From: Variovorax paradoxus B4 | Lineage (GTDB): Bacteria > Pseudomonadota > Gammaproteobacteria > Burkholderiales > Burkholderiaceae_C | Assembly: GCF_000463015.1 (NCBI RefSeq) | Contig: NC_022247.1 | Location: forward strand, 1,116,001-1,180,000 | Direction: 5' to 3' | DNA: 64,000 bases | Shown here: piece by piece, positions 1 to 64,000 of the stretch | How the letters are laid out: each line of letters starts with the position of its first letter | Numbering within the stretch: position 1 is the first letter of the stretch | Position numbers and translations under genes: made by a program | The notes under the pieces: generated by a model | Told to the model about the DNA's origin: nothing | Database searches by the model: none | The model's input: only the letters and a program-made list of their open reading frames with translations

Positions 1-1592
1 TGGCGCCGGCACAGCTCGCGGCACAGGAAGAGGCCGAGCCCGCTGGAGCGGCTTTCGGACGAGAAGAAGGGCTCGAACAGGTGGCGCTGCACCGCCGGCT
101 CCAGCGGCGCGCCGTCGCTCCACACCTGCAGGCTGGGGCGGCCGGAACTGCCGCGCTGCGTGGTGGTGACGACCTGGATCGAGCCTGCTCGGCTGCTGGC
201 GTAGCGCGCCGCATTGTCGAGCAGGTTCACGAGCAGGCGGCGCAGGTGCTCGACATCGAAGCGGACCTCGATGTCGGCGGCATCCAGCGCAATCAGCACG
301 CCCTGGCGCTGCGTCTGGCGCCCCCACTCTTCGGCCAGCACCTGTACGGCGGGATCGAGCACGACCTGCTCGCCGAGCGAGAGCACGCGCTGCTGGCGCG
401 CGCGAGAGACGTCGAGCACGTCGTCCACGATGCGGGCGAGCCGCTGCGCGTTGTGCTGCACCATGCTGGTCAGCTTGCGGTGCGCGGGATCGGTGAGGTC
501 TTCGTTGAGCAGGGCGCTGGCCTGCGTGATGGCCGCCAGCGGGTTGCGGATCTCATGCGCCACGGCGGCCGACATGCGGCCCATCGCGGCCAGCTTTTCG
601 GTGCGGATGCGGGCCTCGAGTTCGCGCAGGTCCTGCAGGAACATCACGCAAAGGCTGTCGACGTGCCGGTCGCTGGTGGGCGTGAGCCGCGTGCGCACAC
701 GCACCTCGCGCGCAGCCCCGCGGGCCTGCGCCACGGGAATTTCCTCGCTTTGCGGCGCGCGGCGCGCAAAGGTCTGGCGCGCCAGCGCCGCCAGCGCATG
801 CCAGGCGGGTTGCGCATGCAATGCAAACGGCAGGTTGAGCCGGGCCAGTCCTTGTCCGAGGATCGCGTCGGCCGCCGGATTGGCCGCATGCACCATGCCT
901 TCGGCGTCGATCACCAGCACGCCTTCGCTCAGTGTCTCGATCACCAGATCGTTGACCTGTGCCTGCATCTGCGCGCTGCTGCGGTTGCGCAGCGCGGTCT
1001 CTTCCTCGCGAGCCAGCCGGCGCGCCAGTTCGTGCGCCAGCAGGGCCACCACGAAGAGCCCGGTGCCGGTGAGCGCCGCCTGCACGAAGCGGGTGGAGGA
1101 ATCGCCGGGCTGCTGCAGCCAATGCCAGCCGGCATCGGCCAGCAGCAGCAGCGTGACCGTGGCCGTGGTGCCCAGGCCCACGGTCACCGTGCCCAGCACG
1201 GCGCTCATGAGCACCGGCAGCGCGAACAGCGGCGTGTAGTTGATGTTGCCGCCCTGGAGCACCTGGAGCGCGGTGAAGGTGCCGAGGTCGATGCCGATGG
1301 TGAGGAACCAGAGCGTGCCGAAGGCCCGGATCGGCGGCGTGAAATGCGCGTAGCGGGCGCCCAGCCAGGTGGCAACCAGGTAGCCGGCCGAAAGCGCCAT
1401 GGCCAGCGGCTGCATCGTCTGGCCGAGCGCCATGGCCACGCCCTGCAGCAGCACGAGCACCAGCGCAACGAAGCAGCGTGCCGCCATGAAGCCGCGCCAC
1501 AGCCGCAGCAGCGCGGCGCTCTCGCCGCGCCCCGGCTCGAGCGTGTTCCAGTCGGTGACGGGCTCGCCGCGCGACCAGAGGGAAGAGTTCAC
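1..1592 (-). CDS. pilS: PilS-like sensor histidine kinase (C-terminus beyond window edge)
   Basis: Membrane sensor kinase of the PilS type, which controls type IV pilin transcription with the sigma-54 activator PilR; pilR would be expected just outside the window. I read it from a GTG at 1592 in one open frame that runs off the left edge, giving at least 530 codons. The N-terminal third is hydrophobic (several membrane helices), then a PAS-like part, then the kinase core: H-box AHEIRNPLAAI with the phospho-accepting His near residue 346, N-box NLLDNAARYA near residue 457, and a GLGLFLCREL G2 box at the edge. The G1 box reads WSDGAPLEP, so the usual DxGxG glycines are not there. It lies downstream of and co-oriented with the PP0621-family gene and ypjD. 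The gene order supports PilS over a generic NtrB-type kinase. Confidence 0.82.
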   Translation of the reverse strand, partial: MNSSLWSRGEPVTDWNTLEPGRGESAALLRLWRGFMAARCFVALVLVLLQGVAMALGQTMQPLAMALSAGYLVATWLGARYAHFTPPIRAFGTLWFLTIGIDLGTFTALQVLQGGNINYTPLFALPVLMSAVLGTVTVGLGTTATVTLLLLADAGWHWLQQPGDSSTRFVQAALTGTGLFVVALLAHELARRLAREEETALRNRSSAQMQAQVNDLVIETLSEGVLVIDAEGMVHAANPAADAILGQGLARLNLPFALHAQPAWHALAALARQTFARRAPQSEEIPVAQARGAAREVRVRTRLTPTSDRHVDSLCVMFLQDLRELEARIRTEKLAAMGRMSAAVAHEIRNPLAAITQASALLNEDLTDPAHRKLTSMVQHNAQRLARIVDDVLDVSRARQQRVLSLGEQVVLDPAVQVLAEEWGRQTQRQGVLIALDAADIEVRFDVEHLRRLLVNLLDNAARYASSRAGSIQVVTTTQRGSSGRPSLQVWSDGAPLEPAVQRHLFEPFFSSESRSSGLGLFLCRELCRR

Positions 1593-1642
1593 TGGCGCAC
1601 CCTTGGCGCTGCGCGCCTTCCCGCCAAGCGGGAGCGAGCTTG

Positions 1643-1659
1643 CTTGGGGCGGCCCGGCG
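1643..1659. repeat. Copy of a dispersed intergenic motif
   Basis: The 17-bp motif CTTGGGGCGGCCCGGCG lies in the short gap between pilS and the PP0621-family gene. The same 17 bases recur at 39734-39750, also between genes. This looks like a dispersed GC-rich intergenic repeat. Two exact copies in 64 kb are seen; the function is unknown. Confidence 0.55.
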
Positions 1660-1686
1660 CTGCGCTCATGGGTGTGCAGTGCTCGC

Positions 1687-1947
1687 TCAGCCGCGCTCGG
1701 CGGCCTGGCGGTGCGCAGCACTGCAGTAGACCGCGTCGCCCGGTCCGGCGAGCGCATCGCTCGCGGGCAGGTGCAAGCCGCAATGGGCGCAGCGCAGCAT
1801 GGCCTGCGGCGGCGCCGGCGCGGCAGGGGGGCGCTGGGCGGCGCGGGCCGCCTGCTCGCGCAGGGTCTCGCGCATTTCCTCCCGGCGGTTCTTGCGCCAG
1901 AGCCAGATCGCCACCCAGAGCACTGCGAGAACGAGCAGGTATTTCAT
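1687..1947 (-). CDS. PP0621 family protein (small membrane-anchored Cys protein)
   Basis: An 86-residue protein. Residues 1-17 form one hydrophobic helix (MKYLLVLAVLWVAIWLW), followed by a basic, charged stretch, an Ala/Pro linker, and a C-terminal knuckle with CAHC (residues 53-56) and a later YCS (residues 74-76), consistent with a small metal site. This is the architecture of the PP0621 family, usually found between ypjD and pilS in Pseudomonadota. Its start overlaps the ypjD stop by four bases (ATGA), so translation is probably coupled. The function is not known. Confidence 0.8.
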   Translation of the reverse strand: MKYLLVLAVLWVAIWLWRKNRREEMRETLREQAARAAQRPPAAPAPPQAMLRCAHCGLHLPASDALAGPGDAVYCSAAHRQAAERG

Positions 1948-2753
1948 GTCGCGCCGCGCGCCAGCACCACTTCGAGCACGAAGCGCGAGCCCACATACGC
2001 CAGCAGCAGCAGGGCGGAACCGGCATACAGCACCCGCCGCGCCGTGCGCCCGCGCCATCCGAAGCGGGCCCGGCCGATCAGCAGCACGGCGAAACTGAGC
2101 CAGGCGAGCACCGAGAACACCGTCTTGTGGTCCCACTTCCAGCCGCGCACGCTTGCGCCGTACAGCGTTTCGCTGAACAGCAGGCCCGCGAGCAGCGTGG
2201 CGGAAAGCAGCACGAAGCCGGCCATCACGAAGCGGAAGGTGAGCCGCTCGAGCGTGAGCAGTGGCACGCCGCCTTGCGGCTCGGTGGCAAGGCGGATCTG
2301 CTTTTCGGCCCGCGTGATCAGCCAGGCGTGGACCACCGCGGCGCCGAACAAGCCGTAGGAGGCGATGCCCAGCGCAAGATGCAGCGGCAGCCAGGGCGAT
2401 GCCGACACGTGCAGCGGCGTTCCGGGAAACAGGATGGCCAGCAAGACGGCGGCCGCACCCAGCCAGGCCAGCGCGCGGCGCACCTTCAGTTGCGGGTACA
2501 TGCGGCTTTCGACCGCGTAGACCGTGAGCACCAGCCAGGCCGTGACCGATAGCGCCGGCGCGAAGCCGAATTTGGGCTCGCTGCCGACGAGGCCATGGCC
2601 CAGCACCGCGGCATGCAGAAGCCACGCCAGCCCGAGGGCCCACTGGGTGGCTTTCCGGCTCAGCCGGGCACCCGCGGCGGCGGCAAATCCATAGGCAGCC
2701 GCGGTGGCGATGCCCAGCGCCACGGCAAGTGGGGAGGGGATCGCTAAAATCAT
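1944..2753 (-). CDS. ypjD: YpjD-like cytochrome c assembly (CcsA) family inner-membrane protein
   Basis: A 269-residue polytopic membrane protein with about eight hydrophobic segments, of the CcsA/CcmC superfamily. It carries a tryptophan-rich stretch (GWKWDHKTVFSVLAW, near residue 205) resembling the haem-handling loop of that superfamily. In gamma- and betaproteobacteria the gene sits divergent from ffh, as here. CcsA itself takes part in haem export for cytochrome c maturation, but no System II partner is near, so the YpjD role remains unclear. It is the first gene of the leftward ypjD - PP0621 - pilS run. Confidence 0.85.
   Translation of the reverse strand: MILAIPSPLAVALGIATAAAYGFAAAAGARLSRKATQWALGLAWLLHAAVLGHGLVGSEPKFGFAPALSVTAWLVLTVYAVESRMYPQLKVRRALAWLGAAAVLLAILFPGTPLHVSASPWLPLHLALGIASYGLFGAAVVHAWLITRAEKQIRLATEPQGGVPLLTLERLTFRFVMAGFVLLSATLLAGLLFSETLYGASVRGWKWDHKTVFSVLAWLSFAVLLIGRARFGWRGRTARRVLYAGSALLLLAYVGSRFVLEVVLARGAT
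2745..2750 (+). promoter_or_regulatory. Possible -10 element for ffh
   Basis: TAAAAT within GCTAAAATC lies about 190 bp before the ffh start, inside the 5' end of divergent ypjD. No convincing -35 hexamer was found at the right spacing, so this is a weak prediction. Confidence 0.3.
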
Positions 2754-2943
2754 TGCTGGAGTTTATCTCCCCCAGGCCTGCGCACTTCTTGTCGCGGCGC
2801 CAACCCCCTCAACCGGGGGGCGACACCAGAGGCCCGGCAGAGCCGGTTCCCGGTGTTTCGTTTCGCGAAGGGGCAGTAAGCGGCCGATACCAGTTCACGA
2901 CTTTCCAATGACCCGCCGCGGCGGGCAGCAAGGCATCTCCTTC

Positions 2944-4332
2944 ATGGCCACCGCCCTCACAGAAAAGTTCTCCCGCCTCGTCAAGACGATGAGCGGCCAG
3001 GCGCGCATCACCGAAAGCAACGTGCAGGACATGCTGCGCGAGGTGCGCATGGCCTTGCTCGAGGCCGACGTGGCGCTCCCCGTGGTGCGCGACTTCGTGG
3101 CCCGGGTGAAGGAAAAGTCGCTCGGCCAGGAAGTGCTGGGCTCGCTCAAGCCGGGGCAGGCGCTGGTCGGCATCGTGAACCGCGAGCTCGCCGCCACCAT
3201 GGGCGAGGGCGTGTCGGACATCAACCTTGCGGCCCAGCCGCCCGCGGTGATCCTGATGGCCGGCCTGCAGGGCGCGGGCAAGACCACCACCACCGCCAAG
3301 CTGGCCAAGCACCTGATCGAGAAGCGCAAGAAAAAAGTGCTCACCGTGTCGGGCGACGTCTACCGGCCCGCCGCCATCGAGCAGCTCAAGATGGTCACGA
3401 AGCAGGCCGGCGCCGAATGGTTCCCGAGCACGCCGGACCAGAAGCCGCTCGACATCGCACGCGCCGCGCTCGACCACGCCAAGCGCCATTTCTTCGATGT
3501 GCTGCTGGTCGACACGGCAGGCCGCCTGGCCATCGACGAAGTGCTGATGACCGAAATCAAGCAGCTGCACGGCGCGCTCGATCCGGTCGAAACGCTGTTC
3601 GTGGTCGACGCGATGCAGGGCCAGGATGCGATCAACACCGCCAAGGCCTTCAAGGACGCGCTGCCGCTCACCGGCATCATCCTGACCAAGACCGACGGCG
3701 ATTCGCGCGGCGGCGCGGCGCTGTCGGTGCGGCAGGTGACGGGCGTGCCGATCAAGTTCGCGGGCACCAGCGAGAAGATCGACGGCCTCGAGGTGTTCGA
3801 CGCCGAGCGCCATGCGGGCCGCATTCTCGGCATGGGCGACATCGTCGCGCTGGTCGAGCAGGTCACGGCCGGCGTCGATGTGGCGGCGGCGCAGAAGCTC
3901 GCGGCCAAGGTCAAGAGCGGCGCGGGCTTCGACCTGAACGACTTCCTCGGCCAGCTGCAGCAGATGAAGCAGATGGGCGGCCTCTCCAGCCTGATGGACA
4001 AGCTGCCGCAGCAGATGGCCGCCAAGGCCACCGAGGCCGACATGACCCGTGCCGAGCGCGACATCCGCCGCAAGGAAGGGATCATCCAGAGCATGACGCC
4101 GCTCGAGCGCCGCAAGCCCGAGCTGCTCAAGGCCACGCGCAAGCGCCGCATCGCGGCCGGCGCAGGCGTGCAGGTTCAGGAAGTGAACCGCCTGCTCAAC
4201 GAGTTCGAGCAGATGCAGGGAATGATGAAGAAGATGAAGGGCGGCGGCCTCATGAAGATGATGAAGCGCATGGGCGGCATGAAGGGCATGGGCGGAATGG
4301 GTGGTCCGGGCGGTCCCAAGCTGCCGTTCTAG
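2944..4332 (+). CDS. ffh: Signal recognition particle protein Ffh (SRP54)
   Basis: A 462-residue GTPase that binds 4.5S RNA and the signal sequences of nascent membrane proteins and hands ribosomes to FtsY. The N domain occupies about residues 1-90. The G domain has the P-loop GLQGAGKTTTT at residues 107-117, DTAGR near 190 and TKTDGDSRGG near 248. The methionine-rich M domain follows and ends in a long Met/Gly/Lys tail. The ATG at 2944 gives the family N-terminus; an upstream in-frame extension shows no homology. Length is normal for the family. It stands alone, with a terminator directly downstream. Confidence 0.97.
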   Translation: MATALTEKFSRLVKTMSGQARITESNVQDMLREVRMALLEADVALPVVRDFVARVKEKSLGQEVLGSLKPGQALVGIVNRELAATMGEGVSDINLAAQPPAVILMAGLQGAGKTTTTAKLAKHLIEKRKKKVLTVSGDVYRPAAIEQLKMVTKQAGAEWFPSTPDQKPLDIARAALDHAKRHFFDVLLVDTAGRLAIDEVLMTEIKQLHGALDPVETLFVVDAMQGQDAINTAKAFKDALPLTGIILTKTDGDSRGGAALSVRQVTGVPIKFAGTSEKIDGLEVFDAERHAGRILGMGDIVALVEQVTAGVDVAAAQKLAAKVKSGAGFDLNDFLGQLQQMKQMGGLSSLMDKLPQQMAAKATEADMTRAERDIRRKEGIIQSMTPLERRKPELLKATRKRRIAAGAGVQVQEVNRLLNEFEQMQGMMKKMKGGGLMKMMKRMGGMKGMGGMGGPGGPKLPF

Positions 4333-4362
4333 GCCTCGTGCATATATATAGATAGAGGAACA

Positions 4363-4402
4363 GAAGCCCGCCGGGGCATGCCTCGGCGGGCTTCGTCGTT
4401 TT
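4363..4402 (+). terminator. Rho-independent terminator after ffh
   Basis: An 11-bp stem (GAAGCCCGCCG paired with CGGCGGGCTTC, outer limits 4363-4394) closes a 10-base loop and is followed by a short T-rich tract. It lies between convergent ffh and the HD-Pnk gene and could serve both. Confidence 0.8.
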
Positions 4403-5541
4403 CAGGTCTGCACTTCGTAGACCGTGTCGTGCGCCTCGATCGGCGTCGGCAGCTCCCAGCGATGCAGCATCCGCTCGATGCCCGCATTCGACAACGTGGT
4501 GTCGCGCTCGCGGTTGCGGCGCATCAGCTCGGTATGCGGCACTTCCAGGTACACCAGCTCGCTCTGGGCGTGGTACGCCCAGAGCAGGTCCAGCGTCTTG
4601 GTGCGCATCTGCTGGCTCAGGTGCGTGGCGTTCCAGACGAAGCGGTCCTGCTTGCGCAGTAGCGCCTTGGCCTGATCGACCGCATGGTGCGCGGCGAGTC
4701 CATCGTTCTCGCCGTGCCTCAACCCGAGTTCGGCGCGCGCATCGTCGAAGGACACGACCGGCCAGCCCTTGCGATGGTGCGCCACCCAGTGGTTCTTGCC
4801 GCTCGCCGGCAGGCCGCACATCACCGTCACCTGAGAGCCCGCGGCGTGGAACAGCGGGTAGTCGGGGCTGGTGTCGGCGCCGCGGAAATAGGCCAGGCGC
4901 GTGTGCGCGTCGGTCATTCGGCGCGGGCCTTCCCAGCAGCCTTCTTCCTGCGCCAGTTCCTCGAAGAGGGCGATGTCAGCCATGCTGTCCGCGCGTTTCT
5001 CATAGTGGCGCCCGAGCATGTCGCAGCGCGCCACGCAGCACAGGTCGGGCAGGCTCAGTTCCCAGGAGAGCTTGTGCACCAGCCACGCGGGCCGCACGCC
5101 CTTGCGCGAGGCAAAAGCATGGAACGGCACCTGGTGCACCGCGATGATCCGGCACACGGCTTCGCGCAGCGCAAACGGCACGCGGGCCTTCCACATCAGC
5201 ACGCGCGCGTCGACCGATCCGCGGCGCGAATGACCGGGCTGGCCGATGCGGCCGCTGGTTTCGTCGATCACCGTGGTGTCGGGCTTGGCGATATCGTGCA
5301 GCAGGCAGGCCATGAACAGCACGAAGCGGCCCTCGGCGTCGGCGCGTTGATAGTGCGCGTCCTGCATCAGTACGTCGAGCACCATGCGCGTGTGGATGCC
5401 GACGTTGCCTTCGGCATGGTAGTACGGATCTTGCGGCGTTTCTTCGAGGCGTCGCAGGTCCGGCAGCAATTCGCAGCATTGCGTCCAGTCGGTGCCTCTT
5501 CCGAGCGCGGGCACCAGCGCGTTCAGATCGTCGTAGTTCAT
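4402..5541 (-). CDS. HD phosphoesterase - polynucleotide kinase fusion (HD-Pnk type)
   Basis: A 379-residue two-domain protein. The N-terminal HD domain has His50 and the HD pair in LLHDIAKP (residues 81-87). The C-terminal P-loop kinase domain has GLPASGKN at 243-250, a catalytic-type Asp in SFDDAR (264-269) and a lid with MRRNRERD near 343. This is the domain order of Runella slithyformis HD-Pnk, in which the HD domain removes 2',3'-cyclic or 3'-phosphates and the kinase phosphorylates 5'-OH ends. The ATG at 5541 has a strong AAGGAGGT ribosome site just upstream. It overlaps the stop of the RNA ligase gene by four bases (ATGA), so the two proteins are translationally coupled and should act in sequence: heal, then seal. 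Activity is inferred from family and motifs. Confidence 0.82.
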   Translation of the reverse strand: MNYDDLNALVPALGRGTDWTQCCELLPDLRRLEETPQDPYYHAEGNVGIHTRMVLDVLMQDAHYQRADAEGRFVLFMACLLHDIAKPDTTVIDETSGRIGQPGHSRRGSVDARVLMWKARVPFALREAVCRIIAVHQVPFHAFASRKGVRPAWLVHKLSWELSLPDLCCVARCDMLGRHYEKRADSMADIALFEELAQEEGCWEGPRRMTDAHTRLAYFRGADTSPDYPLFHAAGSQVTVMCGLPASGKNHWVAHHRKGWPVVSFDDARAELGLRHGENDGLAAHHAVDQAKALLRKQDRFVWNATHLSQQMRTKTLDLLWAYHAQSELVYLEVPHTELMRRNRERDTTLSNAGIERMLHRWELPTPIEAHDTVYEVQT

Positions 5542-6434
5542 CGCGACCTCCTTGCTGTTGTCAGTTCGGCGGGCTGGTGCAGCGTGCACAGTCCCAGGTC
5601 GCGCCATGTCGTCGTTGGCGTCGGTGCGTAGAGATCCACGCCCGGCGCCAGTTGGTTGGGCAGCACCGGCCGGCGGCTGTGGTGCGAGCCCGAGTCGAGG
5701 ATGGTCTGAACAAAATCCGGACGCACCCACTTGTATCGGCCCGTCACCTGGCCGTGCGACTCGGTCTTGAGATACAGGCCCTCGGCCAGGTTTGACAGGT
5801 CGGTCTGCTGCCGCACGAGGTCGAGCGGTTGCCCTTCCTGCATCACGGCCTGTTCGAAAGCTGCCTTCCAGTCGGCACTGCGCGCGAGCGACGGTTGCAC
5901 GAGCGAGCGCAATGCTTTCGCGTGGCGCGGCATCTCACCGTCGTAGAGCACCGGCACCGAAAGGGCCGGGCTGCCGTCGAGCAGCGCGTGCCGTGCGGGG
6001 GTCGACAGGAAGCACCGCGCCTGCCGGTCGTAGAGATCGAACTCCAGGAAGAACGCGGGCAGGCGGTCATACCAGCAGCTGTGCTTGGCAAAGCACCACT
6101 CGCCATACATCACGTAGCGGTCTTCGAGCCGCTCCAGCAACACGGCTTCATGCGCGGCGGCCCAGTGCTTGAACAGGTTGAACTGGCGCTCGCCAGCCCC
6201 GCCCGCGAGGTAGTGGCCGCGCGACTGCAGCAGCAGTTCGCCCGCCGAGGTGAACGACACGGCGGCATTGGCGCCATCGAGTTTTTCCTCGATGACCACA
6301 TGCGTGCCGTGCAGCGTGGACAACGGCGTCTGGTCGTCGTCAGTGTCGCCCGCTTGCAGGCGCGAGCCTTCCAGGTGCGCAGTACGCGGGTACTTGAGCA
6401 GTGGAATCGATGAAAGAGAAGAGAGAGGGAACAC
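5538..6434 (-). CDS. RNA ligase family protein (T4 Rnl2-like nucleotidyltransferase)
   Basis: A 298-residue ATP-dependent polynucleotide ligase candidate. Ligase motif I is EEKLDGAN with the adenylated Lys at residue 51, motif III YGEWCFAKH at about 110-118, motif IIIa FFLEFDLYDR at 128-137, motif IV EGLYLKTE, and motif V RYKWVRPDF. The N-terminal KYPRTAHLEGS block is typical of this RNA ligase group. I chose the GTG at 6434 because GGAG sits six bases ahead of it; an in-frame TTG at 6470 would add 12 residues. It precedes and overlaps the HD-Pnk gene, giving a full end-healing and sealing pair. No RtcB-like gene or release-factor homolog is nearby. Confidence 0.85.
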   Translation of the reverse strand: MFPLSSLSSIPLLKYPRTAHLEGSRLQAGDTDDDQTPLSTLHGTHVVIEEKLDGANAAVSFTSAGELLLQSRGHYLAGGAGERQFNLFKHWAAAHEAVLLERLEDRYVMYGEWCFAKHSCWYDRLPAFFLEFDLYDRQARCFLSTPARHALLDGSPALSVPVLYDGEMPRHAKALRSLVQPSLARSADWKAAFEQAVMQEGQPLDLVRQQTDLSNLAEGLYLKTESHGQVTGRYKWVRPDFVQTILDSGSHHSRRPVLPNQLAPGVDLYAPTPTTTWRDLGLCTLHQPAELTTARRSR

Positions 6435-6735
6435 GTTGTTCTCCAGATGCAAATCAGGAAGAACCGACAACGTGCGGGAGCGAAGCTGGAAAGAGGATCG
6501 ACTTCAGCGGCCGGTGGGCCGTGTCTGGTCAGCGGGATGCGCAGCTTGGCGCCCGACATGACCAGTGAAGTGGTTGTTGTCGGCGTCAGAGGGTGATGAC
6601 TGCGAATCGGGGCACTTGGCGCTCCAGGGGATCGAGGGATCCGTGGGTTGAAAAAGGAAGGCGCGATTCTAGCCACGCGCCAAAAAAAAAGCCGACCCTG
6701 AGGCCGGCTTTTTGCGAGGCGGTGTCTTCAGCGCA
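6435..6735 (-). other. Leader/promoter region of the RNA repair operon
   Basis: No gene is supported in these 301 bases. They hold the opgH terminator (6682-6713) and a possible -10 element TAGAAT (minus strand, 6666-6671) in an extended TGGC context. If used, transcription would begin near 6660 and leave a leader of roughly 220 nt before the ligase start. No known riboswitch was recognised. Confidence 0.4.
6682..6713 (-). terminator. Rho-independent terminator after opgH
   Basis: On the minus strand, an imperfect GC stem (GCCGGCC with GGTCGGC around a short loop), flanked by complementary A and T tracts, is followed by a run of nine T. It ends opgH transcription just before the putative promoter of the RNA ligase operon. 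Confidence 0.8.
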
Positions 6736-8751
6736 TCACGCAGTCGCCAGTGCTGCCGGGCGCGCAAGGCGCAGCGCATGCATCCAGGCGCGGCGCAGCA
6801 CGGCCGGCGAACGCGATTCCTCGGGAATCAGCAGGAAGCCGCGGTCGCGCAGCGACGTGCCCAGTGCGATCTGGCTGGTCAGCACGGTCAACGGAATGGC
6901 CAGCAGCAGCGGCAGGCCAACCGGCATGAGCCAGATCAGCGCGCTCGGATCGATCATTGCAACGCCGAGGGCCAGCGCGCCGACCACCAGGCTCATGGGA
7001 GCGAGCTGCGACACGGCGACCTTCCACGGCACGGCGGCGGCTTCGCGCGGGGGCGACTTCCAGTCGAGCTTGATGCCGGTGAGGGCGACCAGCACGAACA
7101 GCGAGTGGGCCAGCATGCGAACCGGCGCCTGCACGATGGCCAGGCCGCTTTCGAGCACCGAGCTCTTCACCAGGCCCCAGAGGCCGCCGTACTGGCGTTG
7201 CTCGCCGCGCATCAGCACGGCTGCGATGCCGAGCAGGCGGGGCAGGAACAAGAGGCACAGGGTCCAGACCCACAGGCCGGCCAGTTCCGCCGGCAGCACG
7301 CTCCAGCTGGAGATCAGGCTCGAGCCGCTCAGCCACAGTGCGGTGCCCAGCGTCAGGAACGCGAGCCACAGCGGTGCCGAGACGTAGGCCATGGTGCCGG
7401 TCACGAACATTGCGCGGTGCACCGGGTGGATGCCGGGTTCGGCCATCAGGCGGGCGTTCTGCAGGTTGCCCTGGCACCAGCGGCGATCGCGCTGCAGTTC
7501 GGCCAGCAGGTCCGGCGGTTGCTGCTCGTAGCTGCCGACCAGGTCGGCGCAGAGCCACACGTTGTAGCCGGCGCGGCGCATCAGCGCGGCTTCGACGAAG
7601 TCGTGCGACATGATGCCGCCCGACATGCCGCCGGTGCCCTTGATGGGGGCCAGCGCGCAGTGCTTCATGAAGGGCTCGACGCGGATGATCGCGTTGTGGC
7701 CCCAGTAGTGCGATTCGCCCAGTTGCCAGAACTGCATGCCCAGCGTGAACAGGCGGCCCGTCACGCGGGAAGCGAATTGCTGCGCGCGGGCATGCAGCGT
7801 CACGTGGCCGATGGCCTGCGTGGCGGTCTGGATGATGCCGGCGGTGGGGTTGGCTTCCATCAGCTTGACCATCGAGGCCAGGCAGTCGCCGCTCATCACG
7901 GAGTCGGCGTCGAGCACGACCATGTAGCGGTAGTCCTTGCCCCAGCGGCGGCAGAAGTCGGCCACGTTGCCGGCCTTGCGGTGCGTGCGGCGGGTGCGCA
8001 GGCGGTAGTACACCTCGACCTGCGGCTGGTTGGGGCTGTCGGCCAGCGCGGCGCGCAGGTCTTCCCAGGCGGCGCGCTCGGCGGCAGCGGTTTCGGGCGA
8101 GTAGCTGTCGGACAGCACGAACACGTCGAACTGCTTCGCGTGGCCGGTGGCCGCGACCGATTCGCAGGTGGCGCGCAGGCCGGCGAACACCGTGGCAACG
8201 TCTTCGTTGCAGATCGGCATGATGATCGCGGTGCGTGCCTCGGGGTTCATCGGGTGGTGGGCCACCTGCTTGACCGAGAGCGCGTGCTTGTCACCGCGCA
8301 CCGAGACGTAGAAGCCCATGAGCGCGGTCACGAAGCCGGTGACGACCCAGCCCGAGAGCAGGCCGTACAGGCCGATCTGGCCGTATTCGAGCCAGACGTT
8401 GTCGTAGTCGGGCTGCACGCCGGCAAACAGTGCGGACGCGATCACGGTGCTCAGCAGCGTGAGCGCCATGAAGGCGAAGCGGCGCTGCGCCGCGGCGCGC
8501 TGCCAAGGCTGCCTGACCTGGGCGCCGGCTTCGGCGGTTTGGCTTTCCGGCTTGCCGCCGGCGCCGAGCTTGACCAGGAGGGCCGTGCCAAGGCTGTTCC
8601 AGAAGCCGCGCCACGGGCGGGGCGCCATGGAACCGCGGTTGACCGGCGGAGCGGTCACGGAATTGGGATGGCGTTCTTCGCGCACCGGGCTGCGGTGCGA
8701 AAAGTCGGCTTCGGTCAGCACGTTCAGTTGGGAGAAGTCGTTTGGCTTCAT
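6736..8751 (-). CDS. opgH: Glucans biosynthesis glucosyltransferase H (MdoH/OpgH)
   Basis: A 671-residue inner-membrane family 2 glycosyltransferase that polymerises glucose from UDP-glucose into the backbone of osmoregulated periplasmic glucans. Seen: two N-terminal membrane helices around residues 75-135, a large cytosolic GT-A domain with VVLDADSVMSG (DxD) and QRDRRWCQGN (QxxRW type), and several C-terminal membrane helices. The ATG at 8751 gives the family N-terminus MKPNDFSQLN. It is shorter than the E. coli protein (about 850 residues), mostly because of a shorter N-terminus. The usual partner opgG is not adjacent. It is preceded by 404 bases without a gene. Confidence 0.93.
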   Translation of the reverse strand: MKPNDFSQLNVLTEADFSHRSPVREERHPNSVTAPPVNRGSMAPRPWRGFWNSLGTALLVKLGAGGKPESQTAEAGAQVRQPWQRAAAQRRFAFMALTLLSTVIASALFAGVQPDYDNVWLEYGQIGLYGLLSGWVVTGFVTALMGFYVSVRGDKHALSVKQVAHHPMNPEARTAIIMPICNEDVATVFAGLRATCESVAATGHAKQFDVFVLSDSYSPETAAAERAAWEDLRAALADSPNQPQVEVYYRLRTRRTHRKAGNVADFCRRWGKDYRYMVVLDADSVMSGDCLASMVKLMEANPTAGIIQTATQAIGHVTLHARAQQFASRVTGRLFTLGMQFWQLGESHYWGHNAIIRVEPFMKHCALAPIKGTGGMSGGIMSHDFVEAALMRRAGYNVWLCADLVGSYEQQPPDLLAELQRDRRWCQGNLQNARLMAEPGIHPVHRAMFVTGTMAYVSAPLWLAFLTLGTALWLSGSSLISSWSVLPAELAGLWVWTLCLLFLPRLLGIAAVLMRGEQRQYGGLWGLVKSSVLESGLAIVQAPVRMLAHSLFVLVALTGIKLDWKSPPREAAAVPWKVAVSQLAPMSLVVGALALGVAMIDPSALIWLMPVGLPLLLAIPLTVLTSQIALGTSLRDRGFLLIPEESRSPAVLRRAWMHALRLARPAALATA

Positions 8752-9155
8752 GTGTGATTTACCAACGTTGCTTGTCGAGAGAAGGGGTGTCGCCAATGGC
8801 AGGAAAGCGCTTGACCACGCAATCCGGTTCGGCGCCGCCCGCGCTTGCGAGCGCGGCCAGTGAATGACCGGCGGCACGGGGCCGCACGGGGGAAAACTGC
8901 TTTTGACGCAGGCCGTCGCGCTGCTGGCGCAGTGCGAAAGATGGGCTGGTAAGTGCTGTCATGCCTGTACAGGGGCAAACCCTGTGCCAGGCTGGAAAAA
9001 CGCTTTCAGATCAACAACTTGGAGCGATCTGGATGCGTTTTTCGGGGCTGGAGCCGTTGGAAGGGCTCCGAAACCCCCGATTTTGTCGCCGAATCCCGAC
9101 AAGCCTTGAGGGCTGGCGGAAAAGATCCTTTTAAATCAACAGCTTAGGGGCGTCG
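8752..9155. other. Intergenic region upstream of opgH
   Basis: No coding frame, RNA gene or clear operator is supported in these 404 bases. The region is less GC-rich than the genes around it and presumably carries the opgH promoter, which I could not pinpoint, and the end of glrR. Confidence 0.4.
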
Positions 9156-10544
<1,389 letters not shown>

Positions 10545-10575
10545 CGAGGGGACACTTTCCGCAATCGCTGGAGGT

Positions 10576-11235
10576 TCATGGATTCGGCCTGGTGCTGCCG
10601 GGCGCGGGCAGGGTCGGCGCCGGCACGTTGTTGGGGCGCGCGAAGCTGCGCTCGATGGCGCGCAGCGCTTCGATGCGGTCGTTCAGCTGGTCGATGCGGC
10701 GCTGGCTTTCGCGCACCTGCTGCGCCTGCTTGTCGCGGTCGTCCTCGACGCGGCGCTGCTCCACGTAGCGCGCGGCGAGCGCGCGTGCCAGCGGATGCAG
10801 CGGCTGCGCCTCGGGCGAGGGGTTGGACATCACGCGCTGCAGCAGGCCCAGCGCGCGCGCCAGGTCGGCCGGGACGCGGGTCTGCGCGAGCAGCAGCGCG
10901 AGCTGCATCTGCGCATTGGGCGAATCGCCCGGGTCGCCGGCGCGGGTGATTTCGGCGGTCAGCTCGGCGCCGCCCAGCGGGCGGATCTTGTCGGCATACG
11001 CCAGCATGGCCGCGACCGGACCCTGGGTCATCAGCGTGAAGAGCGACGCGGGCTGCGTGGCGGGCGCCTTGGGCTCGGCCTCCACCGGCATCACGCGCGG
11101 CACGGCGGGCGGCGGCGGCAGGGCCTCGGCCTCGGCGGGTGGTGCGGGCTGCGTCGCGCAGGCGGCCAGCAGCAGGACGAAAGGCATGGCCACCGCCCCG
11201 GACAGGGTCGAACTGCGGACGAACGGAAAAAGCAT
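10576..11235 (-). CDS. QseG/YfhG-position lipoprotein between glrK and glrR
   Basis: A 219-residue protein with a lipoprotein signal (hydrophobic MPFVLLLAACA, acceptor Cys at residue 26), a Pro/Ala/Glu-rich linker, a helical middle, and a charged C-terminal coiled coil (QQVRESQRRIDQLNDRIEAL). Enterobacteria carry the outer-membrane lipoprotein QseG between the GlrK and GlrR genes, where it modulates the kinase. The position and the lipoprotein/coiled-coil build suggest the same role here, although I see no strong sequence likeness. Start ATG 11235 chosen because it gives the complete signal peptide. Confidence 0.75.
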   Translation of the reverse strand: MLFPFVRSSTLSGAVAMPFVLLLAACATQPAPPAEAEALPPPPAVPRVMPVEAEPKAPATQPASLFTLMTQGPVAAMLAYADKIRPLGGAELTAEITRAGDPGDSPNAQMQLALLLAQTRVPADLARALGLLQRVMSNPSPEAQPLHPLARALAARYVEQRRVEDDRDKQAQQVRESQRRIDQLNDRIEALRAIERSFARPNNVPAPTLPAPGSTRPNP

Positions 11236-11300
11236 GGATTGAAGAAAAGGCAAGAGGCGGTGTTTGTTTTCAGGTGGATGCCGGGGGCTTCGCGGTGGGT

Positions 11301-12728
11301 TCAGGCCGTGCGCGGCAGTTCGATGCGAAAGCGCGCGCCGGGCCCCTCTGGCAGCAGGGTGATGCGGCCCCCGTGGGCAGCAATGTACTCCTGCACGATC
11401 GAAAGGCCGATGCCCGTGCCCTTGACGGCATGCTCGGGCTGGCGCTCGCCCCTGTAGAAAGGCTCGAAAATCCGGTCCCGGTCGCCCTGGGCAATACCCG
11501 GGCCGGCATCGTTGATATCGATGCATGCCGTGGTCGGCGTACTGGACACCGCGATCGTGATCACGCCGCCGCTCGCCGAGTACCGGATCGCATTGGACAG
11601 CAGGTTGGCCACCGCCGTGCCGAGCTTGGTGCGGTCCACCGCGAGCGTGATCGACTCGCCCTCGGCATGAACGCGCAGGCCGTGGGCCTGCCATTGCAGG
11701 CGCTGCGCTTCGATCTGCTCCTCGACCAGCGGCAGCAGTTCGGTGCGTTCGCGGCGCAGCTCGCGGGCCTCGAAGGCGGCGGCATTGAAGCGCAGCAGGG
11801 CCTCGATCTGGCCCTGCAGCGAAACGGTGTTCTGGTTCAGAATCTGCGCCACTTCCAGCTGGGCCGGATTCAGCGGCCCCGTCACACCGTCTTCCAGCAG
11901 CGAAACGCCTTCGCGCAGCGCCGCCAGCGGCGTCTTGAGTTCGTGCGATACGTGGCGCAGGAAGCGTGCCTTGTCGGCATCGAGTTCGGTCAGGCGCAGG
12001 CGCAGCCACTCGAGCTGCTGCGACAGGCGCCGGACGTCGGCCGGCCCGCGGATGTCGATGGGCTCGTCGAGCCGGTTCTGGCCCAGCCCGACGATGGCAT
12101 GCTCCAGCCGCTTGAAAGGGCGCGCGAGCCAGATGCCGAAAGCCAGCGCCAGCGACACCGCCAGGATGCTGGCGGCCACCACTTCGCGCATCAGGCGGCG
12201 GCGCGCGTTCTCGATGCGCTTGGCCAGGGCATCGTTCTGCAGCTCGATCAGGAACTGGGCCTGCTGCGCAAGGTTCGTGTTCAGCGAATCGAGTTCGCGG
12301 AACTGCATGGCCATGCCGCTTTCGCGCGAGAGCGCGCTGTCGGCGCTGCCGCTCATCAGGCCCTCGATCACGCCGAGCTGGGTGCGCCACAGTTCGATGC
12401 CCGCGGGTGCGAGGCCGTTTCTCTCGAGTCGTTCGAGCACCTGGTGCGCTTCGCGCGCGGCGTCGTCGAAGCGGCGGCGCAGCACGGCGTCGTTCAGCAC
12501 CAGCGACTGGCGCCCGGCACGCTCCATGGCGGCACTGCGCTCGGCCAGCGACTGGGCCGCTCCCGAGAGCCGCAGCGCACGGGCCGCCGCATCGCGGCTC
12601 TGGGTCATGAGCGCGTCGTACTGGAACACCGAGCGCAGCGCCACGCCCACCAGGAGGGCGGTGATCAGCAGGAATGCGAAAAGCAGGAGCTGCTGGAACG
12701 AGCCCCGTTTCGACGGCCGCTTCGCCAT
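11301..12728 (-). CDS. glrK: Sensor histidine kinase GlrK
   Basis: A 475-residue membrane sensor kinase. Transmembrane helix 1 is at about residues 12-32 and helix 2 at about 186-205, with a roughly 150-residue helical periplasmic domain between. HAMP follows, then HisKA with RHVSHELKTPLAAL (His near residue 260), then the ATPase domain with NLLSNAIRYS, DAGPG and GTGIGLSIV. All catalytic boxes are intact. It is encoded directly after miaB, sharing one base with the miaB stop, and precedes the lipoprotein and glrR. The gene order supports GlrK, the partner of GlrR. Confidence 0.88.
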   Translation of the reverse strand: MAKRPSKRGSFQQLLLFAFLLITALLVGVALRSVFQYDALMTQSRDAAARALRLSGAAQSLAERSAAMERAGRQSLVLNDAVLRRRFDDAAREAHQVLERLERNGLAPAGIELWRTQLGVIEGLMSGSADSALSRESGMAMQFRELDSLNTNLAQQAQFLIELQNDALAKRIENARRRLMREVVAASILAVSLALAFGIWLARPFKRLEHAIVGLGQNRLDEPIDIRGPADVRRLSQQLEWLRLRLTELDADKARFLRHVSHELKTPLAALREGVSLLEDGVTGPLNPAQLEVAQILNQNTVSLQGQIEALLRFNAAAFEARELRRERTELLPLVEEQIEAQRLQWQAHGLRVHAEGESITLAVDRTKLGTAVANLLSNAIRYSASGGVITIAVSSTPTTACIDINDAGPGIAQGDRDRIFEPFYRGERQPEHAVKGTGIGLSIVQEYIAAHGGRITLLPEGPGARFRIELPRTA

Positions 12729-14092
12729 CAGGCGGCGAGCGCGGTGGGAACCGGCGCCGTCGACGATTCGCGCGTGGCCACTTCGCCGCGCAGCGTATAG
12801 GCGAGCGAGCGCGTGATGCGCAGGTCGGCCATCTGCCCGACCAGACGCGCGTCGCCTTCGAAGTTGACGACGCGGTTGCAGGCGGTGCGGCCCATCAGCT
12901 CGTTCGCATCCTTGCGCGAGGCGCCTTCGACCAGCACGCGCTGCGTGGTGCCGACCAGCGCATCGCCGAAGCGGCGCACGTTGCCGTCGATCACACGCTG
13001 CAGCGTCTGCAGGCGGGCCAGCTTCACCGCATGGGGCGTGTCGTCGTGCAGTGCCGCGGCGGGCGTGCCGGGGCGCGGGCTGAAGATGAAGCTGAAGCTG
13101 TTGTCGAACTGGCAGTCGTCGATCAGCTTCATCATCTTCGCGAAGTCTTCGTCGGTCTCGCCCGGGAAGCCGACGATGAAGTCGCTGGAGAGCGCGAGTT
13201 CGGGCCGGATGGCGCGCAGCTTGCGCACGGTGCTCTTGTATTCCATGGCGGTGTAGCCGCGCTTCATGGCCATCAGGATGCGGTCGCTGCCGTGCTGCAC
13301 CGGCAGGTGCAGGTGGCTCACCAGCTGCGGCACCTTGGCGTAGGCCTCGATGAGCCGCGGCGTGAACTCGTTGGGATGGCTGGTGGTGTAGCGGATGCGC
13401 TCGATGCCGGGAATTTCGGCGACGTATTCGATCAGGAGCGCGAAGTCGGCGATCTCGGCCGTGTCTCCCATGCGGCCGCGGTAGGCGTTCACGTTCTGCC
13501 CCAGCAGCGTGACTTCGCGCACGCCCTGGTCTGCCAGGCCGGCAATTTCCACCAGCACGTCGTCGAGCGGACGGTTCACTTCCTCGCCGCGGGTGTAGGG
13601 CACCACGCAGTAGCTGCAGTACTTGGAGCAGCCCTCCATGATCGACACGAAGGCGGTGGCGCCCTCGACGCGCGCGGGCGGCAGGTGGTCGAACTTCTCG
13701 ATCTCGGGAAAGCTGATGTCGACCTGCGGGCGGTTCAGGCGCTCGCGGTCGTTCAGCATCTCGGGCAGGCGGTGCAGCGTCTGCGGGCCGAACACGATGT
13801 CGACGTAGGGCGCGCGCGCAATGATGGCCTCGCCTTCCTGGCTCGCCACGCAGCCGCCCACGCCGATCTTCACGCCCTTGGCCTTCAGGTGCTTCACGCG
13901 GCCGAGGTCGGAGAACACCTTTTCCTGGGCCTTCTCGCGCACCGAGCAGGTGTTGAACAGGATCAGGTCGGCCTCGTCCACGTTCTGCGTCGGCTCGTAG
14001 CCCTGCGCGGCGTTCAGCACATCGGCCATCTTGTCCGAGTCGTACTCGTTCATCTGGCAGCCGAAGGTCTTGATAAATACTTTTTTGCTCAT
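12728..14092 (-). CDS. miaB: tRNA-2-methylthio-N6-dimethylallyladenosine synthase MiaB
   Basis: A 454-residue radical-SAM methylthiotransferase that converts i6A37 to ms2i6A37 in tRNAs reading UNN codons. The N-terminal UPF0004 domain has the second cluster cysteines Cys12 (FGCQMN), Cys49 (NTCSVRE) and Cys81 (GGCVAS). The radical-SAM CxxxCxxC is at 156, 160 and 163 (CSKYCSYC). A TRAM domain closes the C-terminus. The length is typical. Its stop overlaps the glrK start by one base (TGATG), so the kinase cassette may be co-transcribed with it. Confidence 0.96.
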
Positions 14093-14179
14093 GGGGTGCT
14101 TTCCTGGCCCTCCTCGTCGGGAGGGCCGATGCAGGGCGGTCGCGTCCTGCAGCGCGGCGGGCGCGGCCCGCCGGCATCT

Positions 14180-14629
14180 TTATTGCGTATTGACGGTGTC
14201 GTTCGAAGTGAACGGCCAGATGTTCAGGAACGGCTTGTTCAGCGACTCGCGGCTGGCCGTGGCCTCGCTCGGCGTGAGGATCCACACCTCGCGCAGCAGG
14301 CCGGCGGCATCCCGCGTGTAGTTCACCAGGTATTTCTGGCCGACGATGCTGCCCGCCATCACCAGCATGTTCTGTTCGCTGCGGATGCGGGCCCCGGGCG
14401 CCAGGCGGTCGACCTGGCCGTCGAGTTCGACGTCGGGCGCATTGATGACCATGAACTTGCCGCGCAGCGTGCCGACCGGGAAGGTGCGCCCGCCCACCAG
14501 CGACTCGTTCTGGGTCTGCGGCCGGGGCACGTCGGACTGGGCTGCGGCGCCAACGGAAAAAAGGCTTGCAGCCACTGTGCAAAGCGCTATGAAAGTGAGA
14601 GCATTCGTGGGTTTCTTGCAGCGGTTCAT
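14180..14629 (-). CDS. Conserved exported protein of unknown function
   Basis: A 149-residue protein with a signal peptide (MNRCKKPTNALTF followed by a hydrophobic stretch, predicted cut after AAAQS or nearby). The mature part is beta-rich, with GGRTFPVGTLRGKF and NAPDVELDGQVDRLAPG segments and no catalytic signature I recognise. Its ATG at 14629 is favoured over an upstream in-frame start because the signal peptide begins there. It lies 87 bases before miaB in the same direction. Confidence 0.72.
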   Translation of the reverse strand: MNRCKKPTNALTFIALCTVAASLFSVGAAAQSDVPRPQTQNESLVGGRTFPVGTLRGKFMVINAPDVELDGQVDRLAPGARIRSEQNMLVMAGSIVGQKYLVNYTRDAAGLLREVWILTPSEATASRESLNKPFLNIWPFTSNDTVNTQ

Positions 14630-14815
14630 GGGGTATATCCAGAGGCTGTGGAGCGGCGATTTTAGCGGCGGGGTGAAATCATCCCTGGCGCTTGCCACAG
14701 CGGGTTGTAGATGGGCCCTGGCATTGCGGCTTTACTTATCTTTACGGCACTCATGGACACTGCAAGTCGACGGCTGCTCCAATAGCCGCTGTCAGCCCAA
14801 AGTGCACAAGAACCC

Positions 14816-16030
14816 ATGAAGAAAAAACTCGTCCTCGCCCTTGCAGGTGTGTTGATCGTAGCCGTCGCGGGATGGTGGTGGAACGGGTCGGGCGACCGCA
14901 TCGCGGCAAAGAACGCCAGGCCGGCCGCCGCCGGCGGCGCGCCCGCAGGCAGTGCACCGGCCGCGCTCGTCACGCTCGCCACCGCCGAGCGGCAGGACGT
15001 GCCGGTCACTGTGCAGGTGAACGGCAGCGTGGTCTCGCTCAACAGCGTCGACCTGCGGCCGCAGGTGACCAACACGGTCCAGGCGGTGCACGTGAAGGAA
15101 GGGCAGTTCGTGAAGGCGGGCCAGCTGCTCTTCACGCTCGACGATCGCAACGACCAGGCCAACCTGGCCCGCGCCCGCGCCCAGCAGAAGCGCGACGAGG
15201 CCACCATGGCCGACCTCGAGCGCCAGTACAAGCGCAGCCAGGAACTGGTGGCGCAGAACTTCATTGCCAAGAGCGCCGCGGACGCCACGCTGTCGCAACT
15301 CGAGGCGCAGCGCGCCGCGGTGGCGGCCGACCGCGCCGCGGTGCAGTCGGCGCAGGTGGCGCTGGGCTACGCCACGCTGCGCGCGCCCATTGCGGGGCGC
15401 ATCGGCGCCGTCAACATCTACCCCGGCACGCTGGTGCAGCCCACGCTGTCGCTGGTCACCATCACGCAACTCGACCCCATCGCGGTGAGTTTCCCGGTGC
15501 CGGAGGCCAACCTGCAGGACTTGCTGGCGGCGGCGCGCAGCCGGGCCAAGGTCGAGGCGCTCGTCGCCGGGCGCAAGGAGCCGCTCAGCGGTGTGTTGAA
15601 TTTCGTCGACAACACGGTCGATCCGCAGATCGGCACCGTGCGCGCCAAGGCGGTGTTCGACAACGCCGACCAGAGCCTCTGGCCGGGCCAGTTCGTCGGC
15701 ACGCGGATCACGGTTCGCACGCTCTCCGGCGCCACGGTGGTGCCGGCCGCGGCGCTCATGATGCTGTCCGACGGCGCTTCGCTCTACGTGGTCGATGAGG
15801 CCATGAATGCCAAGCGCCGCAAGGTGCAGGTGCTCCATACCTTCGGCACGAAGGTGGCACTGAGCGGTGTCGAGCCGGGCGAGCAGGTGGTCATCGAGGG
15901 CAGCCAGAACGTGCGCCCTGGCGGCAAGGTCCGCCTCGACAAAAAGCCCGCACCGGCGGGCACCACCGGCGTCACACCGGGCAGTGCGGCCTCGTCGGAC
16001 GCACCCCAGCCTCCGCGGGAACGCGCATGA
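14816..16030 (+). CDS. RND efflux periplasmic adaptor (membrane fusion protein)
   Basis: A 404-residue adaptor of the HlyD/AcrA family that bridges an inner-membrane RND pump and an outer-membrane channel. It has an N-terminal membrane anchor (residues 4-23), a split lipoyl domain (around HVKEGQFVKAGQLLFTLD and ATLRAPIAGRIG), a coiled-coil hairpin rich in Ala/Gln/Arg at about 115-180, and a beta-barrel part. The length is normal. It overlaps the pump gene by four bases (ATGA). No outer-membrane factor gene follows, so the pair must use a channel encoded elsewhere. Confidence 0.92.
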   Translation: MKKKLVLALAGVLIVAVAGWWWNGSGDRIAAKNARPAAAGGAPAGSAPAALVTLATAERQDVPVTVQVNGSVVSLNSVDLRPQVTNTVQAVHVKEGQFVKAGQLLFTLDDRNDQANLARARAQQKRDEATMADLERQYKRSQELVAQNFIAKSAADATLSQLEAQRAAVAADRAAVQSAQVALGYATLRAPIAGRIGAVNIYPGTLVQPTLSLVTITQLDPIAVSFPVPEANLQDLLAAARSRAKVEALVAGRKEPLSGVLNFVDNTVDPQIGTVRAKAVFDNADQSLWPGQFVGTRITVRTLSGATVVPAAALMMLSDGASLYVVDEAMNAKRRKVQVLHTFGTKVALSGVEPGEQVVIEGSQNVRPGGKVRLDKKPAPAGTTGVTPGSAASSDAPQPPRERA

Positions 16031-19000
16031 ACATCTCGGAGCTGTGCATCCGTCGTCCGGCGATGACGGTGCTGTTGTCCGCCGCGGCGGTGGTCGCCGG
16101 CGTCTTTGCCTATTTCAGCATCCCGGTCGCCGCGCTGCCGAGCTACAACACGCCGGTCATCAACGTGAACGCCCAGCTGCCGGGCGCGAGCCCGGACACC
16201 ATGGCTTCGTCGGTCGCGCTGCCGCTCGAGAAGCAGTTCTCGACCATTCCGGGCCTGCAGACCATCAGCTCGGTCAACACCCAGGGCGTGAGCTCGATCA
16301 CGCTGGAGTTCGTGAGCAGCCGCGACATCGACGCCGCGGCCGTCGACGTGCAGGCCGCGCTGCTGCGCGCCCAGCGCCAGCTGCCGCAGGAGCTGACGCA
16401 GTTGCCTTCGTACCGCAAGGTGAACCCGGCCGATGCGCCGGTGCTGTTCATCTCGCTGATCTCGCCGTCGATGAACCCGGCCGAGCTCAACGACTATGCC
16501 GAGAACCTGATTTCGCCCACGCTCTCCACCATCGACGGTGTGGCGCAAGTGGCCGTGTACGGCCGCAAGGCCTTTGCGGTGCGCATCAAGGCCAACGCCG
16601 ACCTGCTCAACGCGCGCAACATCACGCTCGACGAACTGGCCAAGGCGGTGAACTCGGCCAACGCCAACACGCCCGTCGGCGTGCTCGACGGGCCGCGCCA
16701 GACGCTCACCATCCAGGCCAACCGGCAGCTCACCAAGGCGGAAGACTTCGCCAAGCTGATCGTCGGGCAGCGCAACGGCGCGCCGGTGCGGCTCGACGAA
16801 GTGGCCACCATCGAGGACAGCTTCGAATCGGTCAAGACCGCCAGCAGCTTCAACGGCCAGAGCTCGATCTCGCTGGCCGTGCAGCGCCAACCCAATGCCA
16901 ACACCGTGGAGGTGGTGGATGCGGTGCGCGCGCTCATCCCGCGCTTCAGGGCCGAGCTGCCGCAATCGGTCGAGATCCACATGGTGAACGACCGCTCGTT
17001 GTCCATTCGCGAAGCCGTGCACGACGTGCAGCTCACGCTGCTGGGCACCGTTGCGCTGGTGGTGCTGGTGATCTTCCTGTTCCTGCACCGGCTGGTGGCC
17101 ACGCTGATTCCGGCCGCGACCATTCCCATCTCGCTGATCGGCGCGGTGGCGCTGCTCTATGCCTTCGGCTACAGCCTGGACAACGTCTCGCTGCTGGGCA
17201 TCACGCTGGCCGTGGGCCTGGTGGTGGACGACGCGATCGTGGTGCTCGAAAACATCATGCGCTACGTCGAGAAGGGCATGGAGCCGATGGCCGCGGCGCT
17301 GCGCGGCGCGCGCGAGGTGGGCTTCACCATCATCTCGATCTCGATCTCGCTGGTGGCGGTGTTCATTCCCATCTTCTTCATGCCGGGCGTGATCGGCCTC
17401 CTGTTCCATGAATTCGCGGTGGTGGTGGCGCTGGCGGTGCTGGTGTCGGCCATCGTGTCGCTCACGCTGGTGCCGATGCTTGCGAGCCGGCTGCTCAAGC
17501 ACGTGCCGCGCAAGGAAGGCGTGCTCGACCACGAGGAAGAGCACCCCGAGCCCGGCACTGCCGTTGGACGCGGTTTCGAGCGCGGCTACCGCTGGGTGCA
17601 TGCGAGCTACATGCGTACGCTCGACTGGACGCTCGCGCACCGCAAGCTGATGCTGCTGGTGGCCGGCGGCACCTTCGTCGTCACGGCCTGGCTGTTCATC
17701 TCCATTCCGAAGGGCTTCTTTCCCGAGGAAGACATCGGGCAGATCCAGATCACCACCGAAGCGGCCGAGGACATTTCCTTCACCGCCATGAAGGCGCTGC
17801 AGGACCGCGTGGCCGCTTCGCTCCAGGCCGATCCGAGCGTGGCCTACGTGAGCTCGTTCGTCGGTGTGGGCGGGCCGACCGCCACGCAGAATTCCGGCCG
17901 CCTGTTCGCCGTGCTCAAGCCGCGCAGCGAGCGCCCCAAGATGGCCGCGGTGCTCGAGTCGCTGCGCCAGCGCTTCCGCGAGATTCCGGGCATTGCGGTC
18001 TACATGCAGCCGGTGCAGAACCTGCGCCTGGGCGGCCGCCAGAGCAAGGCGCGCTTTCAGTACACGTTGCAGAGCGTCAACGCGGGCGAGATGGTGCCCT
18101 GGGCCACGCGGCTCATGGAGCGCATGCGCGCCGACCCGGCTTTCCGCGACGTCACCAGCGATTCGCAGAACCGCGGCCTGCAGGCCACGCTGGAGATCGA
18201 CCGCGACAAGGCCGGCGTGCTTGGCGTCGCCGTGGGCGACCTGCGCACCGCGCTCTACAACGCGTATGGCGACCGGCAGATCGGCAGCATCTACGGCGCG
18301 AGCAACACCTACCAGGTGATTCTCTCGGCCGCCGACAACGATCGGCAGTTCGAGGACGACGTCTCGCGCCTGTCGGTGCGCAGCACCAGCGGCCGGCTGG
18401 TGCCGCTGTCGGCCTTCTCGACCGTCAAGCGCACCGTGGGGCCCACCTCGGTCAACCACCAGGGGCAGCTGCAGGCCGTGACGGTGTCGTTCAACCTCGC
18501 GCCGGACGTGCCGCTGGGCAACGCGACCGCGAAGATCGACCAGTTCAAGCAAGAGCTGAAGATGCCGCAGTCGATCATCACCACCTACGGCGGCGATGCG
18601 GCGGTGTTCCAGAGCTCGCAGGCCAGCCAGGCGGTGCTGCTGGTGCTGGCCGTGCTCGTGATCTACGTGCTGCTGGGCGTGCTGTACGAAAGCTACATCC
18701 ACCCGCTGACCATCCTGGCCGGGCTGCCGTCGGCGGCCGTGGGCGCCTTGCTCTCGCTGAAGATCCTCGGCTTCGACCTGACGCTGATCGCGACCATCGG
18801 CATCCTGCTCCTGATCGGCATCGTGAAGAAGAACGCGATCATGATGATCGACTTCGCGCTCGACGCGCAGCGCACCGAGGGCATGAAGCCGGTCGATGCG
18901 ATCCGCGAGGCCTGCCGGCTGCGTTTCCGCCCGATCCTGATGACCACGCTGGCCGCGCTGATGGGCGCGCTGCCGCTCGCATTGGGGCTGGGCGCCGGCG

Positions 19001-19191
19001 CCGAACTGCGTCAGCCGCTGGGCGTGGCGGTGGTGGGCGGGCTGATCTTTTCGCAGGTGATCACGCTCTACATCACGCCTGCGATCTACCTGGCGCTCGA
19101 CCGCTACAGCGGCACGGGGCCGATGGTCGACCTGCCGGGCGAGGCGAAGGCCGAGGCCGGTGCCGCGGGGCACGCGGCGTCGCACGCCTAG
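16027..19191 (+). CDS. RND multidrug efflux transporter permease
   Basis: A 1054-residue proton-driven inner-membrane pump of the hydrophobe/amphiphile efflux (HAE-1) type, closest in style to MdtB/MdtC. It starts with the family N-terminus (MNISELCIRRPAMTVLLSAA), has the two repeated periplasmic porter regions and 12 membrane helices, and keeps the proton-relay Asp pair in GLVVDDAIVVLEN near residue 400. A conserved GILLLIGIVKKNAIMMIDFA helix is near residue 930. The final 4 bases overlap the convergent phosphatase gene. Substrates cannot be told from sequence. Confidence 0.94.
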   Translation: MNISELCIRRPAMTVLLSAAAVVAGVFAYFSIPVAALPSYNTPVINVNAQLPGASPDTMASSVALPLEKQFSTIPGLQTISSVNTQGVSSITLEFVSSRDIDAAAVDVQAALLRAQRQLPQELTQLPSYRKVNPADAPVLFISLISPSMNPAELNDYAENLISPTLSTIDGVAQVAVYGRKAFAVRIKANADLLNARNITLDELAKAVNSANANTPVGVLDGPRQTLTIQANRQLTKAEDFAKLIVGQRNGAPVRLDEVATIEDSFESVKTASSFNGQSSISLAVQRQPNANTVEVVDAVRALIPRFRAELPQSVEIHMVNDRSLSIREAVHDVQLTLLGTVALVVLVIFLFLHRLVATLIPAATIPISLIGAVALLYAFGYSLDNVSLLGITLAVGLVVDDAIVVLENIMRYVEKGMEPMAAALRGAREVGFTIISISISLVAVFIPIFFMPGVIGLLFHEFAVVVALAVLVSAIVSLTLVPMLASRLLKHVPRKEGVLDHEEEHPEPGTAVGRGFERGYRWVHASYMRTLDWTLAHRKLMLLVAGGTFVVTAWLFISIPKGFFPEEDIGQIQITTEAAEDISFTAMKALQDRVAASLQADPSVAYVSSFVGVGGPTATQNSGRLFAVLKPRSERPKMAAVLESLRQRFREIPGIAVYMQPVQNLRLGGRQSKARFQYTLQSVNAGEMVPWATRLMERMRADPAFRDVTSDSQNRGLQATLEIDRDKAGVLGVAVGDLRTALYNAYGDRQIGSIYGASNTYQVILSAADNDRQFEDDVSRLSVRSTSGRLVPLSAFSTVKRTVGPTSVNHQGQLQAVTVSFNLAPDVPLGNATAKIDQFKQELKMPQSIITTYGGDAAVFQSSQASQAVLLVLAVLVIYVLLGVLYESYIHPLTILAGLPSAAVGALLSLKILGFDLTLIATIGILLLIGIVKKNAIMMIDFALDAQRTEGMKPVDAIREACRLRFRPILMTTLAALMGALPLALGLGAGAELRQPLGVAVVGGLIFSQVITLYITPAIYLALDRYSGTGPMVDLPGEAKAEAGAAGHAASHA

Positions 19192-19835
19192 GTTGTTGTT
19201 TCGTCGAGAACGTCGTCGTCCGCCGCCAGGTGGGCGATGTCGCTCCAGCCGACCAGACTGAAGCCCTCGGGCGTCCACAGCATGCGGTTGATGGCCGCAT
19301 TGCCGAGCTGCCAGGTGCGCGGCGCCTGCAGCTCCTGGCGCGTGGCGGCGCGGTAGAGCACGTCCATCACGCCGCCGTGCGCCACCAGCGCCACCAGCTG
19401 GCCCGGATGGCGGGCGGCCAGCTTCGACGCAATGCGCGTCACCCGTTCGCGGAAGACCAGCAGGCTCTCGCCGCCCTCGGGCTGGAATTCGGGATCGCGC
19501 TCGCGCCAGCGCCTGGCCTGCTCGGGCAGGGTGGACTCGATCTCGGCAAAGCTCATGCCCTCGAAGCGGCCGAAGGCGCGTTCGCGCAGGCCGGGCTCGG
19601 GCTGCACCGCCAGGCCGTGGGGCCTGGCGATCTCCTGCGCGGTCTGCCAGGCGCGCGACAGGTCGCTGGCGTAGATCGCGCCGATGTCCTCGTGCGTCAG
19701 CGCCTGTCCGACGCGCCGGGCCTGCCAGAACCCGGTGTCGTTGAGACCGATGTCGAGCTGGCCCTGGATGCGCGTGTCGACATTCCAGGCGGTTTCGCCA
19801 TGGCGAACGGCAATCAGGCGGGTGACTTCTTCCAT
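19188..19835 (-). CDS. Histidine phosphatase family protein (phosphoglycerate mutase-like)
   Basis: A 215-residue member of the branch-1 histidine phosphatase superfamily. The catalytic RHGET is at residues 11-15 (His12), followed by NVDTRIQGQLDIGLNDTG. The second conserved His lies in VALVAHGGVMDVL, and FGRFEGMSFAEIE carries the acidic general acid. The family includes cofactor-dependent phosphoglycerate mutases and broad phosphatases such as GpmB and CobC; no cobalamin genes are nearby, so the substrate is open. It converges with the RND pump gene, overlapping by four bases. Confidence 0.85.
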   Translation of the reverse strand: MEEVTRLIAVRHGETAWNVDTRIQGQLDIGLNDTGFWQARRVGQALTHEDIGAIYASDLSRAWQTAQEIARPHGLAVQPEPGLRERAFGRFEGMSFAEIESTLPEQARRWRERDPEFQPEGGESLLVFRERVTRIASKLAARHPGQLVALVAHGGVMDVLYRAATRQELQAPRTWQLGNAAINRMLWTPEGFSLVGWSDIAHLAADDDVLDETTT

Positions 19836-19857
19836 CTGGCAGGATTCTAGAAGCGCG

Positions 19858-20475
19858 TCATTTCTTCGCGGTCGGCAGCTCGATGTTCACCCGGCGCTCG
19901 CCCTGCGGCGGGTTCGGAAAGCCCTGCAGCGCGGCCTGGAACATCACCGGCAGGATGGTCGCGCTGACGTTGTAGGGGCCGTCGTTGCGGGCCCGCGTCT
20001 CGTAGACCACGCGGTTCGAGCCGATGTCGCGCAGGACGATGCTCACTTCGCGCTCGTACCAGGGGTTGGCCGCGGGGGGCATGAAGGCAGGGCCGCCATA
20101 CCAGCCGCCGCCATACCCATACCAGCGGCGTGCGTAGCCGGGATAGCCGTAACCCCAGGGGCCGTCGAAGAGCCACGGGTCGGCCCAGGGCGAGAGGCCG
20201 GCCGTGACGCGGGCGCCGATCTGCGCGCTGTACTGCGGCCTGGCATCGTCGCGGCGCAGGCCGACCTTGTCGAGCGCGGCGGCGGCCATGGCCTCGAGCG
20301 ATTCCTGCCGGGCGGGGTCGGCCTGCTGCGAAGGCAGGCGCTCGAAGCGGTAGGTGGCGCCGGGCGGCATGGTGCTGAGCGACGAGAAGCTTTTCACATC
20401 GCTGTCGACCACCCAGGAGGTGGCGCAGCCGCTCAGGGTTGCTACCAAAAGAAGAGCTGAAAACGCACGTTTCAT
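19858..20475 (-). CDS. DUF4136 domain lipoprotein
   Basis: A 205-residue lipoprotein. The signal peptide ends in a lipobox LSGC with Cys at residue 18. The mature domain matches DUF4136 in layout: an early TYRFERLP strand, a central helix with LEAMAAAALDKVGL, then the beta-rich half. A Gly/Tyr/Trp/Pro-rich insert (around residues 103-128, e.g. GYGGGWYGGP) is characteristic of this family. Function unknown; probably outer-membrane associated. It sits between ttcA and the phosphatase, all leftward. Confidence 0.82.
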   Translation of the reverse strand: MKRAFSALLLVATLSGCATSWVVDSDVKSFSSLSTMPPGATYRFERLPSQQADPARQESLEAMAAAALDKVGLRRDDARPQYSAQIGARVTAGLSPWADPWLFDGPWGYGYPGYARRWYGYGGGWYGGPAFMPPAANPWYEREVSIVLRDIGSNRVVYETRARNDGPYNVSATILPVMFQAALQGFPNPPQGERRVNIELPTAKK

Positions 20476-20521
20476 GAGGATCTCCGGGCTCGGCGGCCCA
20501 AAATTCCCCTGGGTTGCCCGC

Positions 20522-21454
20522 TCAGCCCTGAAGGATGCGCAGGGCTGCAGGTGCCTGGGAGAGCAGGTCGAAAGAGGGCGTGTCGAAGGCCTTGTCGCCG
20601 TCTTCGTCGGCCACGCCGGTCGCCCTCAGACCCTTGAAGTCGTGCCGTGTTCCGTCGAGCAGGTGCGAAGGCACCACGTTCTGCAGCGCGGTGAACATGT
20701 TCTCCACGCGGCCCGGGTGCTTCTTGTCCCACTCGCGCAGCATTTCGCCGACCTGCTTGCGCTGCAGGTTTTCCTGGCTGCCGCAGAGGGTGCAGGGAAT
20801 GATCGGGAATTCGCGGTGCTGGGCCCAGCGCACCAGGTCTTTCTCGGCCACGTAGGCGAGCGGGCGGATCACGATGTGCTTGCCGTCGTCGCTCACCAGC
20901 TTGGGCGGCATGCTCTTGAGCTTGCCCGCGAAGAACATGTTGAGGAAGAAAGTCTGCAGCATGTCGTCGCGGTGGTGGCCGAGCGCGACCTTGGTGGCGC
21001 CCAGTTCGTCCGCCACCCGGTACAGGATGCCGCGGCGCAGCCGGCTGCACAGGCCGCAGGTCGTCTTGCCCTCGGGAATCACGCGCTTGACGATGCTGTA
21101 GGTGTCCTGGTTCTCGATGTGGAAGGCCACGCCGAGTTCGCTCAGGTACTTGGGCAGCACCTCTTCGGGAAAGCCGGGCTGCTTCTGGTCGAGGTTGACC
21201 GCGACGATGTCGAAGTGAATGGGGGCGCGGGCCTTGAGCTTGAGCAGGATGTCCAGCATGGCGTAGCTGTCCTTCCCGCCCGAGACGCACACCATGACCT
21301 TGTCGCCCTCTTCGATCATGTTGTAGTCGACGATGGCGCGGCCGACCTCGCGGCACAGGCGCTTCTCGAGCTTGTGCGTCTCGCGTTCGATCTTCAGGGA
21401 ATGGGTGGTGGTGGCGCCGGCGACGGGCGCCTCGTCGATCCAGACGGCGTTCAT
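20522..21454 (-). CDS. ttcA: tRNA 2-thiocytidine(32) synthetase TtcA
   Basis: A 310-residue ATP-dependent thiolase that makes 2-thiocytidine at position 32 of certain tRNAs, using an Fe-S cluster. It contains the PP-loop SGGKDS (near residue 59) and two CxxC motifs, CGLC and CTLC, that provide cluster ligands. The ATG at 21454 gives the usual N-terminus; an earlier in-frame ATG at 21478 adds eight poor residues. It lies 47 bases before the DUF4136 gene and 55 bases after folB, probably one leftward transcript starting at the FolM-like gene. Confidence 0.96.
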
Positions 21455-21508
21455 GGGTGGGCTGCTTCGGTCAGGCAAATCGGGGGGAGGGCCCGATTTT
21501 GCCTCGGT

Positions 21509-21895
21509 TCACCATTCCCCGGCTTCCATGCGGATAGCCACCTCGCAGTCGTCGAAGATTTCGAGCTTGGCGATCTTCACCCGCACGCCGACCACGCCGG
21601 GCAGTTGTAGCAGCCGCTGCGCGAGCTTGCCGATGAGCGTTTCGAGCAGGTTCACATGCTCGGCCGTGCACTCGTCGATGATGATGCGGCGCACCTTGCG
21701 GTAGTCCAGCACGTGGAAGATGTCGTCGTCCTTCGGCATCAGCGGCTGCGCACCCAGGTGCAGCTCGGCATCGACCTGGATCGGCTGCGGCGCCGTCTTT
21801 TCCTGGTCGAGGATGCCCAGGTTGGCGTCGAAGCGCAGCCCTTGCAGGGTGAGTGTCTGGCGGCCGATCGGGGTAGAGGACATGGTGGGGCTCAC
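21509..21895 (-). CDS. folB: Dihydroneopterin aldolase FolB
   Basis: A 128-residue tunnelling-fold enzyme that cleaves dihydroneopterin in folate synthesis. Family features seen are LQGLRFDANLGILDQEK near the start, the DYRKVRRII helix region, EHVNLLETLIGKLAQRLL, and a KLEIFDDCEVAI strand. Start is ambiguous: the GTG at 21895 overlaps the upstream stop (GTGA), while an ATG at 21883 would drop four residues. The gene directly upstream is a FolM-like reductase, giving a short pterin-related operon. Confidence 0.9.
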   Translation of the reverse strand: MSPTMSSTPIGRQTLTLQGLRFDANLGILDQEKTAPQPIQVDAELHLGAQPLMPKDDDIFHVLDYRKVRRIIIDECTAEHVNLLETLIGKLAQRLLQLPGVVGVRVKIAKLEIFDDCEVAIRMEAGEW

Positions 21896-22677
21896 ATCAG
21901 CGAGAAGTCGCGGTCGAATTTCATGAGGTGCTGGCCGCCGTCCACCAGGAGCGTGGTGCCGGTGATCGAGTTGTTTTCCAGCGCGAACTTCACCGTGGCC
22001 GCCACGTCGGCCGGCGTGGAAGAGCGGCCCAGCGGCGAGAGCTTGTGCAGCTTCGAGAACCTGTCTTCGTCCAGCATGTGGCTGGGCAGCGTGAGGCCGG
22101 GCGCCACGCCCACCACCCGTACGCGCGGCGCCAGCGCCAGCGCCAGCATGGGCGTGGCGGCCTCGAGCGCGGCCTTCGACAGCGTGTAGCTGAGAAAGTC
22201 GGGGTTGGGGTTCCAGAGCTTCTGGTCGAGCAGGTGCACCACCGCGCCCTGCGCGTCGCGCAGCGCCAGGTGGTCGCGCAGCGCCTGCGCCAGCAGAATG
22301 GCCGCACCGGTGTTGCTGCGCGCATGGCGCTCCATGAGCGCGTAGCTGAAGCTGGCGGCGTCGTCATGCTCGAAGAGAGCCGCACTGTGGACCACGGCAT
22401 CGACGCTGCCGAAGTGCGCCGCCACGCGCGGCAGCAAGGCGCGGGTGGCGCCTTCGTCGAGCAGGTCGGCCTCGAAGACCGCCGAGCTGCCGGAGAGGCC
22501 CGCGCAATCGGCCGCCGTTTGCTCGGCCTCGGCGCGCGAGCTGCGGTAGTGCACCGCCACCTGCCAGCCCCCCGCGGCAAGCGCCAGCGCGATCTCGCGG
22601 CCCAGCCGGCGGCCGGCACCCGTGACCAGGACGGTGCGGCGGGCCGGCGTAACAGGAGGAAGGGGCACTGTGCTCAT
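21892..22677 (-). CDS. SDR family oxidoreductase, FolM/pteridine reductase-like
   Basis: A 261-residue short-chain dehydrogenase. The nucleotide-binding motif is TGAGRRLGREIA, i.e. the TGxxxRxG variant that marks pteridine reductases and FolM rather than the usual TGxxxGxG. The catalytic Tyr-Lys is in FLSYTLSKAAL (YxxxK), and a LLVDGGQHL tail is typical. The ATG at 22677 has AGGAGG upstream. Coupling to folB by overlap supports a role as a dihydrobiopterin/dihydromonapterin or dihydrofolate reductase. The substrate is inferred, not shown. Confidence 0.82.
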   Translation of the reverse strand: MSTVPLPPVTPARRTVLVTGAGRRLGREIALALAAGGWQVAVHYRSSRAEAEQTAADCAGLSGSSAVFEADLLDEGATRALLPRVAAHFGSVDAVVHSAALFEHDDAASFSYALMERHARSNTGAAILLAQALRDHLALRDAQGAVVHLLDQKLWNPNPDFLSYTLSKAALEAATPMLALALAPRVRVVGVAPGLTLPSHMLDEDRFSKLHKLSPLGRSSTPADVAATVKFALENNSITGTTLLVDGGQHLMKFDRDFSLM

Positions 22678-22703
22678 GCGGGGAGAGAAGGGAGAATCGG
22701 CGG

Positions 22704-23819
22704 GTGACGACAAAAACGACGACAAACAGTTTACCCATCGCCCTCGATATCCTGATCGCCCGTTCGGTGGAACGCGCGGGCGGATGGATCGGCTTCGACC
22801 GCTTCATGGCGCTGGCCCTGTATGCGCCGGGGCTGGGCTACTACGCCAACAGCTCGGCCAAGTTCGGCCACATGCCGTCTTCGGGCAGCGACTTCGTGAC
22901 GGCGCCGGAGCTCACGCCCATGTTCGGGCAGGCGCTCGCGGCGCAGGTGGCCGAGGCATTGGAGAAGACCGGCACCGACACGGTCTGGGAGTTCGGCGCC
23001 GGCACGGGGGCGCTCGCCGTGCAGTTGCTGCATGCGCTCGACGAGATGGGCCGCGGCGACGTGCGCTACCGCATCGTCGACCTCTCCGGCACCTTGCGCG
23101 AGCGCCAGCAGCAGGCGCTGGTGCGCTACGCGGACCGCGTCGAATGGCTCGGCGAATTGCCGGAGGCGATGCAGGGCGTGGTGGTCGGCAACGAGGTGCT
23201 CGACGCGATGCCGGTGCAGCTGCTGGCCCGCGTGGGTGGCCAATGGTTCGAGCGCGGCGTGGTGCGCAATGCGCGCGCCGACGGCTGGGCCTGGGCCGAC
23301 CGCGCGACCGCCCTCCGGCCGCCGTTCGAGGTGCCCGGCGAGCACGACTACCTGACCGAAATCCATCCGCAGGCCGAGGCCTTCGTCGCGACCCTGGCGG
23401 ACCGCCTGAAAAAGGGGGCGGCCTTCTTCATCGACTATGGTTTTCCGGAGCGCGAGTACTACCACCCGCAGCGCCACATGGGCACGGTGATGTGCCACCG
23501 CGCGCACCAGGCCGATGGCGATCCGCTGTCCGACGTGGGCTACAAGGACATCACGGCGCACGTCAATTTCACCGGCATTGCACTCGCGGGGCAGGAAGCC
23601 GGGCTCGAGGTGCTGGGCTACACCAGCCAGGCGCGCTTTCTGCTGAACTGCGGGCTGCTGGAGAGGATGGAACAAGGCAGCACTGCCGAAAGAGGGATGG
23701 CGGCTCGGCTCGTTCATGAGCATGAGATGGGGGAGCTGTTCAAGGTGGTGGGGTTTGCGGTGGGGGATGCTTGGGATGCGATGGGGTTTGCCGAGGGGGA
23801 TCGGAGTCATACCCTTTGA
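22704..23819 (+). CDS. SAM-dependent methyltransferase, MidA/NDUFAF7 family
   Basis: A 371-residue protein of the class I methyltransferase family related to mitochondrial NDUFAF7/MidA, which methylates an arginine of complex I in eukaryotes; bacterial substrates are not settled. Seen: YYANSSAKFGHMPSSGSDF near 45-63, the SAM-binding WEFGAGTGALA (residues 94-104), GNEVLDAMPV and FFIDYGFPEREYY. It starts with GTG at 22704, divergent from the FolM-like gene by only 26 bases, so the two promoters must overlap. The last 60 codons are unusually G-rich with many GGG and ATG codons. Confidence 0.85.
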   Translation: MTTKTTTNSLPIALDILIARSVERAGGWIGFDRFMALALYAPGLGYYANSSAKFGHMPSSGSDFVTAPELTPMFGQALAAQVAEALEKTGTDTVWEFGAGTGALAVQLLHALDEMGRGDVRYRIVDLSGTLRERQQQALVRYADRVEWLGELPEAMQGVVVGNEVLDAMPVQLLARVGGQWFERGVVRNARADGWAWADRATALRPPFEVPGEHDYLTEIHPQAEAFVATLADRLKKGAAFFIDYGFPEREYYHPQRHMGTVMCHRAHQADGDPLSDVGYKDITAHVNFTGIALAGQEAGLEVLGYTSQARFLLNCGLLERMEQGSTAERGMAARLVHEHEMGELFKVVGFAVGDAWDAMGFAEGDRSHTL

Positions 23820-23839
23820 CCCTTTGGTTTGCTTGTTTT

Positions 23840-23867
23840 CCGGGGCCGGGTCTCGCCCCGGCCCCGG
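23840..23867. repeat. Strong GC hairpin downstream of the MidA-like gene
   Basis: A perfect 10-bp inverted repeat, CCGGGGCCGG and CCGGCCCCGG, with an eight-base loop, 20 bases after the MidA-like stop. It is followed by AACTCAAAAAAAA and preceded by TTGTTTT, so it does not have the U-tract of a textbook terminator in either direction. It may still stop transcription or protect the 3' end. Confidence 0.55.
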
Positions 23868-23942
23868 AACTCAAAAAAAAGCCCATAAGCAACCAACAAG
23901 GATTTCGTTGAGAAACCCCTCATCCAAACCTACATTGGCGCA

Positions 23943-24806
23943 ATGACCGCCCCGCAGCACTTCGAAGTGCGCCCCTTCAACGCCCCCGCAGGCGCAGAAA
24001 TCGTCGGCCTCGACATCTCGCAGCCCATCAACGACGAAGATTTCGCGCGCATCCACCGCGCGCATCTGGGCCACCACGTGCTGGTGTTCCGCAACCAGCA
24101 GATCACCCCGGCCGAGCACATCGAATTCAGCCGCCGCTTCGGCCCGCTCGAGATCCATGTGCTGCACCAGTTCCATTTGAAGAACCATCCCGAGATCCTG
24201 ATCGTCTCCAACATCAAGGAGAACGGCGAGCCCATCGGCCTGGGCGATGCGGGCGTCTACTGGCACTCCGACATCTCCTACAGGCCCAAGCCCAGCCTGG
24301 GCTCGCTGCTCCATGCGCAGGAGCTGCCGAGCGAGGGCGGCGACACGCTCTTTGCCGACCAGCACCTCGCCTGGGAATCGCTGGGCCCCGAACTCCAGCA
24401 GCGCATCCTCCCCCTCAAGGCCGAGCACAGCTACCTCGCCAAGTACGAAGATCTGCGCGCAAAGAACCCGTGGCGGCCCAAGCTCTCGCAGGCGCAGATC
24501 GACCAGGTTGCGCCTGCCGTTCAGCCGGTGGTGCGCACGCATCCCGAAACCGGCCGCAAGGCGTTGTTCGTCAGCGAGCATTTCACGACGCGCATCGTCG
24601 GCCTGCCGCCGCAGGAAAGCGACGCGCTCCTGGCCGAACTGTTCGCGCACAGCGTGAAGCCCGAGTTCGTGTACCGCCATCAATGGGCGCCGCACGACCT
24701 GGTGTTCTGGGACAACCGCTCGCTGATGCACCTGGCGGCCGGCACGCCCGACCATCTGCGGCGCCGCTTGAACCGCACCACCATCGTGGGCGACGCGCCC
24801 TTCTGA
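23943..24806 (+). CDS. TauD/TfdA family Fe(II)/2-oxoglutarate dioxygenase
   Basis: A 287-residue non-haem iron dioxygenase. Iron ligands are His108 and Asp110 in YWHSDISY and the distal His in NRSLMHLAAG, with the 2-oxoglutarate-binding Arg in HLRRRLNRTT. Members hydroxylate substrates such as taurine, 2,4-D and alkyl sulfates. Nothing nearby (no ABC transporter, no sulfonate genes) reveals its substrate. It stands alone, about 120 bases after the MidA-like gene. Confidence 0.88.
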   Translation: MTAPQHFEVRPFNAPAGAEIVGLDISQPINDEDFARIHRAHLGHHVLVFRNQQITPAEHIEFSRRFGPLEIHVLHQFHLKNHPEILIVSNIKENGEPIGLGDAGVYWHSDISYRPKPSLGSLLHAQELPSEGGDTLFADQHLAWESLGPELQQRILPLKAEHSYLAKYEDLRAKNPWRPKLSQAQIDQVAPAVQPVVRTHPETGRKALFVSEHFTTRIVGLPPQESDALLAELFAHSVKPEFVYRHQWAPHDLVFWDNRSLMHLAAGTPDHLRRRLNRTTIVGDAPF

Positions 24807-24830
24807 TGCTTTTCCCCCGACGCAGCGGGT

Positions 24831-25226
24831 TCAACCGGCTCCGGGCTTGCCGCCACCCTGGCGCAGCGCGCGCAATTCGGCATTGAGGAACTCGTTGGCA
24901 TCCCGCATCGAACCGTTCGGCATCTTCACCTTGTAGGCCTTGCCCGTCACTTCCGAGCGAGAGGCGCAGCGGTCGATGAAGTCTTCCGCCGTGGCGATGT
25001 CGTCTTTGAAGTAGTCGAACTTGGCCTGCATGTGCTTGGCGGCATCGGCGGCGTCGTGCTCATTGCCGTTGCGCATGAAGGTCACGGTCGTCATCTTCGA
25101 GACGCGCAGGATCAACGTGTCGATGAGCTTTTGCTCCGATGCGGAAGGGGTGGCCTGGGCCAGTGCGGCCGCAAGGCCGAGCACAAGCGCCAGCAGGGCG
25201 GTACGCAGAAGTTGGAATGAAGCCAT
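24831..25226 (-). CDS. DUF5329 family exported protein
   Basis: A 131-residue protein with a signal peptide (MASFQLLRTALLALVLGLAA, predicted cut after AQA). The mature part, with SEQKLIDTLILRVSK, TFMRNGNEHDAADAAKHM, DFIDRCASRSEVTGK and a C-terminal EFLNAELRAL, matches the DUF5329 layout. No function is known. It converges with the TauD-like gene and is divergent from hisN. Confidence 0.78.
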   Translation of the reverse strand: MASFQLLRTALLALVLGLAAALAQATPSASEQKLIDTLILRVSKMTTVTFMRNGNEHDAADAAKHMQAKFDYFKDDIATAEDFIDRCASRSEVTGKAYKVKMPNGSMRDANEFLNAELRALRQGGGKPGAG

Positions 25227-25332
25227 GCGGTCGATGTGGCAATTTCCGGACCATGCTAGAGCGGTGGCCCCACGCATGTCAAACCGGGCCCGGCTCGGGT
25301 CTAATCGCAGGTTTTGGCACGCTTCGTTTCCC

Positions 25333-26109
25333 ATGAGCTCTTCCCCCCTTGATCTGCTGTCGATTGCGCACTCCCTGGCCGATGCCGCTGCCGCCCAGTC
25401 GATGCGCTATTTCCGCACGCCGCTCGACATCATCACCAAGGCCGACGAGAGCCCCGTGACGCTGGCGGACCGCGCCGCCGAGACGGCCATGCGCGAGATA
25501 CTTGCCGCGCGCGTCGCGGCGGACGGCATCTTCGGCGAGGAGCACGGCCTCGAGCGGCTCGATGCCGACCGCGTCTGGGTGCTCGACCCGATCGACGGCA
25601 CGCGCAGCTTCATCACCGGGTCGCCGCTCTGGGGCACGCTGATCGGCGTGCTGCAGGGCTCGCGCGTGGTGCTCGGCATGGTCGACATGCCGGTGCTGCA
25701 GGAGCGCTGGATCGGCCAGGCCGGCCGGGGCGCCACGCGCGACGGCCAGCCGGTGCACGCCAGCGGCTGCACCGAAGTGGCCAAGGCGCGCATCGTCACC
25801 ACCTCGCCCGACATCTTTGCGCCCGCCGACTGGCAGGCCTTCGACCGGCTCAGCCGGCAGTGCGCGATGCGGCGCTTCGGCGGCGACTGCTACGGCTATG
25901 CCCAGCTGGCGGGCGGCACCATCGACCTCGTGGTGGAAACCGGGCTGCAGCCCTACGACTACCTGGGCCCGGCGGGCGTGATCGAGGCCGCGGGCGGCGT
26001 CATCACCGACTGGCAGGGCCAGCCGCTGGGGCTCGCGTCCGACGGCCGGGTGATTGCGGCCGCAACGCCCGAACTTCACCGACAAGCCATGGCCATCCTT
26101 GCGGCCTAG
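25333..26109 (+). CDS. hisN: Inositol-monophosphatase-family histidinol-phosphatase (HisN type)
   Basis: A 258-residue Mg-dependent phosphatase of the IMPase fold. Metal-binding motifs: FGEEHG (Glu of motif 1), DPIDGTRSF (motif 2) and the late Asp in LQPYDYLGPAGVIEAAGG. In many betaproteobacteria this clade acts as histidinol-phosphatase, completing histidine synthesis. No other his genes are close, so inositol-monophosphatase activity remains possible. The ATG at 25333 follows the family N-terminus. It leads the rightward run hisN - DUF2905 - ROK. Confidence 0.82.
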   Translation: MSSSPLDLLSIAHSLADAAAAQSMRYFRTPLDIITKADESPVTLADRAAETAMREILAARVAADGIFGEEHGLERLDADRVWVLDPIDGTRSFITGSPLWGTLIGVLQGSRVVLGMVDMPVLQERWIGQAGRGATRDGQPVHASGCTEVAKARIVTTSPDIFAPADWQAFDRLSRQCAMRRFGGDCYGYAQLAGGTIDLVVETGLQPYDYLGPAGVIEAAGGVITDWQGQPLGLASDGRVIAAATPELHRQAMAILAA

Positions 26110-26118
26110 ACTGTTCCC

Positions 26119-26313
26119 ATGATCCGCTGGCTGATCGTCGTTGTCCTTGCACTGGTGCTCATGAGCGGCCTCACGGCCTGGCTGCGCCGGTTCGGCTTCG
26201 GGCGGCTGCCTGGCGATTTCGAATTCCGCGCTTTCGGCCGCGACTGGCAGCTGCCGATATCGAGCACCCTGGTGCTCAGCATGATCGCGGCGCTGGTGGC
26301 GCGCTTCATCTAG
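26119..26313 (+). CDS. DUF2905 small membrane protein
   Basis: A 64-residue protein with two hydrophobic helices (about 3-20 and 46-62) joined by a short segment GFGRLPGDFEF, the signature of DUF2905. Function unknown. It begins nine bases after hisN and is probably translated from the same transcript. Confidence 0.85.
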   Translation: MIRWLIVVVLALVLMSGLTAWLRRFGFGRLPGDFEFRAFGRDWQLPISSTLVLSMIAALVARFI

Positions 26314-26356
26314 TGCTGTCGATGAACCCAGAGACCCCAGAGAGAAGTACCACGCG

Positions 26357-27283
26357 ATGAGAGCCTGCGTTGACATCGGCGGCACCAAGGTGGCCGTGAG
26401 CCTTTCCCCTTCGAGCGATGCGCCGCTGGTCGGCCGCCGCAGCGAGCCGACGGCCAAGACCGGCGACAACGACGCCGTGGCGGTGCAGATCATGCGGATG
26501 ATCGACGAGGTCTGCGCCGAGCAGGGCATCGCTCCCGCCGACATCGACCGCGTGGGCGTCTCGTCCACCGGCCCCTTCGAGCTGCGCGACGGCATGGTGG
26601 AACTGGCCACGCCCAATATCTGCGGCGGCATTGCCGGACCGGCGCGCGGCCTGCCCAACAGCTGGATGACGGCGATCATCGAAGCTCCGCTGGCCCGGCG
26701 CTTCGGCCGCGTGCGGGTCGAGAACGACGCCGTGGCCGCGCTCGAGGCCGAGCGCCACTGGGGCGCGCTGCAGGGCATGGATCACTGCGCCTACGTCACC
26801 TGGAGCACCGGTGTGGGTGTGGGCCTGTGCGTGGACGGCCGTGCGCTGCGCGGCAAGAACGGCAATGCCGGCCATGCGGGCCACAGCTTCGTGGCGGACG
26901 ACGCCAGCGGCGCGCTCTGCGGCTGCGGCAACCTCGGCGACGTGGAGGCGCTGGTGGCGGGCAACTCCATCGCGCGCCGCTTCGGGCAGCCCGCACCCGA
27001 CCTGTTCGCGGCCGCTTCGGGCGGTGAACCGCATGCCGTCGAGATCGTCGATGCCTTGTGCCGCGTCATGGGCCGGATGATCTACAACCTGATTGCCACG
27101 CTCGATCTCCAGCGCATCAGCCTGGGCGGCAGCGTGTTCTGGCACCACCGCGACTTTCTGCTGCCGCGGCTGCAGGCGCAGGTCGACGGCAAGCTCAAGC
27201 CGCTCACGCGCGGCGTGCTGCTGGTGCCCGCCGGGCTGGGCGAAAAGGTCGGCGACTACGCCGCCCTGGCACTGCTCGACTGA
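26357..27283 (+). CDS. ROK family sugar kinase / glucokinase-like protein
   Basis: A 308-residue ROK protein without an N-terminal winged helix, hence a kinase rather than a repressor. The phosphate-binding motif CVDIGGTKVAV is at the start, with ENDAVAALEAE and STGVGVGL in the middle. The ROK zinc site is partial: GHAGH and CGCG are present, but the position usually holding the next Cys (CxCGxxGCxE) is Asp in CGCGNLGDVE. Substrate (glucose, N-acetylmannosamine or other) cannot be assigned. The gene ends 28 bases inside the convergent MocR gene. Confidence 0.82.
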   Translation: MRACVDIGGTKVAVSLSPSSDAPLVGRRSEPTAKTGDNDAVAVQIMRMIDEVCAEQGIAPADIDRVGVSSTGPFELRDGMVELATPNICGGIAGPARGLPNSWMTAIIEAPLARRFGRVRVENDAVAALEAERHWGALQGMDHCAYVTWSTGVGVGLCVDGRALRGKNGNAGHAGHSFVADDASGALCGCGNLGDVEALVAGNSIARRFGQPAPDLFAAASGGEPHAVEIVDALCRVMGRMIYNLIATLDLQRISLGGSVFWHHRDFLLPRLQAQVDGKLKPLTRGVLLVPAGLGEKVGDYAALALLD

Positions 27284-28803
27284 CTCCGGCGGGCCTCGGA
27301 CGGCCGGGCGGGAGCCGGGGGCGATGCCGGCCGAACGGGCAGCGCCGTTGCCGCACCGGCGCTGCGGCTCATCAGCGTCTCGATGATCTGGCCCAGGCGG
27401 CGCAGGCCCGTGTCGACCGCCTCGCCGTACGGCCAGCCGCAGTTGATGCGCAGGTAGTGATCGAAGCGCGAGGAGTTGGAGAACAGCGTGCCGGGTGCCA
27501 CCACGATCCGCTCCGCGAGCGCCGCATCGAAGACCCGCGACGACGACAGGCGCTCGGGCAGCTCGACCCACAGCTGCAGCCCGCCGGGCGGCAGGTTGAT
27601 GCGCGTGCCCGTCGGAAAGTAGCCGGCGATCGCATCGGCAGTCTGCTCGCGCTGCGTCTTCAGGCAGGTGCGCAGATGGCGCAGATGGCGGTCGTAGCCG
27701 CCGGTGGCCATGAACAGGCCGGCCCCGCTTTGCGACAGGCCTTCGTTGTTGCGGGTCTGCGCGTACTTGAGCATCTCCACTCGCGCGTGCCAGCGTCCGG
27801 CCGTGATCCAGCCCAGGCGCAGGCCGGGCGCGAGGATCTTGTGCAGCGAGGCGCAGTGGATCACGTTGCCGCCGGCATCCCAGGACTTGAGCGCGCGCGG
27901 TGGCGTCGGGGCGTCGACGAGTTCGCTGTAGGTGTCGTCCTCGATCAGCGGAATCGCGTGCCGTTCGCACAGCTGCGCGAGCCGCGCCTTGTGGGCATCG
28001 GGCATCACGCTGCCCAGCGGATTCTGCAGGTGCGGCACCACCACCACGGCCTTGATGTTGTCGTAGGTGCGGATCGCGAGCTCCAGCGCTTCGATGGAGA
28101 GGCCGGTCTGCGGGCTGGTCGGGATTTCCAGCGCACGCATGCCGAGGCTCTCGAGCACCTGCAGCAGGCCGTAGAAGGTGGGCGATTCCACCGCCACCGT
28201 GTCGCCCGGCTGCGCCACGGCACGCAGCGCGAGGTTGAGCGCCTCGATGCAGCCGTTGGTGACCAAAATATCTTCCGGCGAGATCGCCATGCCCACGCGC
28301 AGGCTGCGCTGCGCGAGCACCTCCCGGAACTGGCGATGGCCCTTGAGCGGCGCCGCGACCGTCAGCATGTCGGGCCGCTGGCGCAGCATGCGCGTCATCG
28401 CATTGCGCAGGGCCTCGGCGGGATACAGCTCGGGTGCGCCGCGCGCGATGGAAAAGTTGAGCTTCTCGGGAAGCCGCCGGCGGCGCGCCACGAAGTCCGA
28501 GACCTTGGCGTGGATGCCCACGTACTGCGCCGGGTCGGGCGGCACGCCGGCCGGGGGCTCCTCCATCGGCGCGATGGCCAGCCGCCGCGGCCGGCGCACG
28601 AAGTAGCCCGAGCGGTCGCGCGCCTCGACCCAGCCGTCGCTTTCCATCGTGCGGCACAGCTGCAGCGCGGTCGACAGGCTGATGCCGTGCAGGCGCATGA
28701 GGCTGCGCAGCGAAGGCAGCTTGTCGCCCTGCTTGAGCGAGCCGGTGTGGATCGCGTCCACGTAGTGCGCTGCGAGCTGGCGGTAGAGCGGTAGCGAGTC
28801 CAT
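27256..28803 (-). CDS. MocR-type PLP-dependent transcription regulator (GntR/aminotransferase fusion)
   Basis: A 515-residue MocR/PdxR-class regulator. A GntR winged helix covers residues 1-72 (KLPSLRSLMRLHGISLSTA). It is joined to a fold-type I aminotransferase domain with the PLP Schiff-base lysine in CASLHKILAPG (Lys322) and the NPLG signature at 261-264. Such proteins sense PLP or amino-acid-derived ligands and usually regulate a divergent gene. Here the divergent neighbour is the small DUF2917-like gene at 28978. The C-terminal 30 residues are Pro/Ala/Ser-rich and overlap the ROK gene tail. Confidence 0.9.
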   Translation of the reverse strand: MDSLPLYRQLAAHYVDAIHTGSLKQGDKLPSLRSLMRLHGISLSTALQLCRTMESDGWVEARDRSGYFVRRPRRLAIAPMEEPPAGVPPDPAQYVGIHAKVSDFVARRRRLPEKLNFSIARGAPELYPAEALRNAMTRMLRQRPDMLTVAAPLKGHRQFREVLAQRSLRVGMAISPEDILVTNGCIEALNLALRAVAQPGDTVAVESPTFYGLLQVLESLGMRALEIPTSPQTGLSIEALELAIRTYDNIKAVVVVPHLQNPLGSVMPDAHKARLAQLCERHAIPLIEDDTYSELVDAPTPPRALKSWDAGGNVIHCASLHKILAPGLRLGWITAGRWHARVEMLKYAQTRNNEGLSQSGAGLFMATGGYDRHLRHLRTCLKTQREQTADAIAGYFPTGTRINLPPGGLQLWVELPERLSSSRVFDAALAERIVVAPGTLFSNSSRFDHYLRINCGWPYGEAVDTGLRRLGQIIETLMSRSAGAATALPVRPASPPAPARPSEARRSQSSSARAA

Positions 28804-28977
28804 GGTGTCGATGCTCCCTCTATCGCGCATCCGAAAACAGATGCAGTTGCGAAGGAAAATGACCATAACAGATGCGCCGCGACGACCACTGTTCCGGTGC
28901 GAATCGCCTTGGCGTGTGCCTGTTTTCCGGGCGCCCGAATTCCTACGATGAGTGCACCCAACTCCCGAAGGCGCCCC

Positions 28978-29313
28978 ATGTCCCCCCTCACTCTCGACCG
29001 ACTGCCCGATACCGTCGTCCTGCAACCGGGCGAGGCCCTGCGCGCCGCGCTCGACCCCGCCACCTGGCTGGAGATGCTGGAGGGCAGCGCGCTGCTCGTG
29101 TCGCCGCCCTCATGGTTCGGCGACACCGTGTTCACCGCGAAGACCGTCCTGAACGAGGGCGAGGTGCATCGCCTGGAACGCGGCGGCTGGATCGAACTGT
29201 CGGCGCTGACGCCGGCGCGGCTGCGCGTGCATGCGCCGCAGCAGGCACCGGCGGCTTGGCCCGCCGAGCCCCGGCCGGTGATGCGGCTCGTGCGGCTGCT
29301 GACCGGAAGCTAG
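28978..29313 (+). CDS. Small DUF2917-like protein
   Basis: A 111-residue protein starting at ATG 28978, with GAAGG ahead of it (an in-frame ATG at 28948 is the alternative). It is predicted all-beta, with the pattern LQPGEALRA, a short strand with LEMLEGSALLV, then LNEGEVHRLERGGWIELSAL. The same order appears in the DUF2917 protein at 40927 (APGEAMSL, LRVKQGRVWV, LAPGESLNVAAG). This suggests a distant homolog with a cupin-like barrel. It is divergent from the MocR regulator, 174 bases apart. Confidence 0.65.
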   Translation: MSPLTLDRLPDTVVLQPGEALRAALDPATWLEMLEGSALLVSPPSWFGDTVFTAKTVLNEGEVHRLERGGWIELSALTPARLRVHAPQQAPAAWPAEPRPVMRLVRLLTGS

Positions 29314-29322
29314 CCGCCTCGT

Positions 29323-30708
29323 CTACCGCTGGCTCGCGGCGTGGCGCAGCGCCTCGAGAAAGCTGCGCCGCCACCAATGGATGTCCTGCTCGCGGATGCG
29401 CGACAGCAGCTTCTGGTGCCGCTCGCGCCGCTCCTCGAGCGGCATCTGCAGCGCCTGCTGCACCGTTTCGGCCGTGCCGTGCGTGTCGTAGGGATTCACC
29501 AGCAGCGCTTCCTTCAGCTGCTCGGCCGCGCCGGCGAAGCGCGACAGCACCAGCACGCCGGGGTCGGCCGGGTCCTGCGCCGCGATGTATTCCTTGGCGA
29601 CCAGGTTCATGCCGTCGCGCAGCGGCGTCACCAGCCCGACCGCGGCCGCGCGGCACAGCCCCGGCACGCGCTTGCGCGCCACCATGCGGTGGATGTAGCG
29701 CACCGGCATCCAGTCGAGTTCGCCGTAGTCGCCGTTGATGGCGCCGCACAGCGACTCGAGCTCGCGCCGGATGTCGCCATAGGCATCGACCGTCTCGCGC
29801 GTGGGGGAGGCGATCTGGATCAGCGTGGCGCTGCGGCGGTTCTCGGGATAGTTGGCGAGCAACTCGCGAAAGGCGCGCACGCGCTGGGGAATGCCCTTGG
29901 AGTAGTCGAGCCGGTCGATGCCCAGCAGCAGCCGGCGCTGCGAATACTCGCGCTTCATGGTCTCGAACATGTCGCGCGACTCCTTCGCATGCGTGAGCGC
30001 CGCGAATTCGTCGACGTCGATGCCGATCGGGAAGGCGCTGCAGCGCACGGTCTGGCCATAGGCGCGGTACATCTCGTCGCCCAGGTATTCGCCGTGCGCC
30101 TCGTTGCGCACGTAGTGCTCGAAATGCTGCACGTCCTGCTGCGCCTGGAAACCGATCAGGTCGTAGGCGAACAGCGAGCGCATGAGCCATTCGTGCTGCG
30201 GAACGGCCGCGATGATGATCTGCGGCGGCAGCGGAATGTGCAGGAAGAAGCCGATGCGCTGCCTGCAGCCCATGGCGCGCAGCTCGGCCGCCAGCGGCAT
30301 CAGGTGGTAGTCGTGGATCCAGATGACGTCGTCGTCCTTCAGCATCGGCTTGAGCTTGCGCGCGAACAGCTGGTTCACGCGCCGGTAACCGCCGATGAAG
30401 CCGGCGTCGAAGTGGGCGAGGTCGAGGCGGTTGTGGAACACCGGCCACAGCACGTCGTTGCTGTAGCCCAGGTAGTAGCTGTCGTGGTCCTCGCGGCTCA
30501 GGTCGATGGTGGCGAGGGTGACCTTGCCGGCCTGCTGCATGTGCAGCTCGCCTTCGCCCGTGGGGCCGTTCTCGATGATCTGGCCGCTCCAGCCGAACCA
30601 CATGCCGCCGCTTTGCTGCAGGCTTTCGCCGAGCGCCACGGCCAGGCCGCCGGCGGCGGGCTTGCGCGGGTCGGCCACGCGGTTGGAGACGACGACCAAG
30701 CGGCTCAT
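29323..30708 (-). CDS. otsA: Trehalose-6-phosphate synthase OtsA
   Basis: A 461-residue GT20 enzyme joining UDP-glucose and glucose-6-phosphate into trehalose-6-phosphate. Typical features are the start [14 protein letters not shown] with [19 protein letters not shown] near residue 130, [15 protein letters not shown] near residue 250, and a C-terminal region with [13 protein letters not shown]. It is the last gene of otsB - GH15 - otsA, overlapping the GH15 gene by four bases (ATGA). Trehalose acts as osmo- and desiccation protectant. Confidence 0.96.
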
Positions 30709-32627
30709 ATGCAGGAATCCCAGGGCGCCGACAGCCGCACGGCCGCATTGATGATGCCGACCATGGAGTACGTCTGCGGAAAGTTGCCCCACATCTCGCC
30801 TGTGACCGGATGCGTGTCTTCCGAGAGCAGGCCGAGCGGGTTGCGCGCCGCCAGCATGGTCTCGAAGATCTGGCGCGCCTCGGCCTTGCGGCCGATCTTG
30901 GCCAGCGCGTCGATGCGCCAGAAGGTGCAGATGTTGAAGGCGGTCTCGGGCTTGCCGAAGTCGTCGGCCGCTTCGTAGCGGCGCATGTAGGGGCCGTCGC
31001 AGAGCGACTTTTCCATGGCGTCGACGGTGGAGATGAAGCGCGGGTCGCGCGCGTCGATCAGCCCCACCTCGACCATCAGCAGGATGCTGGCGTCGAGCTC
31101 ATGGCCGCCGAAGCTTTCGGCAAAGGCCTGGCGCTCCTCGCACCACGACTTGGCCAGGATTTCCTCTTTCATGCGCGCGGCGTGGCCGTGCCAGTAGGCG
31201 GCGCGTTCGGGCAGCGCGAGCGCGCGTGCGATCTTGGCGAGCCGGTCGCAGGCGGCCCAGCTCATGAGCGCCGAGCTGGTGTGCACGCGGGCGCGCGTGC
31301 GCAGCTCCCACATGCCGGCGTCGGGCGTGCCGTAGACGCGGATGGCCTGTTCGCCTACGGCCTCGAGGTGCGGAAACTCGGCCACGCCCGCGCGGCTCAG
31401 CAGGCGGTGGTCATGAAAGGCCTGCGCCGCGCCGAGCACGATGTTGCCGTAGACGTCGTGCTGGAAGTGCTCCTGCGCCTGGTTGCCCACGCGCACCGGC
31501 CCCATGCCGCGGTAGCCCGCAAGGTTCTCGACCATCGACTCGGGCAGCTCGCGTTCCAGCCCGATGCCGTAGAGCGGCTGGATGTGCTCGCCGTGCGAGC
31601 CGATCACCACGTTGCCGAGCCAGCGCAGGTAGTCTTCCATGGTGCCCACCTCGCTCAGCGAGTTGAGCGCGCGCACCACGAAGAAGGCATCGCGCAGCCA
31701 GCAGTAGCGGTAGTCCCAGTTGCGCTGGCTGCCCGGCGCCTCGGGAATGCTCGTGGTCATGGCGGCGACGATGGCGCCGGTGTCTTCGTAGAGCGAGAGC
31801 TTGAGCGTGATGGCCGCGCGGATCACCGCGTCCTGGTATTCGAACGGAATCGCGAGCCGCTTGCTCCAGGTGCGCCAGTAGGCGATGGTTTCCTGCTCGA
31901 AGCTGCGCGCGGTGTCGGCAATGCCGTCGAGCAGGGTTTCGTCGACGCCGAACATGAAGTTGTATTCGCGCGAGAGCACGAAAGGCTGGCGCGAAAGGAT
32001 GTGCGAGATCGATGCGTCGGTGTTGAGCCGCAGCGTCACGTCCGGCCCCACGTAGCGGATGTGGTTGCTGCCGCGCGTGACCTCCAGCGGCCCCGAGGCA
32101 CCCCACTGGAAGCGCGGGTCGAGCGCCACCCGGACGCGCGGCGCGCCGGCGATCGGCCGCACGCGGCGCACCATCATCAGCGGGCGGAAGTAGCGCGAGC
32201 GGCTGTAGAAGCGCGGCGCGAAGTCGGTGATCTCGATGCCCTGGCCGGCGCTGTCGAACAGCTGCGTGCGCAGCACCGCGGTATTGGGCTCGTACCACTG
32301 CTTGCTGGAGGCGAAGTCCTCGATCTCGATGGCCCAGGCGCCGGCCTCCTCGCCGGGGTGCAGCAGGGCATTGAAGACCGGATCGCCGTCGAAGCGCGGC
32401 AGGCAGCACCACACGGCGCGCCCGCGTGCATCGATGAGTGCGCTGTAGGCGCAGTTGCCGATCACGCCGACGTTGAGCGAGGGCTCGGCCGGCGCCCCGA
32501 AGCCGCGCTGCGCGGCCGAAGTCGCAGCGCGCGGGTCGACCGGCGCCTGGTCGGCGGGCCCGGCCGCGCCGGAAAGGGAAATGCCCGCGCGGTCCTCGGG
32601 TGCCTTCGACAGTTGCAGCTCGCTCAT
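30705..32627 (-). CDS. Glycoside hydrolase family 15 protein (glucoamylase/trehalase-like)
   Basis: A 640-residue protein. An N-terminal beta-sandwich domain (NVGVIGNCAYSALIDARGRAVWCC) is followed by the (alpha/alpha)6 GH15 barrel with QRNWDYRYCWLRDAFF near residue 305 and GPVRVGNQAQEHFQHDVYG. The last region, GLLSEDTHPVTGEMWGNFPQTYSM, carries the second conserved acidic area. Family members hydrolyse alpha-1,4-glucans or trehalose. Its position between otsB and otsA, overlapping each by four bases, points to trehalose or glucan turnover rather than extracellular starch use; no signal peptide is seen. Confidence 0.9.
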   Translation of the reverse strand: MSELQLSKAPEDRAGISLSGAAGPADQAPVDPRAATSAAQRGFGAPAEPSLNVGVIGNCAYSALIDARGRAVWCCLPRFDGDPVFNALLHPGEEAGAWAIEIEDFASSKQWYEPNTAVLRTQLFDSAGQGIEITDFAPRFYSRSRYFRPLMMVRRVRPIAGAPRVRVALDPRFQWGASGPLEVTRGSNHIRYVGPDVTLRLNTDASISHILSRQPFVLSREYNFMFGVDETLLDGIADTARSFEQETIAYWRTWSKRLAIPFEYQDAVIRAAITLKLSLYEDTGAIVAAMTTSIPEAPGSQRNWDYRYCWLRDAFFVVRALNSLSEVGTMEDYLRWLGNVVIGSHGEHIQPLYGIGLERELPESMVENLAGYRGMGPVRVGNQAQEHFQHDVYGNIVLGAAQAFHDHRLLSRAGVAEFPHLEAVGEQAIRVYGTPDAGMWELRTRARVHTSSALMSWAACDRLAKIARALALPERAAYWHGHAARMKEEILAKSWCEERQAFAESFGGHELDASILLMVEVGLIDARDPRFISTVDAMEKSLCDGPYMRRYEAADDFGKPETAFNICTFWRIDALAKIGRKAEARQIFETMLAARNPLGLLSEDTHPVTGEMWGNFPQTYSMVGIINAAVRLSAPWDSCI

Positions 32628-33406
32628 CCATCGCTCCTCGGGGATTCGTCTTTCCTGCGGGCCGGCGCGGCCAGCTGGTCGCGCAGATGCACCAGCCATT
32701 CGTAGACCGCGCGCGGCGATTCGAGCCGGTGCAGCGCCAGGCTCGGGCCCGAGCCGACCTTGATGCCGATGCCGCCGCGCGGCTGCACGATCGCGAAGCC
32801 GCTCTCGTCGGTGGTGTCGTCGCCGGCAAAGACCGGCAGGCGCCCCGCGAATGGCGCCTCGTTCATGAAGGCCTCGATGGCAATGCCCTTGTTGACGCCC
32901 GTGGGCTTGATCTCGAACACGAACTTGCCGTGCAGCAGTTCGAGCTGCGGCCGGCCTGTGATGGCGCGCGACATGGCGTCGCGGCACACGGCCTCCAGCT
33001 GCGGTGCGAGCCGGTAGTGCAGCGCAATGGCCGCGTGCTTGCGCTCGACCAGCAGGCCCTCGTGCACCCGGGCCAGTTCGTTGGCGATGTCCAGGATGGG
33101 CACGAGGTCGGGTGCGTGCTGCTCCTGCATCCGGCCCTGCGAGTCGCGGCGCTGCACGCCGTGCTCCCCGGCGGCAGGCAGGCGCAGCGGCGCGAGGAAG
33201 CGGTCGATGACGTCGATCTGGCGGCCCGACACCACGGCCAGCGCACCACCGAGCTGGTCGCGCAGGTCTTCGAGCAGCGCCACCAGGGCGGAAGGAATCT
33301 CGATCGCCTCGGGGGTGGGTGCGAGGGCGACCAGGGTGCCGTCGAAGTCGAGAAAGAGGGCGGTATCTCGGCCCAACGGAGGTGGCAACTGGGAGGACAT
33401 TGGCAT
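32624..33406 (-). CDS. otsB: Trehalose-6-phosphate phosphatase OtsB
   Basis: A 260-residue HAD-superfamily phosphatase that releases trehalose from trehalose-6-phosphate. Motif I is LFLDFDGTL (nucleophile Asp near residue 19), SGR follows in AVVSGRQID, and the last motif is FAGDDTTDESGF. The start could also be the ATG at 33400, two residues later; neither has a clear ribosome site. It is the first gene of the operon and its end is coupled to the GH15 gene by ATGA. Confidence 0.95.
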   Translation of the reverse strand: MPMSSQLPPPLGRDTALFLDFDGTLVALAPTPEAIEIPSALVALLEDLRDQLGGALAVVSGRQIDVIDRFLAPLRLPAAGEHGVQRRDSQGRMQEQHAPDLVPILDIANELARVHEGLLVERKHAAIALHYRLAPQLEAVCRDAMSRAITGRPQLELLHGKFVFEIKPTGVNKGIAIEAFMNEAPFAGRLPVFAGDDTTDESGFAIVQPRGGIGIKVGSGPSLALHRLESPRAVYEWLVHLRDQLAAPARRKDESPRSDG

Positions 33407-33474
33407 CGGTGAAAACCATAACACGGGCCTGGCATCTCCCGTGTCGGCCAAAGTCGGACGTCTGCGGCGGGGCT

Positions 33475-34734
33475 TCAGCCCAGCGATGCCGCCACGGCCT
33501 CCACGCGTGCGCGGTGGATCGCCTCGCCGATCTGCGGCCCGGCGGCGCCGGATTGCTGCGCCGCGCGCGCCACGGCGTCGGTGGGCACGCCAGCCGCCGT
33601 GGCGAGCACCCCGAGCAGCCGCTCGCGCTGCGGATAGGGCCGGTCCTCGAAGCCGAGCCGTCCGCGGGCATCGCACTCGCAGGCCAGCAGCACCTCGGCA
33701 AAGCGCGCCGGCTTGCGAAACGCGTCGCAGCGCTCCAGCAGGCGCACCAGCGCCGCGGCCGCGAGTTCGCCGCTGCGATGGATGTTGCCGTGCTCGCGCG
33801 CCACCACCTCGGCGAGCTCGCGGATCTCGACCGGCACGCGCCAGCGGTCGCACACCGCGCGCAGCAGCTCGGCGCTGCGCTTCTCGTGGCCGATGTGGCG
33901 CGGCAGCAGCCCGGGCTCCGTCGTGCCCTTGCCGAGGTCGTGCATCAGGCAGGCGAAGCGCACCGGCAGCGAAGCCTGCAGCTTGGCGCTGGTGTCGATG
34001 ACCATCATCAGGTGCACGCCGCTGTCCACTTCGGGGTGATGGGCCTCGGGCTGCGGCACGCCCCAGAGCCGGTCCACCTCGGGCAGCAGCACCGCCAGCG
34101 CCCCGCAGGCGCGCAGCACCTCGAACATGCGCGACGGGCGGGTTTCCATCAGCCCGCGCGAAAGCTCCTGCCAGACGCGCTCGGGCACCAGCGCATCGGC
34201 TTCGCCGGCTTCGACCATCTCGCGCATCAAGGCCATGGTTTCGGGCGCGACCGAGAAATCGTCCAAGCGCGCCGCAAAGCGCGCCACCCGCAGGATGCGC
34301 ACCGGGTCTTCGCGAAAGGCGTCGGTGACGTGGCGCAGCAGCTTTTGCTGCAGGTCGCGCCGGCCATGAAAGGGGTCGGCGAGCCTGTCGGGGTCGGCCT
34401 CGAACCGGCCGTCGGCGTCCACGAACTCCGCGGGCAGCGCGATGGCGTTGACCGTGAGGTCGCGCCGCGCCAGGTCCTGTTCGAGGGTGACGTCGGGCGA
34501 GGCGTGCACGGTGAAGCCGCGGTAGCCGGGAGCGCTCTTGCGCTCGGTGCGGGCCAGCGCGTATTCCTCGCGGGTCTGCGGATGCAGGAACACCGGGAAG
34601 TCGCGCCCCACGGGCAGGTAGCCGCGCGCCGCCATTTCTTCCGGCGTGGCGCCCACCACCAGCCAGTCGTGATCCGACACCGGTCGCCCGAGCAGCCGGT
34701 CACGCAGTGCACCGCCGACGAGATAGGTTTTCAT
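33475..34734 (-). CDS. cca: Multifunctional CCA tRNA nucleotidyltransferase
   Basis: A 419-residue class II CCA-adding enzyme. The nucleotidyltransferase head has GGALRDRLLGRPVSDHDWLVV with the DxD Asp pair, then RRDLTVNAIA and the template-binding EDPVRILRVARFAARL. The C-terminal HD domain (LMHDLGKG near residue 262) is the 2'3'-cyclic phosphodiesterase/phosphatase part of the bacterial multifunctional form. It repairs and completes the 3'-CCA of tRNAs. It is divergent from ompW; the 160-base gap holds two palindromes. Confidence 0.95.
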   Translation of the reverse strand: MKTYLVGGALRDRLLGRPVSDHDWLVVGATPEEMAARGYLPVGRDFPVFLHPQTREEYALARTERKSAPGYRGFTVHASPDVTLEQDLARRDLTVNAIALPAEFVDADGRFEADPDRLADPFHGRRDLQQKLLRHVTDAFREDPVRILRVARFAARLDDFSVAPETMALMREMVEAGEADALVPERVWQELSRGLMETRPSRMFEVLRACGALAVLLPEVDRLWGVPQPEAHHPEVDSGVHLMMVIDTSAKLQASLPVRFACLMHDLGKGTTEPGLLPRHIGHEKRSAELLRAVCDRWRVPVEIRELAEVVAREHGNIHRSGELAAAALVRLLERCDAFRKPARFAEVLLACECDARGRLGFEDRPYPQRERLLGVLATAAGVPTDAVARAAQQSGAAGPQIGEAIHRARVEAVAASLG

Positions 34735-34770
34735 GCGCCCAGTGTAGGGATACTCCAGATGGAAAAAATA

Positions 34771-34783
34771 GAACGACCGTTCG
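34771..34783. promoter_or_regulatory. Operator-like palindrome 1
   Basis: GAACGACCGTTCG contains the arms GAACG and CGTTC around two central bases. The same arms occur in the second site at 34801. The centres are about 31 bp (three helix turns) apart, suggesting a dimer pair on one DNA face. The layout resembles TetR-family operators. It lies between cca and ompW. Confidence 0.5.
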
Positions 34784-34800
34784 AGAATTTTCCTGCAAAT

Positions 34801-34814
34801 CGAACGATCGTTCG
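34801..34814. promoter_or_regulatory. Operator-like palindrome 2 (perfect)
   Basis: CGAACGATCGTTCG is a perfect 14-bp palindrome sharing both arms with the site at 34771. It is about 80 bp before ompW and 70 bp before the divergent cca start. A further hairpin, CCACTG-TCG-CAGTGG, follows at 34835-34849. No TetR-type gene is in the window. Confidence 0.55.
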
Positions 34815-34894
34815 CCGATTTGCCAAAAAAGCAGCCACTGTCGCAGTGGAGGCCGTGCGCTGCAGATTTTTAAACCAAAAGGAGTAATCACGTC

Positions 34895-35620
34895 ATGAAG
34901 AAAGCAATGCTTGCGCTGGCGGCAACGGGCGCGCTGGCGTCCGGCAGCGCGTGGGCCCAGAGCGCTGGAGACTGGGTGGTCGGCGCGGGGTGGCTTCATC
35001 TGGCCCCGCAGGATTCGAGCAAGCCGCTCACGCTGACGGCGCCGGTGCGCAGCGTGGTGGCCGGTTCGGGCGCGTCGGTCAGCGATTCGGACACGCTGGG
35101 CCTGAGCGCCGTCTATTTCGTCGACAGCCACTGGGCTGTCGAGGGCGTGTTCGGCGTTCCGCCGAAGTTCAAGCTCAACGGCACCGGCACGCTGGGCCGC
35201 GTGGGCGAACTGGGTGAAGCGCGCCAGTGGAGTCCCACCATTCTCGGCAAGTACTACTTCAACGAGGGCAATGCCGCCCTTCGCCCCTTCGTGGGCCTGG
35301 GGGCGACCTATGTCTGGTACAGCGACATCAAGCTGACACCGGAGCTTCAGGGTGCGCTGGGCAGCCAGCTGCGCCAGCGGCCGCTCTCCACCTCGACCAC
35401 CGCCAAGCTCGACAGCTCGTTCGCGCCGGTGCTCAATGCCGGCGTGGCCTACCAGATCGACAAGCACTGGGGCGTGTCGCTCTCGGTCTCCTACATTGCG
35501 CTGAAGACCAAGGCCAGGCTCACGACCACCACGATCACCGGCCTGCCGGTCGCCACCAGCGAGGCCAGGCTCAAGCTGAACCCGATCGTGACCTACCTCT
35601 CGGCGACCTACCGCTTCTGA
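34895..35620 (+). CDS. OmpW family outer-membrane protein
   Basis: A 241-residue eight-stranded outer-membrane barrel. The signal peptide MKKAMLALAATGALASGSAWA is cut before QSAGD. Alternating aromatic strands follow and the chain ends in TYLSATYRF, with the terminal Phe needed for barrel assembly. OmpW proteins let small hydrophobic molecules pass and respond to stress. AAGGAG precedes the ATG. The two palindromes upstream suggest repressor control. Confidence 0.9.
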   Translation: MKKAMLALAATGALASGSAWAQSAGDWVVGAGWLHLAPQDSSKPLTLTAPVRSVVAGSGASVSDSDTLGLSAVYFVDSHWAVEGVFGVPPKFKLNGTGTLGRVGELGEARQWSPTILGKYYFNEGNAALRPFVGLGATYVWYSDIKLTPELQGALGSQLRQRPLSTSTTAKLDSSFAPVLNAGVAYQIDKHWGVSLSVSYIALKTKARLTTTTITGLPVATSEARLKLNPIVTYLSATYRF

Positions 35621-35641
35621 GGCGCCGGGACTCGAAGAGCC

Positions 35642-36325
35642 TCAGCGCGCCGTGCGGTAGGGCTCGTTGAACGCCACGAAGTCCTTCTCGGCCAGGGCAT
35701 CGTCGATCCATGCCTTGACGCCAGGCAGCGCCTGCACGCGCTCGATGTAGGCGCTGATGGCCGGCGGCACCGGCAGGCCGTAGGTCTTGATGCGCGTGCC
35801 CACCGGCGCGAAGTAGCTGTCGGCAATGCTGAAGCCGCCGAACAGCAGCGGGCCGCCGTGGGCATCGAGCAGGCCGCTCCACATCTGCACGATGCGGTCG
35901 AGGTCGGCCTGCAGGACGGGGTTGTCCTTCAGGAGCCGTGCGCCGACGTCGGCCAACGACGCCTCGATGTTCATGGGGCAGAGGCTGCGCAGGTTGCCGA
36001 AGCCCGCATGCATCTCGGCGCAGATGCTGCGCGCGCGGGCCCGCTCGGCCGCGGCGCGGGGCCAGAGTTGCTTCTGCGGAAAGGTCTCGGCCAGGTATTC
36101 GGCAATGGCGAGCGTGTCCCACACCACCAGGTCGCCGTCGACCAGCGCCGGCACCTCGGCCACCGGATTGATCGCGCCCATGGTCTTCTTGAAGTGCGAG
36201 TCGGGCGCGAAGGAATCGAAGCGGACCTTCACCTCTTCGAACGGGATGCCGGCCTGCGTCATGAGCACCCAGGGCCGCATGGACCAGGACGAGTAGTTCT
36301 TGTTGCCGATGTAGAGCTTGCGCAT
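35642..36325 (-). CDS. Glutathione S-transferase family protein
   Basis: A 227-residue cytosolic GST. The N-terminal thioredoxin-like domain begins MRKLYIGNKNYSSWSMRPW, with the Ser-rich SSWS as the likely catalytic site, a cis-Pro in VAEVPALVD, and the SIA-like VWDTLAIAEYLAE. The helical C-terminal domain includes FGGFSIADSYFAPV. This N-terminus is typical of a bacterial GST group near the zeta/theta types. Substrate unknown. It converges with ompW and ends 22 bases from it. Confidence 0.88.
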   Translation of the reverse strand: MRKLYIGNKNYSSWSMRPWVLMTQAGIPFEEVKVRFDSFAPDSHFKKTMGAINPVAEVPALVDGDLVVWDTLAIAEYLAETFPQKQLWPRAAAERARARSICAEMHAGFGNLRSLCPMNIEASLADVGARLLKDNPVLQADLDRIVQMWSGLLDAHGGPLLFGGFSIADSYFAPVGTRIKTYGLPVPPAISAYIERVQALPGVKAWIDDALAEKDFVAFNEPYRTAR

Positions 36326-36445
36326 GGTGTGATCCTGCGGTTGGGATGAGAGAGAGAGAAACTTTCGATGCTAGCGGGCCCGTGCCGGCGAATTGATGCC
36401 GAAATGCGGCCGAATTAATGCGTCGGGGCGCTGCTTGCTTCTTCT

Positions 36446-37018
36446 TCAGCGCGGCGGCGGCTGGTCGTCTTCAGGCGAGGCGATCACGCGCGGCGCTGCG
36501 CCGGTCTTGTCTTCCTCGATGCGCGGCGGCCCGACCATGCGCTCGACCAGGTCGACCAGGCGCGGCACCAGCGCGAGCACGGCCAGCGCCAGCAGTGCGC
36601 TCAGCACCGCGGTCACTTCGCGGCCGAGCCCGCAGGCCATGCCGATGGCGGCCGTCATCCACAGCCCGGCGGCGGTGGTGAGGCCCTGCACATGGTGCTC
36701 GTCCTTGCCCTGCTTGAGGATGGTGCCGGCGCAGAGAAAGCCCACCCCCGCCACCAGGCCCTGGATCACCCGGCTCATGTCGGCGGGCACGATGCCGGTC
36801 TGCTGCGGGATCAGCACGAACAGCGCCGAGCCGATGGCCACCAGCATGTGGGTGCGCACGCCGGCCGCCTTGCCCTGCTGCTCGCGCTCGAAGCCGAGCA
36901 TGAACCCGATGGCCGCCGCAAGCATCAGCCGAACGACGATGCGCGTGAGCTGCGCGATGTCGCCCACGTCCGAGAATTCGGCCGCGACGGTGTCGAGCAC
37001 CTGGCCGCCCCAACTCAT
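36446..37018 (-). CDS. MgtC/SapB family membrane protein
   Basis: A 190-residue inner-membrane protein with about five hydrophobic helices. The MgtC signature is RLMLAAAIGFMLGFEREQQGKAAGVRTHML near the start, with GVGFLCAGTIL and GLTTAAGLWMTAAIGMA further on. MgtC proteins affect growth at low magnesium and ATP-synthase control in pathogens; environmental homologs are poorly understood. The C-terminal tail is short and acidic, lacking the ACT-like domain of Salmonella MgtC. It starts one base after the slt stop, so the two are co-transcribed. Confidence 0.9.
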   Translation of the reverse strand: MSWGGQVLDTVAAEFSDVGDIAQLTRIVVRLMLAAAIGFMLGFEREQQGKAAGVRTHMLVAIGSALFVLIPQQTGIVPADMSRVIQGLVAGVGFLCAGTILKQGKDEHHVQGLTTAAGLWMTAAIGMACGLGREVTAVLSALLALAVLALVPRLVDLVERMVGPPRIEEDKTGAAPRVIASPEDDQPPPR

Positions 37019-37019
37019 G

Positions 37020-39023
37020 TCAGGGGAGGTCCTTGTTGGGCTCGGGCTCTGCCGCGTCTCGCGGGCCCACGCGGCCCAGGCGCTCCTTCAGCGACTGCGG
37101 GCGCCCGCTGATCAGCGCGGCGTAGTTGGTGGTGTTGGCGAGCACCTTCTTCACGTAGTCGCGTGTTTCGTTGAAGGGCACGTTCTCGGCCCAGATCGCC
37201 GCTTCCATCACCGGGCCGTTGCGCCAGCTGCGCGGCCGGCCGGGGCCGGCGTTGTAGGCGGCCGCGGCCAGCGCCATGGAGCCGTCGAAGTCGTCGAGTG
37301 CGAGCTTCAGGTAGTTGGTGCCGATGGTGATGTTGGTCTCGTGGTCGTTGATCTGCCCGGGCGTGAAGCCGGCCAGGCCGATCTTGCGCGCGGTCCAGCG
37401 CGCAGTGGCGGGCATGACCTGCATCAGGCCCGAGGCGCCGACGCCCGAACGCGCGTCCATGATGAAGCGGCTTTCCTGGCGGATCAGCCCGTAGACGTAG
37501 GCCGGGTCGAGCCCGATGTCCTGGCTCTTGCGCAGCACCGTGTCGTGGAAGGGCATGGGAAAGCGCTGCTCGACGTCGATCGTGCCCTTGGTGCGTTCGC
37601 TGGTGTTGATGCAGCGGTCCCACACCTCGCGTTGGCAGGCGAAGTCGGCCGCAGCCAGCAGCGCACGGTCGTCCATGCCGCCCTTGTCGTGCAGGTTGGT
37701 GGCGTAGTTCCATTCGCGCGTGCCCTCGGAGCGCAGGCCGATGGCGATGGCGTAGAGCGCGCGGTTGAGCGCGATGTTGCTGCGCGCGGCGTTCTTTTCC
37801 TCCGGCGTGAGCGGCGCGGGGCGCGTGGGCACCACGGTGCGCTGGCCGAGTTCCTCCAGCGCCAGCATCTCGTAGAAGCCGCGCGTGCCCGCAATGCTCT
37901 GGTAGAGCTCGCGCGCCTGCGCGCGGCGATCGTCGCCGCCCGCGACGCCGAGTGCGCGCGCTTTCCAGTAGACCCAGGTCGGTTCCAGCTGGGCGGTTTC
38001 GCTCATGGCGTTGATGGCGGGCGCCACCTCCTTCCACTGGCCGGTGCGCAGCGCGGCGCGCACGCGCCATCCGAGCATGTCGTCGGACAGGTCGCCGTTC
38101 TTCGTGACGTTGGCGAAGTAGCTGCCGGCCAGCGGCGAGAGCTTGCTGGCGGCCTGCCGGCCGATGGTGCCCCAGAGCCAGTTGCGCTCCTCGGCGGAAA
38201 GCATCGGGCCCCATTTGCTGTCGAGCTGGGTGGCGGCCTGCTCGGGGTCGGCCATGGCGATCTTGACGAGCGCCAGCACCACCAGCTCCTTGCGCGACTT
38301 GGCGGCCACGAAGGCGCGGCCGGCCAGGAACTTGGCCGCGCTGGCGTTGAGCTCTTCGAACAGCGGCAGCGCATCGGGCGCGGCAATGGTCACGGCGCCG
38401 CGCGCAGCCTGCGGGCGGTTGGCCTCCATGGCCAGGCGCGCCTTCTTCCAGGCGTCGTTGGGCGACATCAGGCGGGCCGCGACCAGGCGGTCGGCCGCGG
38501 TGAGGCAGCCGTCGTCCGAATCTTTCTGGGCGAACCAGTTGCGGCGCACCTCGTGGGCCTGGGCCTGCGTGGCGCTGCCGGAGCGCAGGGCCTCGACCAG
38601 GATCGCGTAGCAGCGCACCTGCGGATCGTCGCCCATGCGGAAGCCGTCCAGCGCGGAGGAAAAGCCGTCCCAGTCGCGGCGCTGGCCCAGCAGCAGCAGC
38701 CAGTCGTTGCGCAGCCGGTCTTCCTGGTAGGTGCCGGGATAGCGGGCGAAGAAGTCCTGCACCTCGTTCGGCGCGGCTTCCTGCAGGCGGGCCTTGAGTT
38801 CCCAGTAGGCGGCCCAGGGTTCGAGCGCGTGGCCGCGCGCCTGCGGCAGCAGGGCCGCGAGCCGGCCCTTGTCGCCGCGCTGGAACGCCTGCTTCATCTG
38901 CACCAGCACGTCGTCGTTGCTGTTGGCCTGTGCGGCGGCGGGCTGCTGCGAAAGCAGTGCGGCGGCGGCCAGAACGGCGGAAAAAACCAGCGCGGACGCT
39001 GCATTGCGCGGGCGATGGCGCAT
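37020..39023 (-). CDS. slt: Soluble lytic transglycosylase (Slt70-like)
   Basis: A 667-residue periplasmic murein lytic transglycosylase. A signal peptide (MRHRPRNAASALVF and a hydrophobic core, cut near AAAQA) is followed by a long superhelical U-domain of helical repeats. The C-terminal catalytic domain has the glutamate in GLIRQESRF, then GASGLMQVMPATA and AYNAGPGR. I chose ATG 39023 because the signal peptide begins there; ATG 39050 adds nine residues and would leave only nine bases to the divergent 5-FCL gene. Confidence 0.93.
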   Translation of the reverse strand: MRHRPRNAASALVFSAVLAAAALLSQQPAAAQANSNDDVLVQMKQAFQRGDKGRLAALLPQARGHALEPWAAYWELKARLQEAAPNEVQDFFARYPGTYQEDRLRNDWLLLLGQRRDWDGFSSALDGFRMGDDPQVRCYAILVEALRSGSATQAQAHEVRRNWFAQKDSDDGCLTAADRLVAARLMSPNDAWKKARLAMEANRPQAARGAVTIAAPDALPLFEELNASAAKFLAGRAFVAAKSRKELVVLALVKIAMADPEQAATQLDSKWGPMLSAEERNWLWGTIGRQAASKLSPLAGSYFANVTKNGDLSDDMLGWRVRAALRTGQWKEVAPAINAMSETAQLEPTWVYWKARALGVAGGDDRRAQARELYQSIAGTRGFYEMLALEELGQRTVVPTRPAPLTPEEKNAARSNIALNRALYAIAIGLRSEGTREWNYATNLHDKGGMDDRALLAAADFACQREVWDRCINTSERTKGTIDVEQRFPMPFHDTVLRKSQDIGLDPAYVYGLIRQESRFIMDARSGVGASGLMQVMPATARWTARKIGLAGFTPGQINDHETNITIGTNYLKLALDDFDGSMALAAAAYNAGPGRPRSWRNGPVMEAAIWAENVPFNETRDYVKKVLANTTNYAALISGRPQSLKERLGRVGPRDAAEPEPNKDLP

Positions 39024-39059
39024 GGGTGCCAAAATGCTTGGGAACTGCATCGGGGGATT

Positions 39060-39677
39060 ATGGACAAGTCAAAGGATGCCGACACCTCGGCGACCACGAG
39101 TTTTCTCAAGGATCAGGTGAGAAAAGCACTGATCGAGCAGCGTCTGGCGATGCCCGACCGGCTCGCCAAGGCCGACCTGCTGCAGCGGGTGATGCGGATC
39201 TGGCTGGTCGGCCGGCCCGACACCGTGATCGGCGCCTACTGGCCGATCAAGGGCGAGTTCGATCCGCTGCCCGCGCTGCACCGCTGGAAGGAAGACGGCG
39301 AACTGATCGACGAGCCGCAGCGCCGCCGCATCGGGTTGCCGGTGATGAACAAGGTCCACAAGACGCTGACCTTCCACGCCTGGTATCCGGGCTGCCAGAT
39401 GGAGGAAGACGCCTATGGCATTCCCAAGCCGAAGGACACCGAGCTGATCGTGCCCACGCTGCTGTTCGTGCCCTGCGTGGGCTACAGCGCCGGCGGCTAC
39501 CGGCTGGGCTACGGCGGCGGCTTCTACGACCGCACGCTGGCTGCGCTGGAGCCGCGCCCGTTCACGGTGGGGCTGGGCTTCACCAACGGTTTCCTCGAAG
39601 ACTTCGAGCCCGAGGCGCACGACCTGCCGCTGGACGCGATCCTCAACGACAACGGCGTCGTCTGGCCAACTTCCTGA
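39060..39677 (+). CDS. 5-formyltetrahydrofolate cyclo-ligase
   Basis: A 205-residue enzyme that converts 5-formyl-THF to 5,10-methenyl-THF with ATP. Seen: the basic N-terminal helix RKALIEQRLAMPDR, AYWPIKGEFD, and the ATP/folate-binding loop YRLGYGGGFYDRTL near the C-terminus, with PLDAILND. GGGG lies just before the ATG at 39060. The gene is divergent from slt, with the two starts 36 bp apart, so both promoters lie inside each other's coding or leader sequence. Confidence 0.93.
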   Translation: MDKSKDADTSATTSFLKDQVRKALIEQRLAMPDRLAKADLLQRVMRIWLVGRPDTVIGAYWPIKGEFDPLPALHRWKEDGELIDEPQRRRIGLPVMNKVHKTLTFHAWYPGCQMEEDAYGIPKPKDTELIVPTLLFVPCVGYSAGGYRLGYGGGFYDRTLAALEPRPFTVGLGFTNGFLEDFEPEAHDLPLDAILNDNGVVWPTS

Positions 39678-39704
39678 GTTCCCGGCTTTTCACTTCGTGT
39701 AATT

Positions 39705-39750
39705 CCACCCCCCGAGGGGGTGGCATGGCCCGCCTTGGGGCGGCCCGGCG
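39705..39750. repeat. Hairpin plus second copy of the dispersed 17-bp motif
   Basis: A perfect 8-bp stem, CCACCCCC/GGGGGTGG with a three-base loop (39705-39723), lies 28 bases after the 5-FCL stop and may end its transcript. It is followed at 39734-39750 by the same CTTGGGGCGGCCCGGCG motif seen at 1643. Confidence 0.6.
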
Positions 39751-39776
39751 GCGGCCACCTCTCGCTGGCGCAGCGT

Positions 39777-40760
39777 TCAGTCGATGTTGTCCACGGTGTC
39801 CGGGTCGGGCACCTCGCCGATGGTCTCGCGCGTGGTGACGGCCTGCACCTGCAGCCAGTCCCAGAAGGCCTTGATTTCGGGCCGCAGCGCATTGCGCGGC
39901 CCGGCGATGAGCCAGTAGCCCATCGGCGAATCCATGCGGTGCTGCGGCAGCACCTCCACCAGGTCGCCATTGGCCAGGCTTTCGGCGATGAGCGAACTGC
40001 GCGCCAGCGTCACCCCCTGCCCGGTGAGCGCGGCCTGCACCATCTGGTAGGCGTAGTTGAAGTAAAGCCACCGCTTGGGCTGCGCCCGTTCCAGGCCGTT
40101 GACCTCGAACCAGCGCCGCCAGGTCAGCCATTCGAGGTGGGTGCGGTGCGCGTCGCCGGCTTCGATCAGCGTGAAGCCGGTGATGTCGGCGGGTGTCCTG
40201 ATGGGCGGGCTGCTCTTCAGGAGCCAGGGGCTCGCTACCGGCGTGAGGGTTTCGCCGAAGAGGCGCACGGCCGTGGCCGGCATGGCTTCGCGCGGGCCGT
40301 AGCGCAGCGCGATGTCGACGTCCGCCACCTCCAGGTCGACCGCCACGTCGCTGGCGTCGATGCGGATGTCGATCTCGGGGTTGTCGCGCTGGAAGGCCTC
40401 GAGCCGCGGGATCAGCCACATCGATGCGAAAGACGCAAAGGTGGTGAGCGACACGCTCTTGCGCCCCGCGCTCTGGCGGATCTGGCGCACGGCCATGTCG
40501 ATGCGCGGCAGCGACTGCTGCACCGCGAGCAGCAGCTGCGCGCCCGCGCTCGTGAGCTCCACCGCCCGCGTGTGGCGCAGGAACAGCGCCACGCCCACTT
40601 CTTCCTCGAGCGACTGAATCTGGCGGCTCACGGCGGACTGGGTGAGCGCCATTTCTTCCGCGGCGGCGCGGAAATTGAGATGGCGCGCCACCGCCTCGAA
40701 GGCACGCAGGTGCCCCGCGGAGATGGGGCGGGAGCGCAGGTGGGTTTGCGAATGCTGCAT
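39777..40760 (-). CDS. LysR-type regulator, GcvA-like
   Basis: A 327-residue LysR regulator. The N-terminal winged helix has LRAFEAVARHLNFRAAAEEMALTQSAVSRQIQSLE around residues 18-52. The substrate-binding domain begins with VSLTTFASFASMWLIPRLEAFQRDNPEIDIRI, the pattern of the GcvA subgroup. The inducer is unknown. It is divergent from a small DUF2917 gene across 166 bases; this pairing recurs in Burkholderiales, so that gene is the likely target. Confidence 0.88.
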   Translation of the reverse strand: MQHSQTHLRSRPISAGHLRAFEAVARHLNFRAAAEEMALTQSAVSRQIQSLEEEVGVALFLRHTRAVELTSAGAQLLLAVQQSLPRIDMAVRQIRQSAGRKSVSLTTFASFASMWLIPRLEAFQRDNPEIDIRIDASDVAVDLEVADVDIALRYGPREAMPATAVRLFGETLTPVASPWLLKSSPPIRTPADITGFTLIEAGDAHRTHLEWLTWRRWFEVNGLERAQPKRWLYFNYAYQMVQAALTGQGVTLARSSLIAESLANGDLVEVLPQHRMDSPMGYWLIAGPRNALRPEIKAFWDWLQVQAVTTRETIGEVPDPDTVDNID

Positions 40761-40926
40761 GGATGAGGGCGTGGGCGGCGTCGGTCGATTGATGCGGATT
40801 CGGAATCAGTAGGCTACCTCGTTTTCATTGGACTGCCAACGCCGTGCAAACGATCATTCATTCCCGAACTGCGCCATTGCCTCTGTCTTGTCATCGCACT
40901 TCGGAGAACGCCCAAGGAGTTTCATC

Positions 40927-41247
40927 ATGTCCACCGCCGTCTGCACCACCGAATCGCTCGTTTCCCTGCCGTCCTCGACCCGCACCGCTTCCGCCATTCC
41001 GCCGGCCGTGCGCCGCGGTGCCTGGCAGATTGCGCCCGGCGAGGCGATGAGCCTGAAGGCGCGGTCGGCCAGCGTGCTGCGCGTCAAGCAGGGCCGGGTC
41101 TGGGTCACGCCGGACGCCACGTCCGCCAGCCCCAGCGAAGACCTGGTGCTGGCCCCGGGCGAATCGCTGAACGTGGCCGCGGGCCAGCGCATCGTCATGG
41201 AAGCATGGGACGGCTACGGTGCCACCTACTCGTGGGACCAGGCCTGA
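40927..41247 (+). CDS. DUF2917 domain protein
   Basis: A 106-residue protein matching DUF2917: after a Ser/Thr/Ala-rich N-terminus come IAPGEAMSLKARSASVLRV, QGRVWVTPDA, LVLAPGESLNVAAGQRIVMEAWDG. It is probably a single small beta-barrel. AAGGAG precedes the ATG at 40927. No enzymatic residues are evident and the function is unknown. It is divergent from the GcvA-like regulator and is followed by a terminator, next to which a group II intron has landed. Confidence 0.8.
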   Translation: MSTAVCTTESLVSLPSSTRTASAIPPAVRRGAWQIAPGEAMSLKARSASVLRVKQGRVWVTPDATSASPSEDLVLAPGESLNVAAGQRIVMEAWDGYGATYSWDQA

Positions 41248-41269
41248 GCGGTCATCCTTCCATGGACGC

Positions 41270-41293
41270 AAGGGCGGCTTCGGCCGCCTTTTT
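41270..41293 (+). terminator. Rho-independent terminator after DUF2917 gene
   Basis: A GGCGGC-TTCG-GCCGCC stem-loop with a stable UUCG tetraloop is followed by TTTTT (41289-41293). The group II intron begins only three bases after the T-run. Confidence 0.88.
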
Positions 41294-41673
41294 CGTGTGT
41301 GCCCAGCATGGGCGCGATCCTGGAGGTGCAAGTCCTCCCGCGAGCTGGCCACAGCGAGCGAAGCGAACCGCAACTGCGCGAGGGCGACCGAGCGTGGGGA
41401 GGAAGCGGGGAGCGAAACCGCGAGTCGAGGAACACGAACCTCATACGAGGCGCTGCCGAGCAGGGCGAGCGGGCATGAGACTGCGAAGCTCTTGTGGTCA
41501 AGGCGAGGTGGCGTAAATGGGGCGATTGTGCGGTGAAGGATCGCGTTCTTACCCGGGGAGATCTCGCCTCGTGCCTGAAAGGGCGACGGGCTTGCCCGGA
41601 GCGAGAAGTCAGCAGCGGCCGTAGTAGTCGGGTTCCCCGACGAAGGGCCAAACGAAAAGGACAGTGACGAGAC

Positions 41674-43261
41674 ATGCCGCTTGGAAGTGCAAGGCATCAG
41701 AAGTGCGCGCAAGCGCAGCGACCGACGCAAGGGCGCGGTGAAGCCTCGCCGGAGCGTGGGCGCGATGAAGCACGGCCGGCGCGGCATGACCACACGCACT
41801 GGGGGCCAGAGGACCTGATGGGGCAGGCACTGGCACAGCACAACATGGCGGCGGCGTGGAAACGCGTCAAGGCCAACAAGGGGAGCGCCGGCGTCGATGG
41901 ACGCACGGTGCAGCAAACGGGGGAAGACCTGAAGACCCAATGGCCCGACATCCGGCGCGGCTTGCTCGACGGTACCTACCGGCCCAGTCCGGTACGCCGC
42001 GTGGGCATACCCAAGCCGGGTGGAGGGACACGGGAATTGGGGATTCCCACCGTGGTGGACAGGCTGATCCAGCAGGCCCTGTTGCAGGTGCTGCAACCGC
42101 TCATCGATCCGACCTTCAGCGAGCACAGCTACGGCTTTAGGCCGGGGCGCAGCGCGCATCAGGCGGTCCAAGCGGCCAGACGGTACGTGGAGCAAGGCAG
42201 GCGTGTGGTGGTGGACGTGGACCTGGAGAAATTCTTGGATCGGTCTCCATAATGCCCCTTGGTTCATGACGCCTCGTCGAATAAGGTGGGTTGATCGTCT
42301 AACACCTTGATGCGTAAGCCTTTTTGCCGTCCGCGGCAGACGAGCACGGCGTCGAGTTCGCCGCGTTGGACACGGTGCAACACGGTCTGGCGGGTGACGC
42401 CCAGGCGCTTGGTCGCTTCCTGCATCACGACGTAGCTCTCTGGGGCATCTTCGACCGCGTGAACCACGACATCCTGATGGATCGGCTGGGCAAGCGAATC
42501 GCCGACAAGGCGGTGCTGCGGCTGATCCGTCACTACCTGAACGCCGGCATCATGGCGCACGGGGTCATGCAGATGCGCGTGGAGGGGGCACGCCGCAAGG
42601 TGGGCCGCTGTCGCCGCTGCTGGCCAACGTGCTGCTCGACGAGGTGGACCGCGCGCTCGAACGCAGGGGGCACAAGTTCGTGCGCTATGCGGACGACTGC
42701 AATGTCTACGTCAAGAGCAAGCGTGCCGGGCAACGGGTGTTGGACGGGCTGCGGGCGTGCTATGCCAAGCTGTGGTTGAAGGTCAACGAGACCAAGACCG
42801 CTGTGGCGACGGCATGGGGGCGCAAGTTCCTGGGCTACTGCCTGTGGGCTGCGCCGCAAAAGCAGGTGAAACTGGCCGTGGCCGGGGAGGCGGTGCAACG
42901 CTACAAGCAGCGCATTCGCCAGATAACCCGGCGCCAGACGGGGCGCAGCATGAACCAGATCGCACAGGACCTGCAAGCGTTCCTGCCGGGGTGGAAGGCG
43001 TACTTCCAACTGGCACAGACGCCCTCGGTCTGGCGGCGACTGGACGAATGGTTGCGGCACCGCTTGCGAGCCATCCAGTTGAAGTTCTGGTGTCGGGGCC
43101 CGACCATGTACCGTGAACTGCGCGCCTTGGGTGCCAGTCGCGACGTGGCCGCCCGGATTGCGGCCAATGCTCGGCGCTGGTGGCACAACAGCGCGATGGC
43201 GCTGAACCGCGTGCTCACCATCGCGTACTTCGATGCGCTCGGAGTTCCCCGCCTATGCTGA
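41674..43261 (+). pseudogene. Group II intron reverse transcriptase/maturase (interrupted, frameshifted)
   Basis: Remains of an LtrA-like intron-encoded protein. The first part is intact through RT motifs (SAGVDGRTV, PIPKPGGG-like VGIPKPGGGTRELGIPTVVDRLIQQ, HSYGFRPGRSAHQAV) to VVVDVDLEKF at 42234. It is then broken by 215 foreign bases and resumes at FDRVNHDILMDRL (42450). A G-run near 42585 shifts the frame before the expected EGTPQGGPLSPLL block. The last part restores FVRYADDCNVYVKS (catalytic YADD), the thumb and the maturase X domain (GWKAYFQLAQ). No HNH domain is present. Three broken reading frames mean no functional protein, unless supplied in trans. Confidence 0.85.
42235..42449 (-). 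mobile_element. 215-bp foreign fragment inside the intron RT gene
   Basis: This segment exactly splits LEKF from FDRV of the RT. On its minus strand it reads the C-terminus of a helix-turn-helix protein (QEATKRLGVTRQTVLHRV, then GLRIKVLDDQPTLFDEAS and stop at 42264), followed by an ATGA-overlapped start of another frame (MNQGALWRP). It is thus a cut piece spanning two linked genes, not a whole IS. No clear inverted ends or target duplication were seen. The helix-turn-helix tail resembles excisionase/recombinase-linked DNA-binding proteins. Confidence 0.6.
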
Positions 43262-43351
43262 CCTCAACTTCTCGAACCGCCCGGTGCGGACCCGCATGCC
43301 GGGTGGTGTGGGAGGGGACCGGTCTTCGCTGACCGGCCCCTATCCCGATTT

Positions 43352-43756
43352 TCAGCCGTTGATGTCGAAACTGGGGCGCAGGGCCAGGAAATGCTTCAGG
43401 GCGGCTTCGCCGTCCAGCGCCCGGATGCCGGCCATGAGGTCGGGTCCTTCGCTTTCGGCCAGGCCCATGCCAAAGCCGCTGTAGCGGCGTGCCGCGAGCG
43501 GGCCCTGGTGGAAAACCTTGATGTCGGTGTGCCGGGGGTCCCGTTCGATGCGGCGCATCAGCGTTTCCACGGCTTCGTACGGGCCTTCGAGGTGCTGGCA
43601 GAAACGCATGCCATCGAAGACGAGCAGTCCGGTGATGCTGTACTGGGCATTGCGTGCGCGGGCCTGGGTCACGATCGAGCCCACGGTGGCCGGCGGCAGG
43701 TCCGGCGTGAGCAGGCTGCAATAGAAGACTTCGTGGAGAGCCTGTTTTTCTGTCAT
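43352..43756 (-). CDS. BLUF domain blue-light sensor protein
   Basis: A 134-residue stand-alone BLUF (sensor of blue light using FAD) protein. The photochemical residues are at the right spacing: Tyr12 in VFYCSLL, Asn36 in RARNAQYS and Gln54 in RFCQHLEG. At the AppA Trp104 position there is Phe (Phe95) and at Met106 a Met (Met97) in YSGFGMG. There is no attached output domain, so signalling must go through a partner. The ATG at 43756 fits the family start. It is divergent from a Crp/Fnr-like regulator by 90 bases, and its 3' end abuts the intron. Confidence 0.87.
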   Translation of the reverse strand: MTEKQALHEVFYCSLLTPDLPPATVGSIVTQARARNAQYSITGLLVFDGMRFCQHLEGPYEAVETLMRRIERDPRHTDIKVFHQGPLAARRYSGFGMGLAESEGPDLMAGIRALDGEAALKHFLALRPSFDING

Positions 43757-43846
43757 GCGTTCGGAAGTGAAAGGCGTGCGAAGTGTATGAATCTCCCGGG
43801 TCATGCGAAATGTCAAAAGACACAGGCCCGCGGCCTATAGTGGCGC

Positions 43847-44617
43847 GTGAAGTTCGAGGACCATGCACCCCCCGCGTCGCCCCCTCCGGGCGCCCATCCC
43901 TGCGAGGCCTGCGCGCTGCGCAGAATGGAAGCTTTCCTGCCGGTGTCGCCGGAAGAACTCAAGACCATCGAGTCCTTCAGAGCCGGTTCCCGCCGCGTTG
44001 CGGCCGGCGCCTCGATCATCGACGAGCACCGGCCGAGTTCCGAACTGTTCACGCTCTATGCGGGCTGGGCCTTTCGCTACAAGACGCTGAGCGACGGCCG
44101 GCGCCAGATCCTGAGTTTTCTGCTGCCCGGCGATTTCATCGGCCTGCAGGACGAGTTTGCCGACGGCCACACGCACGGCGTGGAGGCTGCAAGCGACACC
44201 ACGCTCTGCGTGTTCCCGCGCGGCAGGCTCTGGGAGCTGTTCCATGCCCAGCCGAAGCTCGGCTACGACATCACCTGGCTTGCCGCGCGCGAGGAAAAGC
44301 TGGTGGACGACAACCTGGTGACCACGGGCCGCCGCAATGCGGCCGAGCGCGTGGCCATGCTGCTGATGCACCTGTACCGCCGTGCCCAGCGCGTGGGCAT
44401 GGTGCGCGACGGCTGGGTCGAGTTTCCGTTCAACCAGCAGCACCTGGCCGATGCGCTGGGGCTGTCGCTGGTGCATACCAACAAGACGCTGCGCAGGCTG
44501 CAGAACCTGGGGCTCTACAAGCTCGACGGGGGCTGGCTGCGCATTCTCGAGCCTCGTGCGCTCGAAACGCTGGGGGATTATTTCGAGCGCCCGATGCGGC
44601 CGACACCGCTGATCTAG
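43847..44617 (+). CDS. Crp/Fnr family transcription regulator
   Basis: A 256-residue regulator with an N-terminal cyclic-nucleotide-binding fold (FLLPGDFIGLQDEF) and a C-terminal Crp-type winged helix (FNQQHLADALGLSLVHTNKTLRRLQNLGL). The N-terminus has CEACALRRM, two cysteines, but not the full Fnr set needed for a 4Fe-4S cluster, so oxygen sensing by cluster is doubtful. It starts with GTG at 43847. Its TAG stop is formed by the TA target of the IS630 insertion plus the first base of the element; without the IS the next base is also G, so the protein end is unchanged. Confidence 0.87.
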   Translation: MKFEDHAPPASPPPGAHPCEACALRRMEAFLPVSPEELKTIESFRAGSRRVAAGASIIDEHRPSSELFTLYAGWAFRYKTLSDGRRQILSFLLPGDFIGLQDEFADGHTHGVEAASDTTLCVFPRGRLWELFHAQPKLGYDITWLAAREEKLVDDNLVTTGRRNAAERVAMLLMHLYRRAQRVGMVRDGWVEFPFNQQHLADALGLSLVHTNKTLRRLQNLGLYKLDGGWLRILEPRALETLGDYFERPMRPTPLI

Positions 44618-45808
44618 TACATTGACACGTAAATAACAAAACATGAATACACTCCATCTATCCCCGTTGGGGTTACGAAGGAGTGCTCATGCGCCAGACC
44701 GAACTGCATTTGACCGAGAAGGATCGGGCGATCATCGAGGAGATTCGACGCAAGGGAATCCATCATTCGCGCGAAGTGAACCGGGCGCATGCGCTGTGGT
44801 GCCTGGATCGCGGGATTCCCGAGGCGCAGATCATGGACGTTCTGGGGATCGGACGCACCGCGCTGTGGCGCACCCGGTCGGCATACCTGCAAGGGGGCGT
44901 CGATCTGGCCGTGTTCGACGTTGCACGCTCGGGTCGGCCGCGACAGTACGACACCGATGCCGAGGCGCGCGTGACGGCACTGGCATGCTCGGCTGCGCCC
45001 GAGGGTCGCCAGCGCTGGACGATCGTCGAACTCGAACGTGCCGCGCGCCAGGAATTGGGCCTTGGCAACGTCAGTCGGGAAACCGTCCGGCGCATGCTAA
45101 AAAAAACGATCTCAAGCCCTGGCGACGGCTGATGTGGTGCATCGGCACGCTCACCGAAGAGTACCGCTGCCGCATGTACAACCTGCTCAAGCTGTACGCC
45201 AAACCGATGTGCGGCGACGAGCCCGTGATCTGCATCGACGAGAAGAGTCTGCAACTCGTTGCTCATAGCCGAGAGCCGTTGCCCATGGCGCCGGGCGAGG
45301 CGGCCAAGCTGGACTACGAATACGTGCGCAAGGGCACGACCAATCTGTTCGTGGCAGTCGAGCCCAAGGCGGGACAGCGCGTCGTCTCGGTCACCGATCA
45401 CCGGGGCAAGACAGACTTCGTCGGCTTCGTCCAGGCACTTCTCACCGACACTTATGCGACGGCACGCCGCGTTCACCTCGTGCTGGACAACCTGAACATT
45501 CACTTCAGGAAATGCTTCGACGATGTGTTGGGAGTGCGCGCGGCCAACACGCTGTTGCGCCGGGTGTGCTTTCACTACACGCCCAAGCACGCAAGTTGGC
45601 TCAACATGGCAGAAATCGAGATCGGCATCCTCACGCGCCAATGCCTGAACCGCCGCCTCCCCAGCCAGCAACTCCTGCGACGCGAAGTCGATGCCTGGCA
45701 AGCAGATCGAAACGCGCTGCGCCGAACCATCGAGTGGAAGTTCACTCGACAGGATGCAGATCACAAGCTCGGTCGTCATTACGTTTCGAAACTTACGTGT
45801 TGACGTAC
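44617..45808 (+). mobile_element. IS630 family insertion sequence
   Basis: A 1192-bp element with terminal inverted repeats GTACATTGACACGTAA (left) and GTACGTCAACACGTAA (right, as read inward), 13 of 16 identical, flanked by the TA duplication (44615-44616 and 45809-45810) expected of IS630. It carries one transposase gene in two frames joined by a run of eight A. It looks complete and recent. Confidence 0.9.
44689..45803 (+). CDS. IS630 family transposase (predicted -1 ribosomal frameshift)
   Basis: The first frame (from ATG 44689, GAAGGAG upstream) gives a helix-turn-helix region (EAQIMDVLGIGRTALWRTRSA) and reads through to CTAAAAAAAACG. At the eight A (45099-45106) a -1 slip enters the second frame KKNDLKPWRR, which has the DDE residues in VICIDEKS, HLVLDNLNIH and WLNMAEIEIG. 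The fused product is about 371 residues, normal for IS630. Such A-runs are a known slippery site in this family, so I read it as programmed slippage, though a simple indel cannot be excluded. Confidence 0.85.
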
Positions 45809-45833
45809 TAGTGGGGCGATGCCTTGGTGGCAT

Positions 45834-46703
45834 TCAGCGCGCGGCCACCAGCTGCCGCAGGTCGTCCTGGTAGGCCTGCAGCCGGCGCACGGCCTGCTCC
45901 CGCTGGCCGGCGCCGGTGGTGTTGTGCAGGGCCGCCAGGTTGCGGCAGCCTTCCTGCAGCAGGGCTCGCTGGTGATCGCGCCAGGGTCCGGGCAGCGGCG
46001 CCGCGATGCGCATCACGTAGGCATGGATGGCCGCGCGCGCTTCGGCCGCCGGGGGGCTGGTGGCGTTGAAGCCGCGCAGCAGTTGCAGCGTCTCCAGCTG
46101 GCGCTGGCGGCGCTCCGCGTCGGCCAGCCGCGGGTCGAACACCGATTGCGCCACCTGCCGCCGCAGCAGGTCGCGCTGCTCCGGAGTCAGCCGGCCGTAG
46201 AAATCCTCGAGGCGGTCGAGGAAGCGGTCGTAGCGCTTTTCCTGCACATCGGCGGCGCTGCGGTCGAGCCATTCCTTGCGGTAGTCGGCATTGTTCTTGG
46301 CGTACTTGCGCTCGAGCTGCTGCAGCTGCGCCTCGGTCAGGCTCAATGCCAGCTCGGTGCCCGCCGGCTCTGCGCGCTCGGTCACCGCCAGCAGGCGCTC
46401 GCGGATCTGGTCCGCCATGCGGCAGGCCTGGGCCGCGGTTGCGTCGCGCGGTGCCAGGGCCTCTGCTTCCCGCAGCAGGGCGACCACCCGCGGCAGCTCG
46501 TTCTGCCGGTGCCAGTTCAGCAATTGCGCGAGCTCGTCGCGCACCTTGGGCGTTTGCGAGCCGTCGAAATCGAGGTAGGTGTCGAGCCACCAATAGCTCA
46601 GCTCGGGAAGGTTGTTGTAGGCCAGCCTGACCGCGCTGCAGGCCGCGAGCGCAGCGGCCACCAGCAGCACGCCGATAATCCGCGCCAAGTTGGCGCAACG
46701 CAT
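45834..46703 (-). CDS. DUF6279 family lipoprotein
   Basis: About 289 residues with a lipoprotein signal (VLLVAAALAACSAV, lipobox AAC). The mature start SAVRLAYNNLPELSYWWLDTYLDFD is the hallmark of this family. The rest is helical and rich in Arg, Gln and Leu, with LTPEQRDLLRRQV typical of these lysozyme-inhibitor-like helical lipoproteins of unknown function. The start may also be ATG 46721, which would overlap the divergent glmU start. Its 3' end lies 25 bases from the IS630 element. Confidence 0.8.
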   Translation of the reverse strand: MRCANLARIIGVLLVAAALAACSAVRLAYNNLPELSYWWLDTYLDFDGSQTPKVRDELAQLLNWHRQNELPRVVALLREAEALAPRDATAAQACRMADQIRERLLAVTERAEPAGTELALSLTEAQLQQLERKYAKNNADYRKEWLDRSAADVQEKRYDRFLDRLEDFYGRLTPEQRDLLRRQVAQSVFDPRLADAERRQRQLETLQLLRGFNATSPPAAEARAAIHAYVMRIAAPLPGPWRDHQRALLQEGCRNLAALHNTTGAGQREQAVRRLQAYQDDLRQLVAAR

Positions 46704-46719
46704 TCGGGTACAAAGAAGC

Positions 46720-48150
46720 ATGAATCAGATTCCGCAGGACAACCAGGGACCGGTCGACGTCGTCATCATGGCGGCCGGCAAGGGCACGCGCATGAAAAGC
46801 AGGCTGCCCAAAGTGTTGCACCGTTTGGCCGGGCGCGCATTGCTCGGGCACGTGACCGATACCGCCGCGCGCATCGGTGCGCGCCATGTGGTCGTCGTCA
46901 CCGGTCACGGCGCGGCCGAGGTCGAGGCTGCCATGTCCGGCAGCGCCATCGGCGCCGCCTTGCAGTTCGCGCGGCAGGAGCCGCAGCTGGGCACCGGCCA
47001 CGCGGTGCAGCAGGCGGTTCCGCTCCTGCCGGACGACGGCACGGTGCTGGTGTTGTCGGGCGACGTGCCGTTGATCGGCGAGGAGACGCTGCGCGCGCTG
47101 ATTGCCGCCAGCGCGGGCCGGCGGCTGGCATTGCTGACCATCGAATTCGACGATCCCGCGGGCTACGGGCGCATCGTCCGCGCCGAAGGGCAGGCGGCGG
47201 GCGAAGTCATGGCCATCGTCGAGCAGAAGGATGCCACCGAGGCGCAGCGCGAAATCCGCGAGATCTACAGCGGCGTGATGGCCGTGCCCGCCGCCCGGCT
47301 CAAGGGCTGGCTCGCGCGGCTGGACAACCGCAACGCCCAGGGCGAGTACTACCTCACTGACATCGTCAAGCTTGCCGCGGCCGACGGCGTGCCCGTGGTC
47401 GCGCATGTCATCGCCGACGCGCTCCAGGTCGCCGGCATCAACAGCCCCGCGCAGCTGGCGGCGCTGGAGCGGGCCTGGCAGCTGCGGCAGGCCGATGCGC
47501 TGATGGCGCAAGGCGTGCGGCTTGCCGACCCGGCGCGCTTCGACCTGCGCGGCGCGCTGGCCTGCGAGGCCGACGTCGAGATCGACGTCAACTGCGTGTT
47601 CGAGGGCTCGGTGTTCCTGGGCGAAGGCGTGCGCATCGGCGCCAACTGCGTGATTGCCAATGCGCGCATCGAGGCGGGCGCGGTGATCCACCCGTTCACC
47701 CACATCGACGGCGAGAAGGCCGGCGTGACCGTGGGCGAAAGGTCGCTGGTCGGCCCCTTCGCGCGGCTGCGGCCCGGCGCGCAACTGGGCGCCGAGGTGC
47801 ACATCGGCAACTTCGTCGAGGTCAAGAACTCGACCCTGGCCGAGGGCGCCAAGGCCAATCACCTGGCCTACCTGGGCGACGCCAGCGTGGGCCGGCGCGT
47901 CAACTACGGCGCGGGCAGCATCACGGCCAACTACGACGGCGCCAACAAGCACCGCACCGTCATCGAGGACGACGTGCACGTGGGCAGCAACTGCGTGCTC
48001 GTGGCGCCGGTCACCATTGGCGCGGGCGGCACCATCGGGGGCGGCTCGACCGTGAACAAGTCCACCGAGCCCGGCGCGCTCACCGTGGCACGCGGCAAGC
48101 AGGTCAGCTTTGCGAACTGGAAGCGCCCGCAGAAACAGCCGAAGGCCTGA
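46720..48150 (+). CDS. glmU: Bifunctional UDP-GlcNAc pyrophosphorylase / GlcN-1-P acetyltransferase GlmU
   Basis: A 476-residue cytosolic enzyme making UDP-N-acetylglucosamine for peptidoglycan and LPS. The N-terminal uridyltransferase has VVIMAAGKGTRMKSRLPKVLH and LSGDVPLI. The C-terminal left-handed beta-helix shows hexapeptide repeats and the acetyltransferase site LGAEVHIGNFVEVKNS and NYGAGSITANYDGANKHRT. Full length. It is followed by lrp (convergent) and then glmS, the enzyme supplying glucosamine-6-phosphate for the same pathway. Confidence 0.97.
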   Translation: MNQIPQDNQGPVDVVIMAAGKGTRMKSRLPKVLHRLAGRALLGHVTDTAARIGARHVVVVTGHGAAEVEAAMSGSAIGAALQFARQEPQLGTGHAVQQAVPLLPDDGTVLVLSGDVPLIGEETLRALIAASAGRRLALLTIEFDDPAGYGRIVRAEGQAAGEVMAIVEQKDATEAQREIREIYSGVMAVPAARLKGWLARLDNRNAQGEYYLTDIVKLAAADGVPVVAHVIADALQVAGINSPAQLAALERAWQLRQADALMAQGVRLADPARFDLRGALACEADVEIDVNCVFEGSVFLGEGVRIGANCVIANARIEAGAVIHPFTHIDGEKAGVTVGERSLVGPFARLRPGAQLGAEVHIGNFVEVKNSTLAEGAKANHLAYLGDASVGRRVNYGAGSITANYDGANKHRTVIEDDVHVGSNCVLVAPVTIGAGGTIGGGSTVNKSTEPGALTVARGKQVSFANWKRPQKQPKA

Positions 48151-48171
48151 TCGAAGGGCGCCTGCGGCGCG

Positions 48172-48657
48172 TCAGGGCGTCAGCGGCACCCTGGGCTCGA
48201 ACTTCGCGCGCTTCAGGCTGAAGAAGGCCTTGACGTTGCGCACGTTGGCGTCGGCCGTGAACAGGCGCTGGGTCAGCGCGCCGTAGTCCGGCATGTCGCG
48301 CGCCGCCACCACCAGAACGAAGTCCGGCCCCGGCGAGACGCGCCAGCATTGCTGCACGGCGTCGTCGGCGATCACGCGGGCTTCGAAGGCATCGAGGGCC
48401 GCGGCGTCCTGCCGGTCCAGCGAGATCTCGACCACCGCCTGCAAGCCGTGGCCCAGCACCGCGGCGAGCCGATCGGGCGAGAGCAGCGCGACCTGGCGCT
48501 CGATCAACCCCTCCTGCCGCAGGCGATGAACGCGGCGCAGGCAGGTGGGCGGCGAGATGCCCAGGTCGGCCGCCAGCCGCTGGTTGGTCTGCGAAGCGTC
48601 GCGCTGGAGCGCATCGAGCAGGCGAAGGTCTATTGCATCCAGAGAAATGGATTCCAT
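48172..48657 (-). CDS. Lrp/AsnC family transcription regulator
   Basis: A 161-residue feast/famine regulator. The N-terminal helix-turn-helix ([40 protein letters not shown]) is followed by the RAM ligand-binding domain ([43 protein letters not shown]). ATG 48657 gives the usual N-terminus. It is divergent from glmS across 138 AT-rich bases with two inverted repeats, so autoregulation and control of glmS are plausible. Confidence 0.9.
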
Positions 48658-48795
48658 ATTCAATTGGATTATGGAATAAAAATCCACTTCTCTGAAGTGA
48701 TGAAAGAAAAGTTCGAAATGAATGAAATTTCGAATGCATATTTTTTCAACTGCTTCCTACCATCGAGCCTCTTCTTCATTCAAAGGCAGCTCACC
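48658..48795. promoter_or_regulatory. AT-rich divergent lrp/glmS control region
   Basis: These 138 bases are far richer in A and T than the flanking genes. They contain a perfect 8-bp inverted repeat TTCGAAAT-7-ATTTCGAA (48712-48719 and 48727-48734) and a 6-bp one, CACTTC-TCT-GAAGTG (48685-48699), plus AATTGGATTATGGAAT near the lrp start. These are good candidate Lrp-type sites for lrp and glmS. Confidence 0.55.
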
Positions 48796-50676
48796 ATGTG
48801 CGGCATCGTCGGCGCAGCGTCCCATCGCAACATCGTTCCGGTCCTGGTCCAGGGCCTCCAGAGGCTCGAATACCGCGGCTACGACTCCTGCGGCGTGGCG
48901 GTCCATGCGGGCGGGCTCACGCGGGCGCGCACCACGTCGCGCGTAGCGGACCTCGTCACACAGGTGCGCGAAGACCATGTCGAAGGCCTGACGGGCATCG
49001 CCCACACGCGCTGGGCCACGCACGGCGCGCCCGCCGTGCACAACGCCCACCCGCACTTCAGCCATGGCCCCGGCGCCGATGCGCAAGGCGCGCGGCCGGG
49101 CCGCATCGCGCTGGTGCACAACGGCATCATCGAGAACCACGAACCCCTGCGCGCGGCGCTCGAAGCCAAGGGCTACGTGTTCGAGAGCCAGACCGACACC
49201 GAGGTCATCGCCCACCTCGTCGACAGCCTCTACGACGGCGACCTGTTCGAGGCCGTGAAGGCCGCGGTGCTGCAATTGCACGGCGCCTATGCCATTGCCG
49301 TGATGTGCCGCGACGAGCCGCAGCGCGTGGTGGGCGCGCGCGCGGGCTCGCCGCTGATCCTGGGCGCGGGCAAGGAGGGCGGCGAGAACTTCCTGGCGAG
49401 CGACGCCATGGCGCTGGCCGGCGTGACCGACCAGATCGTCTACCTCGAAGAAGGCGACGTGGTCGACCTGCAGCCCGGCAAGTACTGGATCGTCGACCGC
49501 AACCACAAGCCCGTGCAGCGCCAGGTGCGCACCGTGCAGGCGCACAGCGGCGCGGCCGAGCTCGGCCCGTACCGTCACTACATGCAGAAGGAAATCTTCG
49601 AGCAGCCGCGCGCCATCGGCGACACGCTCGAGGGCGTGGCCGGCATCGTGCCCGAGCTGTTCGACGGCATCGGGCAGGACGGCGCCACCGGCGCGAGCGC
49701 GCACCGCGTGTTCAAGGACATCGACAAGATCCTCATCCTGGCCTGCGGCACCAGCTACTACAGCGGCTGCACCGCCAAGTACTGGCTCGAGAGCATCGCG
49801 AAGATCTCGACGCAGGTCGAGATCGCGAGCGAGTACCGCTACCGCGATTCGGTGCCCGATCCGAAGACGCTGGTGGTCACCATCAGCCAGTCGGGCGAAA
49901 CGGCGGACACGCTGGCCGCCTTGAAGCACGCGCGGGAGCTCGGCATGGCGCAGACGCTGACCATCTGCAACGTGGCCACCAGCGCGATGGTGCGCGAATG
50001 CAAGCTGGCCTACATCACGCGAGCCGGGGTGGAAATTGGCGTGGCCTCGACCAAGGCCTTCACCACGCAGTTGGCCGGGTTGTTCCTGCTGACGCTCGCC
50101 ATCGCGCAGACCAAGGGCCACTTGAGCGAGGCCGACGAGACGCGCTACCTGAAGGAGATGCGCCATCTGCCCGTCGCGCTGCAATCGGTGCTCGCGCTGG
50201 AACCGCAGATCATCGGCTGGGCCGAAGACTTCGCGCGCAAGGACAACGCGCTCTTTCTCGGCCGCGGGCTGCACTATCCGATCGCGCTCGAAGGCGCGCT
50301 CAAGCTCAAGGAAGTGACCTACATCCACGCCGAGGCCTATGCCGCCGGCGAACTCAAGCACGGCCCGCTCGCGCTGGTCACCAGCGAGATGCCGGTGGTG
50401 GCCGTGGCGCCGAACGACACCCTGCTCGAAAAGCTCAAGAGCAACCTGCAGGAAGTGCGCGCGCGCGGCGGCGTGCTCTACGTGCTGGCCGACGGCGACA
50501 CAAAGATCAAGGGCAGCGAAGGCCTGCATGTGATCCGCATGCCCGAGCACTACGGCGCACTCTCGCCGCTGCTGCACGTGGTGCCGCTGCAATTGCTGGC
50601 CTACCACACGGCCTGCGCGCGGGGCACCGATGTCGACAAGCCGCGCAACCTGGCGAAGAGCGTGACGGTGGAGTGA
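48796..50676 (+). CDS. glmS: Glutamine-fructose-6-phosphate aminotransferase (isomerizing) GlmS
   Basis: A 626-residue enzyme making glucosamine-6-phosphate, the first step to UDP-GlcNAc. The N-terminal glutaminase starts MCGIVGAA with the nucleophile Cys at residue 2 after Met removal, with [11 protein letters not shown] and HTRWATHG. The two SIS isomerase domains have [18 protein letters not shown] and [18 protein letters not shown], and the chain ends [11 protein letters not shown]. Full length. No glmS ribozyme is expected or seen in the leader. Confidence 0.97.
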
Positions 50677-50699
50677 TCGAAGGGGGATTTCGCCGACAG

Positions 50700-50746
50700 T
50701 TGTTCTTTGCCATTAATGTCTGAGACAGCGCATTAAAGTCCGAGAC
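50700..50746. repeat. Left copy of flanking direct repeat (IS-end-like)
   Basis: The 31 bases at 50700-50730 reappear at 52557-52587 with two mismatches. Inside the left copy a CATTAATGTCTGAGAC unit is followed 20 bp later by CATTAAAGTCCGAGAC. Iterated units of this kind are typical of IS21-like element ends. It lies 23 bases after glmS. No matching transposase remains. Confidence 0.6.
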
Positions 50747-50790
50747 ACGGTATTTCGTCGCGCATCTGGACAAATCCATCTATACCCTGC

Positions 50791-51018
50791 CTACAGGAGC
50801 GGGGGCGAGACGATGGGCTTCGCCGCCTCGCCAAGGATTGCGCCACAGCTGGCGGCTCCATCTGGTTGTTCGAGGAATTGGATGCCACGGCCGGAGATGA
50901 GAAAACGTATCGTCCCCTGCGGGATTGCAGCGAGCGGTTTGCCGAGGCAGTCGTGGCGTGGCGAGAAGGGCGCGGAGCCTTGCCTGGCCTGAAGCCCGGC
51001 GAGCTTCTTCGGCTGTAG
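50791..51018 (+). pseudogene. C-terminal fragment of an unrecognised protein
   Basis: An open frame with protein-like composition and no start reads RDDGLRRLAKDCATAGGSIW, then LFEELDATAGDEKTYRPLRD, and ends PGLKPGELLRL at a TAG (51016-51018). Upstream of about 50790 the frame loses its protein character. It appears to be the tail of a gene cut off when the repeat-flanked segment formed. I do not recognise the family. Confidence 0.4.
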
Positions 51019-51674
51019 GCATCTCCCTGCGGGCGCACCGGACGCATATTGGCTATTTTTTGCCCATCCCCCGATGAAGTTAAATAAGGCTGAAGTAGCA
51101 ATTTGGTCGTAACTCATTGGCGGCAGTTCGGTCGCGCCCTCGAGGCGACCGAGGCGCTTTCACTTTCGGGGGGCTGATGCGCTCGCACGCTCTTTCATCA
51201 ATTGCCGGTGTCCCATTGTCCCTCGTGCAGTTCAGGTCGCTGGCGACCACCAGTTCTTTGGTTCTCATCGAATCCAGCCTTTGAGAGGTGCTTCCAAGAA
51301 AAACAGATTTCGAGTTCTCCATGGAACCAGTCGCAGCACTTTGCTCTTTAAACAGAGAGGCTGTAGCGCGAGTCATTTCGGGGATTGGATGCCCAACATG
51401 GGTGTGCATGTGCCCCCGCATTTCATCTGTCGTTACGTAACGGCATTCATCGCCTTCTCGTATTGCGCCTTCAATTCTTGAAAATTACCGCAAAAATAAT
51501 TCTTATTTCTTCAAGTTGAGGCCTTCGCCGAGAAAAAACCGGTGGCACGAGTGTTGCGAATTGTTGGGAGATTGCGGATCAATTGTGAATTTTTCCTCTG
51601 TGAAAGCCGGAGGGGATTTTTACATTTCGCGGATTCCGTGACCGTTAACCAATTTCTCACAATCGCGCTGCCCC
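51019..51674. other. Low-GC region without a supported gene
   Basis: I see no convincing gene in these 656 bases. GC content is clearly lower than in the rest of the window, with AT-rich stretches near 51050-51110 and 51470-51620. A perfect palindrome CGTTACGTAACG lies near 51432-51443. The last 130 bases probably hold the promoter of the lipoprotein gene at 51675. A 113-codon open frame on the minus strand (51080-51421) has no recognisable features. Confidence 0.4.
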
Positions 51675-52496
51675 ATGAAAACGCTTGTTTCCCTGCTGGC
51701 TGCTGCAGCCCTTCTGGCTGGATGCGCCACGAACACGCCCGAGCCTGCGCCGCAGGTTCGCCACGACGCCACCCGGTCGATCACGAAGATCGAACTCGTC
51801 TACAACGCGCAGGACCAGCTGTCCGTGATGGATGGCGGCGGCTCCGCCATCGTGGGCTGGGCCGGGGTTTTCGGACCTGTAGGCACGCTGGTGGCCCTTG
51901 GCGTCGAGGTCGGCACCCGGGTGACGATGGCCAGCCGCATCGAGCGGCGCAGCAAGGAGTTCACGGCCGCCGTGAAAAACAGCGGGGCGATGCCGCTCAA
52001 CAGGCAATTCGCGGAGCAACTGGCGGCGCGCCTGCGGACCAGCGGCCGCGAAGTGAAGCTGACACCCGCTGCGCGCGTTGACGGCGAGCTCGCCCGGATG
52101 CAGGTACCTGGATTTCAGTCCACCCCCGGCTACAGCACATTGATCGTGCGGGTCACCACGACCTACGGAGCGCCCGACATGACATCGAGCTTCAGGCCCT
52201 TCGTGGCGATCGAGCAGTCGCTCCGGGACGAGCAGCAGGCCGTTCTCCACCAGACCACCCATACCTCCGACCTGGAGGAGCCGGCCTACCTGGCATACGA
52301 CGGCCTGCTGCAGGACACGGCGAAGGCCCAGGACGGCCTGCGGCAAGGGCTTTTCCGGATCGTCCAGCCGGCCTATGCCGGCATGTTCGGTGAAGACGCG
52401 CCGTCCGGTCTGCTCGGCGTCGACTATCCTGAGCGGCGTGTTGCCTCACGAAGGAATGTTACCGGGCCGCTGGTTGTCGTTCGGCCTCCTTTTTAG
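51675..52496 (+). CDS. Putative lipoprotein of unknown function
   Basis: A 273-residue protein with a lipoprotein signal (MKTLVSLLAAAALLAGCATN, Cys17). The mature chain has a Gly-rich hydrophobic segment (GGGSAIVGWAGVFGPVGTLVALGV, residues 53-76) and then an alternating beta/alpha region. I do not recognise a family. It lies inside the stretch bracketed by the 31-bp direct repeats, so it may have arrived with it; the last residues (VVVRPPF) run almost to the right repeat. Confidence 0.68.
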   Translation: MKTLVSLLAAAALLAGCATNTPEPAPQVRHDATRSITKIELVYNAQDQLSVMDGGGSAIVGWAGVFGPVGTLVALGVEVGTRVTMASRIERRSKEFTAAVKNSGAMPLNRQFAEQLAARLRTSGREVKLTPAARVDGELARMQVPGFQSTPGYSTLIVRVTTTYGAPDMTSSFRPFVAIEQSLRDEQQAVLHQTTHTSDLEEPAYLAYDGLLQDTAKAQDGLRQGLFRIVQPAYAGMFGEDAPSGLLGVDYPERRVASRRNVTGPLVVVRPPF

Positions 52497-52556
52497 TTCA
52501 TTGGCTATTAGCTCCGGCGGCCGCCTGGCAAGCGACTTGGTTCTGGGTGCACAGGA

Positions 52557-52587
52557 TTGTTCTTTGCCATGAATGTCCGAGACAGCG
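52557..52587. repeat. Right copy of flanking direct repeat
   Basis: It matches 29 of the 31 bases at 50700-50730, in the same orientation, and contains CATGAATGTCCGAGAC. It lies between the lipoprotein gene and the LAL regulator gene. The second internal unit of the left copy is missing here. Confidence 0.6.
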
Positions 52588-52667
52588 ACCTCGGCCAGAT
52601 CGTTCGCATCATCGCCGTCAACCGTCGCCCAGGCCGGCAAACCGCGCAGCGGAGGCAACGCGAAGTC

Positions 52668-55463
52668 TCAGCGCTGGAGCCAGCGCGCTGCGGCCTGTGT
52701 TCGGGTGTCCACCACCAGCTTGCTCAGGATGTTGGCCACATGCCGCTTGACCGTGTGCGGGCTGATGTCCAGGCCTCGGGCAATCTGCTTGTTGCTCTGG
52801 CCGCCAGCCAGCAGTGCCAGCACCTCGCGCTCGCGCTCGGACAACAGGTCTCCCAGGGCGTCACGCCGGACGGCTCCGTTTCCCCCGGTGTGCCATGCGT
52901 CCCAGCGGGCACGCAGCCACTCGGCCCGCCCGGCGTGGGCCTCGTCGGCGGTTCGTCGACTGGACGACAGCCACCGGTCCCACAGGCGTTCAAGACGCGG
53001 CGCCGGCTCCATGAGCAAGGGCCCCAGTGTGTCTGTCTCGACGGCTTCGGCGAGCACTTGCCCGAACCATTCGAGCGCACGGTGCTCGTCCCCCGCCTCC
53101 TGCATGGCATACGCCAGCGACAGCCGGGCGTCACCCAGGAACACCGGCAGACGCCGGTGCCGATGCAGATCGACCGCACGCGCCAGGCAGGACAGTGCCT
53201 GTGTCGGATCTCCGCGCAGCAGGGCGTATTGACCCTGCACCATGGCACTCGCCATGTCCAGCACGGGCCACTCGTGATCGCCGCGAGGCGCTCGCAGCCT
53301 GGGCATCAGGGCGCCGAGCGCCTCGGTATCCTGCGCCATCCAGTGCAGCCGGGCCTGCACATGCAAGTAGCTGCGCTGCCAGCCCAGACGCTGGCCCACG
53401 GCCTCGGGCGACGCCAGCGCCGCATGCGCCTGGCGCAATGCAGCCAGGGCCGCGGCATGCTCGCCCAGCGCGGCCCGGTGCAAGGCTGCCAGATGCTGTG
53501 TGCTCATGGCCAGCATCAGTGCGCCTGGCATCTGCGGCTGCAGGTGCTGCAACCGGCGCAGCACGGGTTCAACGGCGAGTCGGTCGCCCCGCCAGAACGA
53601 GAGCCACGCATCCAGTGCCGGCACCATGACCTCGCGCGGATCGTCGGGTTGGGGCGCACAAAGCGCCCGCAATTGCGCGATCGGGCGCTGGGTGCCAGGC
53701 AGGCCGACCAGGTGGCCATAGCCCATGTCGACCACGTTGGGGTAGCGGGTGGCCGGCGCCTGCGCCACATGTGCCGCCATGCGCGTCAGTGCCGGGCCGA
53801 TCTGCTCGAGTTCGCCGTTGGCCAGCGACGACCAGGCCTGTAGTGAATCGAACGGCACCTGCAGCGCCGGCGGCAAGGCCTGGCCCCGGACTTCGTCCAG
53901 CACGGCCCGGGCGTTGGCGAGATCGCCCATGCCGTTGTGGCAAGCGCCCAGCATGCCCAGGGCGTCGAAGGCGGCCTCGTGCTCGCCAGCGGTGCGGTAG
54001 CGGTCGCAGGCCTGGCGAAAGCGGTCGCGCGCCAGCGGCCAGTTCCAGGCTGACCAGGCGCACAGGCCCTGCAAGTGGGCAACGGCCGGCCGGGCAGCGC
54101 GCACCTCGGGCGGCAACTGCGCCAGCCAGCGCTCGATCAGGGCCGTGCCGCCGGTGGGCAGCAGCGCCCGGGCGCTCACGTGCATGGCTGCCAGTGCCTC
54201 GTCCCAGCGGCCGGCCTGCAGCCAGTGGCCCACAGCGCGCTGCGCGTCCGGCTCCGCCTGGCCGGCACGCGCGTGCAAAGTCGGCACCCGTTCCGGCGCC
54301 TGGCGGTTCAGCTCGCTGCGCAGGAAGTCCAGGAAGAGGTCATGAAAGCGCAGCACCGGCAGGGTGTCGTCCAGCGCGCTGAGAAACAGGTGGCGGCGGT
54401 ACAGCGCCTCCAGCACTGCCCGGCTGTCGGTGCGGCCCGTGACGGCCTCGCACATCGCGGGACTCAACTCGGACAGCACGGCACAGTCCAGCACGAACGC
54501 GCGCAGTTCGGGCGGCAGATCGGCCAGCACTTCGCTGGCAAAGAACTCGAACAGGTGGCGATGCGCGGTGATGCCGATGGCCATGGCACCGGGAGGCATG
54601 GGCCCAAGGGTGTCGCGCCCCGCACGCGCGCCCGCCAGCAACTGAAGGCCGGCGGCCCAGCCGCTGGTGCGCGCCAGCGCGGTGTTCAGCCAGTCGGCAG
54701 GGCAGTTGCCGAGGCCTCGCGCACTCAGCAAGGCCTGTGCGTCGTCGAGGCTGAACTGCAGATCCTGGGCCAGCACTTCGGCAAGTTGACCGCGCATCCG
54801 CCAGCGAGCCAGCGACAGCGCCGGCTCGGTGCGGGAACCGATGAGAACGCCAATCTCAGGAGGCAGCCGATCCAGCAGCAGATCCAGCAGGCGCAATGCC
54901 GCAGCCTCGGTGACCCGGTGCAGATCGTCGATCACCAGCCAGGCACGCTCTCCGGCATAGCTGCAAAGCGCGTTCTGCACCGGCACCAGGGCGGCGCGCG
55001 CGGCGGGCCCATCGTCATGCACCTGGCCCAACACGCTCTCTACATCGACCGGCCAGTCCAGCGGCCACTGCCGCAGGGCACTCAACAGCGCTGCCAGCAG
55101 GCGATTGGCATCGCTGTCGTCGCTGTCCAGCGTCACCCAGGCCACATGGCAGTCCGGGCGTTGCGCAAGCGTCTCGGCCAACTGGGCCAGCAAGGTGGTC
55201 TTGCCGAAACCCGCCGGTGCCTGCACCAGGGTGACCTGGCAATCCAGTGCCCCCGCCGCGGCACGCGCCAGCAGCGCAGCCCGCTCGACTGTGTCGCGAC
55301 GCAGTCGGGGTGTGCGGAATTTCGTGGCCGGCAGGGCCGCTCGCGCGGGCCTGGCCGCTCGCGCGGGCCTGGCCGCCCGCGGTTCGGCGGCCGGGCCGGG
55401 CGAGGGTGCGGCACTCGGCGTGCACAGTGCCGGATCAGATGTCGCGACAGGGTCGATCGGCAT
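52668..55463 (-). CDS. LuxR family ATP-binding regulator (MalT/LAL type)
   Basis: A 931-residue large ATP-binding LuxR regulator. An Ala/Pro/Arg-rich N-terminus encoded by tandem repeats precedes the MalT-type NTPase with P-loop [12 protein letters not shown] near residue 85 and a Walker-B-like WLVIDDLH near 175. A long TPR-like helical region (about 350-840) follows, and a LuxR helix-turn-helix at the C-terminus ([35 protein letters not shown]). The inducer is unknown. It is 54 bases downstream of the NmrA-like gene in the same direction, which may belong to its regulon. Confidence 0.88.
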
Positions 55464-55517
55464 GCCCGAAATTCTACGCACGGGGTTGTCGGCCGGTGCG
55501 CCAGGCGCGCGTAGCGT

Positions 55518-56522
55518 TCACGGCAGCCCCCTGACCGGCAAGGCGTCGTCGCTCGCCGGCGCCGAACCCACCACCGCTCGCAGGGCTGCCGCCTCGTCCC
55601 CCAGCCATTGCGAAAAACGACGCAAGCCCGGGTAGAGCGCACGGGCCGCCTCGGCTGGCCGGGCCGCGCAGTAGGCAGACTCGAAGTCGCGCTTGAACTG
55701 GAACATGTTGGCCAGTTCGGCCGCGCCGGGAAACGGCAGCCGGGCAAACTCCGCCGGCGGCAGGGCGACGTGGCACACGGGCTCGCCCAGCGTGTGGGAC
55801 ATGGCAGCCGCCATCTCGGCGCCGCTCAGCACATCGCCGGCCAGCCCGATGCGCTGGCCCACCACCGCCTTGCCGCGCGCAAACAACGCCGCTACACAGG
55901 CCCCGATGTCCTCGCCCGCAACGCCAGGGAGATGGGCGCTGCCGATGGGCAGCACCCACACCAACTGTCCCTGCGCGTCGCGCCGCGGGTGCAGCCCGGC
56001 GCGCACCAGGTTGTCCCAGTAGAACGACGTCAGCACGAAAGTGACCGGCAGGCCGGCGAAGCAGGCGTCGGCCTCGGCCTTCAGGTCCATATGGGGCACC
56101 TTGTAGCGGCCCATCAGCGTGGGCATGCGCGGATCGTCCAGGGCCATGAGGCGGCGGGTATCTTCCAATGTGGACCAGACGATGTGCTGCACCTTGGCGG
56201 CGGCCGCCGCACGGGCCAGGTGGGCCGCCTGGCGCAGGTCGCGCTCGGGATTGAAATGCTCCCAGAAGTTGGTGACGCCGAACACGCCGTGTGCCCCCTC
56301 CAGGGCCGGCGCCAGGCTGTCGGGCTGGTCCAGGTCGGCCGCCACCAGTTGAGCTCCCGCGCAGGCCAGGGCGCGAGCGGCGGCACTGCCGGGCTGGCGG
56401 GTGATCGCGCGAACGGCGAAGCGGCGGTGCGGGTCGCGCAGGAGCGCGCGCACCAGACCGCCGCCCTGGGTGCCCGTGGCGCCGAAAACGGCGATCACCG
56501 GCTGAGTGGCATGGATGGGCAT
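55518..56522 (-). CDS. NmrA/HSCARG family NAD(P)-binding protein
   Basis: A 334-residue atypical SDR with the NAD(P) motif VIAVFGATGTQGGGLVRALL at residues 9-28 and HIVWSTLEDTRRL and LTSFYWDNLVRAGLHP downstream. The active-site Tyr/Lys of classical SDRs is not evident. NmrA-like proteins act as redox sensors that distinguish NADPH and NADP. AAAGGA precedes the ATG at 56522. It is divergent from the hemerythrin-like gene across 299 bases and upstream of the LAL regulator. Confidence 0.87.
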   Translation of the reverse strand: MPIHATQPVIAVFGATGTQGGGLVRALLRDPHRRFAVRAITRQPGSAAARALACAGAQLVAADLDQPDSLAPALEGAHGVFGVTNFWEHFNPERDLRQAAHLARAAAAAKVQHIVWSTLEDTRRLMALDDPRMPTLMGRYKVPHMDLKAEADACFAGLPVTFVLTSFYWDNLVRAGLHPRRDAQGQLVWVLPIGSAHLPGVAGEDIGACVAALFARGKAVVGQRIGLAGDVLSGAEMAAAMSHTLGEPVCHVALPPAEFARLPFPGAAELANMFQFKRDFESAYCAARPAEAARALYPGLRRFSQWLGDEAAALRAVVGSAPASDDALPVRGLP

Positions 56523-56821
56523 GGGAAGTCCTTTCGGGGAAAGTGCAGGATCGTTGGGAGGTGAATCGGTTCGGCCGGCCTGGCATGCAAGCGCGCCGAA
56601 CGCGAGGGCCGAGGCCGCCTCAGTGTCCGGAACTGCGCCGGCACCCGCATCGACCAAATGGGCCATGGACCACCGACGACGGCCCATGGCGCCAGTCCCC
56701 CCGCCGACCGGCCCGCATGGCCCATCGAACTGGTCCGTTTGGCCGATGTGGCGCCAGCCCGTGCCCGGAACACTGGCAGCCAGCCCCGGCCTGTTGCCGC
56801 GGCCCGACCAGGAGACCTGAG

Positions 56822-57508
56822 ATGCCCCCCCGCTTTGACCTCTACACCCCCATCCACAAGGCGCTGCGCGCCGCGTTGTTCCACACCCAGGGCCAGTTGG
56901 GCCAGACGGACTGGTGCCGGCCGTCCGATCGCCAGGCGACGCTGGAGGACGCGCAGGCGCTGCTGCAACTGATGCGGGCCCACCTTGGCCACGAAAACGA
57001 CTTCGTGCATCCCGCCATGGAGACCGCCCTGCCCGGCAGCAGCCGCGACGTGGCGGACGACCACCGCACCCACGCGCATGACATTGCCTCGCTGGAAGCG
57101 GACGTCTCCGCGCTGCGGGCCGCCCCCACCGAGCGCGCAGGCGCCCTGGGTCTGGCGCTGTACCGCCGCTTCTCGGCCTTTGTGGCCCACAACCTGACGC
57201 ACATGCTGGTCGAGGAAGAGGCCCACAACGCATTGTTGTGGGCCAGCCTGGACGACACGGCATTGATCGCCCTGCATGACCGGCTGGTGGCCAGCATTCC
57301 GCCGCAGGACATGCTGGCCAGCCTGCGTTGGATGGCCAAGGGGCTGAGCGTGCCCGAACTGGCCGAACTGCTGAACGGGCTGCGCGACAACCCGCCGGTC
57401 TTCCAGACCGCGCTGGACGAGATGCGTCGCTGGCTCGATGCACCGCGCGAGGCGCGGCTTTGCGGCGCATTGGGCCTGGCGCCCGTTCACGATCTAATCC
57501 CCGCCTGA
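56822..57508 (+). CDS. Hemerythrin HHE domain-like protein
   Basis: A 228-residue helical protein with the His/Glu spacing of a hemerythrin-like diiron site: PIHKALR (His13), HLGHENDFVHPAM (about 55-67), DDHRTHAHDI (about 80-89) and HNLTHMLVEEEAHN (about 122-135). The C-terminal 80 residues have a second helical part ending MRRWLDAPREARL. Such proteins bind O2 or NO or sense oxygen. GGAGA lies before the ATG. It forms a small island with the NmrA-like and LAL genes. Confidence 0.78.
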   Translation: MPPRFDLYTPIHKALRAALFHTQGQLGQTDWCRPSDRQATLEDAQALLQLMRAHLGHENDFVHPAMETALPGSSRDVADDHRTHAHDIASLEADVSALRAAPTERAGALGLALYRRFSAFVAHNLTHMLVEEEAHNALLWASLDDTALIALHDRLVASIPPQDMLASLRWMAKGLSVPELAELLNGLRDNPPVFQTALDEMRRWLDAPREARLCGALGLAPVHDLIPA

Positions 57509-57782
57509 CCGCACCCCCAGGACGCGCCCTGAATTACGGGGGCCGGATTAGAAGCAGATGCCGCGCGGCCCCTTGCATCAGGCGGCACATGCGGCCGTCT
57601 GCGTCTGTGGGCTGCCAGGTCCATTGGGGCATTTCCGATGCGAACCAGGCGCCGCGCTGGCCTGCGCCGGATGCGCTCTCCAGTGCGGTGCCACGCTTGC
57701 CGAGGATGCGGGCCAGTGCATTGAGGACGGGTTGCAGCGATAGCGGACTGTCGTTGGCCGGAGCTAGACTTCCGGGTTCGGC
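57509..57782. other. Intergenic scar left of the IS1182 element
   Basis: The minus strand has an open frame with a protein-like stretch (LQPVLNALARILGKRG, EMPQWTWQPTDADGRM) that runs out of the IS end, so it has no natural start. It may be the remnant of a gene cut by the IS; I do not recognise it. Confidence 0.35.
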
Positions 57783-59393
57783 CGATTGTGTTGAAAAACT
57801 CGCCTTGAATCTTCCCCGCACTGGCGATCACAGATCACACAGGATTCGCAATTGAATTGGCGATGCGAGAGCACGTGGCAAGCCGTCAGTCTCACCTCAC
57901 GCTGTCTTCATTGCCGCATCTGCTTCAGATGGCATCAACCACTTCGCCATTCGCCTGAGGTTCTGGGCCGTGGCAGCCATCAAGAACTCGTCCTGCGCAC
58001 CACTGAGCCCGCGAAGCCGCAGGCGATCCAGCTTCATGATGCGCCTGAGGTGCGCGAGCAGCATTTCCACCTTCTTGCGCTCCCTGCGCGACTGCCTGTA
58101 CTGCGGCGTCTGCGCGATGGACCGTGCCACCTCACGGGCACCCTCATGGATGCTGCGGGCGATCTTTCGGAACGGCGTGCTCGGGCAGCAGCGATCCTTC
58201 ATCCCACAGGCGACGCAGTCTGCCTGGCTCGCCCGACAGATAACGGTGTCGGCCTTGGTGATGCGAGTGCGCGGCGCCGTGAACTGCCGCCGGTCGTTGC
58301 GCAACGCACGGCCTTCAGGACAAACATATTCATTGCGCTCGGGCTGCCACTGGAACTCGCCGATCGACAGACTTCCGTCCTTGCGGACCGTCTTGTCCCA
58401 CACGGGGACGTGAGGCTCGATCTGCTTGTCTTCGACCATCCAGCCCAGCAGTGGGGCGGTGCCGTACGCGGTGTCACCCACGAGCCGCCGCGGCCTGATG
58501 TCGAAGCGCTTCTCGACACGGTCAATCATCGTCCGGGTGGAGTCGACCTCCGGCGTGCGGTGCGCCGGCGTGGCCTCCACGTCCATGATGATTCCCGCCG
58601 ACAGATCGATCAGGTAGTTGGTTGAGTAAGCGTAGAACGCCGGACACCTGGTGCTGCGGTCCACTGCGCAGCCGGGTCGGTCGGGGAGATGTTGCGCGAT
58701 GCAGCCGCTGTGTCGGGCACCTCTTCAAGTGCATTCTCGGCCACCGGATTGGTGGCATCGAGTGCGTCAAGATACTCGCGCACGGCGCGGTTGCACTGGG
58801 TGCCCTGGCGCCATTGGGCGACATCGGAAGCTGGAACGTTGCGCGCACGGTTGGCATCGGCCTTGATGATGCTGGCATCGACGGCGAATCCCTCGCCTTG
58901 AACCAGGCCTTCGGTCATGCAACGGCGCAGCACTGTCTCGACGACGAAGCGCAATGCATCGCTCTGGCGGAAGCGGCCGTGGCGGTTCTTGGAGAAGGTC
59001 GAGTGATCGGGCACTGTGTCCTCGAGGCCGAGGCGACAGAACCAACGACAGGCCAGATTGAGATGGACTTCCTCGCACAGCCGGCGCTCAGAGCGGATGC
59101 CCAGGCAGTAGCCGATGACGAGCATGCGGATCATGAGTTCGGGATCGATCGAGGGCCGGCCGGTGTGGCTGTAGAACGGCGCCAGATGTTGGCGCAATTC
59201 GCCGAGATCGAGGAAGCGGTCAACGCCTCGCGGCAGGTGATCGCGCGGGACCTGGTCTTCGAGATCGAATGCGTAGAACAGCTGATCTTGAACGGTGCTC
59301 CGACCCATCATGATGCGTACCTCCATCGATGATCAAGGGCATGCAAACTGCGAGCCAGCTCCTAGAATTCGGGGGAGTTTTTCAACACAATCG
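57783..59393 (-). mobile_element. IS1182 family insertion sequence
   Basis: A 1611-bp element bounded by perfect 19-bp inverted repeats, CGATTGTGTTGAAAAACTC at 57783-57801 and its complement at 59375-59393. It carries one leftward transposase gene broken by a frameshift. I found no clear target duplication, so the exact outer base is uncertain by one or two positions. Confidence 0.85.
57897..59326 (-). pseudogene. IS1182 family transposase (frameshifted)
   Basis: The first part (59326 down to about 58645) carries the N-terminal helical domain (YSHTGRPSIDPELMIRMLVIGYCLGIRSERRLCEEV) and DHSTFSKNRHGRF, then GFAVDASIIKADANR with the first catalytic Asp. Near AAPGV the frame ends, while the expected continuation (PAFYAYSTNYLID) is found one base out of phase and runs to 57897 with LVGDTAYGTAPLL. 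It also has the IS1182 cysteine cluster DCVACGMKDRCC. A single missing base explains the break; no slippery run is present, so it is probably inactive. Confidence 0.82.
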
Positions 59394-59479
59394 ACAAGAA
59401 CCAGACATTCGACAGGCCGTTCACTACGTACTCGTCACATGCACGAAACCGCTTCCCACGGCCGATGGCTTTCAAAGCC

Positions 59480-60418
59480 CTACGAGGTGTCAATGGCATT
59501 CGACACGACCTCAGCCGGGATGCCGTGCATTTGGGTAACGAACGACTCCAGGTGCTGTCGAAACGCCTTCGCCGCGGGCGAGAGTTCGGTGTCTGAACGC
59601 GAATAAATGCCAAGCTTGCGCTTCACGGTCGGCCGCACAAGCAGGCGTGCATGCACCTTCACTCGTGGCGAAACCTGACGAACGTTGACCGGCAGTGCCG
59701 CCACCCCGAGACCGGCCGCGACCATGCTGATGATGGTGGACGAAAAGGACGCTTCGTACTTTGGCACCGCTGTCACACCCGCAGTAGCGAAGGCTTGATC
59801 GGCGAGGTGTCTGGACGGGCTGGCGGCTGTCAGCGCGATCAGTGGGTGTTGTGACAGCTCCTTCCAGCTCACGGTACCGCGCGCGACGAGCGGGTGCTCG
59901 TCGGGCATCAGAGCCATCAGGTGATCTTCGTAGAGCACGCTTTCATCCAATCCGGTGTCGTCCTCCAACAGCGTGCCGACCCCAAGATCGACCTCGCCAC
60001 GCCTGACTTGATCACGGATTTCCTCCTCGAATCCGTCCTTCACAGCGCAATGGATGCCCGGATAAGCACGCACAAAGTCGCTAACCGCCCACGGCAGGAG
60101 CGTGGCAGCTGGAACGACCGATGCCGCCACTGTGACGCGACCGCGCTGGATAGTGGCCAAGGAGCGCGTCGCAGCGATGGCTGCCTCCAGGTCACTCAGG
60201 GACTTGCGAGCCAGAGGCAAGAACTCACTGCCGGCGTCGGTAAGGCGCACTTGGCGGGTGCTGCGGGAAAACACCTTCAACTCAAGCTGGTTCTCCAGTT
60301 CACGGACCAGCATCGACAGCCCCGACGCCGAGACGTGCATGCGCTCGGCAGCCCGCACAAAGGAGGCGGTGTCTGCCACTGCAATGAAGGCACGCAGCTG
60401 CCTGAGAGTGATATTCAT
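59480..60418 (-). CDS. LysR-type regulator of the adjacent ureide operon
   Basis: A 312-residue LysR regulator. Winged helix at residues 1-60 (LRQLRAFIAVADTASFVRAAERMHVSASGLSMLVRELE), then the effector domain starting GRVTVAASVVPAATLLPWAVSDF. It starts at ATG 60418, divergent from the transporter gene by 125 bases, the standard arrangement for control of a catabolic operon. The ligand is probably a ureide or hydantoin, by context only. Confidence 0.88.
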   Translation of the reverse strand: MNITLRQLRAFIAVADTASFVRAAERMHVSASGLSMLVRELENQLELKVFSRSTRQVRLTDAGSEFLPLARKSLSDLEAAIAATRSLATIQRGRVTVAASVVPAATLLPWAVSDFVRAYPGIHCAVKDGFEEEIRDQVRRGEVDLGVGTLLEDDTGLDESVLYEDHLMALMPDEHPLVARGTVSWKELSQHPLIALTAASPSRHLADQAFATAGVTAVPKYEASFSSTIISMVAAGLGVAALPVNVRQVSPRVKVHARLLVRPTVKRKLGIYSRSDTELSPAAKAFRQHLESFVTQMHGIPAEVVSNAIDTS

Positions 60419-60543
60419 ATGTTCTGATGAATAGCTCAAATAAATGAAATTGTCTTAGCAACGTCGCGGTGCTGCAATCGACGTATCCACCCACAAAAGC
60501 CAAAGCGCCGGTGGTCCGATCAGCACGTCTTTCAGGAGCAACC

Positions 60544-61857
60544 ATGATTGTTCTCTCCCAAGGCCTTCAGGCACCCTCAGCAGACCAGCAGCAAGCAGCA
60601 TCTCCCGCCAGCTCCCGGCGCGTGGCCGCTGCAAGCCTCGTCGGCACCACCCTGGAGTTCTACGATCACTTCATCTTCGGAACCGCGGCGGCGCTGATAT
60701 TTCCGAAGCTCTTCTTTTCCCAGTCCGATCCGTTTGTCGCCACCATCCTGTCGCTCCTGTCTTACGGCATCGCCTTTGCCGCGCGACCCTTCGGAGCGGC
60801 GCTGTTCGGCTCGATGGGCGACAAGCTCGGGCGGCGCTTCGTGCTTGTCTCGACGCTGCTCATCATGGGCCTGTCCACCTTCCTCATCGGGCTGCTGCCG
60901 ACGTACGGGCAGGTCGGACTGCTCGCGCCGGTGCTCCTGGCGCTGCTTCGATTTGCCCAAGGCCTGGCGCTCGGCGGGGAGTGGGGCGGCGCAGCGCTGA
61001 TGGTCAATGAATTCGATACGACCGGGCGTCGCCGCGGCTTCTACGGCAGCCTGGTTCAGGTGGCGAGTCCGATCGGTGTGCTGCTCGCCAACGCAATGTT
61101 CGGTTTCATGAACGTCATCACCGACGATGCAGAGTTCATGGCGTGGGGATGGCGCATCCCCTTCCTCGCAAGCATCCTGCTGGTTGGCGTCGGCTACTAC
61201 ATTCGCCGCAGCGTGTCCGAGTCTCCGGTCTTCCAGAGTCTCGAGAAGACCTTGCACAAGGCCGAGGCACCGCTGCTCGAAACGCTGCGCAATCACTGGA
61301 GGCAGGTTCTGCTCGCCATCGGCGTGCGGGCCGGCGAAGGCATCATCTGGTACGTCTTTTCTCTGCTGCTGCTGGTCTATGTGCCTACCCGGCTCGGCCT
61401 GCCACGCCAAGTCGCCCTGAATGCTGTGCTGCTGGGTGCTGCGGTCGGCGTTCTTGCGATACCACTGTTCGGCGCCCTGTCGGATCGCATCGGGCGCAAG
61501 ACGCTGCTGCTCATCGGTGTCGCGGCCTCGATCATCTGGTCCTTCGCCTACTTTCCTCTGCTTGAGACCCGCGATCCGATGCTCGTCATCATCGCCTCCA
61601 TGATCGGCATGGTGTGCCAGGCGGCACTGTGGGCGCCGTTGGCAGCGTTCATTCCAGAGATGTTCGAGCCAAAGATCCGGTGCACCGGGGCATCGCTCGG
61701 GTTCCAGCTCGCGGGCGTCTTCGGCGGTGCACTGGCGCCTGCCGTGTGCGTGTGGCTGCTCGATCGTTTCAACAATCCGCTGTACATCTCGGCGTACTGC
61801 ACGGTCGGCCTTGCGGTGATTGCGCTGTGCGTCATCAAGGCGAGACCGCAGCAATGA
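60544..61857 (+). CDS. MFS transporter, metabolite:H+ symporter (MHS) family
   Basis: A 437-residue 12-helix transporter. MHS signatures are GTTLEFYDHFIFGTAAALIF in helix 1, GSMGDKLGRR between helices 2 and 3, GGEWGGAALM, and GRRRGFYGSLVQVASPIGVLLA. CAGGAGCA sits before the ATG at 60544. It overlaps the allantoinase-like gene by four bases (ATGA) and is the likely importer of the operon's substrate. Confidence 0.9.
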   Translation: MIVLSQGLQAPSADQQQAASPASSRRVAAASLVGTTLEFYDHFIFGTAAALIFPKLFFSQSDPFVATILSLLSYGIAFAARPFGAALFGSMGDKLGRRFVLVSTLLIMGLSTFLIGLLPTYGQVGLLAPVLLALLRFAQGLALGGEWGGAALMVNEFDTTGRRRGFYGSLVQVASPIGVLLANAMFGFMNVITDDAEFMAWGWRIPFLASILLVGVGYYIRRSVSESPVFQSLEKTLHKAEAPLLETLRNHWRQVLLAIGVRAGEGIIWYVFSLLLLVYVPTRLGLPRQVALNAVLLGAAVGVLAIPLFGALSDRIGRKTLLLIGVAASIIWSFAYFPLLETRDPMLVIIASMIGMVCQAALWAPLAAFIPEMFEPKIRCTGASLGFQLAGVFGGALAPAVCVWLLDRFNNPLYISAYCTVGLAVIALCVIKARPQQ

Positions 61858-62759
61858 ATGCCCCGGCAAGAGACTTCGTCGGCTACGGCCGCACGCGGCC
61901 CGCCTTCGAATGGCCTGGAGGGCGGCGGATCGCCGTCAGCGTCGTCGTCAACTACGAGGAAGGCGGCGAGAGCTGCGTCCTGGACGGCGACGCCCATTCG
62001 GAGGAGCTCAACAGTGACGTGGCCGGCGCCGTGCCCCGCGCGGGGCGCCGCAATCTGGTCGTCGAGTCGCACTACGAGTACGGCAGCCGGGTCGGCCATT
62101 GGCGCATTCTCGATCTGCTGCAGGAATGCGCCATCCCGGCCACCTACTTCGCAGTGTCGAGCGCACTGGAGAAGCACCCGGAGGCCGCGCGCTCGATCGT
62201 CGCGGCAGGGCACGAGGTGGTATCGCACGGCGCTCGCTGGATCGACTACAACCGCGTCGATGAATCTACCGAGCGTGAGCACATGATCCGATCGCTCGAA
62301 GTGCTGGAACGCCTGTGCGGACAACGTCCGGTGGGCTGGTACACGGGCCGGGTCAGTCCCAACACGCGCGCGCTTGCGGTTGAGCAAGGTATGCAGTACG
62401 ACAGCGATGGCTACAACGACGATCTGCCGTACTGGACCGATGTCGGCGGCCGGCAGCACCTCGTGTTGCCGTACAGCTTCGACTGCAACGACATGCGATT
62501 CGCTTCGGCACCCGGCTTCAACACCCCGGATGACTTTGCAGATCACCTGCGGCGCACGCTCGCGTGCCTGCGCCGAGAGGGCAATCGCCAATCGACCATG
62601 ATGTCGATCGGCCTGCACCTGCGGCTCGCAGGTCGACCCGGTCGCGCAGAGGCTCTGCGCGAATTTCTCATGTCGGCGCGGCAGTTTCCCGACGTCTGGT
62701 TCTGCCGGCGCGGCGATATTGCGGATTTTTGGCGAAACAAGTTCCCGGCGGCACGATGA
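61854..62759 (+). CDS. PuuE-type allantoinase / polysaccharide deacetylase family protein
   Basis: A 301-residue carbohydrate-esterase-4-fold hydrolase closest to metal-free PuuE/HpxB allantoinases. The start FVGYGRTRPAFEWPGGRRIAVSVVVNYEEGGE, the YEYGSRVGHWRIL and GHEVVSHGARWIDY blocks, WYTGRVSPNT, DDLPYWTDV, YSFDCNDMRF and IGLHLRLAGRPGR are all shared with that group. It is expected to open the ring of allantoin or a similar cyclic ureide. Overlaps of four bases on both sides show tight coupling with the transporter and the racemase. Confidence 0.87.
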   Translation: MNAPARDFVGYGRTRPAFEWPGGRRIAVSVVVNYEEGGESCVLDGDAHSEELNSDVAGAVPRAGRRNLVVESHYEYGSRVGHWRILDLLQECAIPATYFAVSSALEKHPEAARSIVAAGHEVVSHGARWIDYNRVDESTEREHMIRSLEVLERLCGQRPVGWYTGRVSPNTRALAVEQGMQYDSDGYNDDLPYWTDVGGRQHLVLPYSFDCNDMRFASAPGFNTPDDFADHLRRTLACLRREGNRQSTMMSIGLHLRLAGRPGRAEALREFLMSARQFPDVWFCRRGDIADFWRNKFPAAR

Positions 62760-63391
62760 GAACGCTTTTCTTGAACCCGAACTCGAGTGCAGAAATCACA
62801 TCGACGCTGCGGCGTCACGTCGAGCGATGTGGGTGGCCGGCCGACCGATGGGAGATATTGAAGGTCGATGACGCGCCCCGGATCATCGGATCCGTCTCGC
62901 AGAACGCTGAAGCCGAGGCCGCGGTGGAACGGGCACTGCCGGTGCTAAGCCGAGGATTCGACCGGGTGGTCATGATGTCATCGCTCGACACGGGCTACCA
63001 CATCGCGCGCCAGCGGTTAGGCGACGAGGCATACGGCTTTACGCGCAGCGTGTTCTCGCAGCATCGCAGGCTTGGCCGGCAATTGCAGATCATCACCTTT
63101 GACAAGTCGATGACCTCTCTTTACGAAAGCGCCATTGATGCTACCGGACATCGCATGGTTGTTGCCGGCTGGACGGTTGTCGATCTCGAGCCGGCCGCCA
63201 TCGCGGCGCAGCCCAGCCTGGCACTCGAGAAATTGCGCACCGTATGTCGGGACCTGGCCAGTACGTCGATTCATCCGATCTTTGTCGTGGGAGCGGTCGG
63301 CCTCGCGCTGACGGAAGAACTGCGACGGGTCGGTATGACAGGGCTCGTCGATCCGGTGTCCGACCTGCTTGCCTGGCTCGGCAGCCCTTAG
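62756..63391 (+). CDS. Asp/Glu/hydantoin racemase family protein (allantoin racemase-like)
   Basis: A 211-residue protein with the racemase N-terminus MRTLFLNPNSSAEITSTLRRH. The two positions that hold catalytic cysteines in hydantoin/allantoin racemases are not cysteine here: MMSSLDTGYHI and FVVGAVGLAL carry Ser/Gly-type residues, so ordinary two-Cys racemization is doubtful. Context (PuuE-like enzyme, MHS transporter, LysR) matches hpx-type allantoin clusters. The ATG overlaps the upstream stop. Confidence 0.75.
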   Translation: MRTLFLNPNSSAEITSTLRRHVERCGWPADRWEILKVDDAPRIIGSVSQNAEAEAAVERALPVLSRGFDRVVMMSSLDTGYHIARQRLGDEAYGFTRSVFSQHRRLGRQLQIITFDKSMTSLYESAIDATGHRMVVAGWTVVDLEPAAIAAQPSLALEKLRTVCRDLASTSIHPIFVVGAVGLALTEELRRVGMTGLVDPVSDLLAWLGSP

Positions 63392-63602
63392 GTTTCACAA
63401 CGGGACGGCCGAGGGCCCGGACAGGCGATCGAGTAGGCAGATAGAGGCAGCCCAAATGGCGGTTTCACTAAGGCCGCTTTGGAGAAATTCGAACGTCGGC
63501 TCCGGGCCCGATTGCGACGGTCAAAGCGTCCCGACTTGAGGATCGAAACCAGTCCGAAGCGGGCACACAGCCGAACAAAAGCTCGAGGGGTGCAGCATGA
63601 AC

Positions 63603-64000
63603 TCAGCGCCCCTCGTCCTCCCAGTCCACCCAATCCACCTTATGGGTCTCGAGATATCGCCTGACGGCGGCACCGAGGGTCGGAAAGAACGCCGCTTCCC
63701 CAAGCCGCTCGAAAAGCCCGAACCGCTTCAACTTGTCCTTGACGGGGTCCTTCATCTCGGCAAAGCCCACCTGAATGCCGGCCGCGTGCAGGGTTTCGAT
63801 CAGCTCGGCCAGCATGTCGGCGGAGGTCACGTCCACGCTGGTGATCGGTTCCGCCGCAACGACCAGCCAGTGCACTGGCGTAGGCGACGAAGCCATGGCG
63901 TCGAGGGCCCGGTCGTGGAACAGCTCGGCGTTGGCGAAGAACAGCGGCGCATCCCAGCGAAACAGGACCAGGCCGGGGATGAGACGCGCGTCGGGATAGC
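63603..64000 (-). CDS. SulP family anion transporter, C-terminal STAS domain (N-terminus beyond window edge)
   Basis: The frame is open to the right edge and reads YPDARLIPGLVLFRWDAPLF, then FANAELFHDRALDAM, VAAEPITSVDVTSADMLAEL and AGIQVGFAEMKDPVKDKL. This is the STAS domain at the C-terminus of bacterial SulP (sulfate/bicarbonate/dicarboxylate) transporters. The membrane part would lie to the right of the window. It ends with an acidic tail (WVDWEDEGR) and is separated from the racemase by 211 bases without features. Confidence 0.88.
   Translation of the reverse strand, partial: YPDARLIPGLVLFRWDAPLFFANAELFHDRALDAMASSPTPVHWLVVAAEPITSVDVTSADMLAELIETLHAAGIQVGFAEMKDPVKDKLKRFGLFERLGEAAFFPTLGAAVRRYLETHKVDWVDWEDEGR

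Follow-up and report, generated by a model that had tools for sequence, protein, structure and literature searches.

The window that we analysed, a 64,000-nucleotide stretch of DNA from Variovorax paradoxus B4, contains on its minus strand a gene for an ATP-dependent RNA ligase and, downstream of it, a gene for HD-Pnk (Table 1). The ligase begins at a GTG codon (6434-6432) preceded by GGAG, and its stop codon (5540-5538) overlaps the ATG of HD-Pnk (5541-5539) as ATGA; the HD-Pnk stop ends at 4402. The preliminary description had placed the pair and this overlap correctly, and the motifs that it named are present: Lys51 within EKLDG in the ligase, and HD at 82-83 and GLPASGKN at 243-250 in HD-Pnk. 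It noticed the two-gene cassette and missed the leader upstream of 6434, which is the most distinctive part of the locus.

The leader (6435-6671) lies between a presumed promoter and the ligase gene. It carries a short upstream open reading frame (uORF) with its own Shine-Dalgarno (SD) sequence and three strands, S1, S2 and S3. Within S2, GTTGTCGGT (6471-6463) is the partner of S1 and CACGTTGT (6474-6467) is the partner of S3, and the two pairings overlap at GTTGT. The candidate promoter is placed at TAGAAT, which is invariant across 17 aligned Variovorax loci; a consensus scan did not return a complete sigma-70 site, and a weak terminator-like stem (6661-6678, by scan) covers its bases. The terminator scan of the window returned 2 sites, compared to 1.4 expected from shuffles.

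Table 1. Features of the ligase/HD-Pnk locus, with positions in the window
Feature	Position	Strand	Remarks
TAGAAT, -10-like hexamer of the presumed operon promoter	6666..6671	-	read in sequence
uORF Shine-Dalgarno GGAG	6622..6625	-	read in sequence
uORF (leader peptide) GTG...TGA, 9 codons, MPRFAVITL	6586..6615	-	
S1 strand GCCGACAAC	6576..6584	-	begins 1 nt past the uORF stop
S2 strand CACGTTGTCGGT	6463..6474	-	S1:S2 covariation; S2:RBS pairing
Ligase Shine-Dalgarno GGAG, within the S2:S3 hairpin	6441..6444	-	paired in folded Variovorax loci
S3 strand ACAACGTG	6432..6439	-	includes the ligase start codon GTG
ATP-dependent RNA ligase (PF09414 nucleotidyltransferase), 298 aa	5538..6434	-	Lys51 is the predicted AMP acceptor
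HD-Pnk, 379 aa	4402..5541	-	HD phosphoesterase (H82-D83) N-terminal; P-loop 5'-OH polynucleotide kinase (GLPASGKN) C-terminal
Terminator-like hairpin between ffh (plus strand) and HD-Pnk (minus strand)	4363..4394	+	terminator scan

The enzyme pair and the genomes that carry it

The two proteins are best read as an RNA end-healing and sealing pair, with activities predicted from their families. In Pfam, the ligase matches RNA_ligase (PF09414, E=3.9e-33), while HD-Pnk matches AAA_33 (PF13671, E=9.4e-17) and scores 21.2 bits against HD (PF01966, E=3.6e-4), 0.8 bits below the 22-bit cut-off. The genes are not a product of chance, because 2054 and 3421 database proteins match the two queries at E<=1e-3. 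The motif I Lys and motifs III-V that had been claimed for the ligase hold up: E50, K51, D53, G54, E112, E218, G219, K235 and R238 are invariant over 15 rows. Similarly, H42, H50, H82, D83, K86, H104, D174, R178, G243, G248, K249, D266 and R346 of HD-Pnk are invariant over 19 diverse rows that include DRB0098, and the motifs of both proteins are intact; we take the catalytic residues of HD-Pnk to be those of the metal-binding HD site and the kinase P-loop, Asp and Arg among these positions.

An N-terminal HD domain and a C-terminal P-loop kinase lie in one HD-Pnk chain. The AlphaFold2 model of the protein (mean pLDDT 84.5, pTM 0.87) matches, by structure comparison, 4jt2, a polynucleotide kinase from bacteria (E=1.9e-5), and 3wfp, a 'tRNA processing enzyme' with an HD domain (E=1.9e-4), and in the sequence profile the kinase match spans 236-360 and the 3wfo/3wfp match spans 72-199. 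The label 'Rnl2-like' given earlier to the ligase found no confirmation. The single ligase sequence had no match in the PDB at E<=0.1; the best match of the family profile was a weak one to the Naegleria gruberi RNA ligase, NgrRnl (E=6.6e-4), and no chain named T4 RNA ligase 2 was among the 17 PDB chains listed for that profile.

A scan of named genomes confirmed at least 584 ligase loci, and 80 loci were kept. In each of the 80, HD-Pnk follows the ligase on its downstream side, with a gap of 0-544 nt (median 30), and the kept loci range from Variovorax to Pseudomonas, Pectobacterium and Gilliamella. Three other identities were considered for the pair and rejected. A catalogued anti-phage defence system was rejected because the PADLOC models gave 0 families for the ligase or HD-Pnk. 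Phage or plasmid origin was rejected since all matches in phage records (26 to the ligase, 13 to HD-Pnk) and in plasmid records (44 to HD-Pnk) are below 60% identity. Replacement of RtcB was rejected on the finding of RtcB in 17 of 17 chromosomal carriers of the pair and in 20 of the 44 other genomes.

The uORF and two competing helices of the leader

The leader is kept in 17 Variovorax loci, based on alignment, and its DNA is found in exactly the 17 chromosomal carriers among 61 genomes, plus one 27-nt stray match; in Variovorax, leader and genes are jointly present or jointly absent, at a single site. The leader also stands ahead of the operon on a Pseudomonas plasmid and is common to Variovorax, Roseateles, Janthinobacterium, Pseudomonas, Pectobacterium and bee-gut symbionts. 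It is apparently undescribed: no match at gathering score over the leader was obtained from Rfam release 15, only sub-threshold matches at E<=10, and no description was found by title and abstract in the open-licence literature, outside which most subscription journals lie. We dropped the idea that the Variovorax leader is a riboswitch, ribozyme or pseudoknot, given the uORF and three-strand pattern in other genera.

A uORF of 7-9 codons is found in 80 of 80 loci (7, 8 and 9 codons in 2, 48 and 30 loci, respectively), in 69 by a pattern that needs S1 after the stop and ignores the SD, and in the other 11 by a pattern that needs the SD and ignores S1. An SD-like tetramer precedes it in 77 loci, missing in L108, L138 and L141. 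The signature of SD, 7-9 codons and an S1-like core occurs in 66 of the 80 real upstream regions. Five shuffles of these 80 contain it 0, 1, 0, 0 and 0 times, and among 1256 other windows it turns up in 8. In the V. paradoxus B4 genome itself, the uORF-S1 pattern has 11 sites, one of which is the operon leader (L151), and another, L153, is in-frame yet inside a long open frame that reads as RelA-like. A wider regulon in this genome was rejected, with L151, L152 and L153 read individually and the remaining eight judged from their pattern matches.

We see no sign of selection on the uORF peptide, as close pairs differ by 16 synonymous and 29 nonsynonymous substitutions. This excess of nonsynonymous change, and the 46 distinct peptides in 80 loci with no common residue past Met, argue against an amino-acid- or peptide-specific attenuator, in which a stall at a particular codon or an arrest peptide would follow tRNA cleavage or metabolite binding. 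Such an attenuator is distinctly unlikely, even with the leanings that speak for it: codon 2 is Pro in 31 of the 46 distinct peptides, codon 3 is Arg in 23 and Cys in 8, and Arg tRNAs are known ribotoxin targets. Since the uORF is kept as an open frame of nearly fixed length and not as a peptide, it should report general arrest.

The pairing of S1 with S2 was examined with S2 picked by a pattern blind to S1. Over 29 distinct rows, 275 of 319 cells are paired, compared to 251 +/- 4.5 after column shuffling (maximum 265 in 1000 shuffles). Compensatory changes are seen from C-G to U-A in Oxalobacteraceae and between G-C and A-U in Variovorax, Gilliamella and P. asuensis. All 53 distinct loci have at least 4 pairs between S2 and the ligase ribosome-binding site (RBS) and start, compared to 46% of shuffles, and 34 of the 53 have at least 6, compared to 30% of shuffles; the mean energy of this pairing has a z of -2.26, and the hairpin is weaker in 299 of 376 chimeras in which S2 is swapped between genera. 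Scored as an ungapped stem, S1:S2 outdoes its shuffles (10/200 or better) in 39 of 56 cases, and S2:S3 alone does so in only 11 of 56. On mixed-genus alignments, RNAalifold found no pairs (A5) or the inner hairpin only (A6); the two helices are missed there because the S3 register differs. In Roseateles/Bordetella-type leaders, S1 has an additional local partner nearby. Based on sequence and folding, the leaders have two mutually exclusive helices, one of which closes the RBS.

The cores of S1 and S2 lie 58-241 nt apart (median 114; about 100 in V. paradoxus B4), a distance that does not favor a transcription attenuator, in which either the S1:S2 or RBS hairpin would terminate transcription or Rho would gain access to the transcript in the closed state. 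Two observations fit such an attenuator: UUUUCC follows S2 in Gilliamella and some Pseudomonas leaders, and the part of the toiL study available to us ties RBS closure to Rho termination (PMC12121999). However, Roseateles/Pectobacterium-type leaders lack a U tract after S2 and neither terminator site returned for the window lies at S2, and we consider control of this kind highly improbable; Rho may still be involved.

Predicted effect of ribosome position

The effects of ribosome position described here are equilibrium folding predictions throughout. In 43 of 68 leaders, the ligase RBS is predicted to be more accessible, by >0.05, when the ribosome sits on the uORF start than when it sits on the stop, and in 0 it is less accessible; the difference is <0.05 in the other 25. 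The mean difference is +0.103 for 40 representatives and 0.003 for 240 shuffles; because the rows are related, a P value from this comparison would not be a real probability. The mean effect is seen at uORF codons 1-3 and is gone by codons 7-8. The mean predicted accessibility is 0.37 with the ribosome at the start, 0.25 with the ribosome at the stop and 0.27 with no ribosome. The RBS is thus nearly as closed on a ribosome-free uORF as when the ribosome has reached the stop, so that abolishing translation may by itself fail to give induction.

For 14 of 32 representatives, no rise of >0.05 in accessibility is predicted at any position, codon 1 included; these include Bordetella genomosp. 5, Massilia, Pelomonas, Rhizobacter, Ralstonia and one Achromobacter. 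Leaders of this type would suit a housekeeping RNA (or DNA) repair pair, constitutive or transcriptionally induced, in which the hairpin would do no more than reduce basal translation, with a uORF present incidentally. The pairing of S2 with the RBS, strong by itself, would suit it as well, as would an HD-Pnk relative described for DNA end healing in the available part of a D. radiodurans study (PMC1997131). We regard a housekeeping role as unlikely, based on the uORF kept in all 80 loci, with an SD-like tetramer in 77 of them, the near absence of the uORF-S1 signature from shuffles, and the retention of S1 with compensatory changes though it does not touch the RBS.

The reading that we prefer, and consider probable, is that the locus is a self-contained, damage-responsive RNA-repair cassette under a uORF-controlled translational attenuator, induced by damaged translation. 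By homology, HD-Pnk would strip the 2',3'-cyclic phosphate or 3'-phosphate and phosphorylate the 5'-OH, and the ligase would seal the ends so healed. The transcript would open with the short uORF, which bears its own RBS, and with S1 just past its stop. When S2 pairs with S1, the ligase RBS would be free (ON), and when S2 pairs with S3, over the ligase SD and start codon, it would be closed (OFF). A ribosome at the end of the uORF would mask S1, leaving S2 to pair with S3 and the ligase off. A ribosome arrested on the first codons would leave S1 free to capture S2, and the ligase and the ATGA-coupled kinase would be made. The uORF would in this way report general arrest in initiation or early elongation, from damaged ribosomes or missing tRNAs, and not the lack of one amino acid. 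This scheme, including the direction of the switch, is drawn from comparative sequence and folding; the inducing signal is likewise a proposal.

We give about even weight to a broader view, that RNA repair across Beta- and Gammaproteobacteria has its own sensor of translation damage. A uORF of nearly fixed length and free sequence would serve as a ribosome ruler, and a ribosome halted during initiation or on the earliest codons, for example by ribotoxin-cleaved rRNA or tRNA, would flip the three-strand switch and free the ligase start; damage would thus induce its own repair without a protein regulator, and switch and enzymes would move as one cassette. Since the leader seems to sense where the ribosome stands, the trigger of HD-Pnk and ligase becomes directly testable. 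The leader would connect RNA repair with toxins or antibiotics that target the ribosome, and would be a regulatory RNA with no Rfam release 15 match in the window.

Comparison with known systems

The two enzymes are of a known kind, as in Deinococcus DRB0100/DRB0098. The HD phosphoesterase and kinase of Runella slithyformis HD-Pnk are presumably in the same N- to C-terminal order as here. The D. radiodurans operon DRB0100-DRB0099-DRB0098 encodes members of both enzyme families, again with the ligase first, and we take DRB0100 to be the nearest tested ligase. The Variovorax HD-Pnk is 29% identical to DRB0098 over most of its length, and the ligase is 29% identical to DRB0100 over 126 alignment columns, EKLDG included. 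The D. radiodurans operon differs in that a PF10021 protein lies between the two genes, the ligase has only 210 aa (298 in Variovorax), and no uORF leader is found by the pattern used for Variovorax-type leaders. The preliminary description called the pair little described, which does not fit an operon conserved in all the kept loci and widespread, whose D. radiodurans version (ligase, macro/PARG-like protein and HD-Pnk) was biochemically examined in 2007 (PMC1997131). In the portion of that paper available, DRB0100 self-adenylates and joined neither DNA nor RNA in vitro (PMC1997131). This result tells against the repair-cassette reading, and the pair may not be all that a repair requires, as the preliminary description had supposed it to be.

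In phage LR756500 an RNA ligase adjoins HD-Pnk, as here, but this ligase has an N-terminal HNH-like extension, as read from its sequence, and the leader pattern was looked for and not found. Jumbo-phage RNA repair gene sets have been described, with mention of HNH-like/Rnl2-family fusions in the part available (PMC7824862). HD-Pnk-profile matches occur in 10 of 80 viral loci, of which 2 (L188 and L189) are strong and downstream of the ligase, and these two have no leader.

Induction of RNA repair by damaged tRNAs is described for the RtcBA/RtcR operon in the available part of one report (PMC7790460). That system differs in its RtcB chemistry and in its sensor, the sigma54 activator RtcR, and the region upstream of the V. 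paradoxus B4 rtcB has no uORF-S1-S2 arrangement. Closer in design are E. coli toiL-topAI, in which, in the available part of the study, ribosome stalling on a short uORF opens a hairpin that shuts the downstream RBS (PMC12121999), and ermBL-type attenuators, where partial sources likewise describe a short uORF and an RBS-closing hairpin opened by a stalled ribosome. For toiL, the proposed hairpin forms between the uORF region itself and the topAI RBS (PMC12121999), whereas in the Variovorax leader a strand past the uORF stop and the RBS would compete to pair with a third strand. Unlike toiL and ermBL, the Variovorax leader has a peptide that varies freely, and its regulated target would be RNA repair.

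The ligase and HD-Pnk pair

The two genes (see table) encode members of the PF09414 and HD-Pnk families. The preliminary description had proposed, from sequence alone, a two-gene cassette for RNA end healing and sealing, and at family level its enzyme identities are supported: Pfam and conservation concur for both proteins, and for HD-Pnk so does an AlphaFold2 model. We regard this enzyme reading as highly probable. The closest named proteins in the protein database search are from Variovorax, and the window's genome (7.15 Mb, 2 contigs) has a single ligase match. Runella HD-Pnk and a 2016 survey of RNA repair offer further comparisons for the enzymes. The nearest operon known to have been tested is DRB0098-DRB0100 (PMC1997131).

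Features of the operon and its leader, in window coordinates
Feature	Coordinates	Strand	Remarks
RNA ligase	5538-6434	minus	GTG start; 298 aa
HD-Pnk fusion	4402-5541	minus	379 aa; ATGA overlap with RNA ligase
S1	6584-6576	minus	GCCGACAAC; starts 1 nt past the uORF stop
S2	6474-6463	minus	CACGTTGTCGGT
S3	6439-6432	minus	ACAACGTG; contains the ligase start codon

Among named genomes, at least 584 ligase relatives were confirmed and the best 80 kept for analysis. HD-Pnk lies downstream of the ligase in all of these 80 (gap 0-544 nt, median 30), with a partial HD-Pnk match at two loci (L123, L140) and an in-frame stop in the ligase at one (L125). The ligase match also contains one stop at L046 and L047 (genomes G193 and G153), and the ligase of Variovorax genome G007 (L028/L030) is split over two frames; these four interrupted ligases are either decaying copies or sequencing errors. 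The jumbo phage LR756500 (L010, 3868-4962) encodes a ligase that is extended at its N terminus by an HNH-like segment, and HD-Pnk follows it directly. Large plasmids of Miltoncostaea (L006) and Vibrio (L009) carry HD-Pnk genes, and no RNA ligase is annotated in the stretches examined around them. Elsewhere in the window, a group II intron RNA (41378-41648, plus strand; two Rfam domains) is followed by ORFs 41674-42252 and 42629-43261 (plus strand), which, as read from the sequence, resemble a reverse-transcriptase/maturase frame broken into separate parts.

The uORF and alternative pairings of the leader

The 17 aligned Variovorax upstream regions share a leader of ~230 nt between a TAGAAT box and the ligase start. 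Its long invariant blocks find their explanation in the 80 loci, each of which has a short uORF. Among these best 80 of at least 584, the uORF has 7 codons in 2, 8 in 48 and 9 in 30, starts with GTG in 51 and ATG in 29, and is preceded by an SD-like tetramer in 77. A strict rule (SD, 7-9 codons, YYGWC ≤10 nt past the stop) is satisfied at 66 of the 80; five dinucleotide shuffles yield 0 or 1 matches in 80 each, and other parts of these loci yield 8 in 1256 windows. A rule with no SD requirement finds the uORF at 69. The other 11 have an SD-preceded uORF with diverged bases past the stop, detected only without the S1 requirement. The 80 loci encode 46 distinct uORF peptides, and close pairs differ by 16 synonymous and 29 nonsynonymous changes; such free change of the peptide argues against an arrest peptide.

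In the proposed ON state S1 pairs with S2 and the ligase RBS is free; in the proposed OFF state S2 pairs with S3 and closes it. In the window these pairings run via S2 segments GTTGTCGGT and CACGTTGT, respectively, which overlap in GTTGT, and the two pairings are mutually exclusive. This logic stays across genera though the letters differ: S2 and S3 are TTCGTCGG and CCGACGAA in Roseateles, GTTCGTTG and CAACGAAC in Comamonas sp. JUb58, and CATCGTCGTC and GACGACGATG in Rhizobacter, and in Pseudomonas and Gilliamella S2 plus a 3' extension pairs with the ligase SD region and start/second-codon bases.

An S1-blind pattern picked S2 in 67 of 69 loci, giving 29 distinct rows. Of 319 S1:S2 cells in these rows 275 were paired, whereas shuffled columns gave 251 ± 4.5 and never more than 265 in 1000 rounds. 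The score is 0.86 in register and, because of a GAC/GUC repeat, still 0.63 when shifted by 3 either way. Among the 29 rows, position 1 is C-G in 24, U-A in 4 and U-G in 1, and position 5 is G-C in 19 and A-U in 8, with one G-U row and one unpaired row. Between S2 and the ligase RBS/start, ≥4 pairs form at every one of 53 distinct loci, versus 46% in shuffles. An ungapped pairing test of 56 distinct loci gave values of ≤10/200 shuffles in 39 for S1:S2 and in 11 for S2:S3. The helix closing the ligase RBS was not recovered by mixed-genus RNAalifold; alignments made within groups recovered it for Variovorax, the Roseateles type, Pelomonas and Achromobacter, while those for Gilliamella, Pseudomonas and Oxalobacteraceae gave S1:S2 in its place. 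Pectobacterium/Bordetella/Roseateles leaders (L076-L083, L086-L089) conserve a hairpin with loop CCAA(U/C/G)AA in the stretch from S2 to S3, ~15-35 nt upstream of the ligase start; Oxalobacteraceae leaders have an SD-like GGUGAA at its position.

Predicted direction of the switch

We predicted ligase RBS accessibility with a ribosome footprint masked on the uORF. The RBS was more open by >0.05 with the ribosome at the uORF start than at the stop in 43 of 68 leaders, with the reverse in 0 and little change in 25. The mean start-minus-stop difference was +0.103 for 40 representatives (20 up, 0 down), and 0.003 for 240 shuffles (55 up, 51 down). In 32 representatives, a ribosome at codons 1-3 raised accessibility by 0.09-0.10 on average (>0.05 in 18 of the 32 at codon 1), and one at codons 7-8 lowered it slightly. 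The RBS is predicted to be mostly closed when no ribosome is on the leader, and the model therefore favours early ribosome arrest, rather than absent ribosomes, as the inducer. The leader is probably a uORF-dependent translational attenuator; if so, we consider it reasonably likely that early arrest turns it ON.

Distribution of the leader and comparison with known regulators

Ligase and HD-Pnk occur together in 18 of 61 Variovorax genomes: 17 chromosomal carriers (G007 among them) and G008, where the pair is on an 839-kb contig with ~0.5 kb between the genes. In all 17 chromosomal carriers ffh adjoins HD-Pnk, and opgH flanks the opposite side of the cassette in 15, with none seen there in G017 and G045. 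Among the 13 ffh loci inspected from the 44 genomes without the pair, opgH directly adjoins ffh with no leader match in 11, one (L161) stops at a contig end, and one (G039; L157/L175) retains between ffh and opgH only a 97-residue C-terminal HD-Pnk remnant: the cassette can be lost in situ. In Variovorax, leader and genes thus appear to come and go as one unit. Leader DNA matches only the 17 chromosomal carriers among the 61 genomes, plus one 27-nt stray. A ligase-family match of any strength is present in 15 of 250 genomes of the order; 6 of these, the window's own counted, match at E<1e-100, and 2 of the 6 have a stop inside the match.

In a check that left out L045, the leader was also seen upstream of the operon on plasmid L003 of Pseudomonas aeruginosa, and two further genomes of Burkholderiales (L043 and L044) have it too; L046, a third such genome, shows a diverged type, and L047 has no leader within 330 nt. 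None was found upstream of the Variovorax plasmid pair (L005/L027), of the Bosea, cyanobacterial, Deinococcus and phage copies, or on two viral contigs with strong ligase/HD-Pnk pairs. The window genome's own rtcB has no uORF-S1-S2 arrangement upstream, and of 10 sites besides the operon leader with a loose uORF-S1 pattern in that genome (two inspected in sequence) we judge none to be a second copy. In bee-gut bacteria, the operons of Snodgrassella (beta) and Gilliamella (gamma) have a leader type in common and their ligases (L116-L118 and L123 versus L109 and L110) are 78-92% identical in five pairs compared, suggesting transfer of leader plus operon between them in the gut.

No report of this leader was found in the open-licence papers searched. 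The regulation proposed for this leader is of the same kind as that by toiL (PMC12121999) and the erm leaders, with a different strand logic and a new target.
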